A stretch of 64,000 nucleotides of DNA from Alkalibacillus almallahensis (lineage in GTDB: Bacteria; Bacillota; Bacilli; Bacillales; Alkalibacillaceae), in assembly GCF_011761495.1 (NCBI RefSeq), contig NZ_JAASRU010000002.1:1-64000 (forward strand), written 5' to 3'. Under the pieces are notes generated by a model. The model had not been told where the DNA came from and ran no database searches. It saw only the letters and a list, made by a program, of their open reading frames with translations. This document shows positions 1 to 64,000 of this stretch, piece after piece. Every line of letters begins with the position of its first letter. Within the stretch, counting starts at the first letter, position 1. The translations under genes and the position numbers were made by a program.

Positions 1-50
1 ATTGCATCATAAATATAAGGATATACAAGGCCAAATGGCATAAGTAAGGA

Positions 51-68
51 GTGCTCTTAAGAGAGCAC
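51..68. terminator. Short perfect hairpin, possibly the end of an upstream transcript
   Basis: Seven base pairs (GTGCTCT with AGAGCAC) close a TAAG loop. No T-run follows directly; the nearest is about 20 bases further on. It may end a gene outside the window or lie in the leader of the next gene. Nothing else was seen in the first 134 bases. Confidence 0.35.
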
Positions 69-134
69 CCCAACATTTGACTTAGAACCTTTTTTTATGT
101 TTAATTAAGGATTGATACTAGAAGGAGTGTTTAG

Positions 135-458
135 ATGACAGTACAACAAATCACAGAAGAAGCTCAATTAAATCAAGCTTTAAATCAAAATGAAGCTATT
201 TTATTAAAACATAGTTTAACATGTCCAATTAGTGCTGAGGCCAAAGGTCATGTTGAATCATTTGCTACTAATCATGAGATTCCAGCTTACATTATTCATA
301 TTCAAGAAAATCGAGATTTATCTAATCAAGTTGCTGAGGAACTTAATATAAAACATCAATCACCACAAGTATTTTATATTAAACAAGGCAATGTTGAATA
401 TCATACCTCTCACTTTGAGATTAAGGAAGACCAACTAGAGAATGTTGTACAAACATAA
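135..458 (+). CDS. brxC: Monothiol bacilliredoxin BrxC (YtxJ)
   Basis: A 107-residue thioredoxin-fold protein of the YtxJ family. It is expected to reduce bacillithiol mixed disulfides or act as a monothiol bacilliredoxin in the cytoplasm. The only cysteine is Cys30, in a TCPIS motif on a strand reading LLKHSLTCP, as in B. subtilis YtxJ. A QSPQV segment near residue 80 supplies the cis-proline typical of the fold. The start follows GAAGGAGTG at good spacing. It is a single gene converging on mntR, with a shared terminator. Family assignment is firm from the motif and length; the biochemical role comes from family knowledge. Confidence 0.88.
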   Translation: MTVQQITEEAQLNQALNQNEAILLKHSLTCPISAEAKGHVESFATNHEIPAYIIHIQENRDLSNQVAEELNIKHQSPQVFYIKQGNVEYHTSHFEIKEDQLENVVQT

Positions 459-494
459 TAAAGAGGCTCTCACAAAATGAGAGCCTCTTTATTA
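456..494. terminator. Bidirectional terminator between brxC and mntR
   Basis: A perfect 17-bp stem (456-472 with 478-494) encloses a 5-base loop. It contains the stop codons of both converging genes. A-rich and T-rich arms let it work for either strand. Confidence 0.9.
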
Positions 495-917
495 TTCTTT
501 GTTACTATTTCGTTTTTGGATGTCTTCTAATTGTTTTAAGCGTTCAGGGTCTTCTTGAAAGTATTCCAATAAATCCCCAATTCGGAAGATACTATTCCAG
601 CTTAAATGATGTTCTATTCCTTCCACTTCCTCGTAAATCTCGCCTTCTTCAACGCCAATTAGTTCAAGGAATTGTTCCAGTAATTCATGGCGATAGACAA
701 GCCGTTTACCGATTTTATTTCCTTTATCCGTCAAAACTAAGCCACGGTATTTCTCATAATGGATATAATCCTTCTCATCTAGTTTTTTAACCATTTTGGT
801 AACAGATGACGGGTGGACAGATAGTCGTTCAGCTATATCGGAAGCCCGAGCATATCCTTTTTGATCGATTAGTAAATAGATTTGTTCAATGTAATCTTCC
901 ATACTTGGAGTAGGCAT
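492..917 (-). CDS. mntR: Manganese-responsive transcriptional regulator MntR (DtxR family)
   Basis: A 141-residue DtxR/MntR-type repressor that binds DNA when loaded with Mn(II) and turns down manganese uptake genes. An N-terminal winged helix-turn-helix spans about residues 1-70, with recognition segment [10 protein letters not shown]. The metal ligands known from B. subtilis MntR are all present in order: Asp8, Glu11, His77, Glu99, Glu102 and His103. There is no C-terminal SH3 domain, which fits MntR rather than DtxR/IdeR. The start has a GGAGG about 7 bases upstream. It is a single gene with its own promoter-like sequence and an inverted repeat over it. Confidence 0.95.
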
Positions 918-948
918 GTTGAACCTCCATGATTATTAATTAACTTCT

Positions 949-976
949 ATTTTAGCAAACAAAAGCCGTTTGCAAA
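949..976 (-). promoter_or_regulatory. Candidate mntR promoter with an overlapping inverted repeat
   Basis: On the minus strand TTTGCA (976-971) and TAAAAT (954-949) are 16 bases apart. The spacer and -35 contain the dyad GCAAAC-N7-GTTTGC (955-973). A dyad placed over a promoter is what an operator would look like. Which protein binds is not shown. Confidence 0.45.
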
Positions 977-1024
977 AGGTATATTGTCAGGTGCAATCGG
1001 TTTTTTTAGTTAATCTGCAACGGT

Positions 1025-3178
1025 TTAATACAGCTCACGAACAGAATCAAACCATTCAATTGATAGTTGATCACCATCTTGAATCGGCTCCGAGAATCCT
1101 ACTGGCTCTTGATTACGGTAGAGTTTGAAGCGTTTCCCTGAGATCTCAGAAACATTCAACTCTATAAAGCGGAATAAATCTTGAAAAATGAATGATTGTT
1201 GAACAGGTTCGTCTATCGTGATGATATCATTTGGATGAACCAATGTTTGTCGATCACACGCGACTCCGTTTGTTGTCATATTAAACGATGTAGGTTGTAA
1301 TTCTACAGGTTTGTTTTCGTAAAAGACAGTTATACCAGTTTTTGGTCCTTGATCTAAATGGGTTAATACATCATCAATCTGAATTGATTCATTGAGGGTA
1401 TAAGTTAGACGATCATGATGTTGGACCAGATTAGACAGCATCGTTTTTTGGTCGTTTTGAAAGACTGTCACCTGTTCGGGAAATATTTGCACAGTTTCGC
1501 CGTTAATATTGATATCGAAAGATTGGTTAATTTTTGATAAGTCTAGCTGTGTATGTTGTTCTAAAATATCATAAACTGTATGACGTGATTGATAAATGAC
1601 ATGATCACCATCATTTAATGGACTCGTTATATGAGCGTTCTCTTCATTCAATTGAATCGTCGGCTGAACTTGAATAGGTTGGTCGTGAATAGACACTGTT
1701 AGATGCTCAATTGGACCAGTTAATGTTTCAATGGTGTATTGTGGGGTTTTACCATCTTCTCCAGGGAATACTTCAATCTCATCACCGTGTTGAATGTGAT
1801 CTTGTAATGAAGCTACTTCTCCGTTAATTTTTATAGTTGGTGCTTCTCCATAAGTTCCTGGAAGAGTGACAGGCTTGTCATTAAATGTTATGAATAAGCC
1901 CATGCCAGGTTTGCCGTATAGTTTTTTGATTTCTAGGCCGGCCGCTAATAAGCAATCCCCAATCGTCAGTTGTTTCACATCGAATAAACGTACCATCCGT
2001 TGATTGACAGTGACACTAATATAATGGACAGGACTTTGCTTTGCTGCGATTGCTATTCCAATTGGCGTGACAAATTCAGGACTATGAGGAAGCTGTTCTT
2101 GTCCTTTAAGATTCTTGATTGCTTCAATATCTCTTACAGCTACTCGATTAGCAGGTAACTGTAATGTTTCAGCAATATGATCCGTCAGAGAAGGGGTTAA
2201 GCTACCACCACCGACTAACATGACAGCTTGTGGCGATTCTTTATTTAAACTGATAATTTGTTCGCAAATAGATCGAGATAAATTGCCGATGCTTGAGCTG
2301 ATTTGTTTGGTAACGTCATCAACTGAAACACTAGTTGTAAATCCTAGAATATCTTCTACTTCCATCATATTTTGATCAATTAATTGGCGTTTGGCTTGTT
2401 CAGCTTGGTGAAAGTCCAAAAGATATTCTTGACTGATCGCTTCGGTAATCTCATCACCAGCTTTTGGAACCATTCCATAAGCGAACACGGTACCGTCTTT
2501 AGTAATCGCAATATCGCTAGTACCAGCGCCAACATCAACTAAAGCGACATTGAGTTTTCTCATGGATTGAGGAATTAGCACTTGAATCGCTGCGATAGGC
2601 TCTAAAGTCAAGGCTTCCATCTCTAAGTCAGCACGCTGTAAAGCTGCTAATAGAGATTCTACAACGACTTTAGGTAGAAAGGTAGCAATAATATCAACTG
2701 TTGCTTCTTCGCCTTGTTGGTCGATTAAAGAGCCAATGTTTTGATCATCTAAATAATAATGCGTGACCGAGTAACCGACACAATAATACTGAGCGCTGTA
2801 GTTATCAGCTTGTTTTTCAGCAAGTTGATATTGGGCTTGTTGAACAGCTGCCAACTCTAAATGAAATATGTCTTCATTCGACATAATTGGTTGTTCAGCA
2901 ATACTGACACTAACGCGACTTTGTTCTGTTTTAAGCGCACGTCCAGCTGCAGCCACACAAACATGAGTCAAAGGACCATGTTTAGCTTCAAGCTCTTCTT
3001 TGACTGTTTTAATAACGTCTGAAACAGCCATTACATTATGTATTTGTCCATCCACCATGGATCGTTCCTTATGTTCATGCGATACCATATCGACTACATG
3101 ATAAACATCTTCTTCTTTTTCAAGAATAATACCGACGACACTACGTGTTCCAATATCTAAAGCAAATAATCGACTCAT
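1025..3178 (-). CDS. Large FtsA/MreB-type actin-fold protein with a C-terminal extension
   Basis: A 717-residue protein. The N-terminal half (to about 385) is an actin-like ATPase fold related to FtsA and PilM: LFALDIGTRSVVGI for phosphate 1, NVALVDVGAGTSDIAI for phosphate 2, and AVMLVGGGSLTPSLT for the adenosine loop. The remaining roughly 330 residues repeat short beta-rich units that end in turns such as HGDEIEVFPG, NDGDHVIY, HPNDIITI and QDGDQLSIEW, resembling beta-grasp modules. The longest frame opens at a GTG inside the ribosome-binding site. The ATG at 3178, 7-10 bases after AAGGAGGTG, is the better start. Similar long proteins are annotated as cell division protein FtsA in Bacillaceae; canonical FtsA is about 420 residues, so this is probably a paralog. 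Its function is not known to me. Confidence 0.75.
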   Translation of the reverse strand: MSRLFALDIGTRSVVGIILEKEEDVYHVVDMVSHEHKERSMVDGQIHNVMAVSDVIKTVKEELEAKHGPLTHVCVAAAGRALKTEQSRVSVSIAEQPIMSNEDIFHLELAAVQQAQYQLAEKQADNYSAQYYCVGYSVTHYYLDDQNIGSLIDQQGEEATVDIIATFLPKVVVESLLAALQRADLEMEALTLEPIAAIQVLIPQSMRKLNVALVDVGAGTSDIAITKDGTVFAYGMVPKAGDEITEAISQEYLLDFHQAEQAKRQLIDQNMMEVEDILGFTTSVSVDDVTKQISSSIGNLSRSICEQIISLNKESPQAVMLVGGGSLTPSLTDHIAETLQLPANRVAVRDIEAIKNLKGQEQLPHSPEFVTPIGIAIAAKQSPVHYISVTVNQRMVRLFDVKQLTIGDCLLAAGLEIKKLYGKPGMGLFITFNDKPVTLPGTYGEAPTIKINGEVASLQDHIQHGDEIEVFPGEDGKTPQYTIETLTGPIEHLTVSIHDQPIQVQPTIQLNEENAHITSPLNDGDHVIYQSRHTVYDILEQHTQLDLSKINQSFDININGETVQIFPEQVTVFQNDQKTMLSNLVQHHDRLTYTLNESIQIDDVLTHLDQGPKTGITVFYENKPVELQPTSFNMTTNGVACDRQTLVHPNDIITIDEPVQQSFIFQDLFRFIELNVSEISGKRFKLYRNQEPVGFSEPIQDGDQLSIEWFDSVRELY

Positions 3179-3255
3179 ACAGGTCACCTCCTTAAGTCTT
3201 TATAAGATCTATTCAAAAAATGTATGAAGTATTGTCTAGTATAAGACGACCTTTA

Positions 3256-3284
3256 ATGACATTTAGGCCGTGGTTCGATATAAT
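3256..3284 (+). promoter_or_regulatory. Predicted sigma-A promoter of aroA
   Basis: ATGACA at 3256-3261 and TATAAT at 3279-3284 are separated by 17 bases. This gives a 5' leader of about 100 bases before the aroA start. Confidence 0.6.
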
Positions 3285-3389
3285 GTGACTAGAAAACGAC
3301 AAAGATTATAAATATAAAACAATGAGATTAATTAAGGATAATGTACCATAAATATCACTTAATATAAACTGAAGCTGGAGGCAAGAACA

Positions 3390-4466
3390 ATGAATAATCA
3401 ATTAGATTCACTAAGAGAAGAACTTGATCAAGTTAATATACAATTGCTCGAACTCATTAATAAACGTGGTCAACTCGTCAAAGAACTCGGCGATATTAAG
3501 AAAGCTCAAGGGATGAAAGCTTATGACCCTGAACGAGAACGTGATATGTTAAACCACATCGTCGAGCAACATCAAGGGCCATTTGAGTATTCAACTATTG
3601 AACATTTATTTAAGGAAATCTTTAAAGCGGCAAAAGAATTACAGGAAGATGATTATCATAAGACATTACTCGTATCACGAGAGAAGCAGCCGACAGATAC
3701 GATTGTAGCCGTTGATGATCTTCACATTGGAAATAGCGAACAACAATTTGTGATGGGGCCTTGTTCAGTTGAATCGTTTGAGCAAGTTGACCAAGTAGCT
3801 GAAGTGGTGAAACAGCAAGGTATCCGTATATTAAGAGGAGGTGCTTTTAAGCCTCGTACATCACCTTATGATTTTCAAGGTTTAGGTGAAGAAGGTCTGA
3901 AAATCTTACGTGATGTGGGTGATCGCCACGGTTTAAAAGTTGTGAGTGAAATTACGCACCCTAATGATATCGCTTTAGGTGAGAAATATTTAGATATTAT
4001 TCAAATTGGTGCCCGTAATATGCAGAATTTCGATTTATTAAAAGAAGCTGGGAAAGCTAATGTTCCGATTATCTTAAAGCGTGGTTTAGCAGCAACGATT
4101 AATGAATTTTTAAATGCTGCTGAATACATTGTCTCGCAAGGGAACCCTAATATTATCTTGTGTGAACGTGGTATTAGAACTTATGAAACAGCTACACGCA
4201 ACACACTCGATATTACCGCTGTGCCAGTACTTAAACGTGAAACGCACTTACCAGTGATGGTAGATGTCACGCATTCGACGGGTAGACGTGATTTATTATT
4301 ACCAGCAGCCAAAGCAGCATTAGCAATTGGTGCTGACGGGATTATGGCAGAGGTACATCCTGATCCAGCTGTCGCATTATCTGATTCACAACAACAGATG
4401 GACTTGCCAACATTCGAGCATTTTATCCAGAACCTAAGACAGCCAACCCTGCTAACTCATGACTAA
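3390..4466 (+). CDS. aroA: Bifunctional chorismate mutase / DAHP synthase AroA(G)
   Basis: A 358-residue enzyme, the same length as B. subtilis AroA. Residues about 1-85 form an AroQ-type chorismate mutase domain ([19 protein letters not shown], then [10 protein letters not shown]). Residues about 105-345 form a type I-beta KDO8P/DAHP synthase barrel, with [54 protein letters not shown] and [12 protein letters not shown]. It condenses PEP and erythrose 4-phosphate at the entry to the shikimate pathway. The regulatory mutase domain is known in the family to give feedback inhibition by chorismate or prephenate. GGAGGC lies upstream of the ATG. ccpA follows about 210 bases on, as in B. subtilis. 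Confidence 0.95.
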
Positions 4467-4600
4467 ATTGTAAAATCTTTAGCATGCTGTTGCGATAGAG
4501 CGAAATTTGTCTTATGCTTAAAATTATTATTGAAATAATTTAAATATTTTCTTGATTTGCGCTTTATATTGCAATTCAAGTGTTGTCGATTATGATAAAT

Positions 4601-4638
4601 CTCACATGCCTATTAGTTATTGAGACTAATAATGTGGG
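4601..4638 (+). promoter_or_regulatory. Stem-loop in the ccpA 5' region
   Basis: Two stacked 7-bp helices (TATTAGT with ACTAATA, then CTCACAT with ATGTGGG including one G-T pair) flank a 3-base bulge and a 7-base loop. No T-run follows. It ends about 40 bases before the ccpA start. It could be an operator dyad or a leader structure. Confidence 0.4.
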
Positions 4639-4677
4639 CTTAGAAGGAAAGTAACCTGTAATAAGGAGTCGTTGACT

Positions 4678-5679
4678 ATGGGTGTAACTATTTATGATGT
4701 AGCAAAAGAAGCAAATGTCTCAATGGCGACCGTTTCTCGTGTGATTAACGGGAATACCAATGTAAAACCAGCTACGAGACAAAAAGTATTGAATGCAATC
4801 GAGGAATTAGGTTTTAGGCCAAATGCGGTTGCGCGAGGTTTAGCTAGCCGAAAAACAACATCAGTAGGTGTCATTATCCCAGACATTTCGAATTTGTTTT
4901 TTGCAGAACTAGCAAGAGGTATTGAGGATATTGCCTCAATGTATAAATATCATATTATTTTGAGTAGCTCTGATCAGCAACAAAATAAAGAGCTAGACTT
5001 GTTAGATAATATGTTAGAAAAACAAGTAGACGGAGTCATTTTTATGGGCTCTTCAGTAACAAGTGAGCATATTGAAGCGTTTAGCCAAGCTAATGTCCCG
5101 GTGATCCTAGCAGCCACAGTAGATGATAGCCACACGTTACCTTCTGTTAATATTGATTATTATGAAGCGATGAAAGATGCCGTTATTCACTTAAGTCAAC
5201 AAATTGATAAAGAAGCGATTGGGTTTGTTACGTCTCCTTTAAACGCTAAGATTAATGAAATGAAACGTCAAGGCTATTTAGATGCTATTAAAGAAAGTGG
5301 TTTACCATTCAATGAAGAATACGTCTATCCAGGAGATGACAGTTACCAGTCTGGTATTGATGCCGCGAATTATTTCTTAAATCAATCGAATCCCCCTAAG
5401 GCAATTATTACATCTTCAGATGAAATGGCACTAGGGGTCGTTCACGGTGCACAGGATTACGGCATAAAAGTGCCAGATGATTTAAATGTTGTTGGTTTTG
5501 ATAATACGCGTTTAGCTAATATGGTCAGACCAACCTTAACCAGTGTATTACAACCGATGTATGATATCGGGGCCGTCTCAATGCGTTTATTAACGAAATT
5601 ACTTCGCGGGGAAGAAATTGAAGAAGAACAAGTCACTTTACCTCATCGAATTGTTGTTAGAGACTCAACAAAAAACTAA
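4678..5679 (+). CDS. ccpA: Catabolite control protein A, CcpA (LacI family)
   Basis: A 333-residue LacI/GalR regulator; B. subtilis CcpA has 334. The N-terminal helix-turn-helix reads [20 protein letters not shown], followed by a hinge helix with [14 protein letters not shown] periplasmic-binding-protein-like core follows, with the CcpA signature [20 protein letters not shown]. With HPr-Ser-P it binds cre sites and governs carbon catabolite repression and activation. The longest frame opens at a TTG at 4672, but AAGGAG is 9 bases before the ATG at 4678, and that gives the family N-terminus. It sits between aroA and motPS exactly as in B. subtilis. Confidence 0.97.
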
Positions 5680-5732
5680 ACCTGACGATATAGTTCATAG
5701 GTAGGCTTATATAGAAGTAGGGTGAGAGAGAG

Positions 5733-6542
5733 ATGAAAAAAAGTGACATACTAACACCAGTCGGCATTGGTCTTGGTGCGACAATGCTTTTGCTAGGCAT
5801 TTATTTTAATGATGGCTTCGGTGGTGTAACATCATTTATTCAAATTAGCTCCATGATTGTTGTGATTGGTGGTTTAACAGGTGCATTATTTGTTAACTTT
5901 AACTTAGCAGAAATGAAATTAAGTTTAAGGGTTTTTAAAGAATCGTTTCGAGACGATGATTATAATTTAAGAGAACTAATACAATTATTTATATCATTAT
6001 CAGAAAAAGCGAGACGTGAAGGACTCCTGGCATTAGAGAGTGAAGTTGAAGAATTGAATGATCCCTTTATTAAAAAGGGGATTTATCTAGCTATTGATGG
6101 CATTGAACCTGAAGTCATTAATGATATTATGAATGCTGAAATTGCTGCGACTGAAGAACGTCATAGCAAGGGACGTTCGATTATAGAAAAAGCTGGTGAA
6201 TATGCGCCTGCTTGGGGAATGATTGGTACACTAATTGGTTTAATCTTGATGTTAAATCAACTGAATAATCCAGAAACACTTGGACCAAGTATGGCAGTGG
6301 CATTATTAACGACTTTCTATGGCATGGTTCTTGCGAATCTTGTGTTCTTACCTATAGCAGGTAAATTAGTTTCACGAACGGAAGAAGAAATTTTTATGAA
6401 ACAAGTCGTTGTTGAAGGTGTGATCGGCGTTCAGTCTGGTCAGAATCCGAAAATTCTTGAGGAGAAACTAAGTGCTTTCTTACCTGCTGAAACAACGAAA
6501 GATGATCAAGAGGAGGAAGACCAGAAAGAGGAGGTAACATGA
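5733..6542 (+). CDS. motP: Flagellar stator subunit MotP
   Basis: A 269-residue MotA/ExbB-family protein with four membrane helices near residues 8-25, 35-55, 159-175 and 185-210, and a large cytoplasmic loop between helices 2 and 3. Helix 3 carries APAWGMIGTLIGL. The cytoplasmic tail is rich in Glu and Asp. In Bacillus the MotPS pair next to ccpA is a sodium-driven stator, distinct from the proton-driven MotAB. Sodium use here is inferred from locus and family. The stop overlaps the motS start by 4 bases, indicating translational coupling. The AGAGAGAG upstream is a modest ribosome-binding site. Confidence 0.92.
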   Translation: MKKSDILTPVGIGLGATMLLLGIYFNDGFGGVTSFIQISSMIVVIGGLTGALFVNFNLAEMKLSLRVFKESFRDDDYNLRELIQLFISLSEKARREGLLALESEVEELNDPFIKKGIYLAIDGIEPEVINDIMNAEIAATEERHSKGRSIIEKAGEYAPAWGMIGTLIGLILMLNQLNNPETLGPSMAVALLTTFYGMVLANLVFLPIAGKLVSRTEEEIFMKQVVVEGVIGVQSGQNPKILEEKLSAFLPAETTKDDQEEEDQKEEVT

Positions 6543-7318
6543 AGCCAAAAAATAAAAAGCAGCCAAAACGTAGTGCTCCGCTTTGGATGGTTACATATTC
6601 AGATATGATGACATTGATTCTCGTATTCTTTATTTTGTTGTTTTCGATGTCTCAGATTGATGCAACGAAGTTTAATGCAGTCGCTGAATCATATCGCCAA
6701 AATGTTATTTTCGACTTTATGCCTTCACCGATTGAAGAAGAGAACCCAACTGATTTTGAGGAAGAAAGTGAAACGGACGGGGAGAATGATTCTGAAGATG
6801 AATCTCAACCAAATCAGGAACCCAGTCAAGATATAACAGCCGAGGAAGATCAGCAGAATCTAGATGAAATATATGAAGAAATTCAGGCCTACCTAGATGA
6901 GAATGAGTTAAATGATATGATTTCCGCTAATCAAACGGATCAAGGCGTTGTGCTTGTCTTACAAGAACGTGTGTTATTTGAAACGGGTGAAGCGGAGTTA
7001 ATCGAGGATTTCCAACCATTTTTAGATCAATTAGCTTTACTGTTAGGGAATATGCCTAATAATGTTGAAGTTGAGGGCCATACGGATGATCGCCCGATTA
7101 ATACATACCGATATCCTTCCAACTGGGAATTATCGACGGCAAGAGCTAGTAGTGTGATTCGATATTTTATTGAAGAACATTCATTAGATCCAACACGCTT
7201 TGAAGCGACGGGATATGCTGAATATCGTCCTGTTTCAGATAATAATTCCGAAGACAATTTACAACGCAATCGTCGGGTAGAAATGGTGATCCTAGAATTA
7301 GATCAAGGTTCATCCTAA
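6539..7318 (+). CDS. motS: Flagellar stator subunit MotS
   Basis: A 259-residue MotB-type protein. A short basic N-terminus precedes one membrane helix (about 16-36) that holds the essential ion-binding aspartate, Asp22, in YSDMMTL. A linker at roughly residues 65-115 is crowded with Glu, Asp, Gln and Asn. The C-terminal OmpA-like peptidoglycan-binding domain (about 130-255) shows VEGHTDDRPIN and NWELSTARASSVIRYF. It anchors the stator to the cell wall. It overlaps motP by 4 bases with GAGGTAAC as ribosome-binding site. The very acidic linker fits a salty or alkaline habitat, which is inference. Confidence 0.93.
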   Translation: MKPKNKKQPKRSAPLWMVTYSDMMTLILVFFILLFSMSQIDATKFNAVAESYRQNVIFDFMPSPIEEENPTDFEEESETDGENDSEDESQPNQEPSQDITAEEDQQNLDEIYEEIQAYLDENELNDMISANQTDQGVVLVLQERVLFETGEAELIEDFQPFLDQLALLLGNMPNNVEVEGHTDDRPINTYRYPSNWELSTARASSVIRYFIEEHSLDPTRFEATGYAEYRPVSDNNSEDNLQRNRRVEMVILELDQGSS

Positions 7319-7320
7319 TA

Positions 7321-7365
7321 AAAAGCCTAATGGAGACTAATAATAGTTATCTCCATTAGGCTTTT
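7321..7365. terminator. Bidirectional terminator between motS and acuC
   Basis: A 16-bp stem (7321-7336 with 7350-7365) encloses a 13-base loop, with A and T runs at the two ends. Confidence 0.9.
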
Positions 7366-7366
7366 T

Positions 7367-8539
7367 TCACATCATATAATTACGGTCGTTGAGGATTGGT
7401 TGTAATAATTTTTGTACGAGAATGCTATTTTTCTCGGTTATTTCTTCTTTTCTTGGGATTGGTTTATAAATATCATCTTTGTCATGCCATGTTGTAGGAA
7501 GTGTAACTGGACTTTCTGATTGAAAGCGCTCAAGCCATGAAGCTGGTATGTCGCCTTCAAATGGTTCTCCTTGACTAGCAACAGCCCATAACTGTGACCA
7601 AGCACGAGGCACCACACGCCAAATATCATAGCCACCACCACCTAAAGCAACCCATTTACCCTGACAATAAGTATCTGCAACAGATTGGGCTAATTTAGGG
7701 ATCTCCTCATAAATCTTCATCGTACAGGCCAAATGGGATAATGGATCAAGAACATGCGCATCAGCTCCATTTTGAGTCACGATAATATCTGGATTAAAAT
7801 GCTCTGCGACATTGAATAAAGTCTTTTGATAAGCATCTAAAAATGACTCATCTTCCGTAAAAGCATCAATCGGAACATTAAACGAAGTGCCATAACCATC
7901 ATTGTGCCCACGTTCGTTTATATTACCTGTGCCCGGAAATAAATAACGACCTGTTTCATGGATCGAAAGGGTACAAACATTAGGGTCATCGTAAAATATC
8001 CATTGGACACCATCGCCATGATGTGCATCTGTATCAACATATAATACATTATAATCATAATGCTTTCTAATATACTGAATGGCTATCGCTGCATCATTAT
8101 AAATACAAAAGCCAGATGCTTTACGGCGAAAACCATGGTGTAATCCTCCACCGAGATTAACGACAGTATTGTAAGAACCATTTAAGACATGATCGACGGC
8201 ACTTAATGTACCACCAACTAATTGGCTCGCTGCAAGATGCATGTCTTGAAAGGCAGGTGTATCCTCAGTCCCAATTCCAAACTCAATTGTTTCCTCTTCT
8301 TTTAATTCATTTCGACCTGCTCGTTTAACCGCATCAATATATTTAGGGTCATGAACTAAAGCGATTTCAGAATCAGTTGCAATACGAGGTGTGATAATTT
8401 GATCATCACTAATTGCTTTCATGTCTTTAAGTAATTCGTAAGTTAATTCAACACGTTTTTGATTAAAGGGATGTTGTTCACCAAAATTGTAGTTTTGAAA
8501 CGTATCTGTATAGATGAATCCTGCTTGTCGTCGTGTCAT
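7367..8539 (-). CDS. acuC: AcuC, class I/II-type protein deacetylase
   Basis: A 390-residue zinc-dependent deacetylase of the histone-deacetylase/acetoin-utilization family. Visible active-site elements are GGGLHHGFRRKASGFCIYND (His134-His135), the metal-ligand stretch VDTDAHHGDG (Asp171, His173), and TQNGADAH with a further metal Asp. In B. subtilis AcuC removes the acetyl group that AcuA places on acetyl-CoA synthetase. It is the last gene of an acuA-acuB-acuC operon; its ATG overlaps the acuB stop by 4 bases. It ends at a terminator shared with motS. Confidence 0.95.
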   Translation of the reverse strand: MTRRQAGFIYTDTFQNYNFGEQHPFNQKRVELTYELLKDMKAISDDQIITPRIATDSEIALVHDPKYIDAVKRAGRNELKEEETIEFGIGTEDTPAFQDMHLAASQLVGGTLSAVDHVLNGSYNTVVNLGGGLHHGFRRKASGFCIYNDAAIAIQYIRKHYDYNVLYVDTDAHHGDGVQWIFYDDPNVCTLSIHETGRYLFPGTGNINERGHNDGYGTSFNVPIDAFTEDESFLDAYQKTLFNVAEHFNPDIIVTQNGADAHVLDPLSHLACTMKIYEEIPKLAQSVADTYCQGKWVALGGGGYDIWRVVPRAWSQLWAVASQGEPFEGDIPASWLERFQSESPVTLPTTWHDKDDIYKPIPRKEEITEKNSILVQKLLQPILNDRNYMM

Positions 8540-9183
8540 TTTGATAACCCCGGAATATTAGGCCAAATAACTTCATAACCGTGTTGTTTTAGTTCATCAA
8601 TTAATGGCATCGGATTCATCGTTTGAATTCTTAAGACAATAATTTTCTGAGTATAGCTATCTTGATAAGGATAGACATAGACAGAAGAAATATTTGTATT
8701 TCGATCACTAACAATCTTGGTGACTTGTGGTAAAACACCTACTTTGTTCGGCACTTTTATTTCAATCTGAGAACTTTGTTCATGAATGCCTGTAAGCTGA
8801 ATTAAGCGATATAGTAAGTCCTTCTCTGTTACAATTCCGACCAGTTGGTTATTTTTCGTCACTGGGACACAAGCAATCTCATGATCATAAAAAATTGATG
8901 CAATATCTTCGATGAAATCTAGCGGATGAACGGTAATGACAGGGGAAGTCATGATAGACGATATATCATGTTTTAAGATTTGATAATTTTGTTCAGGTTC
9001 TAAGATAGATGGTGTTGCATCTCGAACATCTCTGTCCGATAAAATACCAACGACTTGGTCATTTTCGTCCACAATTGGGATATGTCGGATGGTATGTTCA
9101 TTTAATAGTGCTAAGGCCTCTTCAATTAAGTCACTAGGGCTTAATTTGACCGTGGGTTTTGACATAATTTCTTCTACTAACAT
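8536..9183 (-). CDS. acuB: AcuB, CBS-pair and ACT-domain protein
   Basis: A 215-residue protein. Two CBS motifs (about residues 7-60 and 77-130) show LNEHTIRHIPIVDENDQVVG and DHEIACVPVTKNNQLVG. An ACT-like domain follows (about 140-210), starting IEIKVPNKVGVLPQVTKIV. Such pairs usually bind adenine nucleotides. AcuB is needed for growth on acetoin or acetate in B. subtilis, but its exact role is not settled. It is the middle gene of the acu operon, 15 bases after acuA and overlapping acuC. Confidence 0.93.
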   Translation of the reverse strand: MLVEEIMSKPTVKLSPSDLIEEALALLNEHTIRHIPIVDENDQVVGILSDRDVRDATPSILEPEQNYQILKHDISSIMTSPVITVHPLDFIEDIASIFYDHEIACVPVTKNNQLVGIVTEKDLLYRLIQLTGIHEQSSQIEIKVPNKVGVLPQVTKIVSDRNTNISSVYVYPYQDSYTQKIIVLRIQTMNPMPLIDELKQHGYEVIWPNIPGLSK

Positions 9184-9198
9184 CGTCTCACCTCATTT

Positions 9199-9837
9199 TT
9201 ACATCCAATCATGACGCTTACCCATAAAGCGTAATGAATCGAATGTTTCAATTGATTCTTTTGGCACATCTTCACCAATTCTAACGAGTAAACAATTAGC
9301 GGGGTGGGACATAATTTCTGGGTCGTCTGTTGACATAGGTGTCAGTCCACCATGGCCCATCATTCTCTCCATAATTTCGCGGTATTGCCAAATGTTAAGC
9401 CGTGTCGAATCCATATCCCAATGCCAATAATATTCAGTTGTAATGACAATATAATTCTCCATTTGGTGATCTAACATCGCCACTTCTAGCAAAGTGGATC
9501 CAATACTAAGACCACGATAGTCATTAGATACTTCGATAGCACCTAATTCAATCAAATCTTCCATTTTGATTTCAGACCAACGCTCTAATGGATCAGGATG
9601 CAAAAAGGTTGCATAACCAACGATTTTATCACCATCACGCGCAATAATAATACGCCCTTCTTCAAAATCAGCAATAGACTTTACCGCTTCAAATTGCTTC
9701 TTAGCTGGACGAAATGCTGTTAACCCTTCATCGAAGTAATAATCAGCTAAAAAAGTTGAAGATAGAGGTCCTTCTACAATAATGACTTGATCGCCATTCT
9801 GAATTGTTTTGTGATGATAGGTTTTTGGATGCTTCAA
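9199..9837 (-). CDS. acuA: AcuA, GNAT-family protein acetyltransferase
   Basis: A 212-residue GNAT acetyltransferase. Strong family segments include LTAFRPAKKQFEA, EEGRIIIARDGDKIVGYATF, HPDPLERWSE, MEDLIELGAIEV and the acetyl-CoA loop NDYRGLSIGSTLL. It inactivates acetyl-CoA synthetase by acetylating a lysine. The open frame runs on upstream through the PBP repeat DNA. The true start is almost certainly the TTG at 9837: AGGTGG lies 7 bases before it, and the N-terminus KHPKTYHHK matches the B. subtilis protein. An extended -10 promoter lies just upstream. acsA, its usual target and neighbour, is not in the window. Confidence 0.93.
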   Translation of the reverse strand: MKHPKTYHHKTIQNGDQVIIVEGPLSSTFLADYYFDEGLTAFRPAKKQFEAVKSIADFEEGRIIIARDGDKIVGYATFLHPDPLERWSEIKMEDLIELGAIEVSNDYRGLSIGSTLLEVAMLDHQMENYIVITTEYYWHWDMDSTRLNIWQYREIMERMMGHGGLTPMSTDDPEIMSHPANCLLVRIGEDVPKESIETFDSLRFMGKRHDWM

Positions 9838-9868
9838 AGTGACACCACCTAAATCAAATGATAAGTCT

Positions 9869-9877
9869 ATTATAACA
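9869..9877 (-). promoter_or_regulatory. Extended -10 promoter of the acuABC operon
   Basis: On the minus strand TGTTATAAT is a full extended -10 element. No good -35 lies 17 bases away. It is about 20 bases upstream of the acuA ribosome-binding site and just after the PBP terminator. Confidence 0.6.
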
Positions 9878-9901
9878 TGTTTAGTCATCATTCTTATAGA
9901 A

Positions 9902-9931
9902 AAATCCCACTGAATTGAGTCAGTGGGATTT
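9902..9931 (-). terminator. Terminator of the PBP gene
   Basis: A perfect 12-bp stem (9902-9913 with 9920-9931) with a 6-base loop. Read on the minus strand it ends in a T-run, so it stops the PBP transcript just before the acuA promoter. Confidence 0.85.
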
Positions 9932-9949
9932 GAATAATTTAGGGTTGAT

Positions 9950-12900
9950 TTAGTTTGAACTGTCACCGGAACCGTCGGTGGAACCATCGTCAGAACCACC
10001 ATCGGAACCGTCGGTGGAACCATCGTCAGAACCACCACCGGAACCGCCGTTGGAACCATCGTCAGAACCACCACCGGAACCGCCGCTGGAACCATCGTCA
10101 GAACCACCACCGGAACCGCCGCTGGAACCATCGTCAGAACCACCACCGGAACCGCCGTTAGAACCATCGTCAGAACCACCATCGGAACCGTCGGTGGAAC
10201 CATCGTCAGAACCACCACCGGAACCGCCGTTGGAACCATCGTCAGAACCACCATCGGAACCGTCGGTGGAACCATCGTCAGAACCACCACCGGAACCGCC
10301 GCTGGAACCATCGTCAGAACCACCATCGGAACCGCCACTGGAACCATCGTCAGATCCTTCACTGGAGTCATTATTATCTCCTGATCCAGAATCTCCTTCA
10401 GAACCAGACTCTTCACTTTCTTCTTCCTCTTCTTCAAGTGAACCATAAATTACTGATTCAGATAGGTTTGATTCATGGCCATACAGACTTACAGCTCTCA
10501 CTGCATAGACAGAATCACTTGATGGAAGAGAAATTTCTGTTGACGTTGTATTTCCAATTTCACTAAATGAGCTATCTTCATCTGCAGCACGGTAAACTCT
10601 ATAACCAACAACTTGACCGTCTGCTCCAGACCAATTAAGTGTACCGCCTGAAATAGATACATTGGATGGTGCGCTAGGTGCGCCTTCATCATCTAATTCG
10701 TCTTCAACGTTGACCAAGTCTGGGATATCACCATCCTCGATGATTTGGTCCATATCAACTGGGTCAGACCAACCAGAACCAACTCGATAAGTTGTGCCCC
10801 AGCCAAATTCATCGATAAAGTCGTTTTCCATTGTAAAGCCTTCTTCGGTAAATTCACTAGGTGTTGCATCAACAGCTGGATAACGATCGCCATCTATTTC
10901 GACATAGTCACTAGTTGAGAAGATGTCGTTATCGCTTGAAGACGGTGCATAGTCAGTGTTAAATAGATCAGTACTAACTAAACCGAGTTCAGCGCACATA
11001 TCACTTGGGGCGTTACCTGTTAATCCACAGTAACTGCGTGAAACAATGCCCCCAGGACTTGAAAAGCTTTCACTTGGTGTTACAAGGTCAGAATTTATCT
11101 CAGCAGAAGAATTAACGAGTTCCGACCAAAACTGTAGGTTACGTCTACTATACTGATCATGGTTTAGCTCTAGAGCAGATGGATTTACGGCTTCATCATG
11201 ATTGTAATACCCCATCCATGTTCCGACTGTGACATTTGGGTTAGTACCTACAAACCAAGCATCTTTATAGTCTCCAGATGTACCTGTTTTACCAGCCCAG
11301 TCAACACCAGGATTATTCAATGTGTAATTTAAGGATGCTGCCGTACCATTGTTGACGACATCACGCATCATATCGATCGTTAAATAAGCAGTTTGAGGCG
11401 AGAAGACTTCCTCAGATTCGGATTCATGTTCATAAATAATATTGCCTTCATCATCTTCAATGCGCTCAACCATGTACGGACTCTTATGGTTACCTTGATT
11501 AGCGAAAGTCGTATAAGCAGAGACATTTTCTTCAATGGTCATAGGAGGTGATGGACCTAGAACGTTTGATGGAACGTTTTGTCCACCATCAATCCCCATT
11601 TTGTCTAAAAATCGTTTTGGATTACCATCTTCTTCGATGATGTCAATCATCAAACGGGAAGCAGGGATGTTATCGGAATCCCGCAATGCTTCTCTTGCGC
11701 TAACAAATCCACCCGTATCATAGGAAATATAGTTACTTGGTGACCATGGTTCGCCAGGGTAGTAGTCAAATTTAACATTTAAAAGAGGTGATCCAGGTTG
11801 AATAATACCTAATTCCATTCCGACTGCATAACCAAACAACGGTTTCATCGTACTACCAGGAGGTCGAATATTATAGGTTGCATTATTGACTTGGCGTCTG
11901 TCGAAATCTCGACCACCCACAAAACTTAAAATGGCACCTGAACTATTCTCAATCATCATCGCGCCAGCTTCAACAGGAATTTCTTTTTGTGTTATTTCAC
12001 CTGTATCAGGATTTTCTACTTGAACGGTTTTTGTTCTACCGTAATTGTCAAACTTATTCTTTCTAACTTGCCATTCGTCATAAATATCTTTCTTAATGGT
12101 TGTATGCACTTTTAGTCCGCTATGACGCAATTCATTCATGGCTAAATCACGGTAATGCTGACGTGTTGAGTCAACATTATTATATTCTTCTAATTCACCT
12201 TGTTCTTCAGCTAATTGTTCAGCTAAGACGTCGCGTGCACGTCTTTGAACTTCATCTGCAATAAACGGATAATCGTCGCGAATCGATTCTGTTTTTTGTG
12301 TGAAATCAGAGACAATGTCGTAATTTAAAGCCTCTTCATATTCTTGATCACTAATTTTCCCAGCGTCATGCATACGTTCCAGAACTGATTCCATTCGGTT
12401 TAAACCAGGTTGTAGTTGTTCTTCTGGTTTAAGTTCACCACCATTAGCATATGGTGTATAAACATATGGATTTTGTGGTAAACCAGCGATATAGGCAGCT
12501 TGAGGGATATTCAATTCTTCAGCATTTACATCAAAGATTCCTTGAGCTGCTGCTTGAATACCAGCAATATTACGCCCGGTTGAGTCTCGCCCAAATGGCA
12601 CGACATTTAGATAAGCTTCTAATATATTTTCCTTATCAATAAATTGTTCTAAGCGTAAAGAAATAAATATTTCCTCAGCCTTACGTTCGAATGATACTTC
12701 ATTAGACAAGATTTGGTTTTTAACGAGCTGCTGGGTCAATGTACTACCACCAGTTTGAGTAGGTGTTCCAGCAAATTGTTGGTATAGGGCACGCATGATG
12801 GCCTTTGGTACAATACCTTCGTGCTCATAGAAATTCTCGTCTTCAGTAGCAATCACAGCGTCTATGAAAGTTTGTGAGACTTGATCACTACTAATTTGTT

Positions 12901-13204
12901 CACGGTGTATATTACCACGAATTTCACCTAAGTATTTTTCGTCAGCGAAATAAACTTCAGATGTTTCTTCATAGTTATGGACCATTTCTGTCATTTCACT
13001 AGCTTCACTAACTTCTACGTCTTCAACTAAAGAAGCGAGATAGCCGAAACCTAATCCACCAATAAAAAAGGCGACGGTTACACCGATAATGATGAAGAAT
13101 AGTAAGACATTCCAAGCAATATCGAGTGAAACACGTGTGTATTTCGGAAATTTCCCTTTTTGAAAAAATGAAAGAAATTTATTGTCAGATTTTTGATTAC
13201 TCAT
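9950..13204 (-). CDS. Class A penicillin-binding protein (PBP1A type) with an FN3 domain and repetitive tail
   Basis: A 1084-residue bifunctional peptidoglycan synthase. A short cytoplasmic segment and one membrane helix (about 30-58) precede a GT51 transglycosylase domain, with Glu121 in [10 protein letters not shown] and then [13 protein letters not shown]. The transpeptidase domain has Ser451-x-x-Lys454 in RPPGSTMKP, Ser510-Asp-Asn512 and Lys639-Thr-Gly in [10 protein letters not shown] fibronectin type III domain lies near residues 845-925. The last roughly 130 residues are about eleven 12-residue Ser/Gly/Asp repeats. AGGAGG is 7 bases before the ATG. PBPs of this kind lie near tyrS in several Bacillaceae. 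The tail would project into the wall; its role is unknown. Confidence 0.93.
9961..10362. repeat. 36-bp tandem repeat tract in the 3' end of the PBP gene
   Basis: About eleven units of 36 bp encode variants of SDDGS-(S/N/T)-(G/D)-GS-(G/D)-GG on the minus strand. It is markedly GC-rich against an AT-rich background. Because every unit is a multiple of three and lacks stops, several overlapping frames stay open, producing false ORFs on both strands and a false extension of acuA. Unit number is likely to vary by slippage. Confidence 0.9.
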
Positions 13205-13231
13205 CGACGAACCTCCTAAAATATCGATTAT

Positions 13232-13259
13232 ATTATAGCATATCTTGTCTAATCGTCAT
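13232..13259 (-). promoter_or_regulatory. Predicted promoter of the PBP gene
   Basis: On the minus strand ATGACG (13259-13254) and TATAAT (13237-13232) are 16 bases apart, with TGC directly before the -10, making it an extended element. Confidence 0.6.
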
Positions 13260-13310
13260 ATCATCTATTAGAATGATTATGTTGCGTTTTTAGTAAGACT
13301 ATGGTAAAAA

Positions 13311-13316
13311 TATAAT
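13311..13316 (+). promoter_or_regulatory. Likely -10 element for the tyrS leader
   Basis: A TATAAT hexamer lies about 15-20 bases before the start of the T-box leader. The -35 is unclear: TTGCGT at 13282-13287 is too far for normal spacing, unless the -10 is the overlapping TAAAAA. Confidence 0.4.
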
Positions 13317-13334
13317 GATCAAATAAAAATAACA

Positions 13335-13552
13335 AGCGACGAATAGTTGAAGTAAGGACATAATGATGGTGTTACAGAGAGCTGATGGGTGGTGCAAATC
13401 AGTACACACTATGGACTGAATTACGGCTAGGAGCTTTTCTCGATTATGAGACGGTTAGTCCCGTTAACGAAAGAAGTGGTGTCTTGTATTTGAAGACACA
13501 AATAGGGTGGTAACGCGAGCCTCTCGTCCCTAAGCGGATGAGGGGCTTTTTT
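13335..13552 (+). ncRNA. T-box riboswitch (tRNA-Tyr) upstream of tyrS
   Basis: A T-box leader that senses uncharged tRNA-Tyr. The T-box core AGGGTGGTAACGCG is at 13504-13517, one base from the usual consensus. Its UGGU bulge is complementary to the ACCA end of a tRNA with discriminator A, as in tRNA-Tyr. A likely tyrosine specifier UAC lies at 13422-13424 in the stem I region. An intrinsic terminator (13519-13529 with 13536-13546, then six T) competes with the antiterminator that contains the T-box. This 369-base gap before tyrS holds no gene. Confidence 0.92.
13519..13552 (+). terminator. T-box-controlled terminator before tyrS
   Basis: An 11-bp stem including two G-T pairs, a 6-base loop and six T. 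Its 5' arm overlaps the T-box side of the antiterminator, so folding is mutually exclusive. Confidence 0.88.
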
Positions 13553-13573
13553 ATATTTTAAAGGAGGTATACC

Positions 13574-14845
13574 ATGAATATTATTGAAGATTTACATGCC
13601 AGAGGGCTCATTAATCAGATGACTGATGATGTGGGGTTAGAAAATCATTTAATTGAAGATAGAGTGTCATTATATTGTGGATTTGACCCTACAGCTGATA
13701 GCCTTCATATTGGTCATTTATTACCTATTTTAATGCTGAAACGTTTCCAAGAAGCGGGTCATCGACCGATTGCATTAGTTGGTGGTGGCACTGGTTTAAT
13801 TGGTGATCCGAGTGGACGTAGTGAAGAACGTCAATTGAATGAGGAATCAATTGTTCAAGATTGGGTGGCTAATATTGAGAGTCAATTGTCTCGTTTAATT
13901 GATTTTTCTGATGAGAAAACAGGAGCTAAAGTCGTGAATAACTATGATTGGCTTTCAGAGATGTCAGTGATCGATTTATTGCGTGATGTAGGTAAGCATT
14001 TCAGTGTTAATTATATGTTAGCGAAGGATTCTGTTGAAACAAGAATCGAAAACGGGATTTCTTTTACAGAATTCACTTATATGTTGCTTCAGTCACTTGA
14101 TTTCCAACGATTAAATCAACAAGAAAATGTGACCTTACAAATTGGTGGTAGTGACCAGTGGGGTAATATTACAGCTGGATTAGAATTTATTCGTCGTAAA
14201 AGTGATGAAGGCGAAGACGTTGAGGCATACGGTCTGACAGTACCATTAATCACTAAGGCTGATGGTTCAAAGTTTGGTAAAACAGCGGGCGGAGCTATTT
14301 GGCTTGATGAGAAGAAGACGAGTCCTTATGAATTTTACCAATTCTGGATTAATACCGACGATCGTGATGTCGTGAAGTTCTTGAAATCTTTCACCTTCTT
14401 ATCATTAGAGGAGATTGCTGAATTAGAAAAAGAACTATCAGAACGTCCAGAACAAAGAATAGCTCAGCGTCGATTAGCTGAAGAAATGACGAAAATGGTT
14501 CATAGTGAAGCAGCCCTCAATCAAGCACAACGTATTACAGCTGCACTCTTTGGTGGAGATATCAATGATTTAACTAAAGAAGAGGTTGAGGTCGGTTTTA
14601 AAGATATTCCGACCTATGAACTAATTGATTCCGAAAAAGGTTTAATTGATTTACTTGTTGAAGCAAAAATTTCTTCATCTAAACGTCAAGCACGCGAAGA
14701 TATTCAAAATGGTGCGATTTATATTAATGATCAACGCCAGCAAGATTTGGGTTATGTTGTGAATCATGAAGATCGAATTGATAATGCATTTACTGTCATT
14801 CGCCGTGGTAAGAAGAAATACTTTTTAGTACGTCATAGCTCATAA
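13574..14845 (+). CDS. tyrS: Tyrosyl-tRNA synthetase TyrS
   Basis: A 423-residue class Ic aminoacyl-tRNA synthetase that charges tRNA-Tyr. The HIGH motif is His45-Ile-Gly-His48 in ADSLHIGHLLP, after the tyrosine-pocket segment YCGFDPTADS. The second signature appears as KFGKTAGGAIWLD, the bacterial form of KMSKS. A C-terminal S4 RNA-binding domain spans about 355-420. AAGGAGG lies 7 bases before the ATG. Expression is controlled by the T-box leader. Confidence 0.97.
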   Translation: MNIIEDLHARGLINQMTDDVGLENHLIEDRVSLYCGFDPTADSLHIGHLLPILMLKRFQEAGHRPIALVGGGTGLIGDPSGRSEERQLNEESIVQDWVANIESQLSRLIDFSDEKTGAKVVNNYDWLSEMSVIDLLRDVGKHFSVNYMLAKDSVETRIENGISFTEFTYMLLQSLDFQRLNQQENVTLQIGGSDQWGNITAGLEFIRRKSDEGEDVEAYGLTVPLITKADGSKFGKTAGGAIWLDEKKTSPYEFYQFWINTDDRDVVKFLKSFTFLSLEEIAELEKELSERPEQRIAQRRLAEEMTKMVHSEAALNQAQRITAALFGGDINDLTKEEVEVGFKDIPTYELIDSEKGLIDLLVEAKISSSKRQAREDIQNGAIYINDQRQQDLGYVVNHEDRIDNAFTVIRRGKKKYFLVRHSS

Positions 14846-14851
14846 ATTCAT

Positions 14852-14883
14852 AAACAGCCAACTTTATTTAAGGTTGGCTGTTT
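14852..14883 (+). terminator. Terminator of tyrS
   Basis: A perfect 11-bp stem (14852-14862 with 14873-14883), 10-base loop, followed by TATTTTTA. Confidence 0.88.
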
Positions 14884-15013
14884 ATTTTTATAAAAACCAG
14901 ACTAAATGGATGAGCTTTATTTGAATTATGATGTTTATAAGGGTATAATCATTTTGTTGTATGATGTCATAAACTAATTTTGATACAACATGAATTGATT
15001 AAGGGGGATTATC

Positions 15014-16639
15014 ATGTTAAACATCATGAAGAAATTATCGTTACTATTAGTTGTGTTAGTTGCATTAGCAGCTTGTGCAAGTGAAGGTAGCAGCGATTCA
15101 GAAGAAGGGGAAGAGAACCAATCAGAAGAATCTGCAGAAGGTAAAACGCAAGAGCAAGAATCTGATGGTAATAATGAAGAACTCGTGGTTGATCTGGATT
15201 CAACACCATCATCACTTGATCCACATGCAGCAAATGATGGGATCTCGTTATATGTGATGACTAATATTTATGATACATTAGTTCGGATGAATCAAGATCT
15301 TGAGCTTGAACCGAGTTTAGCTAAAAGTTATGAACAAGTGAATGAAACGACTTGGGAGTTTAAGTTAAGGGAAGATGTCACATTTCATGATGGTGAACCA
15401 TTTAATGCAGAAGTGGTCAAGATGAATCTTGATCGTGTTTTAGATCCAGAAGTTGGGGCGACCTTAAGCTTCTTATTTGATATGATTGATGAGGTAGAAG
15501 TCGTTGATAATTATACAGTTCAAATTCATACAGAATACCCATTCTCAGCACTGCCAGCTCATTTAGCTCACCCTGGTGGTCACATGATTAGTCCGAAATC
15601 AATAGAAGCGGATTACGAAGGGATGGAGAATGGAGAAAACCCACTTACAGCTGTTAATGAAAATCCTGTAGGTACAGGGTATTATGAATTAGAGGAACAT
15701 AATTCAGGCGAAAATGTAATCTTAACGAAAAATGAAGATTACTGGGGAGAAAAACCTAACTTTGAACGCATTGTTTTCAAAGCAGTTCCTGAAGAAAGTT
15801 CACGTGTTTCAGAATTACTGACTGATGAAGCTGATATCATTTATCCGGTCAATACCGATAAAGTGTCTAGTATTAATGAGTCAGAAGAAGGTCGTGTGAA
15901 AGAATCAGAAAGTGCTAGTATGTCTTACTTAGGTTTTAATGTTGAAAAAGAGCCGTTAGATAATCGTGGGGTACGCCGAGCTATTAATATGGCTATTGAT
16001 AAAGAAGCTTTAGTAGAAGGCTTGATGAGTGGCGTTCCTTTACCAGCGGCTGGTCCATTAGCGCCAACAGTGAATGGATACAGTGATGAATTAGAGTTGA
16101 TTGAACATGACGTGGAAGAAGCAAAAGAAATATTAAAAGAAGAGGGTTATGAGGAAGGCTTTAGTCTAGATGTTTATGTCTATGATAAAACGACGGCTGA
16201 TACAGCTGTTTATATTCAGTCTGAATTAGAAGAACTCAACATTGAACTGAATATTGAACAATTGGATATAGGTGCTTACTTAGATTTAACAGCACAAGGA
16301 GAGCATGATATGTTAGTCGGTAGTTGGGGCACTGTCACTCTAGATGCTGATTATGGTTTATATCCAATGTTCCATTCTGAAAACGCAGGGTCGGCAGGTA
16401 ATCGTTCATTCTTTAGTCATGATAAGGTTGATCAACTATTAGAAGAAGCTAGACGATCTAATGATGAAGAGAAACGTTTAGAATTATACGAGGAAGCACA
16501 GCAAATTATTATTGATGAATCACCTATCGTACCATTATATCATTCTGTCCTACTAGCAGGGTTAAGTGAAGATATAGAAGGATTCTACCAGTATCCAAGT
16601 AGTTTCCCTTATTTAAAAGACGTTAAAAAATCGGAATAA
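15014..16639 (+). CDS. Lipoprotein substrate-binding protein of a peptide/nickel-type ABC transporter (SBP_bac_5)
   Basis: A 541-residue extracellular solute receptor of the DppA/OppA/GsiB group. The signal peptide ends in the lipobox LAAC with Cys21 as lipidation site. A linker of mainly Ser, Glu and Gln follows (about 22-55). The mature domain starts with LVVDLDSTPSSLDPHAANDG and has WEFKLREDVTFHDGEPFNAE, the family signature. Relatives are often named glutathione-binding proteins, but the ligand cannot be read from sequence. No permease or ATPase gene adjoins it, so it is an orphan receptor flanked by terminators. The start follows AAGGGGGAT. Confidence 0.85.
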   Translation: MLNIMKKLSLLLVVLVALAACASEGSSDSEEGEENQSEESAEGKTQEQESDGNNEELVVDLDSTPSSLDPHAANDGISLYVMTNIYDTLVRMNQDLELEPSLAKSYEQVNETTWEFKLREDVTFHDGEPFNAEVVKMNLDRVLDPEVGATLSFLFDMIDEVEVVDNYTVQIHTEYPFSALPAHLAHPGGHMISPKSIEADYEGMENGENPLTAVNENPVGTGYYELEEHNSGENVILTKNEDYWGEKPNFERIVFKAVPEESSRVSELLTDEADIIYPVNTDKVSSINESEEGRVKESESASMSYLGFNVEKEPLDNRGVRRAINMAIDKEALVEGLMSGVPLPAAGPLAPTVNGYSDELELIEHDVEEAKEILKEEGYEEGFSLDVYVYDKTTADTAVYIQSELEELNIELNIEQLDIGAYLDLTAQGEHDMLVGSWGTVTLDADYGLYPMFHSENAGSAGNRSFFSHDKVDQLLEEARRSNDEEKRLELYEEAQQIIIDESPIVPLYHSVLLAGLSEDIEGFYQYPSSFPYLKDVKKSE

Positions 16640-16650
16640 GCTTGTAAATT

Positions 16651-16685
16651 AAAAGGAGAGCTCAACATAATTGAGCTCTCCTTTT
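16651..16685. terminator. Bidirectional terminator between the lipoprotein gene and the UPF0182 gene
   Basis: A perfect 15-bp stem (16651-16665 with 16671-16685) and 5-base loop, with A and T runs on the two sides. Confidence 0.92.
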
Positions 16686-16687
16686 TC

Positions 16688-19462
16688 TTATTGATTTAAT
16701 AAGTTTTCAATATCATTCATAATCTGACCAGCTTCTTCCCAATTACCATTTGATAGAGCATTTTGGTACTCATCAAATAGTTCAGAAACGTTATTCAGAC
16801 GTTCTTGAGCGTCTTCGCTAATTGGAGGTGTTTGCTGTTCGTTATCCTCTTGATCAGTTTCGCCAGTTCCAGTACCTTCGCCATCTGGATTTTCAGCATC
16901 TTCAGGCATGTTTGTAGGAGCACCACGTTCAATTCGATCAACTAATTCTTCTAAGGCGTCATCGAATGTAGGTTCCATGACAATATAATCACCATAAGCG
17001 ACGACAACTTGCTTCACTTCAGGTAATGATGTTTCATTAGAAGATTCGATATAAATCGGCTCAACGTACATGACAGTGTCTTCGATTGGAATCGTTAATA
17101 AGTTACCTCGAATGACACTTGAACCACCTTGTGACCATAAATTCAGTTCTTGTGAAATAACACTATCTTGGTTAATACGGTTTTCAATTTGTTGAGTTCC
17201 GTAAATGTTGCGTTGTTTCGGAAACTCATAAACCACTAGTTCACCATAGTTGTCACCATCATTTCTAGCACCCATCCAAGCAATCATATTTTGCCGGTTT
17301 TTAGGAGTGTAAGGTGACATGAGCACAAATTCTTCCTCATCATTTCCTGGTAGTGCCATTGTGATATAATAAGGTTCCATCGTAATATCCTGATCAAAAT
17401 ACCGTTCAGTTGAGAATTCCCAGCGGTCTTCACGGTTATAAAATACTTCTAAGTTACCCATATGATAAGTTCCATAAATGTCCGATTGAATTTCAAATAA
17501 ATCAACTGGGTAACGGAAATGTTTTTCAATATCTTCTGGTATTTCTCGAGTGAATAATTGCGGGAACATATTTTCATATGTCTTCAGCAATGGATCTTCC
17601 TCATCAACAACATAGAAATCGACTTCCCCAGAGTAGGCGTCAACAGTTACTTTAACAGAGTTACGAATATAGTTATCTTCACCATTATGTCTCTCAGAAT
17701 ATGGGTGATTTCCTGACTTCAAGTATGCATCAATTACCCAAACAAGTGAACCATCATCACGGACCACGATATATGGATCTTGATCATAGTCTATAAATGG
17801 TGCAATGCGCTCAACACGATCTTCAATATTTCGAGTTGCTAGTAGTTGACTGTCGTCAGTGATTTGATCAGACGTGAACATTCTAAATGAACCTTCACTG
17901 ATTGAGAATAAGGTGCGATTAATACCTGCTAATGAAATACCAGTATCTTCACTAAAACGGTAAGATTGGTTGCTATCTCCCATTGGGTAATCAAATTCAT
18001 CTACTTGGGTATTAACCATCACGTTCTGTGCTTGTTCTTCACCGAAATAAATCTGTGGTCGTGTAATCTCGACTTCACCTTCTGCAGGTATATCTTGGAC
18101 TAAGTATTCTGGTTGTCCTTGAGAGTCTATCTCATTAACTTGGCTCATCGTTACCCCGTAACCATGTGTATACCGTAACTTTTCATTTCGCCAAGTTCTT
18201 GCTTGGTCCGGTAAGTCTGATGTATTTAATTCACGGGTGCCGACAAATACCTGTTGATAGTCACCATTAATTTCATAACGATCAATATCGACATCATTAA
18301 ATTCATAGTAATTTCGGAATGTCTGTAATTGGTTATAAACGTCTAGTAAAGGGCGTGAATCATTGATACGTACATTTTCGATTGTATCTTGATTTCGATC
18401 AATCATCTCCTGATCTAAGCTGCGAGAGCCTGGGTGATCTTCTACAGTAATATCGTTTAAATCGTAAGCATCAAGCGTTAAATCAAGATTATGCTGTAAA
18501 TAAGGTTCCTCACGATTAAATTCATTTGGAGAAACCACATAACTTTGAACAACAGCCGAGACAATTTGGCCGGTTAATGCCACGGTAATGTACAGTGCAA
18601 TAGGGATAACCATCCATGTTAAATTACCTTTAATTAAGGCAGCAATTAAAATTCCTACACCTAATATCGCGATACCGGCCAAGATATAAGCCTTAGGTAT
18701 GTTAATCACATCATCTGTATAACTTAAGCCATAAACAACACTTTCTTGAAACCAGTTTACTTGATTGGTTAGAAGGGTATTGTATGGTTCAAGTAGATGA
18801 TTGAGAGCTATAAATATCCCGATTAACGCAACGCTAACACCTAGATGCCATTGAGCTACTCGACTTTCTCGGTACATGTTGAAAACTGAGTAAGCTAGCC
18901 CAATTATAACGGTCATAAAGACTGTTAAGCCCAATAGTAAATTAATAACTAACTCGAAAATCGGTAATAAATAAATGTAAAAGGAAAAATCTAAATTAAA
19001 ATGTGGATCTGTTTGACCAAATGTTTCATAATTTAATGCTTTTAAAGCAGGTTCCCAACCGATCCCTTGTACCATAACTGTGCCTACAGCACCAAAAATT
19101 AGAGCGATAAGAAATATAATCGTATACGCAGATTTTTTCTTTAACAAAATTGGTGGGATCGTTTCTTTGTTTAAGAATTTTATGTAAGCCCGGTGTATCC
19201 AAAAGAATGTAACATAGGCTACTACAAAATAAAGTATAAAACCAATTAAGCCCAGCGAAACTCGACTCATTAATATAGTTGTGAATACTTGCTCGTAACC
19301 AACGGAATCCATCCAAATGTATTCAATAATCCAGTTAAAACTTAATAAACCGATTATAATGAATGGAATCAGAATAATACTTAACCATTTTATAAGTTTC
19401 AACCATTTTGAACCCGATTCTTTCTTTTGATTCGGGTGTTGAAACACATTATCGTCACTCAT
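16688..19462 (-). CDS. UPF0182 family integral membrane protein
   Basis: A 924-residue protein of the UPF0182 (COG1615) family, function unknown. The N-terminal third holds about seven hydrophobic helices (first near 25-45, last near 280-310). A large presumably extracellular domain follows, with family segments such as NDSRPLLDVYNQLQTFRNYY, YTHGYGVTMSQVN and TDQ-type motifs. The last roughly 80 residues are an acidic, Gln-rich stretch ending in a likely coiled coil. It is a single gene with its own extended -10 promoter and a shared terminator. The family is common in Bacillaceae and Actinobacteria; I can say nothing firm about its job. Confidence 0.9.
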   Translation of the reverse strand: MSDDNVFQHPNQKKESGSKWLKLIKWLSIILIPFIIIGLLSFNWIIEYIWMDSVGYEQVFTTILMSRVSLGLIGFILYFVVAYVTFFWIHRAYIKFLNKETIPPILLKKKSAYTIIFLIALIFGAVGTVMVQGIGWEPALKALNYETFGQTDPHFNLDFSFYIYLLPIFELVINLLLGLTVFMTVIIGLAYSVFNMYRESRVAQWHLGVSVALIGIFIALNHLLEPYNTLLTNQVNWFQESVVYGLSYTDDVINIPKAYILAGIAILGVGILIAALIKGNLTWMVIPIALYITVALTGQIVSAVVQSYVVSPNEFNREEPYLQHNLDLTLDAYDLNDITVEDHPGSRSLDQEMIDRNQDTIENVRINDSRPLLDVYNQLQTFRNYYEFNDVDIDRYEINGDYQQVFVGTRELNTSDLPDQARTWRNEKLRYTHGYGVTMSQVNEIDSQGQPEYLVQDIPAEGEVEITRPQIYFGEEQAQNVMVNTQVDEFDYPMGDSNQSYRFSEDTGISLAGINRTLFSISEGSFRMFTSDQITDDSQLLATRNIEDRVERIAPFIDYDQDPYIVVRDDGSLVWVIDAYLKSGNHPYSERHNGEDNYIRNSVKVTVDAYSGEVDFYVVDEEDPLLKTYENMFPQLFTREIPEDIEKHFRYPVDLFEIQSDIYGTYHMGNLEVFYNREDRWEFSTERYFDQDITMEPYYITMALPGNDEEEFVLMSPYTPKNRQNMIAWMGARNDGDNYGELVVYEFPKQRNIYGTQQIENRINQDSVISQELNLWSQGGSSVIRGNLLTIPIEDTVMYVEPIYIESSNETSLPEVKQVVVAYGDYIVMEPTFDDALEELVDRIERGAPTNMPEDAENPDGEGTGTGETDQEDNEQQTPPISEDAQERLNNVSELFDEYQNALSNGNWEEAGQIMNDIENLLNQ

Positions 19463-19495
19463 GCAATCTCCCTCTCCGTGTATAGTCCAATGACT

Positions 19496-19504
19496 ATTAT
19501 ACCA
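19496..19504 (-). promoter_or_regulatory. Extended -10 promoter of the UPF0182 gene
   Basis: On the minus strand TGGTATAAT lies about 35 bases before the start codon. No clear -35. Confidence 0.5.
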
Positions 19505-19621
19505 AAATACAGTCGCTAGATATAGTTATAAGGTAACATTGTGAGATGGTTTTTATGACTTATTTTTAATTGAAACACATAAATTAGTCGAAAAATGTTT
19601 TTTGGAATCAGAAGTATTTAG

Positions 19622-19627
19622 TATAAT
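19622..19627 (+). promoter_or_regulatory. -10 element upstream of the MurE-like gene
   Basis: A TATAAT hexamer about 35 bases before the start codon. Only a weak T-rich -35 region (about 19599-19607) precedes it. Confidence 0.45.
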
Positions 19628-19661
19628 CATAAAACACGACAACAATTTAGGAGACTAGCTC

Positions 19662-21137
19662 ATGCGACAACTACATGATTTAATAAAAGAAATTAAACAA
19701 CCTGAACTTATAGATGCTATGGATGATCCAAGAATCGGAGGCCTTGTCGATCACTCCCAAAAAGTCAAAAGTGGAGATTTATTCATAGCAGTTCAAGGAT
19801 ATGAAGCAGATGGTCATCAATATATTCAAGATGCGATTGATCGTGGAGCAGTTGCTGTAATTGGAGAGAAGGATTTAACAGGTTATGATGTACCTTATAT
19901 AAAAGTTGACAATAGTAGACATATATTAGGGGAACTGGCTAAAGTATTTTATGATTACCCGTTCGAAGATAAATTGGTTATTGGTGTTACTGGCACGAAT
20001 GGTAAGACAACGACAAGCCATATGTTGCATCACTTGTTGGTTGAATCGAATTACCAAACAGGGTTAATCGGAACGGTTAAATGTGTCATTAATGGTCAGA
20101 CCTTTACACAAAAGCAAACAACGCCGAGTGTCTTAGACTTATATCAACACGTTTATGATAGTCAAGATGACGTTATGGTAATTGAAGTGTCGTCACATGC
20201 TCTTGATCAGAACCGATTAGCAGGCGTCACATTTGATTATGGCATTTTTACGAATTTGAGCTATGAACATTTAGACTATCACGCTGACATGTGGGCTTAT
20301 TTTAAAGCGAAAAGACAACTCTTTTCACAATTAAAGCCTTACGGACAAGCATTGGTCAATGTCGATAATGACTGGGGAAAACAGCTTTATGAATGGCTAG
20401 AGTCCCATCAATACCATGTTAAACGTATTGGGCAGTCATTTGATGCTGATGTAAGATTAATGGACATGGATTGCAATGAAGGTTGTAACATGACATTAAA
20501 GATTGACGAAGATTCTTTTTCAATTCATTCACCACAGTTAGGTTTGTATAATTTATATAACTTGGCCTTGGCTTTTTCTGTAGCAAATGATTTAGTTGAA
20601 AAACCTCAATTATTAGTGGATAAGGTTAAAACCTTCTCAGGAGTGCCTGGAAGATTTGATTTATTTGAAATGAGTAATGGGGTGAAAGTTGTTGTTGATT
20701 ATGCACACACATCAGATGCTATTCAACAATTATTGGCTACTGTTTATACGATAAAGTCTGGTCGCTTATTCCATATTTTTGGTTTTAAGGGGAACCGTGA
20801 TAAGAGTAAAAGAGGCGATATGGTTCGTCAATCCTTAAAATATAGTGATCAAACCACTTTAACAATCGGAGAATTAAATGGTGAAACAGTAGAAGGTATG
20901 TTTGATGAAATGAGTCATTTAGTCAGTGTGTGGAATGATCAGCGCTTAACAGTCGAGAAACCACGTCACCGATTAATTGAACAGATCATAAAAAGTGCAA
21001 AACCGGAAGACTGGGTGGTTATAAGTGGACAAGGTCATGAACTTTATGATTATGAGAATGAGTGGGGGACGAAAACAGACGGGGAAACCGTTAATTATGT
21101 CGATCGATTATTAGCAACTGAAGTATCAAAAGAATAA
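19662..21137 (+). CDS. murE: MurE-type Mur ligase (UDP-MurNAc-tripeptide synthetase family), divergent
   Basis: A 491-residue Mur ligase most like MurE. The ATP loop is GVTGTNGKTTTSH (108-120); TTPS (153-156), IEVSSHALDQNRL and LDYHADMWAYFKAKRQLF follow, with a lysine near 217 that is normally carbamylated. The third domain has GVPGRFD, VDYAHTSDAI and SGQGHELYDY. The motif DNPR, which reads meso-diaminopimelate, is not visible: the region near 400 reads TLTIGELNGETVEG. TNLSYEHLDYH also replaces the usual TNLSRDHLDYH. So it may add another amino acid, or be a paralog of the true murE of the dcw cluster. It is a single gene with its own terminator. Confidence 0.78.
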   Translation: MRQLHDLIKEIKQPELIDAMDDPRIGGLVDHSQKVKSGDLFIAVQGYEADGHQYIQDAIDRGAVAVIGEKDLTGYDVPYIKVDNSRHILGELAKVFYDYPFEDKLVIGVTGTNGKTTTSHMLHHLLVESNYQTGLIGTVKCVINGQTFTQKQTTPSVLDLYQHVYDSQDDVMVIEVSSHALDQNRLAGVTFDYGIFTNLSYEHLDYHADMWAYFKAKRQLFSQLKPYGQALVNVDNDWGKQLYEWLESHQYHVKRIGQSFDADVRLMDMDCNEGCNMTLKIDEDSFSIHSPQLGLYNLYNLALAFSVANDLVEKPQLLVDKVKTFSGVPGRFDLFEMSNGVKVVVDYAHTSDAIQQLLATVYTIKSGRLFHIFGFKGNRDKSKRGDMVRQSLKYSDQTTLTIGELNGETVEGMFDEMSHLVSVWNDQRLTVEKPRHRLIEQIIKSAKPEDWVVISGQGHELYDYENEWGTKTDGETVNYVDRLLATEVSKE

Positions 21138-21140
21138 TAT

Positions 21141-21176
21141 AAAAAACTCAAGCCAAAATTTTGGCTTGAGTTTTTT
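21141..21176. terminator. Bidirectional terminator between the MurE-like gene and rpsD
   Basis: A perfect 36-base palindrome (21141-21176) with A6 and T6 ends. Confidence 0.92.
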
Positions 21177-21186
21177 ATTAGGCAAC

Positions 21187-21789
21187 TTAACGTGAATACC
21201 ACTCAACGATAAGCGCTTCATTAATTTCTGAAGAAAGCTCAGAACGTTCAGGGTAACGGTTGAAAGTAGCTTCTTTCTTGTCCGCATCTGTTGTAACGTA
21301 TTCTGGAATTACGTTAGCAGCTTCTAGAGCTTCATTAATTGCATCAAGGTTTTGTGATTTCTCACGTACACCAACAACTGTACCAGGTAGCACACGGTAA
21401 GATGGGATGTCAACGCGACCACCATCTAATGTGATATGACCATGTGTCACTAATTGACGAGCTTGTGCGCGTGTACGAGCGAATCCAGCACGATAAACTA
21501 AGTTATCTAGGCGAGATTCAAGGATTTGCATGAAGTTCTCACCATGAACACCACGCATTTTAGCAGCATCGTCAAAGATACGACGGAATTGACGTTCAGT
21601 TAATCCGTACATATAACGAAGTTTTTGTTTTTCCTGTAGTTGTAGTCCATATTCAGTAAGTTTTTTACGTTGAGATGGACCATGTTGACCTGGCGCATAT
21701 GGGCGCTTCTCTAATTCTTTACCTGTACCAGTTAGAGAAATACCATAGCGACGTGATTTCTTCCATAGAGAGCCTGTGAAACGTGCCAC
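21187..21789 (-). CDS. rpsD: Ribosomal protein S4 (RpsD)
   Basis: A 200-residue S4 protein of the small subunit. It starts [20 protein letters not shown] and carries the S4 RNA-binding domain near residues 90-155, with [20 protein letters not shown] and [20 protein letters not shown]. There are no zinc cysteines at the N-terminus, so it is the zinc-free form. The start is a GTG with AGGAGGAG upstream. The gene stands alone as in B. subtilis, preceded by a structured leader that S4 itself is expected to bind. Confidence 0.97.
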
Positions 21790-21970
21790 GAGCGTCTCCT
21801 CCTTTTTATTTTATTTTGCATAAAATAAAAACAGTGAGCTTCCTGATCTATGCGCATTTTGCTTTCATGTACCTTCGCTCCAGCAGCAGAGAGTTACGCG
21901 ATACACCTCAATTTGAGGTACAAAATGCAGACCACAGTCATTCCACCGAGGCTGCCTTTTATTTTACACA
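21790..21970 (-). ncRNA. Probable S4 autoregulatory leader of rpsD
   Basis: About 180 bases of GC-richer, foldable leader separate the promoter from the rpsD start. Visible pairs include TACCTCAAATTGAGGTGTA (21902-21920, reverse strand) as a hairpin and a motif GGCAGCCTCGGTGGAATGA near the 5' end. In B. subtilis, S4 represses its own synthesis by binding a leader in this place. That this leader works the same way is inference from position and structure. Confidence 0.65.
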
Positions 21971-21976
21971 AAAGAT

Positions 21977-22005
21977 ATTATAGGATGTGTAGTGAATAAA
22001 GTCAA
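21977..22005 (-). promoter_or_regulatory. Strong sigma-A promoter of rpsD
   Basis: On the minus strand TTGACT (22005-22000) and TATAAT (21982-21977) are exactly 17 bases apart. Confidence 0.82.
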
Positions 22006-22024
22006 GCCCTATCGTGATTTTATT

Positions 22025-22504
22025 CTATAAATGCTTTTTAAGTGTTTCGACAAACTTTTCTAAGTAATGCTGATCTGTTTCATCAAAACGTTCTTTAATA
22101 GGAGCATCAATATCTAAAACGCCAAAAATTTCGTCATTTACTATGATAGGAACGACAATTTCAGATTGGCTTTGAGCATCACATGCAATGTGACCAGGAA
22201 ATTGATGGACATCAGGCACTAATTGGGTCGCCCGTTCTTGGGTAGCTGTTCCACAAACGCCTTTACCATTAGGGATTTTCACACATGCAGGTAAACCTTG
22301 GAATGGTCCAAGAACGAGTTCGCCATGATTCATCGTGTAAAATCCAACCCAGTTCACGTTGTCGAGAAACTGGTTTAATAAGGCGCTAGCATTTGCTAAG
22401 TTTGCTGTTACGCTAACTTCTCCTTCAAGTAGACTGTCTAGTTGTTTTAATAATTGTTCATAGCTTTGTGATTTAGTTCCAGTGTAAGATTGGACTTCAA
22501 ACAT
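22025..22504 (-). CDS. ytsP: Free methionine-(R)-sulfoxide reductase, GAF domain (YtsP)
   Basis: A 159-residue single-GAF protein of the fRMsr/YebR/YtsP family that reduces free methionine-R-sulfoxide. The three cysteines known to matter are present in order: Cys74 in LPACVKIPNGKGVCG, Cys84, and Cys108 in HIACDAQSQSEIVVP. NWVGFYTM and GVLDIDAP are family segments. It lies between rpsD and refZ as in B. subtilis. GGAGAT lies before the ATG. Activity is inferred from the conserved cysteines. Confidence 0.92.
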   Translation of the reverse strand: MFEVQSYTGTKSQSYEQLLKQLDSLLEGEVSVTANLANASALLNQFLDNVNWVGFYTMNHGELVLGPFQGLPACVKIPNGKGVCGTATQERATQLVPDVHQFPGHIACDAQSQSEIVVPIIVNDEIFGVLDIDAPIKERFDETDQHYLEKFVETLKKHL

Positions 22505-22566
22505 TTTGTGAATCTCCTTTAAAAAATATTATTAATCATCTATATTAGACAGGATAACAGCTAACA

Positions 22567-22594
22567 TTGTCGAAATTAATAAGTATGGTATAGT
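22567..22594 (+). promoter_or_regulatory. Predicted promoter of refZ
   Basis: TTGTCG (22567-22572) and TATAGT (22589-22594) are 16 bases apart, about 27 bases before the start codon. Confidence 0.5.
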
Positions 22595-22621
22595 CGATTA
22601 GTTACAGGTGGAGGTGGTTTC

Positions 22622-23224
22622 GTGTCTAAACAATCTAGTCGTGAAAAAATAATGAATGCTGCCAAAGAGTTGTTTTATTACAACGGATTTAATGGTACAT
22701 CTATAAGAGCAATCACTGATCAAGCAAATGTTAATGTGTCATTGATCAGTTATTATTTTAAAAATAAACAAGGTTTACTCGAGCAAGCGACTACCGATTA
22801 TTATGAATATTATTTAGAAATGCTTGAATCATTAATAGACGAACACCCTATTTCGACAAAAGATGATTTCTTGAATGTGATAAAGGAAATTATACATTAT
22901 AAAGAGAAGCATTTTCAATTTACATGTTTCATTCAGCGTGAGTTAACTTTAGATAATCAATTTATCCGCGAATTATTCTCAACTTATGTCGCGAAGGAAA
23001 CATATTACTTCAAAACGCTTGTCGAGAAAATAACGGAGCGAGTAAAGGCAAATAAGATGGAACAAGAGGCGTTTTATTTACAGTTTAAGAGTTTGATTAA
23101 TGGTCCATTTATTTACGGTAATGAGTGGAAACGCGAATATGAGTGGGATGATAGTAGAGGTGTGTTTATCCAATCGTATATTAATTTATTAAATCAATGG
23201 TTTTCACCGTTATTAGCAGAATAA
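22622..23224 (+). CDS. refZ: TetR-family regulator RefZ (YttP)
   Basis: A 200-residue TetR-type DNA-binding protein. The N-terminal helix-turn-helix reads GFNGTSIRAITDQANVNVSL followed by ISYYFKNKQGLLEQ. The C-terminal domain is helical and shows no obvious ligand motif. In B. subtilis RefZ (YttP) binds sites near the origin and modulates FtsZ-ring placement during sporulation. The same neighbours, ytsP before and ezrA after, support the assignment. The start is a GTG after GGAGGTG. Confidence 0.85.
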   Translation: MSKQSSREKIMNAAKELFYYNGFNGTSIRAITDQANVNVSLISYYFKNKQGLLEQATTDYYEYYLEMLESLIDEHPISTKDDFLNVIKEIIHYKEKHFQFTCFIQRELTLDNQFIRELFSTYVAKETYYFKTLVEKITERVKANKMEQEAFYLQFKSLINGPFIYGNEWKREYEWDDSRGVFIQSYINLLNQWFSPLLAE

Positions 23225-23336
23225 ATGTTATATAAAGAAATTTTTATAAATTGACATTTTTTTAGCCAAATCGGGTTAAATCGTGATATGATTGGGTATA
23301 TAAGTATATGATCGGAAAAGTGTTAGGGGGCTTTTG

Positions 23337-25031
23337 ATGGAATACATAATCGGAATAATCATACTCATAATTGCCTTTATTTTAGTAGGAGTCGTAGCAC
23401 GTAAAAAAGTTTATAACAAAGTCGACACACTTGAAACATGGAAAGTAAAACTCATGAATCGTCAAGTAGCAGATGAACTCGGTAAGGTTGGCCATCTAAA
23501 TTTAACAGGCGAAACAGAAGAGCTATTTGAAACGTGGCGAAATGAATGGGACGACATTAATGATCACGTGTTTACTGAAGTGGAAGAATATTTATTAGAT
23601 GCAGAAGAAGCTGCAGAAAAATACAAATTCGGCAAGGCCTCACGTAGTTTGAAAGCAGTGGAGCAAAAGCTCTCTAGGGTCGAAAAGACCATTGATGACA
23701 TTTTTGATGAAGTTGACCGATTATTACATTCTGAGCAGGATAGTCGAGAAGAAGCTGAGAAGTTGCAACCCATGATCTCTGAGACTCGAAAAAAAGTATT
23801 ACAAAATGGCTATCAACTTGGTAAAGCTGAAGTTGTATTTGAGGTTGAGCTCGATGAATTGCAACAAGAAATGGCGAGGTATGAGGAATTAACAACAGAA
23901 GGAAATTATTCCGATGCCTTAGAGTTGATACATAATGTGAAAGCGCGGTTGAATGAATTAAACCGCAAAATCGAAACATTTCCTGAATGGTACCGTTTAT
24001 GTAAACACACTTTACCTGAAGAATTGGATCAGTTACATAACGGATTGAAGGAAATGAAAGATGATGGTTATCGTGTACAACACTTAGGTATCGAAAAAGA
24101 GATTCAAACGCACCATGAAACCTTATTAGCTGTTGTGGAGCAATTAAATAAAGGTAAGGACGATGATGTTCAAGAGAAGATCGAACAAATTCAATCAAGA
24201 ATGGTAGAAATTTATGACCAATTAGAAAAAGAAGCGTTTGATAAGAATTTCGTCATGCAGCGTTATGATCTGCTGGACAATAAAGTGGAACAAGCTCGTG
24301 AAGCATTTAATGAAACTAAAGAAAACGTGATGATTGTTAAGGAAAATTATCATCTTAAAGACGAAAAGTACGAAAAGCAGTATGAATTAGAAAAATCGCT
24401 AGATCAACTTGAGAAAAAAGCAACACGTATTAAAGCCATGATTGAGCATGAAGAACAACCATATTCAACAATTCGTGCCGATTTAGAAGGTTGGATGTCT
24501 GATTTTGAAGAATGGGAAGTAGCTCATCAACAATTCTCAGATCATCTTTATAATTTACGCAAGGACGAGTTAAGTGCTCGTGAAAAAATTGATCAATTAA
24601 AACAGCGAATTAGTCATGTACGGCAAAGATTATACAAAAGTAATTTACCTGGTGTTCCTAACTATATTGTTGACTTAATTAATCAGGCAACAGATTTAGT
24701 TGAAAAAGCCAATCAATCCTTGAATGTACAACCATTAGATGTTGATGAAGTTTCAAATACATTAGAAGAAGCAGATAAAAATGTGGAAAGAGCGGTTGAG
24801 CAAACGGATTTATTAATTGAGCAAGCGCAGTTAGCGGAATACGTCATTCAATATGCGAACCGATACCGTAGCAGTTATCCTGTTTTAGCAGCCAAAATAG
24901 CAGAAGCAGAAGAGCAGTTCAGACATAATGATTATGAATTAGCATTAGAACAAGTAGGAACTGCCTTAGAAGAAATAGAGCCTGGTGCTGTTAAGAGAAT
25001 TGAGGAACAATTAAAGGTAACTGCATCATAG
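23337..25031 (+). CDS. ezrA: Septation ring formation regulator EzrA
   Basis: A 564-residue membrane-anchored coiled-coil protein that keeps FtsZ assembly to one mid-cell ring. It has one N-terminal membrane helix (about 3-22) and then long helical spectrin-like repeats rich in Glu, Lys, Gln and Leu across the rest. Length is close to B. subtilis EzrA (562). The longest frame opens at a TTG, but the next codon, ATG at 23337, has better spacing from AGGGGG. A TTGACA at 23251-23256 may belong to its promoter. A small membrane-protein gene follows after 15 bases, probably in the same operon. Confidence 0.94.
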   Translation: MEYIIGIIILIIAFILVGVVARKKVYNKVDTLETWKVKLMNRQVADELGKVGHLNLTGETEELFETWRNEWDDINDHVFTEVEEYLLDAEEAAEKYKFGKASRSLKAVEQKLSRVEKTIDDIFDEVDRLLHSEQDSREEAEKLQPMISETRKKVLQNGYQLGKAEVVFEVELDELQQEMARYEELTTEGNYSDALELIHNVKARLNELNRKIETFPEWYRLCKHTLPEELDQLHNGLKEMKDDGYRVQHLGIEKEIQTHHETLLAVVEQLNKGKDDDVQEKIEQIQSRMVEIYDQLEKEAFDKNFVMQRYDLLDNKVEQAREAFNETKENVMIVKENYHLKDEKYEKQYELEKSLDQLEKKATRIKAMIEHEEQPYSTIRADLEGWMSDFEEWEVAHQQFSDHLYNLRKDELSAREKIDQLKQRISHVRQRLYKSNLPGVPNYIVDLINQATDLVEKANQSLNVQPLDVDEVSNTLEEADKNVERAVEQTDLLIEQAQLAEYVIQYANRYRSSYPVLAAKIAEAEEQFRHNDYELALEQVGTALEEIEPGAVKRIEEQLKVTAS

Positions 25032-25046
25032 GGGGAGTGGTGTAGT

Positions 25047-25448
25047 ATGGATCGATTCATCATCATTTTAAGTTCAGTCTTGTTTGTTGCCACATGGACA
25101 GTTGTAATTGTTTTGTTTATTCAAGAATCAAAAACGACTTATGTTGCACAAGATCATTTTATTTCCGAGGAAATATCTTTATCCGACAAATCATTTGATT
25201 CATTGTGGGCTTTACATAGTCAGCAATTGCAACTGGTACAGGAGGAAACCAATTCATCAAATGAATTAGTTGCAGATGGAACGTCTTTTAATGCAAAACA
25301 ATTGAAAGACGAATTTCAATCCATTGATGATTCATCCTTGGATTCTTGGCGTGAATATTTCAATGATGAAGAAGATCAAAAAACGATTTCAATCAATGAA
25401 TTGTTAAATATGTTTGGTCAAACTAATGAAGCTGTCTCCGAATCATAA
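25047..25448 (+). CDS. Small single-span membrane protein of unknown function
   Basis: A 133-residue protein not recognised as any named family. One N-terminal hydrophobic helix (about 4-25, IIILSSVLFVATWTVVIVLF) serves as signal anchor. About 105 polar residues follow, rich in Ser, Asp, Glu and Gln, with no cysteine and no obvious motif. It starts 15 bases after ezrA with a strong GGGGGAG and is followed by a hairpin, so it is probably co-transcribed with ezrA. A division or envelope role is a guess from position only. Confidence 0.75.
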   Translation: MDRFIIILSSVLFVATWTVVIVLFIQESKTTYVAQDHFISEEISLSDKSFDSLWALHSQQLQLVQEETNSSNELVADGTSFNAKQLKDEFQSIDDSSLDSWREYFNDEEDQKTISINELLNMFGQTNEAVSES

Positions 25449-25465
25449 AGGGAGAGAGCTTCTTT
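25429..25465 (+). terminator. Probable terminator of the ezrA operon
   Basis: An 11-bp stem with one mismatch (25429-25439 with 25451-25461) overlapping the stop codon, then TTTTATATTT. Confidence 0.55.
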
Positions 25466-25470
25466 TATAT

Positions 25471-25500
25471 TTGCTGTCACATTATACATTGTGGTAATAT
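25471..25500 (+). promoter_or_regulatory. Possible promoter of nifZ-thiI
   Basis: TTGCTG (25471-25476) and TAATAT (25495-25500) with an 18-base spacer, about 40 bases before the start. Confidence 0.4.
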
Positions 25501-25540
25501 GATTTGATGGAATGAGGACGACTAAAGGAGATAAGAAACT

Positions 25541-26680
25541 ATGATATATTTAGACAATAGTGCCACAACAAAACCATACGATGAAGTCGTAGACACGTTT
25601 CAAAAAGTAGCAACGACTTATTTTGCAAATCCATCTTCGATTCATGCATTAGGTGGTGAAGTTGAAGCACTTTTGACTAAATCCAAAGAACAAATAGCTT
25701 CATTATTAGAGATTAAACCACATGAAGTGATTTACACATCAGGTGGTACAGAAAGTAATAATTTGGCGATTAAAGGTACAGCTCATGGTTACCAAAATCG
25801 CGGGAACCATTTAATCACATCAAAAGTTGAACACCCATCCGTCCTAGAAACATTTCGTTATTTAGAAACACAAGGTTATTCAGTCACTTATTTATCAGTA
25901 GATGAGTCGGGACATATTTCATTAGAGGAATTAAAAGAATCCATTACGGATCAAACCATTTTAGTAAGCCTTATGCATGTGAATAATGAAATCGGCACTA
26001 TTCAACCGATTGAACAGGTGGCAGATTTATTAGCTGATTACCCGAAAACTGTGTTTCATGTTGATCATGTACAAGGGTTTGGTAAGCTTTCACTACCTTA
26101 TCACCATCCTCATCTTGATTTAGTGACGATATCAGGACATAAAATTCATGGATTAAAAGGTTCAGGTTGTCTAATTAAAAAAGACCATATTCATTTAACG
26201 CCACTTCAACACGGCGGTGGTCAAGAACATGGCGTGCGACCAGGAACGGAAAATATAGCAAGTGCTGTTTCTTTTGCAAAGGCGATGCGTATTGCTAAAG
26301 AGAACGAAAAATCATATCAGAAACTCGAACCATTACGTGAGACTTTGGTGGATGATTTATCGAAATATGATAATGTGAAGATTAATTCTCCCAGAAATGG
26401 CGCATCTCATATTTTGAACTTTTCTGTCCAAAACTTTAAACCAGAAGTGTTGATCCATGCATTGAAAGAAGAAGGTGTGATTGTCTCTACTAAATCTGCC
26501 TGTTCTTCTAAAGACAATGAAGTCAGTCATGTATTAGAAGCATGTGGTTTAAGTGATGTCTCTGCAAGCAGTGCCATTCGAGTTAGCCTGACAACAGAAC
26601 AAACTATCGAAGAAGTACAATCATTTTTACAAGCTTTTCAAAATGTAATGAATAAATATGAAAAAATAATGGGGTCATAA
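25541..26680 (+). CDS. nifZ: Cysteine desulfurase NifZ, partner of ThiI
   Basis: A 379-residue class V aminotransferase-fold cysteine desulfurase. The pyridoxal phosphate lysine is Lys201 in TISGHKIHGLKGSG, and the persulfide cysteine is Cys321 in STKSACSSK. YLDNSATT opens the protein, and TSGGTESNNLAIKG and HVDHVQGFGK are further signatures. In B. subtilis NifZ passes sulfur specifically to ThiI for 4-thiouridine in tRNA. Here thiI starts one base after the nifZ stop, which supports that pairing. AAGGAGATAAG lies before the ATG. Confidence 0.94.
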   Translation: MIYLDNSATTKPYDEVVDTFQKVATTYFANPSSIHALGGEVEALLTKSKEQIASLLEIKPHEVIYTSGGTESNNLAIKGTAHGYQNRGNHLITSKVEHPSVLETFRYLETQGYSVTYLSVDESGHISLEELKESITDQTILVSLMHVNNEIGTIQPIEQVADLLADYPKTVFHVDHVQGFGKLSLPYHHPHLDLVTISGHKIHGLKGSGCLIKKDHIHLTPLQHGGGQEHGVRPGTENIASAVSFAKAMRIAKENEKSYQKLEPLRETLVDDLSKYDNVKINSPRNGASHILNFSVQNFKPEVLIHALKEEGVIVSTKSACSSKDNEVSHVLEACGLSDVSASSAIRVSLTTEQTIEEVQSFLQAFQNVMNKYEKIMGS

Positions 26681-26681
26681 T

Positions 26682-27884
26682 ATGAACTACGATCATATAT
26701 TAATTCGCTATGGCGAATTAGCATTAAAAGGTAAAAATCAAAAATTCTTTATTAGAACGTTGCGCTCCAATGTACAACAAGCACTAAGTGATTATAAGGG
26801 TTTGTCGATTAAAGGTCAGCGCGATCACATGTATATTTTGTTAAATGGTGAAGATCCTTATCCAATCATTGAACGTTGTAAAGATATCTTTGGCATTCAA
26901 TCTTTCAGTATGGCAATGAAAGTGAATAATGATGAAGAATCAATTAAAGATGGGACACTTGAAGCAATCAAGAAAGAAGAGGGGCAAACTTTCAAAGTGA
27001 CTTGTAAACGCCCCAACAAAGAGTTTCCAAAATCATCTCAAGAAATGAACCGTTTATTAGGTGGTCATATTTTACGCAATACTGAAGGTTGGGAAGTAGA
27101 TGTTCATCAACCAGATGCTGCGATACGCGTTGAAATTCGTCATGATGCAACGTATATAACGTCAGGACGAACTGAAGGGAAAGGTGGTCTGCCTGTCGGA
27201 TCAACTGGTAAGTCATTATTGATGATGTCAGGTGGAATTGATAGCCCTGTTGCAGGTTATTTAACAATGAAGCGCGGTGTAAAACTAGAAGCAATTCATT
27301 TTCATTCACCACCTTTCACATCAGAACGTGCTAAGCAAAAAGTTGAGGATTTAGCGCAAACACTGACAAAATTCGGTGGAGATGTGACCGTTCACTATGT
27401 GCCGTTTACAGAACTACAACAAAAGATCTTTAAAAATGTTCCTGAGTACTATGGTATGACTGTGATGCGTCGAGTGATGATGCGTGTGAGCGAACAACTC
27501 GCAAAGCAACATAACATCTTATCACTGGCAACAGGTGAAAGCTTAGGGCAAGTAGCGAGTCAAACAATGGAGAGTATGAATGCGATTAATGAGGTAACGA
27601 ATTACCCGATTATACGACCATTAGTCGCAATGGATAAAAATGAAATTATCAATATCGCAAAAGAGATTGATACTTATGACATTTCAATCCGACCTTATGA
27701 AGATTGTTGTACGATCTTTGTTCCGAAACAACCAAAAACACGACCGAAAAGAGAAAAGATTCTCGAATTAGAAGCGTCAGTTGATTTCACACAAGAAATT
27801 AATGAAGCTGTTGATCAAGTTGAAACAGTCGTTTATAAAAATAATGCAAATCAAAAACAGGATTCATTCGACGATTTGTTGTAA
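26682..27884 (+). CDS. thiI: tRNA 4-thiouridine sulfurtransferase ThiI
   Basis: A 400-residue enzyme that adenylates and thiolates U8 of tRNA. An N-terminal ferredoxin-like region opens with LIRYGELALKGKNQKFFI; a THUMP domain follows to about residue 165, then a PP-loop ATP pyrophosphatase domain with LMMSGGIDSPVAGYL. IRPYEDCCTIFVPKQPKTRP is the conserved C-terminal stretch. No rhodanese domain is present, as in Bacillus and unlike the 482-residue E. coli protein. It is coupled to nifZ. Confidence 0.96.
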   Translation: MNYDHILIRYGELALKGKNQKFFIRTLRSNVQQALSDYKGLSIKGQRDHMYILLNGEDPYPIIERCKDIFGIQSFSMAMKVNNDEESIKDGTLEAIKKEEGQTFKVTCKRPNKEFPKSSQEMNRLLGGHILRNTEGWEVDVHQPDAAIRVEIRHDATYITSGRTEGKGGLPVGSTGKSLLMMSGGIDSPVAGYLTMKRGVKLEAIHFHSPPFTSERAKQKVEDLAQTLTKFGGDVTVHYVPFTELQQKIFKNVPEYYGMTVMRRVMMRVSEQLAKQHNILSLATGESLGQVASQTMESMNAINEVTNYPIIRPLVAMDKNEIINIAKEIDTYDISIRPYEDCCTIFVPKQPKTRPKREKILELEASVDFTQEINEAVDQVETVVYKNNANQKQDSFDDLL

Positions 27885-27905
27885 GTTATGGTCTTCCATC
27901 ATTTG

Positions 27906-27912
27906 CATAGTA
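27906..27912 (+). promoter_or_regulatory. Possible sigma-G -10 element of the SASP gene
   Basis: CATAGTA differs by one base from the sigma-G -10 consensus CATACTA and lies about 50 bases before the SASP start. The -35 region is not convincing. Forespore expression is expected from the product. Confidence 0.4.
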
Positions 27913-27960
27913 TGATTGCCCTCTTGTTATCTCACAATAGGTAACGAGGAGGTGAAAGAC

Positions 27961-28164
27961 ATGGCTCAAAACAACTCAAATAGCTCAAACAACTTAGTTG
28001 TACCTGGTGTAGAAGCAGCTTTAGGCCAAATGAAAACAGAAATTGCACAAGAATTTGGCGTACAATTAGGTCCAGATTCAACATCTCGCTCGAACGGCTC
28101 TGTTGGTGGCGAAATTACTAAACGCCTAGTTCAACAGGCACAATCACAAATGAATCAACAATAG
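27961..28164 (+). CDS. Alpha/beta-type small acid-soluble spore protein
   Basis: A 67-residue SASP that coats and protects spore DNA. Core segments [20 protein letters not shown] and [20 protein letters not shown] and then [11 protein letters not shown] match the family. The GPR protease site lies at TEIAQEF. The open frame extends 15 codons further upstream, but GGAGGTG before the ATG at 27961 and the family N-terminus settle the start. It follows thiI as sspA does in B. subtilis. Confidence 0.96.
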
Positions 28165-28190
28165 TGGGCAACAATACAATTGAAGCAACG

Positions 28191-28222
28191 TTTCATATCC
28201 AATGTTTCATTGGATCGTGAAA
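28191..28222 (+). other. Stem-loop between the SASP stop and its terminator
   Basis: TTTCA-x-ATCCAATG (28191-28204) pairs with CATTGGAT-xx-TGAAA (28208-28222) across a 3-base loop. It has no T-run and stands directly before a true terminator, so it may protect the SASP mRNA 3' end. Confidence 0.45.
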
Positions 28223-28225
28223 TGG

Positions 28226-28259
28226 AAGAGGTAGTTACTTAGATGTAACTACCTCTTTT
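28226..28259 (+). terminator. Terminator of the SASP gene
   Basis: A 13-bp stem (28226-28238 with 28245-28257), 6-base loop, ending in four T. Confidence 0.9.
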
Positions 28260-28363
28260 CTATAGAATGAATGAAAGCAAAAATAATTTGCGCTAGGACA
28301 GGTGTTTTCGGTAAAGTATAAGTAGCAATATTTTAATGCGTTAATATGAAGGAGAAAAGCGAA

Positions 28364-29953
28364 ATGGGAACATTATGGACGGCAAATAAAATCTATACTA
28401 TGAAACATGAAAATCATACAGTCGAGGCGATCTATACGAAAGATGGAATAATTGTTGATACGGGTGATTATCATCAATTGAAGTCACATTATCAAGAAGA
28501 AATCGATGAAGAGCATCATTCAAAAGGCACAATCTTGCCAGGTTTTATCGATAGTCATCTACATATTATTGGTCACGGTGAGCGATTACTGCGATTAGAT
28601 GTGACTTATATTGACTCAAGACAGGAGCTTTTGCGACAAGTAGAAGAGGCACTTCAAACCGTGGAACCTGGCGAATGGCTAATTGCTGAAGGGTTTAATG
28701 AAAATAATTGGGATGAACCTTATGTGATTCATCGTAAAGAATTAGACGCGATCTCAACGGAATATCCGATTATCTTGACGCGTGTATGTCGGCACGCGAT
28801 GGTTGCTAATTCAAAGGCAATGGAAATCGCGGGGGTTCATCATGATATAGCAGAACCAGATGGTGGTGTCATAGAACGAAATGAATCAGGGGAATTGACG
28901 GGTTATTTCCTGGATCAAGGTCAGGAATTATTGAAACAAGCAATGCCTGAGCCTGACCAAATTTATTTAAAAAAAGCCATTAATCAATCAGTAAATGATT
29001 TGTTGTCGAATGGTATTGTCAGTGGACATAGTGAAGATCTGAGCTATTACGGTGATTATTCTAAAACGATTAATGCTTTCCGTGAAACCATTGGAGTCGA
29101 TCAACGTTTTCGCGCACATCTACTTGTGCATCATGAGATTGTTGATGATTATATTGAAGAGCAAGGTGTCGGACAAGAACAAGATGATTGGCTAGAATTC
29201 GGCGCTATGAAACTGTTTGCTGATGGAGCTCTTGGAGGCCGAACAGCTTTAATATCACAACCATATGCGGATGATCCTGAGACAAATGGTGTTGCCATCC
29301 ATTCTGATCAAGGATTAAAAGAGCTCATTTTAAAAGCTAGAAGCTATAGAATGGCAGTTGCTGTCCACACAATTGGAGATTTAGCAGCTGAGAAAGTCTT
29401 AGATGTTATTGAAGCTTACCCGCCAGAACAAGGTCAAAAGGATCGCATTATTCATGGCCAAATTATGCGACCAGATTTGATTCAACGCATGGCTAAACTT
29501 CCAGTTATTATTGATATTCAACCAACATTTGTGTCTTCAGACTTTCCATGGGCGATAGATCGAGTTGGTCATCCACTAATCGACTCTTCATATCCTTGGA
29601 AAGATTACTTAGATGCTGGGATTTTATGTGGGGGCAGTTCAGATGCACCGATTGAAGAAATAAACCCATTAAACGGTATAGCCGCAGCCGTTGATCGTCG
29701 GTCACAGTTTGATGGTCAATCGTATTTGACCAGTCAATGTTTATCGATTTTTGAAGCAGCTGAGCTGTATACAGTCAATGCAGCAAAAATTGTTCAAAAA
29801 GAAAATGAACAAGGCTTGATTCTCCCAAGCTATAAGGCAGACTTTGTAGTGTTAGACCATGATATCTTCCAGAGTTCTCCGGACAGTATTCGTCAAACTA
29901 ACGTAAAGGAAACAATCGTTGGAGGTCACGTTGTTTATCAATCAGAACAATAA
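28364..29953 (+). CDS. ytcJ: YtcJ-type metal-dependent amidohydrolase
   Basis: A 529-residue member of the amidohydrolase_3 family. The first metal site is LPGFIDSHLHIIGHG. Further along come FADGALGGRTALIS, MAVAVHTIGDLAAEKVL (with a metal His), RIIHGQIMRPD and CGGSSDAPIEEINPL with the catalytic Asp. The substrate is unknown. The longest frame starts 18 bases earlier within the ribosome-binding site; AAGGAG is 9 bases before the ATG at 28364, which is preferred. ytcJ lies between sspA and ytfI in B. subtilis too. Confidence 0.88.
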   Translation: MGTLWTANKIYTMKHENHTVEAIYTKDGIIVDTGDYHQLKSHYQEEIDEEHHSKGTILPGFIDSHLHIIGHGERLLRLDVTYIDSRQELLRQVEEALQTVEPGEWLIAEGFNENNWDEPYVIHRKELDAISTEYPIILTRVCRHAMVANSKAMEIAGVHHDIAEPDGGVIERNESGELTGYFLDQGQELLKQAMPEPDQIYLKKAINQSVNDLLSNGIVSGHSEDLSYYGDYSKTINAFRETIGVDQRFRAHLLVHHEIVDDYIEEQGVGQEQDDWLEFGAMKLFADGALGGRTALISQPYADDPETNGVAIHSDQGLKELILKARSYRMAVAVHTIGDLAAEKVLDVIEAYPPEQGQKDRIIHGQIMRPDLIQRMAKLPVIIDIQPTFVSSDFPWAIDRVGHPLIDSSYPWKDYLDAGILCGGSSDAPIEEINPLNGIAAAVDRRSQFDGQSYLTSQCLSIFEAAELYTVNAAKIVQKENEQGLILPSYKADFVVLDHDIFQSSPDSIRQTNVKETIVGGHVVYQSEQ

Positions 29954-29966
29954 AATTAGAGCAACT

Positions 29967-30009
29967 AAACGTTTCATGACCTGATTAATCTGGTTATGAA
30001 ACGTTTTTT
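29967..30009 (+). terminator. Terminator of ytcJ
   Basis: A 15-bp stem with one mismatch (29967-29981 with 29992-30006), 10-base loop, six T. Confidence 0.9.
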
Positions 30010-30060
30010 GTATAAATATTCCTATTTGAGACACCTTATAAGTGTCAGGAGTTGATTAGG

Positions 30061-30720
30061 TTGACGGTATTACTCATCGTAATAGGTTTATTAGTACTCA
30101 TTTGTTGTTTCGTTATCTTAACGAAATTAACGTTTCATCTAACGGTTACATATGCCCATAAACAACAAGATATTTTTATGAAAATGACGTGGATGAATCA
30201 GCCGATTTTTAAGCGAACGATTCCACTCATTCAACTAGATGATCATTTGTCGCTTAACGTAGAAGAAAAGGATCAGATGTGGCATCAACCAACCAAAGAA
30301 AAGAAAAAGCATTACTCAACCGATGATGTTAAAGAACAAGTCAGCCTTGTTAATCGAGTGGTGGATATCACTCAAGATGTGTTACCTAGGATTAGGCGAT
30401 TGTTGAAGGATATGACGTTACACCATTTCTCCTGGTCTAGCGAAATTGGGATGAAAGCAGCTGATCACACAGCTGTGCTCGTCAGTGTCACGAATGTCTT
30501 AAAAAGTGTTGGGTGTCGGACTTTAGCCCAATTGTTACAAAGTCAAGAACATTTGGAGTATCACGTCACACCTAACTATCAAACGGCTTTGTTTAAAACC
30601 CATTTTGAATGCATAATTTCAATTCGAATCAGCCATATTATTCGTAATGCGTTTTCGATAGTGTGGCAATATTATAAATTAAAGAGGTGGAATTCTAATG
30701 AGCGAACATCCTATTCATAA
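30061..30720 (+). CDS. ytfI: DUF2953 membrane protein YtfI
   Basis: A 219-residue protein with an N-terminal membrane helix (about 3-25) and a C-terminal amphipathic region, matching the DUF2953/YtfI family of spore formers. A weak motif TPNYQTALFKTHFECIISIR sits near the end. The frame opens at a TTG directly touching AGGAG. The TTG at 30061, 9 bases after AGGAG, is a more workable start. It overlaps ytfJ by 23 bases. Function is unknown; the pairing with ytfJ suggests sporulation. Confidence 0.75.
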   Translation: MTVLLIVIGLLVLICCFVILTKLTFHLTVTYAHKQQDIFMKMTWMNQPIFKRTIPLIQLDDHLSLNVEEKDQMWHQPTKEKKKHYSTDDVKEQVSLVNRVVDITQDVLPRIRRLLKDMTLHHFSWSSEIGMKAADHTAVLVSVTNVLKSVGCRTLAQLLQSQEHLEYHVTPNYQTALFKTHFECIISIRISHIIRNAFSIVWQYYKLKRWNSNERTSYS

Positions 30721-31129
30721 TATGATGGAAACGGCTATGGACAGTTTAAAAGACATGATTGATGTAAATACGATTGTCGGTGATCCGATTGAAACGCCTG
30801 ATAAGTCAACGGTTATTCTTACTGTATCAAGAGTTGGCTTTGGGTTTGCTTCAGGAGGTAGCGAATTTCAAACATCATCTTCACAACAAGACTCTCAATC
30901 CCAGCAAGAATTACCTTATGGTGGCGGTGCTGGTGGAGGTGTCTCCATTACACCGATCGCATTTTTGATTGTAAGAGCACATGATGTCCAAATGGTTCAT
31001 TTAGATGAGAATACACATATTGTTGAGAAATTGATTGATTTGGCACCACAGGCTGTGGAGAAAGTTCAATCTTTATTTAATGAATCGAGTCAAAATCAAC
31101 AGTCACAATCAACCTCAACCCCTGAATAA
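30698..31129 (+). CDS. ytfJ: Spore protein YtfJ (GerW family)
   Basis: A 143-residue GerW/YtfJ protein. It begins with HPIHNMMETAMDSLKDMIDV and NTIVGDPIETPDKSTVILTV, then VSRVGFGFASGG, and has the glycine-rich GGGAGGGVSITPIAFLIV. Known members affect spore germination and are made in the forespore under sigma-F. The C-terminus is low-complexity Gln and Ser. It overlaps ytfI; GAGGTGG lies before the ATG. Family call is strong; molecular role is not known. Confidence 0.92.
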   Translation: MSEHPIHNMMETAMDSLKDMIDVNTIVGDPIETPDKSTVILTVSRVGFGFASGGSEFQTSSSQQDSQSQQELPYGGGAGGGVSITPIAFLIVRAHDVQMVHLDENTHIVEKLIDLAPQAVEKVQSLFNESSQNQQSQSTSTPE

Positions 31130-31199
31130 TTCTTTAACTGTCAAAGTCCTTTCATCTTTGCTAAAATAAGACTGTATTATGATTCACGGAGGGACTTTG

Positions 31200-32183
31200 A
31201 TGCAAGAACAAATTGATACGCTGTTCACATGGTTAGACGAAACAACAACCATCATTGAACAGGAAGAAAATACACCCTATATTGAGGCGTTAATTGCTTC
31301 AAGTAATTTATTATTTGAACAACAGGTGCCTGAAGACCTAGAACCTAATTATCGCCAAAAATTGGTTGATCAAGTAAATAATGTTCAATTTGATCAATTC
31401 GATAAAGAAGCGCGACGTAAGGCTATGCAGTTAGCTATTTTGAAAGGGATGAAAGGTGCTACTCAACAGCATCATTACATCACTCCGGATACGATTGGTG
31501 TATTTATGGGTTATTTAATTAATAAATTTATGGATGATGAGACTTCTTATCGTCTATTTGATCCGGCGGCAGGTTCGAGTAATTTATTGTTAACCATTTT
31601 AAACCAACAGGATCACCTTAATGTTGAAACGTTCGGAAGTGAAGTGGATCCAACACTTATTCGCTTAGCTTTTAATAATACGAATTTACAAGAGCGTGAA
31701 ATTGAGTATTTCCATCAAGACAGTTTAAAACCGATATTATTAGAACCTGTCGATGTGATTGCTTCAGATTTACCAGTCGGTTATTACCCTGATGACGATA
31801 CTGCTAGCTCCTACGAATTAAAAGCGGAAGAAGGGGAGCATTCCTTTGCTCACCACTTATTTATCGAACAAAGTTTAAAATATGTGAAAGAAGCAGGCTA
31901 TCTATTCTTTGTTGTCCCTAGCTTCTTATTTGCTAGTGAACAGAAGGATGCTTTGCAGTCTTTCCTTAAAGAACATGCACATATTGTTGGCGCTTTAGAA
32001 TTACCAGAATCCATGTTTAAAGACGAGAAGTTCAAGCGAAGTATTTTAGTTTTACAGAAAAAAGGGGAAGCAACACGGGATCCAAATAAAGTGATGTTAG
32101 CCCAGTTACCATCCTTTAAAGATGTAGAAGCAACCAATAATGTCATTCAACAGATTGATGAATGGTTCCAAAACGATCGATAA
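31200..32183 (+). CDS. ytxK: YtxK, class I SAM-dependent methyltransferase (N6 DNA methylase-like)
   Basis: A 327-residue protein related to HsdM-type adenine methylases. The SAM-binding motif I is LFDPAAGSSNLL, and GSEVDPTLIRLA is the next acidic loop. The catalytic motif IV of adenine methylases, (N/D)PP(Y/F), appears as SDLPVGYY, so the double proline is missing. There is no specificity or restriction subunit nearby. The longest frame starts 21 bases earlier, but GGAGGG precedes the ATG at 31200. In B. subtilis ytxK adjoins ackA and tpx; here neither is next to it. Confidence 0.85.
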   Translation: MQEQIDTLFTWLDETTTIIEQEENTPYIEALIASSNLLFEQQVPEDLEPNYRQKLVDQVNNVQFDQFDKEARRKAMQLAILKGMKGATQQHHYITPDTIGVFMGYLINKFMDDETSYRLFDPAAGSSNLLLTILNQQDHLNVETFGSEVDPTLIRLAFNNTNLQEREIEYFHQDSLKPILLEPVDVIASDLPVGYYPDDDTASSYELKAEEGEHSFAHHLFIEQSLKYVKEAGYLFFVVPSFLFASEQKDALQSFLKEHAHIVGALELPESMFKDEKFKRSILVLQKKGEATRDPNKVMLAQLPSFKDVEATNNVIQQIDEWFQNDR

Positions 32184-32198
32184 AAAGGAGCTGTGTTC

Positions 32199-33014
32199 AT
32201 GGGAGAGGAACGCGTTTTAGTTGATTTGTCACGTTGGGAAGATGATCTAGACTCTTATGTTTCAAATGATTTTGAGAAAATGTATGAAATGTGGGTGCAA
32301 GATCAGTTTCAGAAACTACCTAAGCATGTCCAACAACGTTTTTTTAACAGTGTGGATCAATGGCTAATTTATACTTATACTTTCCTACAAGGAACGCAAA
32401 TGCAACAGGATGCTTATGACCGATTATTGCAAATTGGCCGTACGTATGATGAAACAATCAATACGATTGAAGATTTGAGCCGATTATCAATTGAGAAACA
32501 AACCTATCTCGCTAACCAGCACGTTGCTAAAAATCGTTTATATTCCTTTGTCCAAGGTGGTATGGCTGGTTCTGGAGGATGGTTGTTATTAGGTGTTGAT
32601 ATCCCGTTAATGGTGGGGTTGAATTTACGAACCATTCAATTAATCGGTACGAGTTTCGGATATAATATGCATAACCCGATCGAAATGCTGTTAGCGCTTA
32701 AGGTATTTCATGCTGGGGCACTACCTAAACGATTGCGTTATGAGGCTTGGCAGGAATTAAAGGAAAATGTAAATGAGTATGATTCTTTCATGGGTAAACA
32801 TGAGGAACTAACCAACCCGACATGGGCAGAACAACCGCTAAAGTCGATATTTAAAACGTTAGCGATCGTGTTATCTCGTAGGAAAATGATACAGGGTCTG
32901 CCAATTGTAAGCGTTGGAATTGGAGCAGCTGTGAATTATAAAACCGCTAAAGATGTCAGTGAATTTGCAACGCGATTTTATCAATATCGTTCCATTCAAT
33001 CTTCTAATAAATAA
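32199..33014 (+). CDS. EcsC family protein
   Basis: A 271-residue protein of the EcsC family. It has a glycine-rich hydrophobic segment near residue 120 (QGGMAGSGGWLLLGVDIPLM) and a second hydrophobic part near 225 (GLPIVSVGIGAAVNYKTAKD), typical of the family. The name comes from a Bacillus ABC-exporter locus, but no ecsAB genes are here and the function is unknown. It starts 15 bases after ytxK with AAGGAG 8 bases before the ATG, so both are likely one transcript. The GTG two codons earlier is too close to that site. Confidence 0.8.
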   Translation: MGEERVLVDLSRWEDDLDSYVSNDFEKMYEMWVQDQFQKLPKHVQQRFFNSVDQWLIYTYTFLQGTQMQQDAYDRLLQIGRTYDETINTIEDLSRLSIEKQTYLANQHVAKNRLYSFVQGGMAGSGGWLLLGVDIPLMVGLNLRTIQLIGTSFGYNMHNPIEMLLALKVFHAGALPKRLRYEAWQELKENVNEYDSFMGKHEELTNPTWAEQPLKSIFKTLAIVLSRRKMIQGLPIVSVGIGAAVNYKTAKDVSEFATRFYQYRSIQSSNK

Positions 33015-33046
33015 AGGTGACCATTAGATGGTCACCTTTATTTATT
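33006..33046. terminator. Bidirectional terminator between the EcsC-family gene and the usp gene
   Basis: A perfect 19-bp stem (33006-33024 with 33028-33046) with a 3-base loop, including both stop codons. Confidence 0.92.
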
Positions 33047-33488
33047 CATCTTCAGGTCGTACAACCAAAACGTCAACTTTCGAATAACGGGTAATGTGTT
33101 CTGATACACTGCCGATAAAGAAACGTTCGACTGTGTTCATTCCTGTCGCTCCGCAGATAATTAAATCAGCATTGTATTTTGGTGCTACTTCTTTTGCGAT
33201 TTTAACTTTAGGTGAACCGTGTTCGAGGTCAGTTACGACGTTTTCAATACCTTCATCTTCTGCACGATTTTGATAAGTTCTTAGCAATTCCCAAGCATCA
33301 TTTTGTACCCGCTCTGATACGCTACGATCGTAAGCTTCAATTGTAGAATAGACACGTGTATCGACAACGTGTGAAATGATAAGTGTGGCATTATTTCGTT
33401 TAGCGATACTAATTGCTTTTTGAAAGGCAAAATCAGATGCTTTAGATCCATCTACAGCAATTACGACATCATGATATTCGAAAGCCAT
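33042..33488 (-). CDS. Universal stress protein (UspA family)
   Basis: A 148-residue single-domain Usp. It opens VVIAVDGSKASDFAFQKAI and ends with the nucleotide-binding motif ICGATGMNTVERFFIGSVSE (G-x2-G-x9-G-S), then VLVVRPE, so it is an ATP-binding type. Usp proteins are dimeric cytoplasmic stress factors; this one has no known partner. Transcription is from an extended -10 promoter upstream on the minus strand. AAGGAGGGG lies before the ATG. Confidence 0.92.
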   Translation of the reverse strand: MAFEYHDVVIAVDGSKASDFAFQKAISIAKRNNATLIISHVVDTRVYSTIEAYDRSVSERVQNDAWELLRTYQNRAEDEGIENVVTDLEHGSPKVKIAKEVAPKYNADLIICGATGMNTVERFFIGSVSEHITRYSKVDVLVVRPEDE

Positions 33489-33523
33489 ATGACCCCTCCT
33501 TATTTCTACTTATATTATACCAT

Positions 33524-33532
33524 AAATATCAG
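33524..33532 (-). promoter_or_regulatory. Extended -10 promoter of the usp gene
   Basis: TGGTATAAT on the minus strand, with only a weak TTTGTA 17 bases upstream of it. Confidence 0.5.
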
Positions 33533-33641
33533 AATATTCATACTCGTACAAAGGCGTTGTTTTATCGTTTGCTTTATTCATTTTATAGGTGAAACATGGT
33601 AAAATTGGATTAGAGATGATGTAATGATAGGAGTTCTAGAT

Positions 33642-34403
33642 ATGAAACATGTCATTGTAACAGCTGGAACAAAAGGTTTAGGACGAAAAATGACAGAGTA
33701 TTTTCTCTCGCAAGGTTATAGTGTAACAGCGACTTATCGAACGGATACTGAAAGAGCAAACGAACTGATCGAAACTTTTCAAGAAAAACAAGATCGCTTA
33801 CAGGTTGTTTATCTTGATACGATGAACGTCTCGTCCATTCGCTCAGCCGTTAATGAAGCTTATGAACGGTTTGGTCGTATTGATTGCTTAGTTAGTAACG
33901 CTGGGCCTTATATCTTCGAGCGTAAGAAATTGTTTGATTATACCGAGGATGAATGGCATGAGATGGTCCGTGGTAATTTAGATGCGTCTTTTTATTTACT
34001 AAAAAATGTACTGCCGATTATGCGAGAACAGAAATTTGGCAGAGTGATCTTTCTTGGATTTCAAGGTGTCGATTATAGTTCAGGATGGATTTATCGCTCA
34101 GCGTTTGCTTCAGCCAAGGTAGGACTAGCTTCATTAATGAAGACTGTTGCATTGGAAGAAGCGGAAAATCAAATTACAGCGAATATGATTGCACCTGGTA
34201 AAATAGTTGATGAAATGAAAGAAGCAGACATCATGACTAGTCGCGATATATTAGATACGGAAACACCAATAGGACGACCAGGAACTGGTGAGGATATTGC
34301 GAGGACTGTCGCTTATTTATGCGACGATCAATCAGATATGATTACTGGCACTGTAATCGAAGTAACAGGTGGATTAGATGTGATTCATAAGCATTTATCT
34401 TGA
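33642..34403 (+). CDS. ytkK: SDR-fold protein YtkK lacking the catalytic Ser and Tyr
   Basis: A 253-residue short-chain dehydrogenase/reductase-like protein. The NAD(P) loop reads VTAGTKGLGRKM, and VSNAGP and the C-terminal ITGTVIEVTGGLD are typical of FabG-like members. The Y-x3-K catalytic motif is replaced by Phe155-A-S-A-Lys159, and the usual catalytic serine about 15 residues earlier falls in FLGFQG, without Ser. It may bind cofactor without classical catalysis. TAGGAG is 8 bases before the ATG at 33642; a longer frame starting at 33624 overlaps that site. B. subtilis ytkK and ytkL are neighbours; here they are 2.5 kb apart. Confidence 0.82.
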   Translation: MKHVIVTAGTKGLGRKMTEYFLSQGYSVTATYRTDTERANELIETFQEKQDRLQVVYLDTMNVSSIRSAVNEAYERFGRIDCLVSNAGPYIFERKKLFDYTEDEWHEMVRGNLDASFYLLKNVLPIMREQKFGRVIFLGFQGVDYSSGWIYRSAFASAKVGLASLMKTVALEEAENQITANMIAPGKIVDEMKEADIMTSRDILDTETPIGRPGTGEDIARTVAYLCDDQSDMITGTVIEVTGGLDVIHKHLS

Positions 34404-34416
34404 TGATACTAAAAAT

Positions 34417-34449
34417 ATGTAATCCATGTTATAGTTAAATCGGTTACAT
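34417..34449 (+). promoter_or_regulatory. Inverted repeat around the -10 of ald
   Basis: ATGTAATCC (34417-34425) and GGTTACAT (34442-34449) form a dyad with one extra base. It brackets an extended -10, TGTTATAGT (34427-34435). This looks like a regulator site over the ald promoter. Confidence 0.5.
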
Positions 34450-34480
34450 AAATATAAGAACCAATATAGGAGGCTTAGTT

Positions 34481-35593
34481 ATGAAAATTGGCGTACCAAA
34501 GGAGCTTAAAAACAATGAAAATCGAGTTGCGCTTACACCTGCAGGGGTTATGACGCTTCAAGAAGCGGGTCATGATTTATTTGTAGAAACACAAGCGGGA
34601 GAAGGATCGGGTTTCACAGATGATCAATATCGTGAAGCGGGTGCTACGGTTGTGGATTCCGCTAACGAAACTTGGAAGCAAGAAATGGTAATGAAGGTTA
34701 AGGAGCCGCTACCAGAAGAATATGATTATTTTTATGAAGGACTTATATTATTTACTTATTTACATTTAGCGGCAGAACCTGAATTAACTCAAGCTTTAAT
34801 TGATCATAAAGTGACAAGCATTGCTTATGAAACAGTTGAATCAGATCAAGGCACACTACCATTATTGACGCCTATGAGCGAAGTGGCTGGTCGTATGGCT
34901 TCGCAAATCGGTGCTCAATTCTTAGAGAAAACACGTGGAGGAAAAGGTGTCTTATTAAGCGGTATTCCAGGTGTGGAACGTAGTAAAGTGACAGTTGTTG
35001 GTGGTGGTGTTGTTGGTACCAATGCTGCCAAAATAGCAGTTGGCTTAGGTGCTGATGTCACAATCGTCGATTTAAGCCCGAACCGTTTGCGTGAATTAGA
35101 TGACTTATTTGGTAATCAGATTAATACGGTTATGTCTAATCCGTTAAATATCGAAGAACAAGTTAGACAATCTGATTTATTAATCGGTGCTGTACTGATT
35201 CCAGGTGCTAAAGCGCCTAAATTAGTGACAGAAGACATGGTTAAACAAATGACAGATGGTTCTGTAATTGTTGATGTGGCAGTTGACCAAGGTGGTATTG
35301 TTGAAACGGTTGATCATATTACGACGCATGATAACCCAACGTATGATCGTCATGGTGTGCAACATTATGCGGTTGCGAATATGCCAGGAGCTGTTCCTCG
35401 GACATCAACTATTGGATTAACCAATGTCACAGTGCCATATGCTATACAGCTTGCTAACAAAGGTTATCAAGAAGCAGTACAAGATAACCCTCAATTAGCA
35501 AAAGGTGTTAATACCTTAAAAGGGTATGTGACTTATAAAGCTGTAGCTGATGCACACGGAATGGACTTTTACGATTTAACTAGCTTAATTTAA
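34481..35593 (+). CDS. ald: Alanine dehydrogenase Ald
   Basis: A 370-residue NAD-dependent L-alanine dehydrogenase (alanine to pyruvate plus ammonia), used in alanine catabolism and spore development. The N-terminal signature is [20 protein letters not shown]. The nucleotide loop is [20 protein letters not shown], and [14 protein letters not shown] and [16 protein letters not shown] are conserved. Length equals the usual 370-378. TAGGAGGC precedes the ATG. It is a single gene with a dyad over its promoter and a strong terminator. Confidence 0.97.
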
Positions 35594-35623
35594 AGCGCAT
35601 TTCTTAAATTATTAATAGTCACG

Positions 35624-35671
35624 AAAAGCCCGGATGACTCCTGATCGTAATTGGAGCTCATCCGGGCTTTT
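35624..35671. terminator. Bidirectional terminator between ald and the M24 peptidase gene
   Basis: A perfect 14-bp outer stem (35624-35637 with 35658-35671) with an inner CTCC/GGAG pairing. Confidence 0.9.
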
Positions 35672-35687
35672 AGTTGATTAATCTCAT

Positions 35688-36794
35688 TTAAGTAATAATT
35701 TTCAATTCTTTAGGATATTGCGTTAATACTAGTGGGCCGTCTTCTGTCATATAAATATCATCCTCGATTCTGACACCACCAACATCAGGCTGATATATCC
35801 CTGGTTCGATCGTAAATGTCATTCCAGCTTGTAATGGATCTTGATTGTTCGATGCCATCGAAGGAAATTCGTGAACATCAATTCCCATGCCGTGACCAAT
35901 TCGATGGGTAAAATAGTCGCCATATCCTGCATCATCAATAGTAGAACGTGCTGCTTGATCAATTTCACCTAATGGCGTCCCTAGTTGACATGCTTCAATC
36001 GCTCGTTTTTCCGCTTCTAAAACAGTTTGATACACAGCTTGTTGTTCAGCAGTTATATCCCCCACAGCCACTGTTCGGGTAATATCAGAGCAATAGCCAT
36101 CATAAACAACCCCTAAGTCCATTAAAACGAAGTCTCCATTTTCGATTGGTTTAGTACTTGGGGTTCCATGAGGTGAAGCCGTTTTTTCTCCTGAAAGCAC
36201 AAGTGTTGAAAATGACATATCACGAATTCCTTTTTGTTTTAAGGCATATTCAACTTCTGCAATAATATCTAATTCAGTTTTGCCAGGCCGAATATGCTTG
36301 ACCGCCGTTTCAATAGCAAAATCAGCATAACGAGCAGCTTCTTGAAGTGCTTTTAGTTCTGAGTCATCTTTTATAACACGAATTTGATTGAGTAAATTTT
36401 GACCGTAATGAACGTCACTTGTTTGTGTAAGGTTAAGGATGTTTTGATAACGTGAAACATTTAGGTGATCTTCTTCAATAGCTAAATGCTTCGGTAAATC
36501 GCCTGTTGATGTGAGCCATGTCTTAATTTTGTCCCAAGGGTCTTCGTGATCGAAGTATGTAATAATATCGTCTTGCCAAGAAGTGCGACGAATATCTTCC
36601 ATTTCTAATGCTGGTGCTACGATCACTTTACGTCCATAAGTATCAACATAAACAGCAATTAAGCGCTCGTGAGCTTCAGCGTAAAGGCCACTGTAATAAA
36701 ATACATTGGCTTTAGACGTCATCAAAATACTATCTAAATCGTGTTTCTTTAAAGCTTCAGTTAATTGATCCAATCGTTGATTCAAGTTAATCAC
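35688..36794 (-). CDS. M24 family metallopeptidase (Xaa-Pro dipeptidase/aminopeptidase type)
   Basis: A 368-residue pita-bread-fold peptidase. The N-terminal creatinase-like domain has ILMTSKANVFYYSGLYAEAH. The C-terminal catalytic domain holds the five metal ligands in order: VLMDLGVVYDGYCSDITRTV (two Asp), HRIGHGMGIDVHE (His), FTIEPGIY (Glu) and VRIEDDIYM (Glu). It should split dipeptides or N-terminal residues before proline. It lies between ald and ytkL in the opposite direction. The start is an ATG with AGAGGTG upstream. Confidence 0.92.
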   Translation of the reverse strand: MINLNQRLDQLTEALKKHDLDSILMTSKANVFYYSGLYAEAHERLIAVYVDTYGRKVIVAPALEMEDIRRTSWQDDIITYFDHEDPWDKIKTWLTSTGDLPKHLAIEEDHLNVSRYQNILNLTQTSDVHYGQNLLNQIRVIKDDSELKALQEAARYADFAIETAVKHIRPGKTELDIIAEVEYALKQKGIRDMSFSTLVLSGEKTASPHGTPSTKPIENGDFVLMDLGVVYDGYCSDITRTVAVGDITAEQQAVYQTVLEAEKRAIEACQLGTPLGEIDQAARSTIDDAGYGDYFTHRIGHGMGIDVHEFPSMASNNQDPLQAGMTFTIEPGIYQPDVGGVRIEDDIYMTEDGPLVLTQYPKELKIIT

Positions 36795-36901
36795 CTCTAA
36801 AAATTATAGTCTTTATGTGTTATCTTAACGGATAAAGGGTAATAAATGAATGGTGAAGTAATAATTTTAATTAAAATCAAAAAACATAGGAGGCATAACA
36901 T

Positions 36902-37582
36902 ATGAAAGTAAGTTATCATGGTCATTCTGTTGTAAAGGTTGTAACAGACGAGCACACCATTTTAATCGATCCATTTATTTCTGGAAATGACAATTGTGAT
37001 TTAAACGCTGAAGGTCTAAAAGCTGATGTAATTTTACTAACACATGGTCACAATGATCACGTTGGTGACACAGAACAAATTGCCAAAGAAAATGATGCAC
37101 AAATTGTTGCACCGTTTGAATTGGCAACTTATCTCGGGAATAAAGGGTTAAATGCGCACCCAATGCATATTGGTGGCGGTCATGAATTTGACTTCGGATA
37201 TGTGAAATTAACACAAGCTTTCCATGGCTCTGCTTATACAGAAGAAGATGGCACCATTGTTTATACGGGAATGCCAGCTGGTTTATTATTAACGATTGAT
37301 GGAAAAACAATCTATCATGCTGGTGATACAGGATTATTCTCAGACATGAAGTTAATTGGTGAGTTTAATGATATTGATTTAGCATTCTTACCAATTGGAG
37401 ATAACTTTACAATGGGACCTGATGATGCACGATTAGCTGCTGAATGGATTAATGCAGCTCGTGTTGTACCTGTTCACTACAATACATTCCCATTAATTAA
37501 TCAAGATGGAGAAGCATTTGCGAACTCCTTACCACAAAACGTTGGTTATGTCATGAAACCAGGCGACGCATTAGACTTATAA
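36902..37582 (+). CDS. ytkL: YtkL, UPF0173 metallo-beta-lactamase-fold hydrolase
   Basis: A 226-residue metal-dependent hydrolase of the UPF0173 family. The binding motif is [11 protein letters not shown] (HxHxDH). Further ligands are [18 protein letters not shown] and VPVHYNTFP. The substrate is not known. AGGAGG lies before the ATG. It ends at its own terminator and is followed by the GC-rich repeat element. Confidence 0.93.
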
Positions 37583-37591
37583 AGAAATGGT

Positions 37592-37622
37592 AAGCAGTCG
37601 ATTAGATATCGGCTGCTTTTTT
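37592..37622 (+). terminator. Terminator of ytkL
   Basis: An 11-bp stem with one G-T pair (37592-37602 with 37608-37618), 5-base loop, then T-run. Confidence 0.88.
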
Positions 37623-37672
37623 ATATTTGTTATTTTAAAATTTATTGTTGTTTATAGCAGGTTCAGTACTTA

Positions 37673-37818
37673 GTTGTTGAATTGTGAGGAGCGAAGGTGG
37701 CGACTCCTGTGGGAATAGCACGAGTCTCGAGACCCCGCAGGAAGCGCTTTTTTTCCGAGGAGGCTCGAGCCGTGCCCACGGAAAGCGTCCACCGAAAGCG
37801 GATCACAATATCAACAAC
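37673..37818. repeat. Copy A of a structured 146-bp intergenic repeat
   Basis: This fills most of the 333-base gap before ytoI. Ends GTTGTTGA-ATTGTGA (37673-37687) and TCACAAT-a-TCAACAAC (37803-37818) pair almost perfectly. Nested pairings follow: 37696-37700 with 37789-37793, 37707-37712 with 37776-37781, 37718-37722 with 37771-37775, CTCGAG 37726-37731 with 37764-37769, and 37740-37743 with 37753-37756. It is much richer in GC than its surroundings and holds two 10-bp palindromes (37724-37733, 37762-37771). A second copy is at 47253-47397; similarity continues about 20 bases past the right end. Confidence 0.92.
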
Positions 37819-37852
37819 GAACTTTAACAGAGCATATAGTTGGTACCCTTAA

Positions 37853-37881
37853 TTGCTGAATATCTGGCAAACAGGTATAAT
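37853..37881 (+). promoter_or_regulatory. Predicted promoter of ytoI
   Basis: TTGCTG (37853-37858) and TATAAT (37876-37881) are 17 bases apart. This places transcription start after the longer frame's first ATG-like codon and supports the later ytoI start. Confidence 0.7.
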
Positions 37882-37915
37882 AAATCTATATGATCATAGA
37901 GAATTAGGTGAGTCG

Positions 37916-39220
37916 ATGAGCACTAAACATGAACAGATATTAAATTACATAGAATCGTTGTCGGTCGGGTCGAAAATATCCGTCCGTGCCATTGCAAAGG
38001 AACTGGATGTCAGTGAAGGTACGGCTTACCGAGCGATTAAAGAAGCACAATCAACAGGGCTTGTCAGCACCATTGAACGTGTTGGGACCATCCGTATTGA
38101 ACAGAAACGCAAAGAGAATATTGAAAAATTAACTTTTGCCGAAGTGGTTAATATTATTGATGGTCAAGTGTTAGGAGGGCGTACAGGTTTACACAAAACC
38201 TTGAATAAGTTTGTCATCGGTGCTATGAAACTTGAAGCCATGATGAAATACACTGAGAAAGGGAGTTTATTGATTGTCGGTAACCGTGTGAAAGCACAGG
38301 AAAAGGCTTTGAACGCGGGAGCTGCTATTTTAATTACAGGTGGCTTCGATACGACAGACTATGTTAAAAATTTAGCTGATCGCTATGAACTTCCAGTGAT
38401 TTCGTGCTCTTATGATACGTTCACTGTGGCAGCTATGATTAATCGCGCCATATATGATCAACTCATTAAGAAGGAAATTGTCATTGTAGATGATATTTAT
38501 ACACCTGTTGAAGAAACACGGGTATTGTATGAAGATGACCTCGTGTCAGCGTGGCATGCTTTGTACGATCAAACGAAACACAGCAGATATCCTGTTTTAA
38601 ATCGAAACAATCAAGTAGTAGGCGTCGTAACATCGAAAGATATTATTAATAAACGAATTGATTTAAAAATCGAAAAAGTAATGGCTAAAAAGCCGATTGT
38701 AGCAAAAGTTTCAACGTCTTTAGCTAGCGCTGCTCATACCATGGTATGGCAAGGGATCGAAATGATGCCTGTGGTTGATGACGCTGACACTTTTAAAGGG
38801 GTCATTAGTCGACAAGATGTCATTAAAGGATTACAAAGTAGTCAGAGACAACCACAAATTGGAGAAACCATTGATGATTTAATTCATAAACAAATGCAAT
38901 CTGACGATGCGTCCAATCAATTTGTAACAGAAGTCACGCCGCAAATGACAAATCAAATTGGGACATTATCATATGGCGTATTTGCATCATTAGTTACGGA
39001 GGCTTGTAACCAATCCTTGAAAAAAGAAAAAACAGGAGACATGGTAATAGAAAATTTATCAATCTTCTTCATGAAACCTGTTCAGATTGGTGCTATATTA
39101 ACTGTGACTCCTGAAATACTTGAGTTAGGTCGGAAGTTTGCCAAGATTGACGTGCAAATATTCTCTGATCAAGAATTAGTGAGTAAAGCCATGGTGATGA
39201 CGCAATTAATCAATCGTTAG
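37916..39220 (+). CDS. ytoI: YtoI: HTH, DRTGG, CBS pair and hotdog-domain regulator-like protein
   Basis: A 434-residue multidomain protein. An N-terminal winged helix (about 1-60) reads SVRAIAKELDVSEGTAYRAI. A DRTGG domain (about 75-180) follows, then a CBS pair (about 195-315) with SRYPVLNRNNQVVGVVTSKD. A thioesterase-like hotdog domain closes it (about 330-434), with GTLSYGVFASLVTEAC. It probably senses an adenylate or acyl ligand, but its target is unknown. The promoter lies inside the longest open frame, so the ATG at 37916 after AGGTGAG is the start. Its TAG overlaps the ytpI TAA on the other strand. Confidence 0.9.
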   Translation: MSTKHEQILNYIESLSVGSKISVRAIAKELDVSEGTAYRAIKEAQSTGLVSTIERVGTIRIEQKRKENIEKLTFAEVVNIIDGQVLGGRTGLHKTLNKFVIGAMKLEAMMKYTEKGSLLIVGNRVKAQEKALNAGAAILITGGFDTTDYVKNLADRYELPVISCSYDTFTVAAMINRAIYDQLIKKEIVIVDDIYTPVEETRVLYEDDLVSAWHALYDQTKHSRYPVLNRNNQVVGVVTSKDIINKRIDLKIEKVMAKKPIVAKVSTSLASAAHTMVWQGIEMMPVVDDADTFKGVISRQDVIKGLQSSQRQPQIGETIDDLIHKQMQSDDASNQFVTEVTPQMTNQIGTLSYGVFASLVTEACNQSLKKEKTGDMVIENLSIFFMKPVQIGAILTVTPEILELGRKFAKIDVQIFSDQELVSKAMVMTQLINR

Positions 39221-39522
39221 TCTAAGTCACCAGCTTCTTGTAACCTGATAATCTCACCTCGATAGTGCTTAAACACCTTGTAACCGTGAACGAATTGAGC
39301 ACCACCAAGAACTAAGAAGAGAATACACACGAATAAGGCGAACTGCGTTTGATAAAAACCGTATGCATTAATGCCGAATGACGCAATAAATACACCTAGA
39401 GCTATTCGTGCTTTACCATTCGTATAGTGCATATATAAAGGATTTTTATAATTCAAGATTCTGACTTTAAAATACAAATAAAAAACAATTGAAACGACAA
39501 AGATTGTCACGAGAATAATCAA
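39217..39522 (-). CDS. ytpI: YtpI-like small membrane protein
   Basis: A 101-residue protein of the YtpI family with three predicted membrane helices (about 2-20, 42-60 and 63-85) and the charged loop YFKVRILNYKNPLYMHYTNG. Function is unknown. The likely start is a TTG at 39522, with AAAGGAG 8 bases upstream; the longer frame begins before that site. Its stop codon is nested in the ytoI stop (4-base overlap), so no terminator separates the two converging genes. Same neighbours as in B. subtilis. Confidence 0.85.
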   Translation of the reverse strand: MIILVTIFVVSIVFYLYFKVRILNYKNPLYMHYTNGKARIALGVFIASFGINAYGFYQTQFALFVCILFLVLGGAQFVHGYKVFKHYRGEIIRLQEAGDLD

Positions 39523-39613
39523 ATTAAACGCTCCTTTTATGATCAAATCCGTATCTATTGTATCGATTTTTGGCTTGAAAGGCTAGTGACAATTATGAGA
39601 AAGGATGCCATTT

Positions 39614-40552
39614 ATGCAACGTGAAATCATACAACAAATCAAACAACATAGTACGATTATCCTACACCGTCATGTTCGACCTGATCCTGATGCTTATGGG
39701 TCACAGGTCGGTTTAGCTAAAATAATCGAGGCTACTTATCCTGAGAAACAAGTATATGTTGTCGGTGAAGAAGACCCAAGTTTAGCGTATCTAGCTGAAC
39801 TTGACGACATTAAGGATGAGACGTACGAAAATGCCTTAGTCATTGTTTGTGATACAGCTAATGAAGAACGTGTTTGTGATCAAAGATATCGCCAAGGAAA
39901 TTATTTAATTAAAATTGATCATCATCCCAATCGTGATCCTTATGGTAATGTGATGTGGGTTGATCCTGATGCATCATCAACATGTGAAATGGTTTATGAA
40001 TTATATGAAACAGCACAGGCAGATGGATGGGTAATGACAAAAGAAGCTGCTCGTTTAATCTATGCTGGTATTATTGCGGATACTGGACGATTCTTGTTTC
40101 CAAATACAACCGAAAGAACATTTGAAGCAGCGAAATCACTTATTCAGTATGACTTCGATCGTCAATCTTTACATGACAATTTATATCGTGTTTCGCTTAA
40201 TACGGCTAAATTCAAAGGGGAGTTATTATCGAATTTAGAGCGTCGTGAAAGTGGATTAGTTGTTTTCAAACTAACACAAGAAATGCTAAACCATTATGGT
40301 GTAACTCCTGAAGAAACGCACGCTTTTGTGAGTGTGCCTTCAGATATTGAGGGCGTTTTAGCGTGGGTGTTTTTCGTAGAAGAAGAGGACGTTATTCGAA
40401 TTCGTTTACGCTCGAAAGGTCCTGTGATTAATGGAGTGGCTGAACAGTTTGATGGTGGCGGGCATCCAATGGCATCAGGTGCTAAAATAACTTCCTGGGA
40501 TCAAACTGACGACGTTATCGACGCATTAGATGCCGTTTGTTTAAATTATTAA
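39614..40552 (+). CDS. nrnA: NrnA, oligoribonuclease / pAp phosphatase (DHH family)
   Basis: A 312-residue DHH-DHHA1 phosphoesterase; B. subtilis NrnA (YtqI) has 313. Motifs in order: HVRPDPDAYGSQVGL, VIVCDTANEERV, LIKIDHHPNRDPYGN (the DHH) and YAGIIADTGRFLFPNT. The C-terminal DHHA1 substrate site is FDGGGHPMASGAK. It degrades nanoRNA and 3'-phosphoadenosine 5'-phosphate. The ATG at 39614 is 8 bases after AAAGGA; a frame starting three codons earlier is too close. Confidence 0.95.
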   Translation: MQREIIQQIKQHSTIILHRHVRPDPDAYGSQVGLAKIIEATYPEKQVYVVGEEDPSLAYLAELDDIKDETYENALVIVCDTANEERVCDQRYRQGNYLIKIDHHPNRDPYGNVMWVDPDASSTCEMVYELYETAQADGWVMTKEAARLIYAGIIADTGRFLFPNTTERTFEAAKSLIQYDFDRQSLHDNLYRVSLNTAKFKGELLSNLERRESGLVVFKLTQEMLNHYGVTPEETHAFVSVPSDIEGVLAWVFFVEEEDVIRIRLRSKGPVINGVAEQFDGGGHPMASGAKITSWDQTDDVIDALDAVCLNY

Positions 40553-40562
40553 TCATAATTAA

Positions 40563-40592
40563 AAGAGCTCAGCGATTAGCTGGGCTCTTGTT
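40563..40592. terminator. Bidirectional terminator between nrnA and ytzJ
   Basis: An 11-bp stem with one G-T pair (40563-40573 with 40579-40589) and 5-base loop, T-rich outside on both strands. Confidence 0.82.
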
Positions 40593-40792
40593 TAACTCGT
40601 GCGATTTTCTGGGATGAACCATGAACCGATGTCAGTATGGTCTTCAAAAATTTCTAAGTTGTTAGCTTTTATTCTACGTTTCATTAGTCGGATGAGTTCT
40701 TCGGTTTCGGCATAAGCTGAATAACCATCCTTGAGACGGTTCACCTTTTCGTTTGCAAGTCTTTGTTTATACTGTACAAACATTGGACTCAC
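40592..40792 (-). CDS. ytzJ: Small conserved protein, probable YtzJ
   Basis: A 66-residue soluble protein, mostly helical, with KQRLANEKVNRLKDGYSAYA and a mid-part EELIRLMKRRIKANNLE. No known domain was recognised. Size, strand and place between nrnA and ytrI fit YtzJ of B. subtilis. It has GAGGTGAG before the ATG. Identity rests mainly on position. Confidence 0.65.
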   Translation of the reverse strand: MSPMFVQYKQRLANEKVNRLKDGYSAYAETEELIRLMKRRIKANNLEIFEDHTDIGSWFIPENRTS

Positions 40793-40886
40793 CTCTTTCT
40801 ATAAGTTGACCTTATACAATGATAAGATTCTAATTATATTATAACCATATTCAAACGTTTTATATCAGTTGATAATGAAAGTTTGC

Positions 40887-40914
40887 AAAACCGTCAATAT
40901 TTTATGACAGTTTT
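40887..40914 (-). terminator. Possible terminator of ytrHI
   Basis: A 10-bp stem with one mismatch (40887-40896 with 40905-40914) that includes the ytrI stop codon; read on the minus strand it ends GGTTTTGC. Confidence 0.45.
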
Positions 40915-41419
40915 ATGACGGAGCGATTTTAACTTCTATGCTTAGGATTAAGGTAGGTCCAATGGTCATATGTCTGACCACTAATTGATAGTCGACATCT
41001 CGAATATTAAACGTTTTATTTTCTATTGTACGCAATAACAAGGTGCGCTGTTCAGACAAAGAGATAATATTCTGACCGACGACTGACTCGAGTTCATCTA
41101 ATAAGTTTTCTTTTAATTCGTGAGTGGTGAAACGATCTAAATCTAATTGCTCCGCATTGGTCCATGTGAGTTCAATTTTTTGTACCGTAACACGTTGCTC
41201 AGCTTCTTCATTCAAGTCACTTTGATCACTTTTTAAAAGTTCATTTTCTTGTTTTACTTCATGTAATTCATTTCTAATGGATAGATTCTCTTCAATCCAT
41301 CTTTCTGTATGTTGACCATATACAAATAAAAAAAAGATATAACCGATGACCACACCAGTTAAAACGCCGATTAGAAATGTTTGCCAAGATGCTTTCTTGT
41401 AATAAGGAGGGATGTGCAT
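40913..41419 (-). CDS. ytrI: Sporulation membrane protein YtrI
   Basis: A 168-residue protein with one membrane helix (about 14-34) after the short N-terminus MHIPPYYKKASWQTFLIGV. A coiled-coil stretch (about 40-75) follows, then a beta-rich C-terminal domain. It matches B. subtilis YtrI, needed for efficient sporulation, in order, length and opening sequence. It starts one base before the end of ytrH on the same strand, so the two are translated together, probably in the mother cell under sigma-E. Confidence 0.82.
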   Translation of the reverse strand: MHIPPYYKKASWQTFLIGVLTGVVIGYIFFLFVYGQHTERWIEENLSIRNELHEVKQENELLKSDQSDLNEEAEQRVTVQKIELTWTNAEQLDLDRFTTHELKENLLDELESVVGQNIISLSEQRTLLLRTIENKTFNIRDVDYQLVVRHMTIGPTLILSIEVKIAPS

Positions 41420-41420
41420 G

Positions 41421-41750
41421 TCACAAATCTCCCTGTGTTAACCAGTTGATTAACATAATGCCTGATTTGACTCCACTCATTGCTGAAATGATGAGCGCTA
41501 TTTGCCTAATGACATCGATCGTCGATGCTTCGAAAATTCCTCTTTCAAATGATGATATGGCATCAAACGTGCCACCGATAGCTGCGACAATGGCCCATAT
41601 TCTTAATTTCTTCGCAGCTAACATCATTTCAGACAAAGGGGGTTGTCCAGTTAAATAACCACCTAAACTACCAAATAATGCGCCTCCTGTTAACACACCA
41701 AACGCAATGAAAAAGCATTTTATAATTGAGATAACCATACGTTCTTCCAT
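41421..41750 (-). CDS. ytrH: Sporulation membrane protein YtrH
   Basis: A 109-residue membrane protein of the spore YtrH family, with hydrophobic helices near 8-30, 48-62 and 80-100. Conserved segments are FGVLTGGALFGSLGGYLTGQ, PPLSEM and AAIGGTFDAISSFERGIFE. First gene of a ytrHI pair. A sigma-E-like promoter lies upstream. The ATG at 41750 follows AAGGTCG; a second Met four codons on is also possible. Confidence 0.9.
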   Translation of the reverse strand: MEERMVISIIKCFFIAFGVLTGGALFGSLGGYLTGQPPLSEMMLAAKKLRIWAIVAAIGGTFDAISSFERGIFEASTIDVIRQIALIISAMSGVKSGIMLINWLTQGDL

Positions 41751-41816
41751 ATTATCGACCTTCTAGCCTTTTTAGTCGTGTTAAACTACTTGCAGACAAG
41801 CAGTCTTAATTACTAA

Positions 41817-41844
41817 AATGTATGTTTTTCTTATTTGATTTATG
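41817..41844 (-). promoter_or_regulatory. Sigma-E-type promoter of ytrHI
   Basis: On the minus strand the -10 is CATACATT (41824-41817), a full match to the sigma-E consensus CATACA-T. A -35-like CATAAAT (41844-41838) is 13 bases upstream. It is divergent from the dnaE promoter. Confidence 0.65.
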
Positions 41845-41851
41845 TGATTGA

Positions 41852-41880
41852 TTTCAACTTCGTCCTTTCTCCTATATAAT
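41852..41880 (+). promoter_or_regulatory. Possible sigma-A promoter of dnaE
   Basis: TATAAT at 41875-41880 is 17 bases after a poor -35, TTTCAA. The start codon lies 45 bases on. Confidence 0.42.
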
Positions 41881-41925
41881 AATAGTAGAGAGTATGAAGT
41901 CGAAGAGTAAGCAGGTGAATGATCC

Positions 41926-44900
41926 ATGGATTTTGTGCAATTACAACTTTATAGTAGCTACACCCTTATGAAGAGTGCTATATCAATTGAAAAAGTCGTC
42001 CAAGAAGCAAAAGAAAAAGGGTTTAAAGCTCTAGCTTTGACGGATGAAGGTGTTTTACATGGATCGTATCATTTTGTACATGCATGTGAACGACATGGGA
42101 TTAAACCCATTGTTGGTATGACAACTAATGTATACATAGCAGATGAACCACGTCCTGTTCGGATGATTTTATTAGCCCAATCAGAAACAGGATTTCAATC
42201 GTTAGTAACTTTATCGAATAAGGAACATATTCGTCAGGAATCAATCTATTTAGAGGATATCGAACACGCAGATGATTTGATTACAATCGCTTCATTTTAT
42301 CAAACGGTATTTGAAGACCTGATTTATTTACAAGATTACGACCATTTAAATAAATTATTAGGCGTGTTAGATCATCAATTGAATGATTGGTATATTAATT
42401 TGCAGCCTCATGGAACGTCGTTAATTCAGTCATGGCTCTATAACCAAGGTCATTCTTATCGACATAAAGCTGTGGTAACAGATAATGTGCGTTATGTTCG
42501 TGAACGCGATTTGATCGGTTATCAAGCGTTACAGGCCATGCAGCATCAAGCAACGATTCATCAACAGTCATCGTTAAATGATAATGTCTCACATTTAAAA
42601 TCATTAAATGAATATGATGAAACATTTGTGGAAGAGTGGCGAGATGCGTTTAATCGAACGACAGAGATTGCTGATCAATGCCATTTGACCATGTCGCAAA
42701 AGTGGTTCGATTTGCCGGAATTTCCAAAAGAACAGACAGATGAAACGTCTGAAGACATGTTACGCCGATTGTGTGAAGAATCGCTTCAATATAAATATGA
42801 TTCCGCAAGTCAGTCTCAGGCAATGGAACGATTAGACCATGAACTTAATACGATTAATCAAATGGCATTTGCTGATTATTTCTTAATTGTATGGGACCTT
42901 GTAAAATATGCGAAAAAGGAAGGCATATTGGTGGGGCCAGGACGTGGTTCGGCTGCAGGGTCGATTGTTGCTTATTTATTAAATATTACGGATGTAGACC
43001 CGATTAAACATCAACTATTATTTGAAAGGTTTTTAAACCCTGAACGACAGTCAATGCCAGATATTGATATTGATTTTTCGGATTATCGACGAGATGATGT
43101 GCTCCACTATGTGAAAAATAGATACGGTGATGATCGAGTCGCACAAATCATTACGTTTGGAACATTTCAAGCGCGTTCAACTATTAGAGAGTTAGCGAAA
43201 GTTTTCCAAATTAGTCGTGAACAACAAACGTACTTACTTAATGCGATTCCACAACAAACGAATTCCTTAAAGCAAGCGATCAAGCAGAATGAAACATTGA
43301 AAGATTATATTACTCAAACAGATCAATTGAAGAAAATGTTCCAAGCCGCATTTGTGATAGAAGGATTACCACGACATCACTCTGTTCACGCTGCAGGTGT
43401 TGTGATCAGTGACCGTCCACTGACGGGGAGAATTCCAATGTTTCCAGGCGCTGAGGGTGTCTTGTTAACTCAGCTCCCAATGGAAGAGCTTGAATCATTA
43501 GGATTATTGAAGATGGATTTCCTTGGATTGAGGAATTTAACATTAATTGAACGGATGTTGAAACAAATTCGAGAGCGTGAGGGGAAGACTTTAACGCTTG
43601 AACAAATCCCAGAGCATGATTCTAAAACGTTTAAATTATTGCAAAATGGCTTAACAACAGGTGTGTTCCAATTAGAATCATCAGGTATGAAGAAGGCATT
43701 ACGGACTATTAAACCAACATCTTTTGAAGATATAGTGGCCGTTATTTCCTTATATAGACCCGGGCCTATGCAATTCATTGATACCTTCTCAAAACGAAAA
43801 CATGGCTTTGAAAAGGTGGAATATGTTCATGACGATTTAAAATCAATATTACAACAAACGTACGGTGTATTGATTTATCAAGAACAGATCATGCAAATTG
43901 CCAGTGAATTAGCTAACTTCACGATGAGCCAAGCCGATTTATTGAGAAGGGCGATAAGCAAGAAAGATCGGGAAGCTATTGAACAATTACGTCGTGAATT
44001 TCTGATTGGTGTAGAAGAAAAGGGTTATGAGTCTTCATTGGGTGAGCAAGTATTTTCATGGATTGAACGATTCGCAGATTACGGTTTCAATAAAAGCCAC
44101 GCAGTAGCTTACTCGATGATCGCTTATCAATTAGCTTATTTTAAAGCGCATTATCCAGCCTATTTTTACGCTGAATTGTTAACTTCAATGATGCATGATG
44201 CTAACAAATTAGAAATGTATGTAAAAGAAGCAAGGCAAGTTGGCGTTAAAGTTTTACCACCTTCGATTAATGCGAGTTTTGGCAAGTTTACTGTTAAGGA
44301 CCATCAGACAATTCGCTTTGGATTATTAGCTATAAAAGGTTTAGGGAAACAAGTCTATGAGGAGATTATTCGAGCGCGTGGTCAGACACCCTTCCAGGGG
44401 TTATTTGATTTTTGCCAACGTGTATCGTTAAATATCGTGACACGTCCAATCCTTGAATCGATTATTATTGTAGGTGGATTTGATGATATACACCCGCATC
44501 GTGCACAGTTATTAGCTTCTGTGGTGCAAGCGATTGACCAAGGGGAGCTATTTTCTGGCATGGATGAGTCGTTTAATATGAATGTTCAATATACTAATGT
44601 TCCTGACTTTTCCATTTTGAAGGCGATTAATATGGAACAGGAAGTGATGGGGTTTCGAATTAGTGAACATCCATTTCATCGTATGAGACGTGGTTTAACC
44701 CGGGAAGGATACTTAACAACGAAACAATTTAAAGAACTTCCTTTGAAAAAAAGGGGTAAGCTGACCTTAACTGTGAATCAAGTGAAAACGATACGGACAA
44801 AACGTGGTGAACAGATGGCCTTTGTCACATTGGAAGACGAATATGGCGAAATTGATGGTGTTATTTTTCCGAAACTGTACCGTGAAATTGGGCGAGATCT

Positions 44901-45243
44901 TGATGAGGAAAAAACGGTGCAAGCATCAGGTGACTTGGATGAACGAAACGGTCAGAAGCAACTCATATTACAAAAGGTTGATTTTATTGATTTAGATAAA
45001 TTAGAAGTTGATGATCATCGAAAAGTGTTTATTAAGTTACTTCATCAGGATGAACAAGCACAATTAGATTATATTAAACAGATACACACTCATTTTCCTG
45101 GTAAAACACCTATTACGATTTATTCTCCTCAACAGAATCAGGTGTATCAATTAGCACCAGCATTTGATATTCATGTTCACGATGAAAGTATCCAGGCTTT
45201 AAAAGATTATTTCACAGAGGGCCATGTTGTTGTAAAATCGTAG
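41926..45243 (+). CDS. dnaE: DNA polymerase III alpha subunit DnaE
   Basis: A 1105-residue C-family polymerase of the error-prone/primer-extending DnaE type of Firmicutes. An N-terminal PHP domain (1 to about 200), palm with GPGRGSAAGSIVAYLL and catalytic PDIDIDFSD, and DYGFNKSHAVAYSMIAYQ in the fingers. A helix-hairpin-helix follows, then an OB-fold starting KKRGKLTLTVNQVK. The PHP domain opens QLQLYSSYTLMKS, so the usual HxH metal motif is lost; proofreading from that domain is unlikely. AGGTGA is 7 bases before the ATG. It follows ytrH divergently as in B. subtilis. Confidence 0.95.
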   Translation: MDFVQLQLYSSYTLMKSAISIEKVVQEAKEKGFKALALTDEGVLHGSYHFVHACERHGIKPIVGMTTNVYIADEPRPVRMILLAQSETGFQSLVTLSNKEHIRQESIYLEDIEHADDLITIASFYQTVFEDLIYLQDYDHLNKLLGVLDHQLNDWYINLQPHGTSLIQSWLYNQGHSYRHKAVVTDNVRYVRERDLIGYQALQAMQHQATIHQQSSLNDNVSHLKSLNEYDETFVEEWRDAFNRTTEIADQCHLTMSQKWFDLPEFPKEQTDETSEDMLRRLCEESLQYKYDSASQSQAMERLDHELNTINQMAFADYFLIVWDLVKYAKKEGILVGPGRGSAAGSIVAYLLNITDVDPIKHQLLFERFLNPERQSMPDIDIDFSDYRRDDVLHYVKNRYGDDRVAQIITFGTFQARSTIRELAKVFQISREQQTYLLNAIPQQTNSLKQAIKQNETLKDYITQTDQLKKMFQAAFVIEGLPRHHSVHAAGVVISDRPLTGRIPMFPGAEGVLLTQLPMEELESLGLLKMDFLGLRNLTLIERMLKQIREREGKTLTLEQIPEHDSKTFKLLQNGLTTGVFQLESSGMKKALRTIKPTSFEDIVAVISLYRPGPMQFIDTFSKRKHGFEKVEYVHDDLKSILQQTYGVLIYQEQIMQIASELANFTMSQADLLRRAISKKDREAIEQLRREFLIGVEEKGYESSLGEQVFSWIERFADYGFNKSHAVAYSMIAYQLAYFKAHYPAYFYAELLTSMMHDANKLEMYVKEARQVGVKVLPPSINASFGKFTVKDHQTIRFGLLAIKGLGKQVYEEIIRARGQTPFQGLFDFCQRVSLNIVTRPILESIIIVGGFDDIHPHRAQLLASVVQAIDQGELFSGMDESFNMNVQYTNVPDFSILKAINMEQEVMGFRISEHPFHRMRRGLTREGYLTTKQFKELPLKKRGKLTLTVNQVKTIRTKRGEQMAFVTLEDEYGEIDGVIFPKLYREIGRDLDEEKTVQASGDLDERNGQKQLILQKVDFIDLDKLEVDDHRKVFIKLLHQDEQAQLDYIKQIHTHFPGKTPITIYSPQQNQVYQLAPAFDIHVHDESIQALKDYFTEGHVVVKS

Positions 45244-45270
45244 TTGTGATGTGAGGATGCACATCACGAC
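45243..45270 (+). terminator. Hairpin after dnaE
   Basis: An 11-bp stem with one G-T pair (45243-45253 with 45260-45270) right after the stop codon. The following T-run is poor, so it may be a weak terminator. Confidence 0.5.
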
Positions 45271-45350
45271 TTACGACTTTACATGTTGGTTTGATTTGTT
45301 ATAATTAATTGCGTTAGTGGTCTGACCATTTATGAAAAGGAGCGGTATAA

Positions 45351-46580
45351 GTGGCGAATTTAAAAGCAGAAGCATTACAAATGCACAAGGCAAATCAAGG
45401 GAAATTAGCAACTCATTCGAAAGTGCCAATCCGCAATGCAAGAGATTTAAGTTTAGCTTACTCTCCAGGTGTTGCTGAGCCTTGTAAAGCGATCTATGAT
45501 AATAAAGAATCTGTTTTTGATTATACAATGAAGGGTAATATGGTAGGGGTTGTGACGAATGGTTCAGCAGTTCTCGGACTTGGGAATATAGGTGCTGATG
45601 CATCTCTTCCAGTAATGGAAGGTAAATCAGCTTTATTCAAAGGGTTTGCAGGAGTCGATTCCTTCCCGATTGCTTTAAATACAGAAGATGTTGATGAATT
45701 CGTTCAAACTGTGAAGTTAATGGAGCCAACATTTGGTGGTATTAATTTAGAAGATATCGCAGCTCCTAAATGTTTTGTTATAGAAGAACGTCTTAAGAAA
45801 GAAACAAATATTCCAATCTTTCATGATGACCAGCATGGCACTGCTATTGTTACGGCGGCAGGGCTTATTAATGCCCTGAAATTATCTGGTAAATCATTCT
45901 CAGATATTAAAGTTGTTGCTAACGGTGCTGGCGCAGCGGGTATTGCTATTATTAAATTACTTTATAATTTCGGTGTACGTGATATGATCATGTGCGATTC
46001 ACGTGGAGCTATTTATGATGGTCGTGATGAAGGTATGAATGATGTAAAAGATGAAGTAGCTAGATTTACAAACAAAGATAAAGAAGCAGGAACATTAGAA
46101 GAAGTGATGGAAGGTGCCGATGTGTTTATTGGTGTATCAGTTGGTGGCTTACTATCAAAAGAAATGGTCGAGTCAATGAATGATGACCCGATTATCTTTG
46201 CGATGGCGAATCCAGATCCTGAGATCGTTCCAGATGACGCGAAAGAAGCAGGGGCTAAAGTAATTGGTACAGGTCGTTCAGATTTTCCGAACCAAGTGAA
46301 CAATGTTTTAGCTTTTCCAGGTATTTTCCGAGGCGCATTAGATGTACGAGCAACCCGGATTAATGAACGAATGAAGGTAGCTGCAGCTGAAGCGATTGCC
46401 GAATTAGTCGGTGATCAATTATCAGCAGATTACGTCATTCCTGAACCTTTTGATTCTCGTGTGGCACCAGCTGTTGCAGGCGCAGTAGCACGTGCAGCTA
46501 TGGAGTCAGGTGTGGCTCGAGTTGACGTTGACCCAGAGGATGTCGTGAAGCGGACACAAGAATTAACAGATATTGGTTAA
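45351..46580 (+). CDS. ytsJ: Malic enzyme (YtsJ/MalS type)
   Basis: A 409-residue malate oxidoreductase (decarboxylating) that converts malate to pyruvate. Conserved parts are LSLAYSPGVAEPCKAIYDN, VTNGSAVLGLGNIGADASLP, INLEDIAAPKCF, FHDDQHGTAIV and VVANGAGAAGIAII for the dinucleotide. B. subtilis YtsJ sits before accDA and prefers NADP; cofactor use here is inferred. The start is a GTG after AAAGGAGCGG. A FadR-type regulator gene follows after about 27 bases. Confidence 0.94.
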   Translation: MANLKAEALQMHKANQGKLATHSKVPIRNARDLSLAYSPGVAEPCKAIYDNKESVFDYTMKGNMVGVVTNGSAVLGLGNIGADASLPVMEGKSALFKGFAGVDSFPIALNTEDVDEFVQTVKLMEPTFGGINLEDIAAPKCFVIEERLKKETNIPIFHDDQHGTAIVTAAGLINALKLSGKSFSDIKVVANGAGAAGIAIIKLLYNFGVRDMIMCDSRGAIYDGRDEGMNDVKDEVARFTNKDKEAGTLEEVMEGADVFIGVSVGGLLSKEMVESMNDDPIIFAMANPDPEIVPDDAKEAGAKVIGTGRSDFPNQVNNVLAFPGIFRGALDVRATRINERMKVAAAEAIAELVGDQLSADYVIPEPFDSRVAPAVAGAVARAAMESGVARVDVDPEDVVKRTQELTDIG

Positions 46581-46607
46581 GGAATAATAGGGTTTGAGGT
46601 GTGTCGC

Positions 46608-47207
46608 ATGTCTAATCCATCAAAAATGAAAGTTTATCAAGAAGTTTTAAATGAAATTAGGCGTTTTATTCAAGAACGCGAATTAGAAGATGGAGATCGA
46701 ATTCCTTCTGAACGAGAGTTATCAGATCAATTAAATGCTAGTCGGGCATCTGTTCGTGAAGCTTTACGCGCGATTGAATTATTAGGGTTAATTGAAACTC
46801 GTCACGGTGAAGGTACATTTTTACGCACTTACAAACCTTTTCACTCTGTGGAATTGTTATCAACCTTTGTTTTAACTGAAGCACAAACCAAAGATGAGTT
46901 AAAAGAAGTGCAATATATGCTTGAACAATTATGCTTACAAGAGTTGAAGCGACTGAATGTAAGAGAAATTGAGGAATTAGAATCACTTGATGGTGCAAGT
47001 GAACAAATCCATAATGAGTTGTTTATTCTATTGTTTAATCAACTGGGGAATCAATTACTATTGAAGATATGGCATCTTGTAGCTGGCTTTCAACAAATGA
47101 CGGAACAAGAGCAGCTTGATGCTTCTGATGTTCAGTCTATAATTGACCGAATTAAACGCCAAGAATATGACCAAGCAATCGATACCCATTCGAGATTGTA
47201 TACTTAA
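46608..47207 (+). CDS. GntR/FadR-family transcriptional regulator
   Basis: A 199-residue regulator. The N-terminal winged helix reads GDRIPSERELSDQLNASRAS and VREALRAIELLGLIETRHGE. The C-terminal FCD-like domain is short and helical; its metal-site histidines are not obvious. It sits between the malic enzyme gene and accD, where it may control fatty-acid precursor or malate genes; no target site was identified. The ATG at 46608, with GAGGTG 6 bases before it, is preferred over the GTG three codons earlier. The copy B repeat element follows. Confidence 0.82.
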   Translation: MSNPSKMKVYQEVLNEIRRFIQERELEDGDRIPSERELSDQLNASRASVREALRAIELLGLIETRHGEGTFLRTYKPFHSVELLSTFVLTEAQTKDELKEVQYMLEQLCLQELKRLNVREIEELESLDGASEQIHNELFILLFNQLGNQLLLKIWHLVAGFQQMTEQEQLDASDVQSIIDRIKRQEYDQAIDTHSRLYT

Positions 47208-47252
47208 ATTCTGTTAGAGTTTGATGTTATTATTCGATTTAGTTATTACTAA

Positions 47253-47397
47253 GTTGTTGAATTGTGAGAAGCGAAGGTGGCGACTCCTGCGGAAACAGCA
47301 CGAGTCTCGAGACCCCGCAGGCCGCGTTTTTGGCCGAGGAGGCTCGAGCCGTGCCCGCGGAAAGCGTCCACCGAAAGCGGATCACAATATCAACAAC
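47253..47397. repeat. Copy B of the structured intergenic repeat
   Basis: A 145-bp element between the FadR-type gene and accD, about 88 percent alike to the one at 37673 by eye. The same inverted ends (GTTGTTGA... and ...TCAACAAC) and two 10-bp palindromes (47304-47313 and 47341-47350) are kept. Where it differs within stems the change is compensated: C47290-G47357 replaces T37710-A37778, and CC/GG at 47322-47323 and 47332-47333 replaces AA/TT. False open frames cross it. Apart from it this gap has no gene. Confidence 0.92.
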
Positions 47398-47495
47398 GGA
47401 CTTTATCAAAGCTTATACTTAATATAAATTATGACAGTTTTTGCATGATAGAGAACGTATGATGTGATTGAGTGATTGGTGAAGGAGGAATCGGC

Positions 47496-48356
47496 TTGAT
47501 AAAAGACATGTTTAATCGAAAACGTAAATATGCCACTGTCTCAAAACAAGAAGAACATGGGGACTTACCAGAAGGATTAATGATTAAGTGTCCTTCTTGT
47601 CGAAAAATATTTTATAGAAAAGAAATTGAGAAGAATTTACTAACGTGCCCACATTGTGAACATCACCATCAAATGTCAGCACCTGAACGTCTTGACGCTT
47701 TACTAGATCAAGGATCGTTTGAAGAATGGGATGCGGATTTAACATCTGAAAATCCATTAGAATTTCCGGATTATTTGGAGAAGATCGAAAAAGACCAACG
47801 CAAAACAGGCATTAATGAAGCAGTGGTCACAGGACAAGGTACGATTAACGGAAATCCAACAGCTATTGGTGTAATGGATTCGCGTTTTCGTATGGGGAGT
47901 ATGGGTTCTGTTGTAGGCGAGAAAATTGCCCGAGCTATTGAAAAGGCCAATGAACTCGGCGTACCTTTCATTTTATTTACTGCTTCAGGCGGTGCACGTA
48001 TGCAAGAAGGTGTATTAAGTCTCATGCAAATGACAAAAACATCTGTTGCCTTGGAACGTTTTGATCGAAATGGTGGTTTATTCATCTCCTATATGACAAA
48101 TCCAACGACAGGCGGTGTATCAGCAAGTTTCGCTTCATTAGGTGATTATAATTTTGCAGAACCAGAAGCTTTGATTGGCTTTGCTGGACGCCGAATTATT
48201 GAGCAAACGATTCGTGAGAAGTTACCTGATGATTTCCAAACAGCTGAATTTCTATACAAACACGGACAACTTGATCGTGTGGTTCCGAGGTACGAAATGA
48301 AAGAAACATTGACTACTATTCTTGAACTCCACCAAGCAGGGGGTGGGCAATCATGA
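47496..48356 (+). CDS. accD: Acetyl-CoA carboxylase carboxyltransferase beta subunit AccD
   Basis: A 286-residue carboxyltransferase subunit that starts fatty acid synthesis by making malonyl-CoA. The N-terminal zinc ribbon has [10 protein letters not shown] and [11 protein letters not shown]. The crotonase-like core carries [32 protein letters not shown] and [19 protein letters not shown]. The best start is the TTG at 47496: AAGGAGG is 7 bases before it and [12 protein letters not shown] matches the B. subtilis N-terminus. Its end overlaps accA by 4 bases (coupled). Confidence 0.95.
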
Positions 48357-49318
48357 AAAACGTATTACCATTTGAAAAACCAGTCGTAGAACTGCGTGAG
48401 AAAATTGCAGAGTTGAAGAGCTTTACGAGTGAAAGTGATGTTGATCTCAGCGGTGAGATTGAAACTTTAGAAAATCGATTAGAGCAATTGGAAAAAGAAG
48501 TGTATGGAAACATGACACCGTGGGATCGAGTCCAGATGGCACGCCACGCTGAGCGCCCGACGACTTTAGACTATATTGAATATGTCTTCACTGATTTCCT
48601 TGAAATGCATGGAGACCGTTACTTTGGTGATGATGAGGCGATTGTCGGTGGTATTGCCAAATTTAAAGGACAACCCGTTACTGTAATTGGTCACCAACGA
48701 GGTAAAGATACAAAAGAAAACTTACGTCGTAATTTTGGTATGCCACATCCTGAAGGGTACCGTAAAGCGTTACGTCTAATGAAACAAGCTGAAAAGTTCA
48801 ATCGCCCAGTTATTACTTTTATTGATACAAAAGGCGCTTATCCTGGTCGAGCAGCAGAAGAACGTGGACAAAGTGAAGCTATAGCCAAGAATTTGCGTGA
48901 AATGGCAGGTCTGACTGTTCCTGTTATTTGTATTGTGATAGGTGAAGGAGGAAGTGGTGGTGCACTAGGAATTAGTGTTGGAGACCGCTTATACATGTTA
49001 GAGAATTCCACGTATTCGGTTATTTCACCAGAAGGTGCTGCTGCCTTGCTTTGGAAGGATTCGAATTTAGCACAACAAGCGGCAGAGAAAATGCGGATTA
49101 CATCTTATGATTTAAAAGAGTTAAATGTCATTGATGATGTCATTGAAGAAATTCAAGGTGGGGCTCATCGTGATTTAGAGACTCAGGCTAAATGGATCAC
49201 CGATCGACTTGAATCAGATTTAAATGAACTCAACCATTTATCTCATGACGACTTGCTAGATCGTCGATGGGAAAAGTATAATCAAATTGGTGCTGTTGCA
49301 TCAGTCATTCAATCCTAA
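48353..49318 (+). CDS. accA: Acetyl-CoA carboxylase carboxyltransferase alpha subunit AccA
   Basis: A 321-residue partner of AccD in the heterotetrameric carboxyltransferase. N-terminal helical part ([20 protein letters not shown]); the core has [58 protein letters not shown] and [20 protein letters not shown]. Coupled to accD by a 4-base overlap, which helps equal synthesis. A hairpin terminator follows the stop. Confidence 0.97.
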
Positions 49319-49346
49319 AGGGGCTGTTCAAACAGTTCCCTTTTTT
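49317..49346 (+). terminator. Terminator of accDA
   Basis: An imperfect stem (AAAGGG-GCTGT with ACAG-TT-CCCTTT) and a small loop, followed by a T-run. Confidence 0.7.
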
Positions 49347-49425
49347 ATTTCAATTTGCAACAATTATTAAGAAAATTGATGATCATCTCGTCGTATAAAT
49401 AGCATTTTGCGACAATTTATCTTAA

Positions 49426-50427
<1,002 letters not shown>

Positions 50428-50455
50428 CCTTGTTATAAAGAGGAGGACATAACAT

Positions 50456-52216
50456 ATGAAAAAAACAAAAATTGTTAGTACAATCGGCCCCGCTTCCGAA
50501 TCAGTTGAGACGTTAAAAAAGCTCATGAATACTGGAATGAATGTTGCGCGTCTTAACTTTTCTCACGGTGACCATGATGAACATCGTGCCCGTATCGAAA
50601 ATATTCGCCAAGCAGCGCAAGAAAGTGATTCAACCATTGGCGTACTATTAGATACCAAAGGTCCTGAGATTCGAACAGGAACATTTAAAGAAGACGAAGT
50701 GGAGCTCGTAGAGGGATCGACAGTCTATGTCACGATGGATGAAGTTGACGGAACTGCTGAGCGTTTTTCAGTCAGTTATCCAGGACTAATTGATGATGTA
50801 GAACCAGGTGGAAAGATCTTATTAGATGATGGTTTGATTGGTTTAGAAATTGTTTCTGTCAATCATAATGACCGTGAAATTGAAACGAAGGTTATGAATA
50901 CAGGGATCATTAAAGATAAAAAGGGCGTAAACGTACCTAATGTAAGCGTCAACCTTCCTGGTATTACAGATAAAGATGCGAATGACATTATCTTTGGAAT
51001 CGAACAAGGGATTGATTTCATTGCGGCGTCATTCGTCCGCCGTTCGTCAGATGTGTTAGAAATCCGAGAACTATTAGAAGACCATAATGCCGAACATATT
51101 AAAATCATTCCAAAAATCGAAAACCGTGAAGGTGTCGATAACATTGAACAGATCATTAATGTGAGTGACGGCATAATGGTGGCACGTGGTGATTTAGGTG
51201 TTGAAATTCCTGCTGAAGAAGTACCGCTTGTTCAGAAAAACTTAATTGAACAATGTAATGTAGCTGGAAAGCCAGTTATTACTGCGACGCAGATGCTGGA
51301 TTCTATGCAACGAAATCCACGTCCGACACGAGCAGAAGCAAGTGATGTTGCGAACGCTATTTTTGATGGAACCGATGCGATTATGCTATCAGGTGAAACA
51401 GCTGCAGGTGATTATCCAGTAGAAGCAGTTGAAACAATGAACAATATTGCCATTTATTCCGAAAAATCATTCGATAAAATCGCTACGGTGGGTAACAACA
51501 ATGAACGGTTAGACACGACTATTACAGATGCTATTAGTCACTCAGTAGCAAACCTAGCTGCAGATTTAAAAGTTGAAGCAATTGTAACGCCAACCGAAAG
51601 TGGAAATACGGCTCGCAATGTTTCGAAATATCGTCCAAAGGCTAATATCGTTGCCGTGACTTCGAAAGAACATGTCAGTCGTCAACTAAGTCTTGTATGG
51701 GGGGTTCACGCTATTCATGGACAGCCTGTTAAATCAACAGATGAAATGTTAGCTTTAGCTGTTGAGCAAGGTCTAGAATCTAATCTGTTTAGTCAAGGTG
51801 ACCGTATTGTGATTACAGCTGGCGTACCTGTCGGTGAAAGTGGCACAACTAACTTAATCAAAGTACATGTTGTTGGCAATGTCGTTGTTAAAGGTCAAGG
51901 TATTGGTAAATTAGGAGCTGTGGGCAAAGCTGTCATCGCTAATTCAAGCGAAGAACTAGCACAGAGTTTTGAAGATGGCGATATCATTGTGACGCGAGGA
52001 ACTGACAAAGATATGATGCCTTATGTTGAACGTGCTAAGGCTGTTATAGCTGAAGAAGGTGGCCTAACAAGTCATGCTGCTGTCGTAGGACTAAACGTCA
52101 ACATCCCAGTGGTTGTGGGAGCTGATAACGCAACAGATATCATTCGTGATGGAGAAGAAATTACGGTTGATCCGACTAATGGCCATGTTTATCAAGGACG
52201 CACAACGGTCTTATAA
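50456..52216 (+). CDS. pyk: Pyruvate kinase with a PEP-mobilising C-terminal domain
   Basis: A 586-residue pyruvate kinase. The barrel has [46 protein letters not shown] and the active-site [12 protein letters not shown], then TATQMLDSM. It is about 110 residues longer than the E. coli enzyme: a C-terminal PEP-utilising (swivelling) domain ends with [20 protein letters not shown], as in Bacillus and Geobacillus. It finishes glycolysis by making ATP and pyruvate. GAGGAGG precedes the ATG. Confidence 0.97.
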
Positions 52217-52258
52217 GAAATCAAGAGCAACTAGCTTGCTTGAAAGGAGCATCATGTG

Positions 52259-52651
52259 ATGTTTCGTATATTATTTATTTTAATAGTCGTTGTTTCAGCA
52301 ATTGAAATTGCTTTATTCGTATGGCTAAGTAATTTATTAAACGTTTGGTTTGTATTATTTGGTATTATTCTGACTGGCGTTTTAGGAGCTTGGTTAGCCA
52401 AATATCAAGGAACTGAAACGTTAATGAGAGCAAGAAGAGAGATGTCAACAGGAAGAGCTCCTACTGAAGAGATTTTTGATGGTATTGCAATCTTAGTCGG
52501 GGCAGTTGTGCTATTTACACCAGGTTTCTTAACCGATGTATTCGGTTTTATTTTGCTGATTCCAGTGACAAGACGTCCGTTTAAACGTTGGGGACAAGCT
52601 TTAGTCCTTGCAATGATCAAGAAAGGGACAGTAACAGTTATTAGACGGTGA
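52259..52651 (+). CDS. fxsA: FxsA family membrane protein (YtzA)
   Basis: A 130-residue FxsA protein with membrane helices near 1-20, 24-45 and 70-95. Conserved are VVSAIEIALFVWLSN, TGVLGAWLAKYQG, IFDGIAILVGAVVLFTPGFL and TDVFGFILLIPVTRRPF. E. coli FxsA influences F-plasmid exclusion of phage T7; the cell role is unclear. AAGGAG is 9 bases before the ATG at 52259. It may share the pyk transcript, with a gap of about 40 bases. Confidence 0.92.
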   Translation: MFRILFILIVVVSAIEIALFVWLSNLLNVWFVLFGIILTGVLGAWLAKYQGTETLMRARREMSTGRAPTEEIFDGIAILVGAVVLFTPGFLTDVFGFILLIPVTRRPFKRWGQALVLAMIKKGTVTVIRR

Positions 52652-52657
52652 TTTTGG

Positions 52658-52687
52658 GAGGTGCGGGTTAGTCCTGCCCTCTTTTTT
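52658..52687 (+). terminator. Terminator after fxsA
   Basis: GAGG-GCGGG pairs with CCTGC-CCTC through a 5-base loop (about 52658-52683), followed by seven T. Confidence 0.8.
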
Positions 52688-52796
52688 TGCTATAAGTGTA
52701 TTCTGACTGGAACAAAATGTGTTAAATTTGTATTTTAATTTTCGAATGGTAGAAAGTATTATGTATTAATTCTTTAATGTAAAGGCGGTATATAAC

Positions 52797-53270
52797 GTGT
52801 TTTCGTCTTCAACAGTTTTTCTATTAATTTTGTTAGCATTAGGATTTATTGCTAAGAACCAGCCAATCTTAATCGCTGTATACATCTTACTTGGCGTTAA
52901 ACTTTTTAATCTTGAAGATCGTTTATTACCTTTTATCGAATCAAAAGGAATCTTCATTGGGGTAGTGGTGATTACAGTAGCAGTCCTTGTCCCAATCGCG
53001 ACGGGAGAAATAGGTTTCTCTGATTTATATCAGAGCATTAAGTCATACTATGCATGGATCGCGATTGCTGCTGGTGCTTTTGTTGCTTATGTGGCACGAG
53101 ATGGTTTAGATTTAATGGCAAATGAACCCCATCTGACTGCAGCTTTAGTCTTAGGGACAATCTTAGGTGTTGTCTTTTTACAAGGAGTAGCAGTAGGGCC
53201 TTTAATTGGCGCAGGTATTGCTTATCTTGTCATGCAAGGTGTCGATGGTGTATTGAAACTGATTTCATAA
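52797..53270 (+). CDS. ytwI: DUF441 membrane protein YtwI
   Basis: A 157-residue UPF0756/DUF441 protein with four predicted membrane helices (about 3-25, 48-68, 77-99 and 110-150). Segments such as LIAVYILLGVKLF, GIFIGVVVITVAVLVPIATG and GPLIGAGIAYLVMQGVD match the family. Function is unknown. The start is a GTG at 52797 with AAAGGCGG upstream. It lies between fxsA and citZ as in B. subtilis. Confidence 0.88.
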   Translation: MFSSSTVFLLILLALGFIAKNQPILIAVYILLGVKLFNLEDRLLPFIESKGIFIGVVVITVAVLVPIATGEIGFSDLYQSIKSYYAWIAIAAGAFVAYVARDGLDLMANEPHLTAALVLGTILGVVFLQGVAVGPLIGAGIAYLVMQGVDGVLKLIS

Positions 53271-53307
53271 TGGCAATTGTGTTTAAAGATGCACAGGAAG
53301 GGTATAG

Positions 53308-53321
53308 ATAATAAGAGTTAT
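53308..53321 (+). promoter_or_regulatory. Operator-like dyad upstream of citZ
   Basis: ATAA-N6-TTAT, near the CcpC half-site pattern ATAA-N7-TTAT known upstream of Bacillus citZ and citB, but with a 6-base gap. Tentative. Confidence 0.3.
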
Positions 53322-53361
53322 GCAGTCTTGTTAATTATTATGAAATTTATATAGTAAATAG

Positions 53362-53390
53362 TTTCACTTCGAAACAATTTTGTTTATAAT
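53362..53390 (+). promoter_or_regulatory. Possible promoter of citZ
   Basis: TTTCAC (53362-53367) and TATAAT (53385-53390) are 17 bases apart. A 14-base symmetrical dyad (53426-53439) lies downstream in the leader. Confidence 0.5.
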
Positions 53391-53425
53391 GGTGATTGGG
53401 ATGTATCATAGCTTTGTAAATTGAG

Positions 53426-53439
53426 GTGTATACATACAC
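53426..53439 (+). promoter_or_regulatory. Perfect 14-base dyad in the citZ leader
   Basis: GTGTAT-AC-ATACAC is symmetrical and is placed about 30 bases after the predicted transcription start, where a roadblock repressor could act. The binding protein is unknown. Confidence 0.4.
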
Positions 53440-53478
53440 GCCATTTGTTTCATTATTCTTTAAAGAAGGAGAGATTCT

Positions 53479-54597
53479 ATGTCTGGCACTAAAGGTCTTG
53501 AAGGAATCGTCGCAACAGAGTCAAAGATTAGTTCAATCATCGACGATAAACTGACATATGTTGGTTATGATATCGATGATTTAACCGAAAATTGTAGTTT
53601 TGAAGAAGTAGTTTATTTATTATGGAATCTTAAATTACCAAATCAAGAGGAATTAGCTTCCTTTAAAGCAGATCTTGCAAAAGAAATGGAAGTTCCTCAA
53701 GGCATTATCGATCATTTGAAATCTTATGATTTATCAACTGTTCATCCAATGGCGGCTGTTCGTACAGCTGTATCGATGCTCGGTTTATATGACAATGAAG
53801 CAGATGAAATGACGGAAGAAGCAAACCGTCGTAAAGCACTTCGTTTACAAGCTAAAATCTCAACAATCGTTACGGCTTTTGCTCGTATTCGTAAAGGTCA
53901 AGAACCAGTAGCACCTAAGAAAGACTTAAACTTTGCTGCGAACTTCTTGTACATGTTAAATGGCAAAGAACCAGAAGATATTGAAGAAGAAGCGTTCAAC
54001 AAAGCACTTGTCCTGCATGCTGACCATGAGTTAAATGCTTCAACATTCACTTCTCGTGTTTGTGTTGCAACCTTATCAGATGTCTATTCAGGTGTTACAG
54101 CAGCTATTGGCGCGTTAAAAGGACCGCTTCATGGTGGCGCAAACGAACGTGTTATGCAAATGTTAAGTGAGATTGGTACTGTAGATAATGCCATTCCTCA
54201 TATTAAAGAGAAATTTGCAAACAAAGAAAAAGTTATGGGAATGGGACACCGTGTCTATGAAAATGGTGACCCACGCGCGAAACACTTACGTGATATGTCT
54301 TACCAATTAACAAACATTACTGGTGAAACGAAATGGTACGACATGTCGGTTAAAATTGAAGAGTTTATTAAAGAAGAAAAAGGTTTACCAGCGAACGTTG
54401 ACTTTTATTCCGCTTCGGTGTACCACAGTTTAGGTATTGATCACGATTTATTCACACCGATTTTTGCGGTTAGTCGTATCTCAGGGTGGTTAGCTCATAT
54501 TCTTGAACAATATTCTGATAACCGACTCATTCGTCCACGTGCTGACTACGTTGGACCTGATAAGCAGAAATTCGTTCCATTAAGCGAACGATCATAA
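53479..54597 (+). CDS. citZ: Citrate synthase CitZ
   Basis: A 372-residue citrate synthase of the small bacterial type that condenses oxaloacetate and acetyl-CoA. Active-site parts are HADHELNASTFTSRV, GPLHGGANERVM, MGMGHRVYENGDPRAKHLRD and VDFYSASVYHSLGID. It opens KGLEGIVATESKISSI, like B. subtilis CitZ. GAAGGAGAG precedes the ATG. It heads a citZ-icd-mdh group, but a strong hairpin follows it, so the downstream genes may be read at lower or separate level. Confidence 0.97.
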   Translation: MSGTKGLEGIVATESKISSIIDDKLTYVGYDIDDLTENCSFEEVVYLLWNLKLPNQEELASFKADLAKEMEVPQGIIDHLKSYDLSTVHPMAAVRTAVSMLGLYDNEADEMTEEANRRKALRLQAKISTIVTAFARIRKGQEPVAPKKDLNFAANFLYMLNGKEPEDIEEEAFNKALVLHADHELNASTFTSRVCVATLSDVYSGVTAAIGALKGPLHGGANERVMQMLSEIGTVDNAIPHIKEKFANKEKVMGMGHRVYENGDPRAKHLRDMSYQLTNITGETKWYDMSVKIEEFIKEEKGLPANVDFYSASVYHSLGIDHDLFTPIFAVSRISGWLAHILEQYSDNRLIRPRADYVGPDKQKFVPLSERS

Positions 54598-54604
54598 AAC
54601 ATTT

Positions 54605-54626
54605 AAAAGCCGGGAAACCGGCTTTT
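54605..54626 (+). terminator. Terminator-like hairpin between citZ and icd
   Basis: A perfect 9-bp stem (54605-54613 with 54618-54626) capped by a GAAA tetraloop and ending in four T. Partial read-through into icd is likely since no clear promoter lies after it. Confidence 0.8.
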
Positions 54627-54674
54627 GTGATGTTGGTTCTTCATAAAACAAGTTATTTATAGGAGGTCATGACA

Positions 54675-55946
54675 TTGACACAAGGTGAAAAAATTACAGT
54701 AGAAAATGGACAAATGAACGTACCAAATCAAGCGGTTATTCCGTTTATCGAAGGTGACGGAACTGGACCTGACATTTGGGCGGCAGCATCACGCGTGCTA
54801 GAAGCAGCTGTTGAGAAAGCTTATAATGGCGAGAAAGGCATTGAGTGGAAAGAAGTTCTTGCTGGACAAAAAGCCAAAGATAACACAGGTGAATGGTTAC
54901 CAGAAGAAACTCTAGATACGATTCGTGACTATAAAGTGGCTATTAAAGGCCCATTAACAACACCAGTTGGTGGCGGTATTCGTTCATTAAACGTGGCGCT
55001 ACGTCAAGAATTAGACTTATTTACTTGTCTTCGTCCTGTACGTCATTTCACAGGTGTTCCATCCCCTGTTAAAAAGCCAGAAGATGTTGACATGCAAATC
55101 TTCCGTGAGAACACAGAAGATATTTATGCAGGTATTGAATGGGAAGAAGGAACAGACGATGTGAAGAAAGTGGTCGATTTCGTCCGTAATGAAATGGGCG
55201 TTGATAAGATCCGTTTCCCTGAAACATCAGGAATTGGTATTAAGCCTGTATCAAAAGAAGGTACTGAGCGTTTAGTACGTTCTGCTATTGATTATGCCTT
55301 AAATGAAGGTAAACAAAGTGTGACACTCGTTCATAAAGGTAACATCATGAAGTTCACAGAAGGTTCTTTCAAAGCCTGGGGTTATGATCTTGCTGAGCGT
55401 GAATATGGTGACAAAGTATTCACTTGGAGAGAATATGACAAGATCACAGACGAAAAAGGTCGTGACGCTGCCGATCAAGCAGAGAAAGAAGCTGTAGATG
55501 CAGGTAAGATTGTGGTTAAAGATGCGATCGCTGATATCTTCTTACAACAAATTCTAACTCGTCCGAAAGAGTTTGATGTTGTTGCGACAATGAACTTAAA
55601 TGGTGACTATATTTCTGATGCGCTAGCTGCGCAAGTTGGCGGTATTGGTATTGCACCAGGTGCGAATATTAATTACGAATCAGGTCATGCAATTTTTGAA
55701 GCAACACATGGTACAGCTCCTAAATATGCTGGTCAAGATAAGGTGAACCCATCTTCTGTTATCCTATCAGGTACATTAATGCTTGATCATTTAGGTTGGC
55801 GTGAAGCTAGTGAATTAATTCATAAAGCAATGGATAAAACTATTGGTAGCAAAGTGGTCACTTATGACTTCGCTCGTCTTATGGACGGTGCAACAGAAGT
55901 GAAATGCTCTGAATTTGCTGATGAATTAATTAAAAACATGGACTAA
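54675..55946 (+). CDS. icd: NADP-dependent isocitrate dehydrogenase Icd
   Basis: A 423-residue enzyme, equal to B. subtilis Icd, making 2-oxoglutarate. [32 protein letters not shown] (the serine that is phosphorylated in E. coli lies here), [34 protein letters not shown] and [11 protein letters not shown] are conserved. The TTG at 54675 is preferred: AGGAGG is 8 bases before it and [11 protein letters not shown] matches the known N-terminus. The ATG two codons earlier is only 2 bases from AGGAGG. mdh follows after 24 bases. Confidence 0.96.
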
Positions 55947-55970
55947 TTACGTTCACTAAGGAGGAGTTCA

Positions 55971-56918
55971 ATGCCTATTAAACGTCGAAAAGTATCGGTT
56001 ATTGGAGCAGGATTTACCGGAGCGACAACTGCGCTCATGACAGCTCAAAAAGAATTAGCTGATGTCGTCTTAGTTGATATCCCTGATATGGAAGACCCAA
56101 CTAAAGGAAAAGCTTTAGATATGTTAGAAGCTAGCCCTGTCCAAGGGTTTGATGCCAATGTAGTGGGAACGTCAAACTATGAAGATACAGCTGGTTCGGA
56201 TGTTGTTGTTATTACGGCTGGTATTGCACGTAAGCCAGGCATGAGTCGTGATGATTTAGTTGCAACGAATGCGAAAATCATGCAACAAGTTACTGAACAA
56301 GTAGTTAAACATTCACCCGATTGTTATATTCTTGTTTTAACTAACCCAGTTGATGCGATGACATATGCTGTTTATAAACAGTCTGGCTTTCCAAAAAATC
56401 GTGTGATTGGGCAATCAGGTGTCCTTGATACAGCCCGCTTTAGAACGTTTATCGCGCAAGAATTAAATGTGTCTGTTAAAGATGTGACAGGCTTTGTTTT
56501 AGGTGGTCATGGTGATGATATGGTTCCTATGCTACGTTACTCATCGGTAGGTGGAGTACCTGTCGAATCCCTAATTTCTAAAGAACGCCTTGATGAAATT
56601 GTTGATCGAACACGTAAAGGTGGAGGAGAAATCGTTGGCTTACTCGGCAATGGTTCAGCTTACTATGCACCTGCAGCATCTATTACTGAAATGGTAGAAG
56701 CTGTATTAAAAGATCAACGCCGAATTTTACCTGCAATTGCTTATCTTGAAGGTGAATATGGTTATCAAGATATGTATTTAGGTGTTCCAACCATCCTTGG
56801 TGGCGACGGTATTGAACAAGTCATTGAACTTGAATTAACTCAAGATGAACAATCACAATTAGATCAATCGGCTGAATCCGTACGACATGTGATGAATGTT
56901 TTAGATGAACAAGAATAG
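55971..56918 (+). CDS. mdh: Malate dehydrogenase Mdh (LDH-like)
   Basis: A 315-residue NAD-dependent malate dehydrogenase of the LDH-like type found in Bacillus. Nucleotide loop [21 protein letters not shown] with the NAD-selecting acid, [16 protein letters not shown] with the active-site loop arginines, [11 protein letters not shown], and [13 protein letters not shown] with the catalytic His. It completes the citZ-icd-mdh branch. AAGGAGGAG precedes the ATG. A strong terminator follows. Confidence 0.96.
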
Positions 56919-56920
56919 TC

Positions 56921-56952
56921 AAAAGCTCGGGATAATATTATCCCGAGCTTTT
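56921..56952 (+). terminator. Terminator of citZ-icd-mdh
   Basis: A perfect 32-base palindrome (56921-56952) ending in a T-run. Confidence 0.92.
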
Positions 56953-57037
56953 TATATTTTATATCCGTAAAAGTTTAATATTGAATGACAATACTAACAA
57001 CGTGCATCAATAAAGCTAACTTTTTAAGCCAGCCTAC

Positions 57038-57046
57038 TGTTATAAT
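57038..57046 (+). promoter_or_regulatory. Extended -10 promoter of phoPR
   Basis: TGTTATAAT about 65 bases before the phoP start; the -35 region is poor. No clear Pho-box repeat was seen around it. Confidence 0.5.
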
Positions 57047-57111
57047 GTTATATTTTTTTATAAGATAGAGGTAGGTTATTAAGAGAATGGGGATAAGGAG
57101 CTGGATTGTTA

Positions 57112-57798
57112 ATGAGTAAAAGCATCTTAATTGTGGATGATGAACTATCGATCACAACTTTAATAGACCATCATTTAAGTGAAGAAGGGTTTAACACAAC
57201 TGTTGTACATGACGGACAGTCGGCATTAGAACAATTACATCATCATACTTATGAATTAGTTGTTTTAGACTTAATGCTCCCAGAAATGGATGGTGTGGAT
57301 GTCTGTCAGCAGATGCGTGATCAGCAAAATTACACACCCGTTATCATGTTAACAGCAAAAGGTGAAGAAGAAGATAAAATTGCAGGCTTAAATGTTGGGG
57401 CTGATGATTACATGACTAAACCATTCAGTCCTAAAGAGTTAATCGCAAGAATTCATGCCGTGTTAAGACGTTTTGAAACACCTACGACAAATCAAAATGG
57501 ACCTATACGAATCCATGACTTTTCGATTTATGAAGATTATTATGAAGTATATAAACAAGACGAACTGGTCAATTTTACACAGAAGGAATTTGAACTCTTA
57601 TTATATTTGGCTAAGCAACCAGGGAAACCGGTAAGTCGAGATGTGTTATTGAAAGATATCTGGGACTTTGAATATATGGGTGATACACGTATGGTTGATG
57701 TTCATATCAGCCACCTACGCGAAAAGTTAGAAGATAATCCCAAGAAACCGAGCTTAATTAAAACGGTTCGGGGTGTTGGGTATAAAATTGAGGGATGA
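57112..57798 (+). CDS. phoP: Response regulator PhoP
   Basis: A 228-residue OmpR-family response regulator. Receiver domain with acidic pocket VDDE (9-12), phospho-acceptor Asp53 in LVVLDLMLPEMDG and TAKGEEEDKIAGLNVGADDY with KPFSP. The C-terminal winged helix has FTQKEFELLLYLAKQPGKPV and DTRMVDVHISHLREKLE. By locus (mdh-phoP-phoR-polA) it is the phosphate-starvation regulator. A TTG start at 57106 is closer to AAGGAG, but the ATG at 57112 gives the family N-terminus. It overlaps phoR by 4 bases. Confidence 0.93.
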   Translation: MSKSILIVDDELSITTLIDHHLSEEGFNTTVVHDGQSALEQLHHHTYELVVLDLMLPEMDGVDVCQQMRDQQNYTPVIMLTAKGEEEDKIAGLNVGADDYMTKPFSPKELIARIHAVLRRFETPTTNQNGPIRIHDFSIYEDYYEVYKQDELVNFTQKEFELLLYLAKQPGKPVSRDVLLKDIWDFEYMGDTRMVDVHISHLREKLEDNPKKPSLIKTVRGVGYKIEG

Positions 57799-59501
57799 AT
57801 GTGAAAACGATCATCGAAAAAAGAACCATTTTTCTCTATATTATTTTCAGTATCGTTATGATTGTCGTGATTGGTTTATTATTTGATCAAATCGCTCGTT
57901 TCTACGTAAATGCTGCATATGAAGATCAGCTGATCAATGAGGGGCAATATATAGCAGAACAGCTCGAAGAAACTTCAACTGATCAAATACAAAGCACAAT
58001 AGATGAATACAGTGAACAGTTTAATTTAGATTTATTTTATAACAATCAAAATGAAGGTCGTATTTTACATACTTTTAGTAATCGCGACTTAAGCGTGCTT
58101 CAAACGGTTCGATCCAATACTGGAAATACAGGAGAATTTGTTTTAATTGAAAATCGCTTATTAACCAACTACTCACTTGGCGAAAATGAGTCATTATCCG
58201 TTATGACGGAATCATTACCACTTTCTGCATTGACGAGAACAGTGTGGTGGACTGTGTTATTTGTCTCATTATTTACAATTATTTTGTTATGGCGCTTTGG
58301 TGCACGTATTCATGATAGTTATGTGAAACCTGTCATTCGCGCAACAGAAACATCAAAAGAATTAGCAAATGGGAATTATGATGCGCGAGTTGAAGAATTA
58401 CCGTATGGGGTCGCCTCACAATTAGGACAATTGGTGAACCGTTTAGGACGTCATTTGCAGTATATAACTAATAAATATGAGAACCAAAACAGTCGTCTCA
58501 AAACAGTTGTTAATAATATGGAAAGTGGCGTGTTGTTAATTAACGAAAAAGGAATGACACGATTAGTTAACGAGGCGTTTCTAAGTCAATTCACGACGCA
58601 TGATATTCCAGTGATTGGCGAGGTCTATTATGATGTTATAAACCAAGAAGAGATTAATCAATTAATTCAACGGGCTATTTTTATGGAATCAAGATGGCAG
58701 GAGACTATAGAGCTAGCAGATGGTCGTTTTTTTGAAATTTATATAGCTCCTATTAAAAGCCAAGAAGACGAATGGCGTGGCGTTGTTATAGTGACGCATG
58801 AAATAACGGAATTAAAACGATTAGAACGAGTTCGTAAAGACTTCGTCGCGAACGTATCACATGAATTAAAAACACCTGTTACATCTATTCATGGTTTCGC
58901 GGAAACATTGTTGGACAATTCGCAAATGGACCGGGCCAAGCAGGAACAATTCTTAACGATTATAAAGAAAGAAAGTAACCGATTAAATATACTTGTCCAA
59001 GATTTATTGGATTTATCAGTGTTAGAAAAGGATAGCTATACATTAACGATTTCACAGTTTCCTGTTCACGATATAGTTGAAGATGTTCATGCGGTGGTCA
59101 AAGAATCCATTCAAAGCAATGAATTAAAATTCAATAGTCATTATGATCGTCAATTAATGGTTAAAGCTGATTATTATCGACTCTATCAGTTGTTGCTCAA
59201 TTTAATTCATAATTCTATTCAATATACGTCTGAAGGTGGGGCAATTGACCTTCGTTTATTTGAAGAAGAGGAACAGGTTGTAATCGAAGTTGAAGATACG
59301 GGGATTGGCATTCCAGAATCTGCACATGATCGTATTTTTGAACGCTTTTACCGTGTTGATAAGGCACGGAGTCGTCATTCTGGCGGTACAGGGTTAGGCT
59401 TGTCTATTGTTAAACATATCGTTGAAGTACATGAAGGATCAATCGAAATTGACAGTGAAGAAGATGAAGGAACGACCATCAGAATTAAGATTCCGCAATA
59501 A
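57795..59501 (+). CDS. phoR: Sensor histidine kinase PhoR
   Basis: A 568-residue membrane kinase. Two helices (about 10-35 and 150-172) flank an external sensor domain. HAMP (about 172-228), PAS (about 235-345), then a dimerisation domain with the phospho-accepting His in FVANVSHELKTPVTSIHGFA, and an ATPase domain with LLNLIHNSIQYT, VEDTGIGIPE and HSGGTGLGLSIVKHIV. It phosphorylates PhoP. The ATG overlaps the phoP stop; a GTG two codons later has a slightly better distance from GAGGG and is also possible. Confidence 0.93.
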   Translation: MNVKTIIEKRTIFLYIIFSIVMIVVIGLLFDQIARFYVNAAYEDQLINEGQYIAEQLEETSTDQIQSTIDEYSEQFNLDLFYNNQNEGRILHTFSNRDLSVLQTVRSNTGNTGEFVLIENRLLTNYSLGENESLSVMTESLPLSALTRTVWWTVLFVSLFTIILLWRFGARIHDSYVKPVIRATETSKELANGNYDARVEELPYGVASQLGQLVNRLGRHLQYITNKYENQNSRLKTVVNNMESGVLLINEKGMTRLVNEAFLSQFTTHDIPVIGEVYYDVINQEEINQLIQRAIFMESRWQETIELADGRFFEIYIAPIKSQEDEWRGVVIVTHEITELKRLERVRKDFVANVSHELKTPVTSIHGFAETLLDNSQMDRAKQEQFLTIIKKESNRLNILVQDLLDLSVLEKDSYTLTISQFPVHDIVEDVHAVVKESIQSNELKFNSHYDRQLMVKADYYRLYQLLLNLIHNSIQYTSEGGAIDLRLFEEEEQVVIEVEDTGIGIPESAHDRIFERFYRVDKARSRHSGGTGLGLSIVKHIVEVHEGSIEIDSEEDEGTTIRIKIPQ

Positions 59502-59513
59502 ATGGATGAAGTT

Positions 59514-59522
59514 TGTTATAAT
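59514..59522 (+). promoter_or_regulatory. Possible separate promoter of polA
   Basis: TGTTATAAT, a full extended -10, sits 50 bases before the polA start. polA could thus be made independently of phoPR. Confidence 0.5.
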
Positions 59523-59571
59523 TTAAGTACGAATGATTAAACGGAATGTAATAGAAGTAAGAGGTGTTTTC

Positions 59572-62193
59572 ATGGCAAAAGAATTAGTGTTAATCGATGG
59601 TAATAGTATTCTGTATCGCTCATTTTTTGCATTACCTTTATTAAGTAATGACCAAGGTGTTCATACGAATGCAGTATTTGGCTTTACAAAGATGTTGCTG
59701 AAAGTATTTGAAGATCATGATCCTTCCCATCTATTAGTGGCATTTGATGCGGGGAAGACGACATTTAGACACGAAACGTATCAAGATTATAAAGGTGGAC
59801 GACAGAAGACGCCACCTGAACTTTCGGAACAATTTCCTATCGTTCGTGAAATTCTTGATGCATTTGGTGTGAAATATTATGAACTGGATCAATATGAAGC
59901 AGATGACATCATTGGAACGATCGTCAAGGAAGCTGACCAAGCAGAACAAGAAACCATTGTTTATTCAGGTGATAAAGATTTATTACAGTTGGCATCTAAT
60001 CATACAACAGTTTCTCTGACGCGTAAGGGAATTAGTGAAATTGAAGCATTCTCACCTGAAACAATTCAGGAGAAGATGGGGATCACAAAAGAACAAATTA
60101 TCGATTTAAAAGCTTTGATGGGTGACGCATCGGATAACATCCCTGGTGTTCCAGGTGTCGGTGAAAAGACAGCTGTAAAGTTACTACAACAATTTGATAC
60201 CGTAGAAGAGCTTTATGACCATTTAGATGACGTTTCTGGGAAAAAATTAAAAGAAAAATTAGAAGCTAATAAAGATGAAGCTTTAATGAGTAAACAACTG
60301 GTAACGATTAAACAAGATTCACCGATTGAGATTTCGTTAACAGATTTACAGTATGACGGTTATGATACACGTGATGTCATGCAAGTATTTAAAACATATG
60401 GTTTTCAATCATTAATCGGTGATGTTGAGGGCGAAAGTGATGAGACATATGAAGCGATTGATTATCATGTGATTGAAGATTTTTCAGCAGTTGATACAGA
60501 TGGTGAAATGAACGTCCTTTATATGGAAATGTTAGATGATAATTACCACGAAGGTGACATTATTGGATTTGGTCTTGTTAATCAGCATGGCCATTTCTTA
60601 CTGAAGTCTTCTATTTTGGATGACACTAATTTTCAAGCGTTTTTAGAGGATCCTAAGCAACCTAAAACTGTATTTAATCAAAAAGCATTGCTAGTCGCAC
60701 TAAATTGGCGTGATATAGAATTGCAAGGTGTGACATTTGATTTACAATTAGCTGCTTATATTGCCAATCCTTCAAGCCATGACGGAGACATTACATCGAT
60801 TGCTCATCATTATCAAGTGAATGATGTCTCTTATGATGAAGAAATCTACGGTAAAGGAGCTAAGCAACACCTGCCAGACACAGAGACCTACTATGGCCAT
60901 ATCGTTAGAAAAGCAGATGCAGGCTATCGATTACACCAACGTTTAAACGAAGAGTTAGTTCAAAACGAACAAGAAGCCCTTTATTACCAGTTAGAAATGC
61001 CTCTATCTAGAATTTTAGGCAATATGGAATATACAGGGGTTAAAATTGATGTTGAACGTCTAAAGGATATGAACGAGAATCTAACAACGCGTTTAGATGA
61101 AATAGAAAGTCGGATTCACGAGCTGGCTGGGTCTGAATTTAATATAAACTCGCCGAAACAGTTAGGTAAGGTTTTATTTGAGGACTTAGAATTACCTGTG
61201 ATTAAAAAGACTAAAACAGGTTACTCAACATCTGCTGATGTCTTAGAGAAACTTCAGCATGAGCATGAAATTGTTGATCAAATTTTACATTACCGTCAAT
61301 TATCGAAGCTTCAATCAACTTTTATAGAAGGTTTAATTAAAGTTGTTCATGAAGATAATCACAAGATCCATACACGATTTAATCAAGTATTAACTCAGAC
61401 AGGGCGCTTAAGCTCAGTGGAACCTAACTTGCAAAACATTCCGATTCGATTGGAAGAGGGACGTAAAATTAGACAAGCTTTTATTCCATCACAACAAGAC
61501 TCTGTACTGTTTGCAGCTGATTACTCCCAAATTGAATTACGAGTGTTAGCTCATATCGCTGGAGATGAGAAATTAATCGAAGCTTTCAATAATGGTAAGG
61601 ATATTCATACTCAAACAGCTATGGATGTATTTGATGTTAAAGAGGATGACATAGATGACTTAATGCGTCGTCAAGCGAAGGCAGTTAATTTTGGAATTGT
61701 TTATGGGATTAGTGATTATGGCTTAAGTCAGAACTTAGGAATTTCACGTAAAGAAGCGGGACAGTTCATCCAGAAGTATTTCGAAAGTTATCCAGGTGTA
61801 AAAGAATACATGGATGATATCGTGACCAAAGCGAAACGGGATGGTTATGTTGAAACCATCATGAAGCGTCGACGTTATTTACCAGATATTAATAGTCGTA
61901 ATTTTAATAAGCGGAGTTTTGCAGAACGTACCGCAATGAATTCACCGATCCAGGGAAGTGCAGCAGATATTATCAAACAAGCAATGATTGACGTTACGAA
62001 TCAGTTAAATGAATCAGATATTGAAGCTACCATGTTATTACAAGTTCATGATGAGTTAATTTTTGAAGTTAAAAAAGATGATATTGAACAATTACAATCA
62101 ATCGTGAAAGAAGCGATGGAACAGACGATTGATTTATCTGTGCCATTAACTGTAGATTATGCTTATGGCGAAACATGGTATGATGCGAAGTAG
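59572..62193 (+). CDS. polA: DNA polymerase I PolA
   Basis: An 873-residue polymerase I used in repair and Okazaki processing. The 5'-3' exonuclease domain (1 to about 290) has LIDGNSILYRSFFALP, QYEADDIIGT, YSGDKDLLQL and GDASDNIPGVPGVGEKTA. The middle 3'-5' exonuclease-like domain lacks the catalytic DED residues (YMEMLDD..FGL), as in Bacillus PolA, so proofreading is likely absent. The polymerase domain has ADYSQIELRVLAHIAGD, RRQAKAVNFGIVYGISDYGL and QVHDELIFEV. The ATG at 59572 follows AAGAGGTG; the frame opens 13 codons earlier. Confidence 0.95.
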   Translation: MAKELVLIDGNSILYRSFFALPLLSNDQGVHTNAVFGFTKMLLKVFEDHDPSHLLVAFDAGKTTFRHETYQDYKGGRQKTPPELSEQFPIVREILDAFGVKYYELDQYEADDIIGTIVKEADQAEQETIVYSGDKDLLQLASNHTTVSLTRKGISEIEAFSPETIQEKMGITKEQIIDLKALMGDASDNIPGVPGVGEKTAVKLLQQFDTVEELYDHLDDVSGKKLKEKLEANKDEALMSKQLVTIKQDSPIEISLTDLQYDGYDTRDVMQVFKTYGFQSLIGDVEGESDETYEAIDYHVIEDFSAVDTDGEMNVLYMEMLDDNYHEGDIIGFGLVNQHGHFLLKSSILDDTNFQAFLEDPKQPKTVFNQKALLVALNWRDIELQGVTFDLQLAAYIANPSSHDGDITSIAHHYQVNDVSYDEEIYGKGAKQHLPDTETYYGHIVRKADAGYRLHQRLNEELVQNEQEALYYQLEMPLSRILGNMEYTGVKIDVERLKDMNENLTTRLDEIESRIHELAGSEFNINSPKQLGKVLFEDLELPVIKKTKTGYSTSADVLEKLQHEHEIVDQILHYRQLSKLQSTFIEGLIKVVHEDNHKIHTRFNQVLTQTGRLSSVEPNLQNIPIRLEEGRKIRQAFIPSQQDSVLFAADYSQIELRVLAHIAGDEKLIEAFNNGKDIHTQTAMDVFDVKEDDIDDLMRRQAKAVNFGIVYGISDYGLSQNLGISRKEAGQFIQKYFESYPGVKEYMDDIVTKAKRDGYVETIMKRRRYLPDINSRNFNKRSFAERTAMNSPIQGSAADIIKQAMIDVTNQLNESDIEATMLLQVHDELIFEVKKDDIEQLQSIVKEAMEQTIDLSVPLTVDYAYGETWYDAK

Positions 62194-62208
62194 AAAAGGG
62201 GAAGAAGC

Positions 62209-63042
62209 ATGCCAGAACTACCTGAAGTAGAAACCATTCGACGAACATTAGAACAATTAGTTGTGGGTAGAACGATTACAGATTTAACAGTTTATTATCC
62301 AGGAATTATTAAAGAGCCAGATGATCAAAATCAATTCAAGACCGTTTTAACGGGTCAAAAAATCGAATCAATCGACCGTTTAGGCAAGTTTTTATTATTT
62401 CAACTAACGGATGATGCATTAGTCTCACATTTAAGAATGGAAGGTAAATATGGTGTTTATCATAAGAATGATCCGCTAGAACCCCATACCCATATTGCCT
62501 TTCATTTGGACGGCGACAAGGAATTACGCTATAAGGATGTTCGTAAGTTTGGCACCATGCATGTGAAGCCCAAAGGAACGGAACTAACGACACCGCCTAT
62601 TAGTAAATTAGGAGTTGAACCTTTTAGCGAAGCATTTACAGTGGAATATCTATACGACCGATTACAAAAAACCACACGTTTGATAAAACCAACTTTATTA
62701 GATCAATCAATTGTGACAGGTCTAGGTAATATTTATGTTGATGAGGTATTGTTTTATAGCCGATTGCATCCAGAACGAGTAGCCCATACTATCACGTATC
62801 AAGAATGCGAAGCGTTACATCAAGCTATTGTAACGGTTTTAACACGTGCCATTGAAAAAGGAGGCACATCGATAAGAACTTATTTAAATTCGATTGGAGA
62901 AATTGGGCTGTTTCAGTTAGAGTTAGCTGTCTATGACCAGACGGATCAGCCTTGTGTTTCCTGTCATCAACCTATTGTTAAAACAAAAATTGGTGGTCGT
63001 GGTACACACTTCTGCCCGAACTGTCAGCCGATGACTGAATAA
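62209..63042 (+). CDS. mutM: Formamidopyrimidine-DNA glycosylase MutM (Fpg)
   Basis: A 277-residue DNA repair glycosylase that removes 8-oxoguanine. It begins PELPEVETIRR, exposing the catalytic Pro after Met removal and Glu3. Lys in DRLGKFLLF and the H2TH region with LDQSIVTGLGNIYVDEVLF are conserved. The C-terminal zinc finger is CVSCHQP...CPNCQ. It is 15 bases downstream of polA with AAAAGGGGAAG before the ATG, so it is in the same operon. Confidence 0.96.
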   Translation: MPELPEVETIRRTLEQLVVGRTITDLTVYYPGIIKEPDDQNQFKTVLTGQKIESIDRLGKFLLFQLTDDALVSHLRMEGKYGVYHKNDPLEPHTHIAFHLDGDKELRYKDVRKFGTMHVKPKGTELTTPPISKLGVEPFSEAFTVEYLYDRLQKTTRLIKPTLLDQSIVTGLGNIYVDEVLFYSRLHPERVAHTITYQECEALHQAIVTVLTRAIEKGGTSIRTYLNSIGEIGLFQLELAVYDQTDQPCVSCHQPIVKTKIGGRGTHFCPNCQPMTE

Positions 63043-63050
63043 CAGGCGAT

Positions 63051-63100
63051 AAGCTCTTTTCATAAGATATGGTGACGCCCTATTATGAAAGGAGCTTTTT
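63051..63100 (+). terminator. Terminator-like stem that covers the ytaF ribosome-binding site
   Basis: A 15-bp stem with one G-T pair (63051-63065 with 63083-63097) and a 17-base loop, ending in five T. Its 3' arm contains AAAGGAG (63088-63094), the ytaF ribosome-binding site. It may end the mutM transcript or limit ytaF translation. Confidence 0.75.
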
Positions 63101-63103
63101 CAG

Positions 63104-63733
63104 TTGGTTGATTGGATCGTATTGGTGATATTAATAAGCTTCGCTGTTAGTTTTGATAGCTTTTTTTTCGGGTTAACTTATCAATTGCGCCGTATTAAGC
63201 TACCAGTTACGAGCATTGTTATGATTGGATTAGTAACAGCGATTAGCTTTCTAATTGGTCACATATTAGGTCAAGGTGTATTTGTTACGATACCGAGTTT
63301 ATCAGAAGTACTAGGTGGTATCATTTTTGTTGCGATTGGAACATGGGTAATCTGGCAATGGGTAAGAGAACAAAAGGAAAAAGTAGCTAATCATACGCAT
63401 TCATTTCAATCATTTAATTGGAAGACGATTTGGGAGATTATGAAACAACCGCAAATAGCAGACCGTGACCAATCTGGTGCGATAACAGGGTTAGAAGCTA
63501 TTATGGTAGCCGTTGCCTTATCATTGGATTCATTCGCAAGTGGAATAGGATCGGCTTTTGTTTCCATTCCAATCATTTTGGCAGCTATCATGATCGGTCT
63601 ATTTTCAGTCTTGTTTTTGCTTAGCGGGTTAATATGTGGTAGGTGGTTTCAAAAGTTCGACTGGATCCATGCTCTCTCATTTTTACCTGGCCTGATTTTA
63701 ATTAGCTTAGGATTTTGGAATTTTTTAAGATAG
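63104..63733 (+). CDS. ytaF: Sporulation membrane protein YtaF
   Basis: A 209-residue membrane protein of the YtaF/MntP-like family, with six predicted helices in two halves. Each half carries a matching motif: SFAVSFDSFFFGLTYQLRR in the first and AVALSLDSFASGIGSAF in the second, showing an internal duplication. Cation transport is suggested by MntP similarity but unproven. It starts with TTG at 63104, 9 bases after AAAGGAG. coaE follows after 10 bases. The same order, mutM-ytaF-coaE, is found in B. subtilis. Confidence 0.9.
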   Translation: MVDWIVLVILISFAVSFDSFFFGLTYQLRRIKLPVTSIVMIGLVTAISFLIGHILGQGVFVTIPSLSEVLGGIIFVAIGTWVIWQWVREQKEKVANHTHSFQSFNWKTIWEIMKQPQIADRDQSGAITGLEAIMVAVALSLDSFASGIGSAFVSIPIILAAIMIGLFSVLFLLSGLICGRWFQKFDWIHALSFLPGLILISLGFWNFLR

Positions 63734-63743
63734 GAGTTTTACG

Positions 63744-64000
63744 ATGAGTTTAGTAGTAGGATTAACTGGTAGTATTGCAACAGGGAAGTCGACAATTTCT
63801 AATATGTTTGAAGATTGGCATATCCCCGTTATTGACGCAGACTTAATTTCCAGACAAGTAGTAGAAATCGGGGAGCCAGCCTATCAACAAATCGTTGAAA
63901 CATTTGGTGAGGATATATTACATGAAGACCGAACATTAAATCGCCAAGCGCTAGGGGCTATTGTGTTTAAAGATGAGGCAGAACGAAAGAAATTAAATCA
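63744..64000 (+). CDS. coaE: Dephospho-CoA kinase CoaE (cut by the window end)
   Basis: The first 85 residues of dephospho-CoA kinase, the last step of CoA synthesis. The ATP loop is VVGLTGSIATGKSTISNMFE. VIDADLISRQVVEIGEPAYQ is the CoA-side motif. The gene starts at the ATG at 63744, with TAGGAG 7 bases upstream, and runs past the window edge. Family is clear from the P-loop and DAD motif; the rest is not visible. Confidence 0.92.
   Translation, partial: MSLVVGLTGSIATGKSTISNMFEDWHIPVIDADLISRQVVEIGEPAYQQIVETFGEDILHEDRTLNRQALGAIVFKDEAERKKLN

What the first reader, a model, noticed from the sequence alone, without database searches (positions are those of the whole stretch)
37673..37818. GC-rich intergenic element with inverted ends and compensatory changes, copy A
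Two elements of about 146 bp, 9.6 kb apart, share ends that pair (GTTGTTGA-ATTGTGA with TCACAAT-TCAACAAC) and a nested series of helices to a T-rich apical loop. In stems, the copies differ in ways that keep pairing: T37710-A37778 here is C-G in the other copy, and AA/TT (37742-37743 with 37753-37754) is CC/GG there. Three pair-preserving double changes in so few differences argue for selection on a fold, in RNA or cruciform DNA. I recall similar strings between genes of other Bacillaceae, but know of no described function. It could be a miniature mobile element, a small RNA or a nucleoid or termination element.
Basis: partly seen in the sequence, partly recalled or inferred. Interest (0 to 1): 0.82.

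Follow-up and report, generated by a model that had tools for sequence, protein, structure and literature searches.

The report
Hairpin-cored mobile repeat across Bacillales
The two 146-base hairpins belong to a mobile DNA repeat with at least 79 recognisable copies in this genome and a core found in about three quarters of sampled genomes of its bacterial order; the shape of its single-stranded fold is kept while its interior is reshuffled between copies, which suggests an undescribed RNA (or single-strand DNA) hidden in mobile elements.

Summary
Copies A (37673-37818) and B (47253-47397) are the conserved cores of ~208-bp elements with IS1595-type terminal inverted repeats (GGCTCTGTTAAAG) and 8-bp AT-rich target duplications. 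A covariance model finds 79 matches in this genome, 229 of 299 genomes of the order, and none in the several hundred genomes sampled outside the class. Copy A is absent at the matching site of a close relative: a filled/empty pair. Over 85 order-wide cores, 96.2% of stem cells pair, and 44 of 49 pairs show double changes. G-T exceeds A-C mismatches 64:10, so one strand's fold is selected (RNA or ssDNA), which argues against a cruciform. At eight insertions shared by two close species, the six in the same orientation keep orthologous ends but have cores no more alike than random paralogues; linkage survives only between base-paired positions. Longer copies carry arms; all 34 Bacillaceae-1 RNA (RF01690) hits in this genome are such arms. 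The core has no Rfam family of its own, and the open-licence papers searched held no core string. Best reading: an IS1595-mobilised MITE whose interior is an undescribed, modular, exchanged structured module, probably RNA. The molecular partner is unknown.

The parts
37627..37672 (+). Copy A: left element end (degenerate IS1595-type TIR plus spacer)
   Evidence: In register with the consensus GGCTCTGTTAAAGTTTAGTGTTGATTTTCAAATGATGTAGCACTGA of 39 copies; 65% identity to consensus
37673..37818 (+). Copy A: 146-bp structured core
   Evidence: Covariance model R1, 178.4 bits; fold z -6.2
37710..37710 (+). Covarying position 38 (T), pairs with 37778 (position 106, A); r2 = 1.0 over 55 cores
37742..37743 (+). 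Covarying positions 70-71 (AA), pair with 37753-37754 (positions 81-82, TT); r2 = 1.0
37819..37834 (+). Copy A: right element end (IS1595-type TIR, GAACTTTAACAGAGCA)
47207..47252 (+). Copy B: left element end
   Evidence: L014 row
47253..47397 (+). Copy B: structured core (145 bp)
   Evidence: 174.2 bits with R1; fold z -7.7
47398..47413 (+). Copy B: right element end
36853..36925 (.). Empty site: relative G005 carries another copy here (L081 508-653), this genome does not
28253..28334 (.). Empty site: relative G005 carries a copy here (L152 2520-2665), this genome does not
37592..37618 (+). Terminator-like hairpin of the upstream gene, just left of copy A (context, not part of the element)

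Best explanation
A non-autonomous transposable element of the MITE kind, moved in trans by an IS1595-family (ISXO2-like DDE) transposase that recognises its ends and makes 8-bp AT-rich target duplications (shown by ends, duplications and empty sites; the transposase acting on it is inferred). Its interior is an order-wide structured module whose single-stranded fold on one strand is under selection (shown by covariation and the G-T over A-C excess), most simply because it works as a folded RNA (inferred). The interior changes independently of the ends: copies at shared sites have interiors no more alike than unrelated copies, arms come and go, and only base-paired partners stay linked, so segments are exchanged between copies, most likely by frequent ectopic gene conversion with selection removing exchanges that break pairing (exchange shown, mechanism inferred). 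The optional arms include what Rfam calls Bacillaceae-1 RNA. I think the RNA serves the element's own spread or upkeep rather than neighbouring genes, because orientation to genes is near random; that last step is a guess.
For: Copies: 79 matches in this genome; 21 of 23 family genomes; 229 of 299 order genomes and 92 of 116 genera; in the phylum sample 4 of 398 genomes match, all in the class, and no listed match lies outside it. Ends: an intact IS1595-family transposon in a Pontibacillus plasmid has the same ends and the 8-bp duplication TTTCGAAT, with a DDE_Tnp_IS1595 domain at 50.9 bits against a cut-off of 27. Duplications: 6.6 of 8 matches versus 3.5 by chance, 92% AT. Mobility: G005 lacks copy A and has copies where this genome has none. 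Fold: 96.2% of cells paired, 44/49 pairs with double changes, 0/500 shuffles; G-T 64 versus A-C 10 (p 9e-11), and 40 versus 9 after removing similar rows (p 9e-6). Exchange: at six same-orientation shared sites the ends are 0.914 identical (0.769 in paralogues), while cores are 0.925 (0.924 in paralogues); arm gain or loss at shared sites; inner helix swapped with flanks kept in closed genomes G121/G268; linkage only between paired sites.
Against: No IS1595 transposase was found in this genome, so the mobiliser is inferred. No promoter was seen inside the core of copy A, and no transcript data were available. ssDNA hairpins also tolerate G-T better than A-C, so RNA is not proven; within the genus alone the bias is 12:4 (p 0.08). 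The exchange result rests mainly on one species pair with draft assemblies, plus two loci in closed genomes. In Bhargavaea the core is better conserved than its flanks and not exchanged. Two of the eight shared sites have the core in the opposite orientation, which may be independent insertions.
Confidence: 0.7

Rival explanations
1. Structure-dependent replacement: a hairpin-targeting transposase removes a target stem-loop and puts another in its place, as proposed for IS1272. Cores would then swap as hairpins, nest arms in hairpins and jump between unrelated MITE families.
For: Cores change while ends stay; the same inner core sits inside MITEs with different ends: GGCTCTGTTAAAG, GAGGCTGAGACAAAAG, TTTGTAGACAAA in Peribacillus, GGCTCTGTCA in G121/G268; nested arms; IS1272 precedent (PMC5678879).
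Against: No IS1182-type DDE transposase (PF13751) in six genus genomes. Linkage inside the core is lost over 6-10 nt, so whole-hairpin replacement alone does not fit; segments within the core are exchanged too.
Confidence: 0.15
2. Purifying selection alone: every copy is an old, useful RNA gene evolving in place, with compensatory changes and decaying transposon ends.
For: Core conserved while ends decay, with no correlation (r = -0.03); compensatory changes; the Bhargavaea orthologous core is better kept than its flanks.
Against: Orthologous cores in close relatives differ as much as paralogues, 60-120-bp arms come and go, and turnover of copies between close species is high.
Confidence: 0.08
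3. DNA-level hairpin biology without RNA: a strand-specific ssDNA hairpin recognised by a recombinase or HUH transposase, as with REP or attC-like hairpins, selects the fold.
For: Strand-specific mismatch bias is also expected for one ssDNA strand; no orientation bias to genes; variable apical hairpin and conserved inner boxes; inverted pairs in G121 and G268.
Against: 8-bp duplications and IS1595 ends point to a double-strand DDE route for insertion; no candidate recombinase was sought or found.
Confidence: 0.2
4. Ordinary quasi-palindrome correction: template switching in a selfish hairpin copies one arm onto the other, making paired changes without function.
For: Almost no one-sided intermediates at pairs 38-106, 70-82 and 71-81.
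Against: Does not predict the G-T over A-C bias or the order-wide conservation of unpaired strings such as GACTCC-GCGGGAA and GAGGAGGCT.
Confidence: 0.1

Closest known systems
IS1595-family MITEs and passenger-gene transposons
   Same: Terminal repeats GGCTCTGTTAAAG, 8-bp AT-rich duplications, no room for a transposase
   Different: Conserved structured interior shared across the order and across MITEs with other ends; interior exchanged independently of the ends
Bacillaceae-1 RNA, Rfam RF01690 (PMC2864571 lists it as 'RNA? Y', not cis-regulatory)
   Same: All 34 hits in this genome are arms inserted in this element
   Different: It is only an optional arm at two positions; copies A and B lack it, and the core itself has no Rfam family
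tsr24, S. aureus small RNA, Rfam RF02577
   Same: Weak match to the inner core (20.2 bits, E 0.013); one genome of the class outside the order also carries cores
   Different: Far below the gathering score of 50
bcr1-bcr18 repeats of the Bacillus cereus group (described in PMC6542083)
   Same: Abundant intergenic mobile repeats of similar length
   Different: bcr mobility is tied there to a TTTAT motif and the group is B. cereus specific; here 8-bp variable duplications and an order-wide spread
IS1272 stem-loop replacement (PMC5678879)
   Same: A hairpin at a fixed site is exchanged for another
   Different: IS1272 is an autonomous IS without target duplications; no IS1182-type transposase found in the genus
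Bhal-1 and Sta stem-loop repeat families (PMC2267715)
   Same: Intergenic stem-loop repeats of B. halodurans and S. aureus that may be fragments of this family
Pneumococcal BOX elements (own knowledge)
   Same: Modular, structured, intergenic, MITE-like
   Different: Different sequence and host; not compared here

Membership tests
IS1595-family MITE | Terminal repeats shared with an intact IS1595-family transposon | tested here: met
   Same ends in Pontibacillus transposon L074 with a DDE_Tnp_IS1595 transposase
IS1595-family MITE | 8-bp target-site duplication | tested here: met
   About 37 distinct elements, mean 6.6 of 8 versus 3.5 by chance
IS1595-family MITE | Mobility shown by empty sites | tested here: met
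   Copy A and others, G000 versus G005
IS1595-family MITE | Autonomous partner in the same genome | tested here: not met
   PF12762 absent; a partner may be lost or missing from the draft assembly
Bacillaceae-1 RNA (RF01690) | Copies A and B match the covariance model | tested here: not met
   No hit in the window
Bacillaceae-1 RNA (RF01690) | Longer copies of the same element contain it | tested here: met
   34 of 34 hits in this genome lie inside element copies
tsr24 (RF02577) | Score at or above the gathering cut-off | tested here: not met
   20.2 of 50 bits
IS1272-type stem-loop replacement | IS1182-family transposase present | tested here: not met
   PF13751 absent in six genus genomes
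bcr1-type repeats | TTTAT target motif and B. cereus group restriction | tested here: not met
   Variable 8-bp duplications, order-wide distribution; sequences not compared
REP/RAYT elements | GTAG-type tag and a nearby REP-associated tyrosine transposase | not tested
   -
Structured RNA | Covariation beyond shuffles and strand-specific wobble bias | tested here: met
Structured RNA | Transcript detected | not testable with these tools
   no RNA-seq available

The most novel reading that the evidence does not exclude
The core is a self-spreading structured module (RNA or ssDNA) that colonises unrelated MITE families across the order. It moves between them and is exchanged helix by helix in place by a structure-guided process that keeps paired arms together, with Bacillaceae-1 RNA as one of its detachable arms.
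Probability: 0.2. Interest if true: 0.87.

Novelty: new variant of a known kind. Interest (0 to 1): 0.68.

Why it matters
A repeat found in about three quarters of sampled genomes of a well studied order has no Rfam family of its own and, in the open-licence papers searched, no description of its core. It reinterprets a listed RNA family (Bacillaceae-1) as an arm of a mobile element, at least in this genome. It offers a natural test of how a fold can be kept while its sequence is reshuffled: paired sites stay in complete linkage although unpaired neighbours 6-10 nt away are in equilibrium. If the interior is a trans-acting RNA, it would be a large class of element-borne RNAs.

Tried and rejected
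Cruciform DNA as the selected form: disfavoured by the G-T/A-C asymmetry. Gene-linked cis-regulation or termination: orientation 17:12, with tandem, convergent and divergent sites all used. Decay-in-place of old copies: rejected by the shared-site comparison. Assembly error as the source of exchange: unlikely, because pairing is intact in nearly every copy and the same exchange appears in closed genomes, but not excluded for each locus. Phage or plasmid carriage: no phage-record match, one plasmid record, one viral contig. A paper search with core strings found nothing relevant; supplements could not be read. The ends of the second MITE family matched only one plasmid, with no transposase identified. 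An alternative pairing of CCTGCGGG with CCCGCAGG is possible by eye, but the G/A change at position 65 does not follow position 38, so I did not adopt it.

Full report
WHAT WAS CHECKED. Rfam gives no family for either copy; at a permissive threshold the only hit to copy A is a sub-threshold one to S. aureus tsr24.

WHAT IT IS PART OF. A DNA search of the window's own genome found about 40 copies before its scoring limit. A covariance model built from 41 cores finds 79 matches in this genome. Aligning copies with flanks shows that the 146-bp core is the inner part of a ~208-bp element: left end GGCTCTGTTAAAGTTTAGTGTTGATTTTCAAATGATGTAGCACTGA, core, right end GGACTTTAACAGAGCC. The same ends bound an intact transposon on a Pontibacillus plasmid that interrupts a glutamine synthetase gene, with the 8-bp duplication TTTCGAAT and a transposase with the DDE_Tnp_IS1595 domain. 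About 37 distinct elements show 8-bp AT-rich duplications. No such transposase was found in this genome.

MOBILITY. The close relative G005 (99% protein identity at the neighbouring gene; about 93% DNA identity in flanks) has no element at the copy A site. It has elements where this window has none, near 36.9 and 28.3 kb. Other relatives carry independent insertions or cores in the same intergenic region. G001 holds forms that range from bare ends (47 bp) and coreless ~100-bp elements to full cores and cores with an arm.

DISTRIBUTION. 21 of 23 family genomes, 229 of 299 order genomes from 92 of 116 genera. In a sample of 398 phylum genomes only four match: the own genome, two of the order and one of another order in the class. 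Named carriers include Peribacillus, Oceanobacillus, Psychrobacillus, Neobacillus, Heyndrickxia coagulans, Rossellomorea, Sporosarcina, Planococcus and Virgibacillus. The core sits inside elements with different ends: IS1595-like here, GAGGCTGAGACAAAAG in the same genome, TTTGTAGACAAA in Peribacillus, GGCTCTGTCA in G121/G268.

STRUCTURE AND STRAND. In 85 order-wide cores, 96.2% of stem cells pair and 44 of 49 pairs have double changes; no shuffle reaches these values, and sliding the partner by one column drops pairing to about 36%. Conserved strings are GACTCC(T/A)GCGGGAA, GAGACCCCGCAG, GAGGAGGCT and CCCGCGGAAAGC, while outer stems vary freely but pair. Where pairs fail to be Watson-Crick, G-T outnumbers A-C 64 to 10, and 40 to 9 after removing similar rows. 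Transitions make both equally often, and a G-T on one strand is an A-C on the other, so selection acts on the fold of this strand. RNA is the natural reading; one ssDNA strand is the alternative. The alignment was fitted to the model, but the bias also holds in the inner helices (36:5). In the independently made genus alignment it is 12:4 (p 0.08).

ARMS. Longer copies (about 200-471 bp) carry structured arms at fixed places. All 34 Bacillaceae-1 hits of this genome fall in such arms, forward at one site and reversed at a second, so their loops (GTCCT and AGGAC/AGGAT) are complementary. I note possible loop-loop pairing but did not test it.

EXCHANGE. Ends decay between copies (50-93% identity to consensus) while every core stays at 88-98%, uncorrelated. 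At eight sites shared with G005, ends and flanks are orthologous, but arms are gained or lost at several and the core orientation differs at two. For the six same-orientation pairs, ends are 0.914 identical against 0.769 for paralogues, while cores are 0.925 against 0.924. In closed genomes G121 and G268 two shared loci have a different inner helix, both arms changed together, with outer helix and flanks kept. Across 55 cores, r2 is 1.0 only between paired positions (and adjacent positions of the same helix), and near the sampling floor for nearly all others even 6-10 nt apart. Exchange in contiguous tracts with selection against broken pairs explains this; structure-guided exchange would too.

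HOW IT MOST LIKELY WORKS. Shown: mobile DNA with IS1595-type ends, one-strand fold under selection, modular arms, exchange between copies. Inferred: trans mobilisation by an IS1595 transposase, RNA as the selected form, ectopic gene conversion as the exchange route. Guessed: the RNA serves the element rather than neighbouring genes, because orientation relative to genes is near random (17:12) and all 39 copies scored are intergenic.

WHAT IT IS NOT. It is not tsr24 (score far below the cut-off), not Bacillaceae-1 itself (an arm only), not bcr1 by target motif or distribution, and no IS1182-type transposase supports an IS1272 mechanism. Earlier stem-loop surveys list B. halodurans and S. aureus families (PMC2267715) that may be fragments of it; their sequences could not be compared. 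The paper library holds open-licence papers only, so an earlier description elsewhere is possible.

Noticed in passing
window 13330-13534 (+): T-box leader, 126.5 bits (Rfam RF00230).
   Followed up: no
window 9885-10438: Long run of 12-bp-register direct repeats, probably a repetitive coding stretch.
   Followed up: no
L056 1738-2382 (G000 contig 6): A 645-bp element with the same IS1595-type ends but no core.
   Followed up: partly
L158-L165, L170: Second MITE family (GAGGCTGAGACAAAAG ends) with the same inner core and a terminator-like hairpin near one end.
   Followed up: partly
L347, L348, L353, L355, L371 (G121, G268): Cores occur as divergent inverted pairs a few hundred bp apart, without a common spacer.
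   Followed up: partly
L080-L087 intergenic region upstream of the 37916 gene: Several relatives carry independent cores in this one intergenic region; possible insertion hotspot.
   Followed up: partly
L229 versus L252 (Bhargavaea): An orthologous core nearly identical between species while its flanks differ more, the opposite of exchange.
   Followed up: partly
B. subtilis (control genome): Bacillaceae-1 RNA also hits B. subtilis; whether it lies in a core there was not checked.
   Followed up: no
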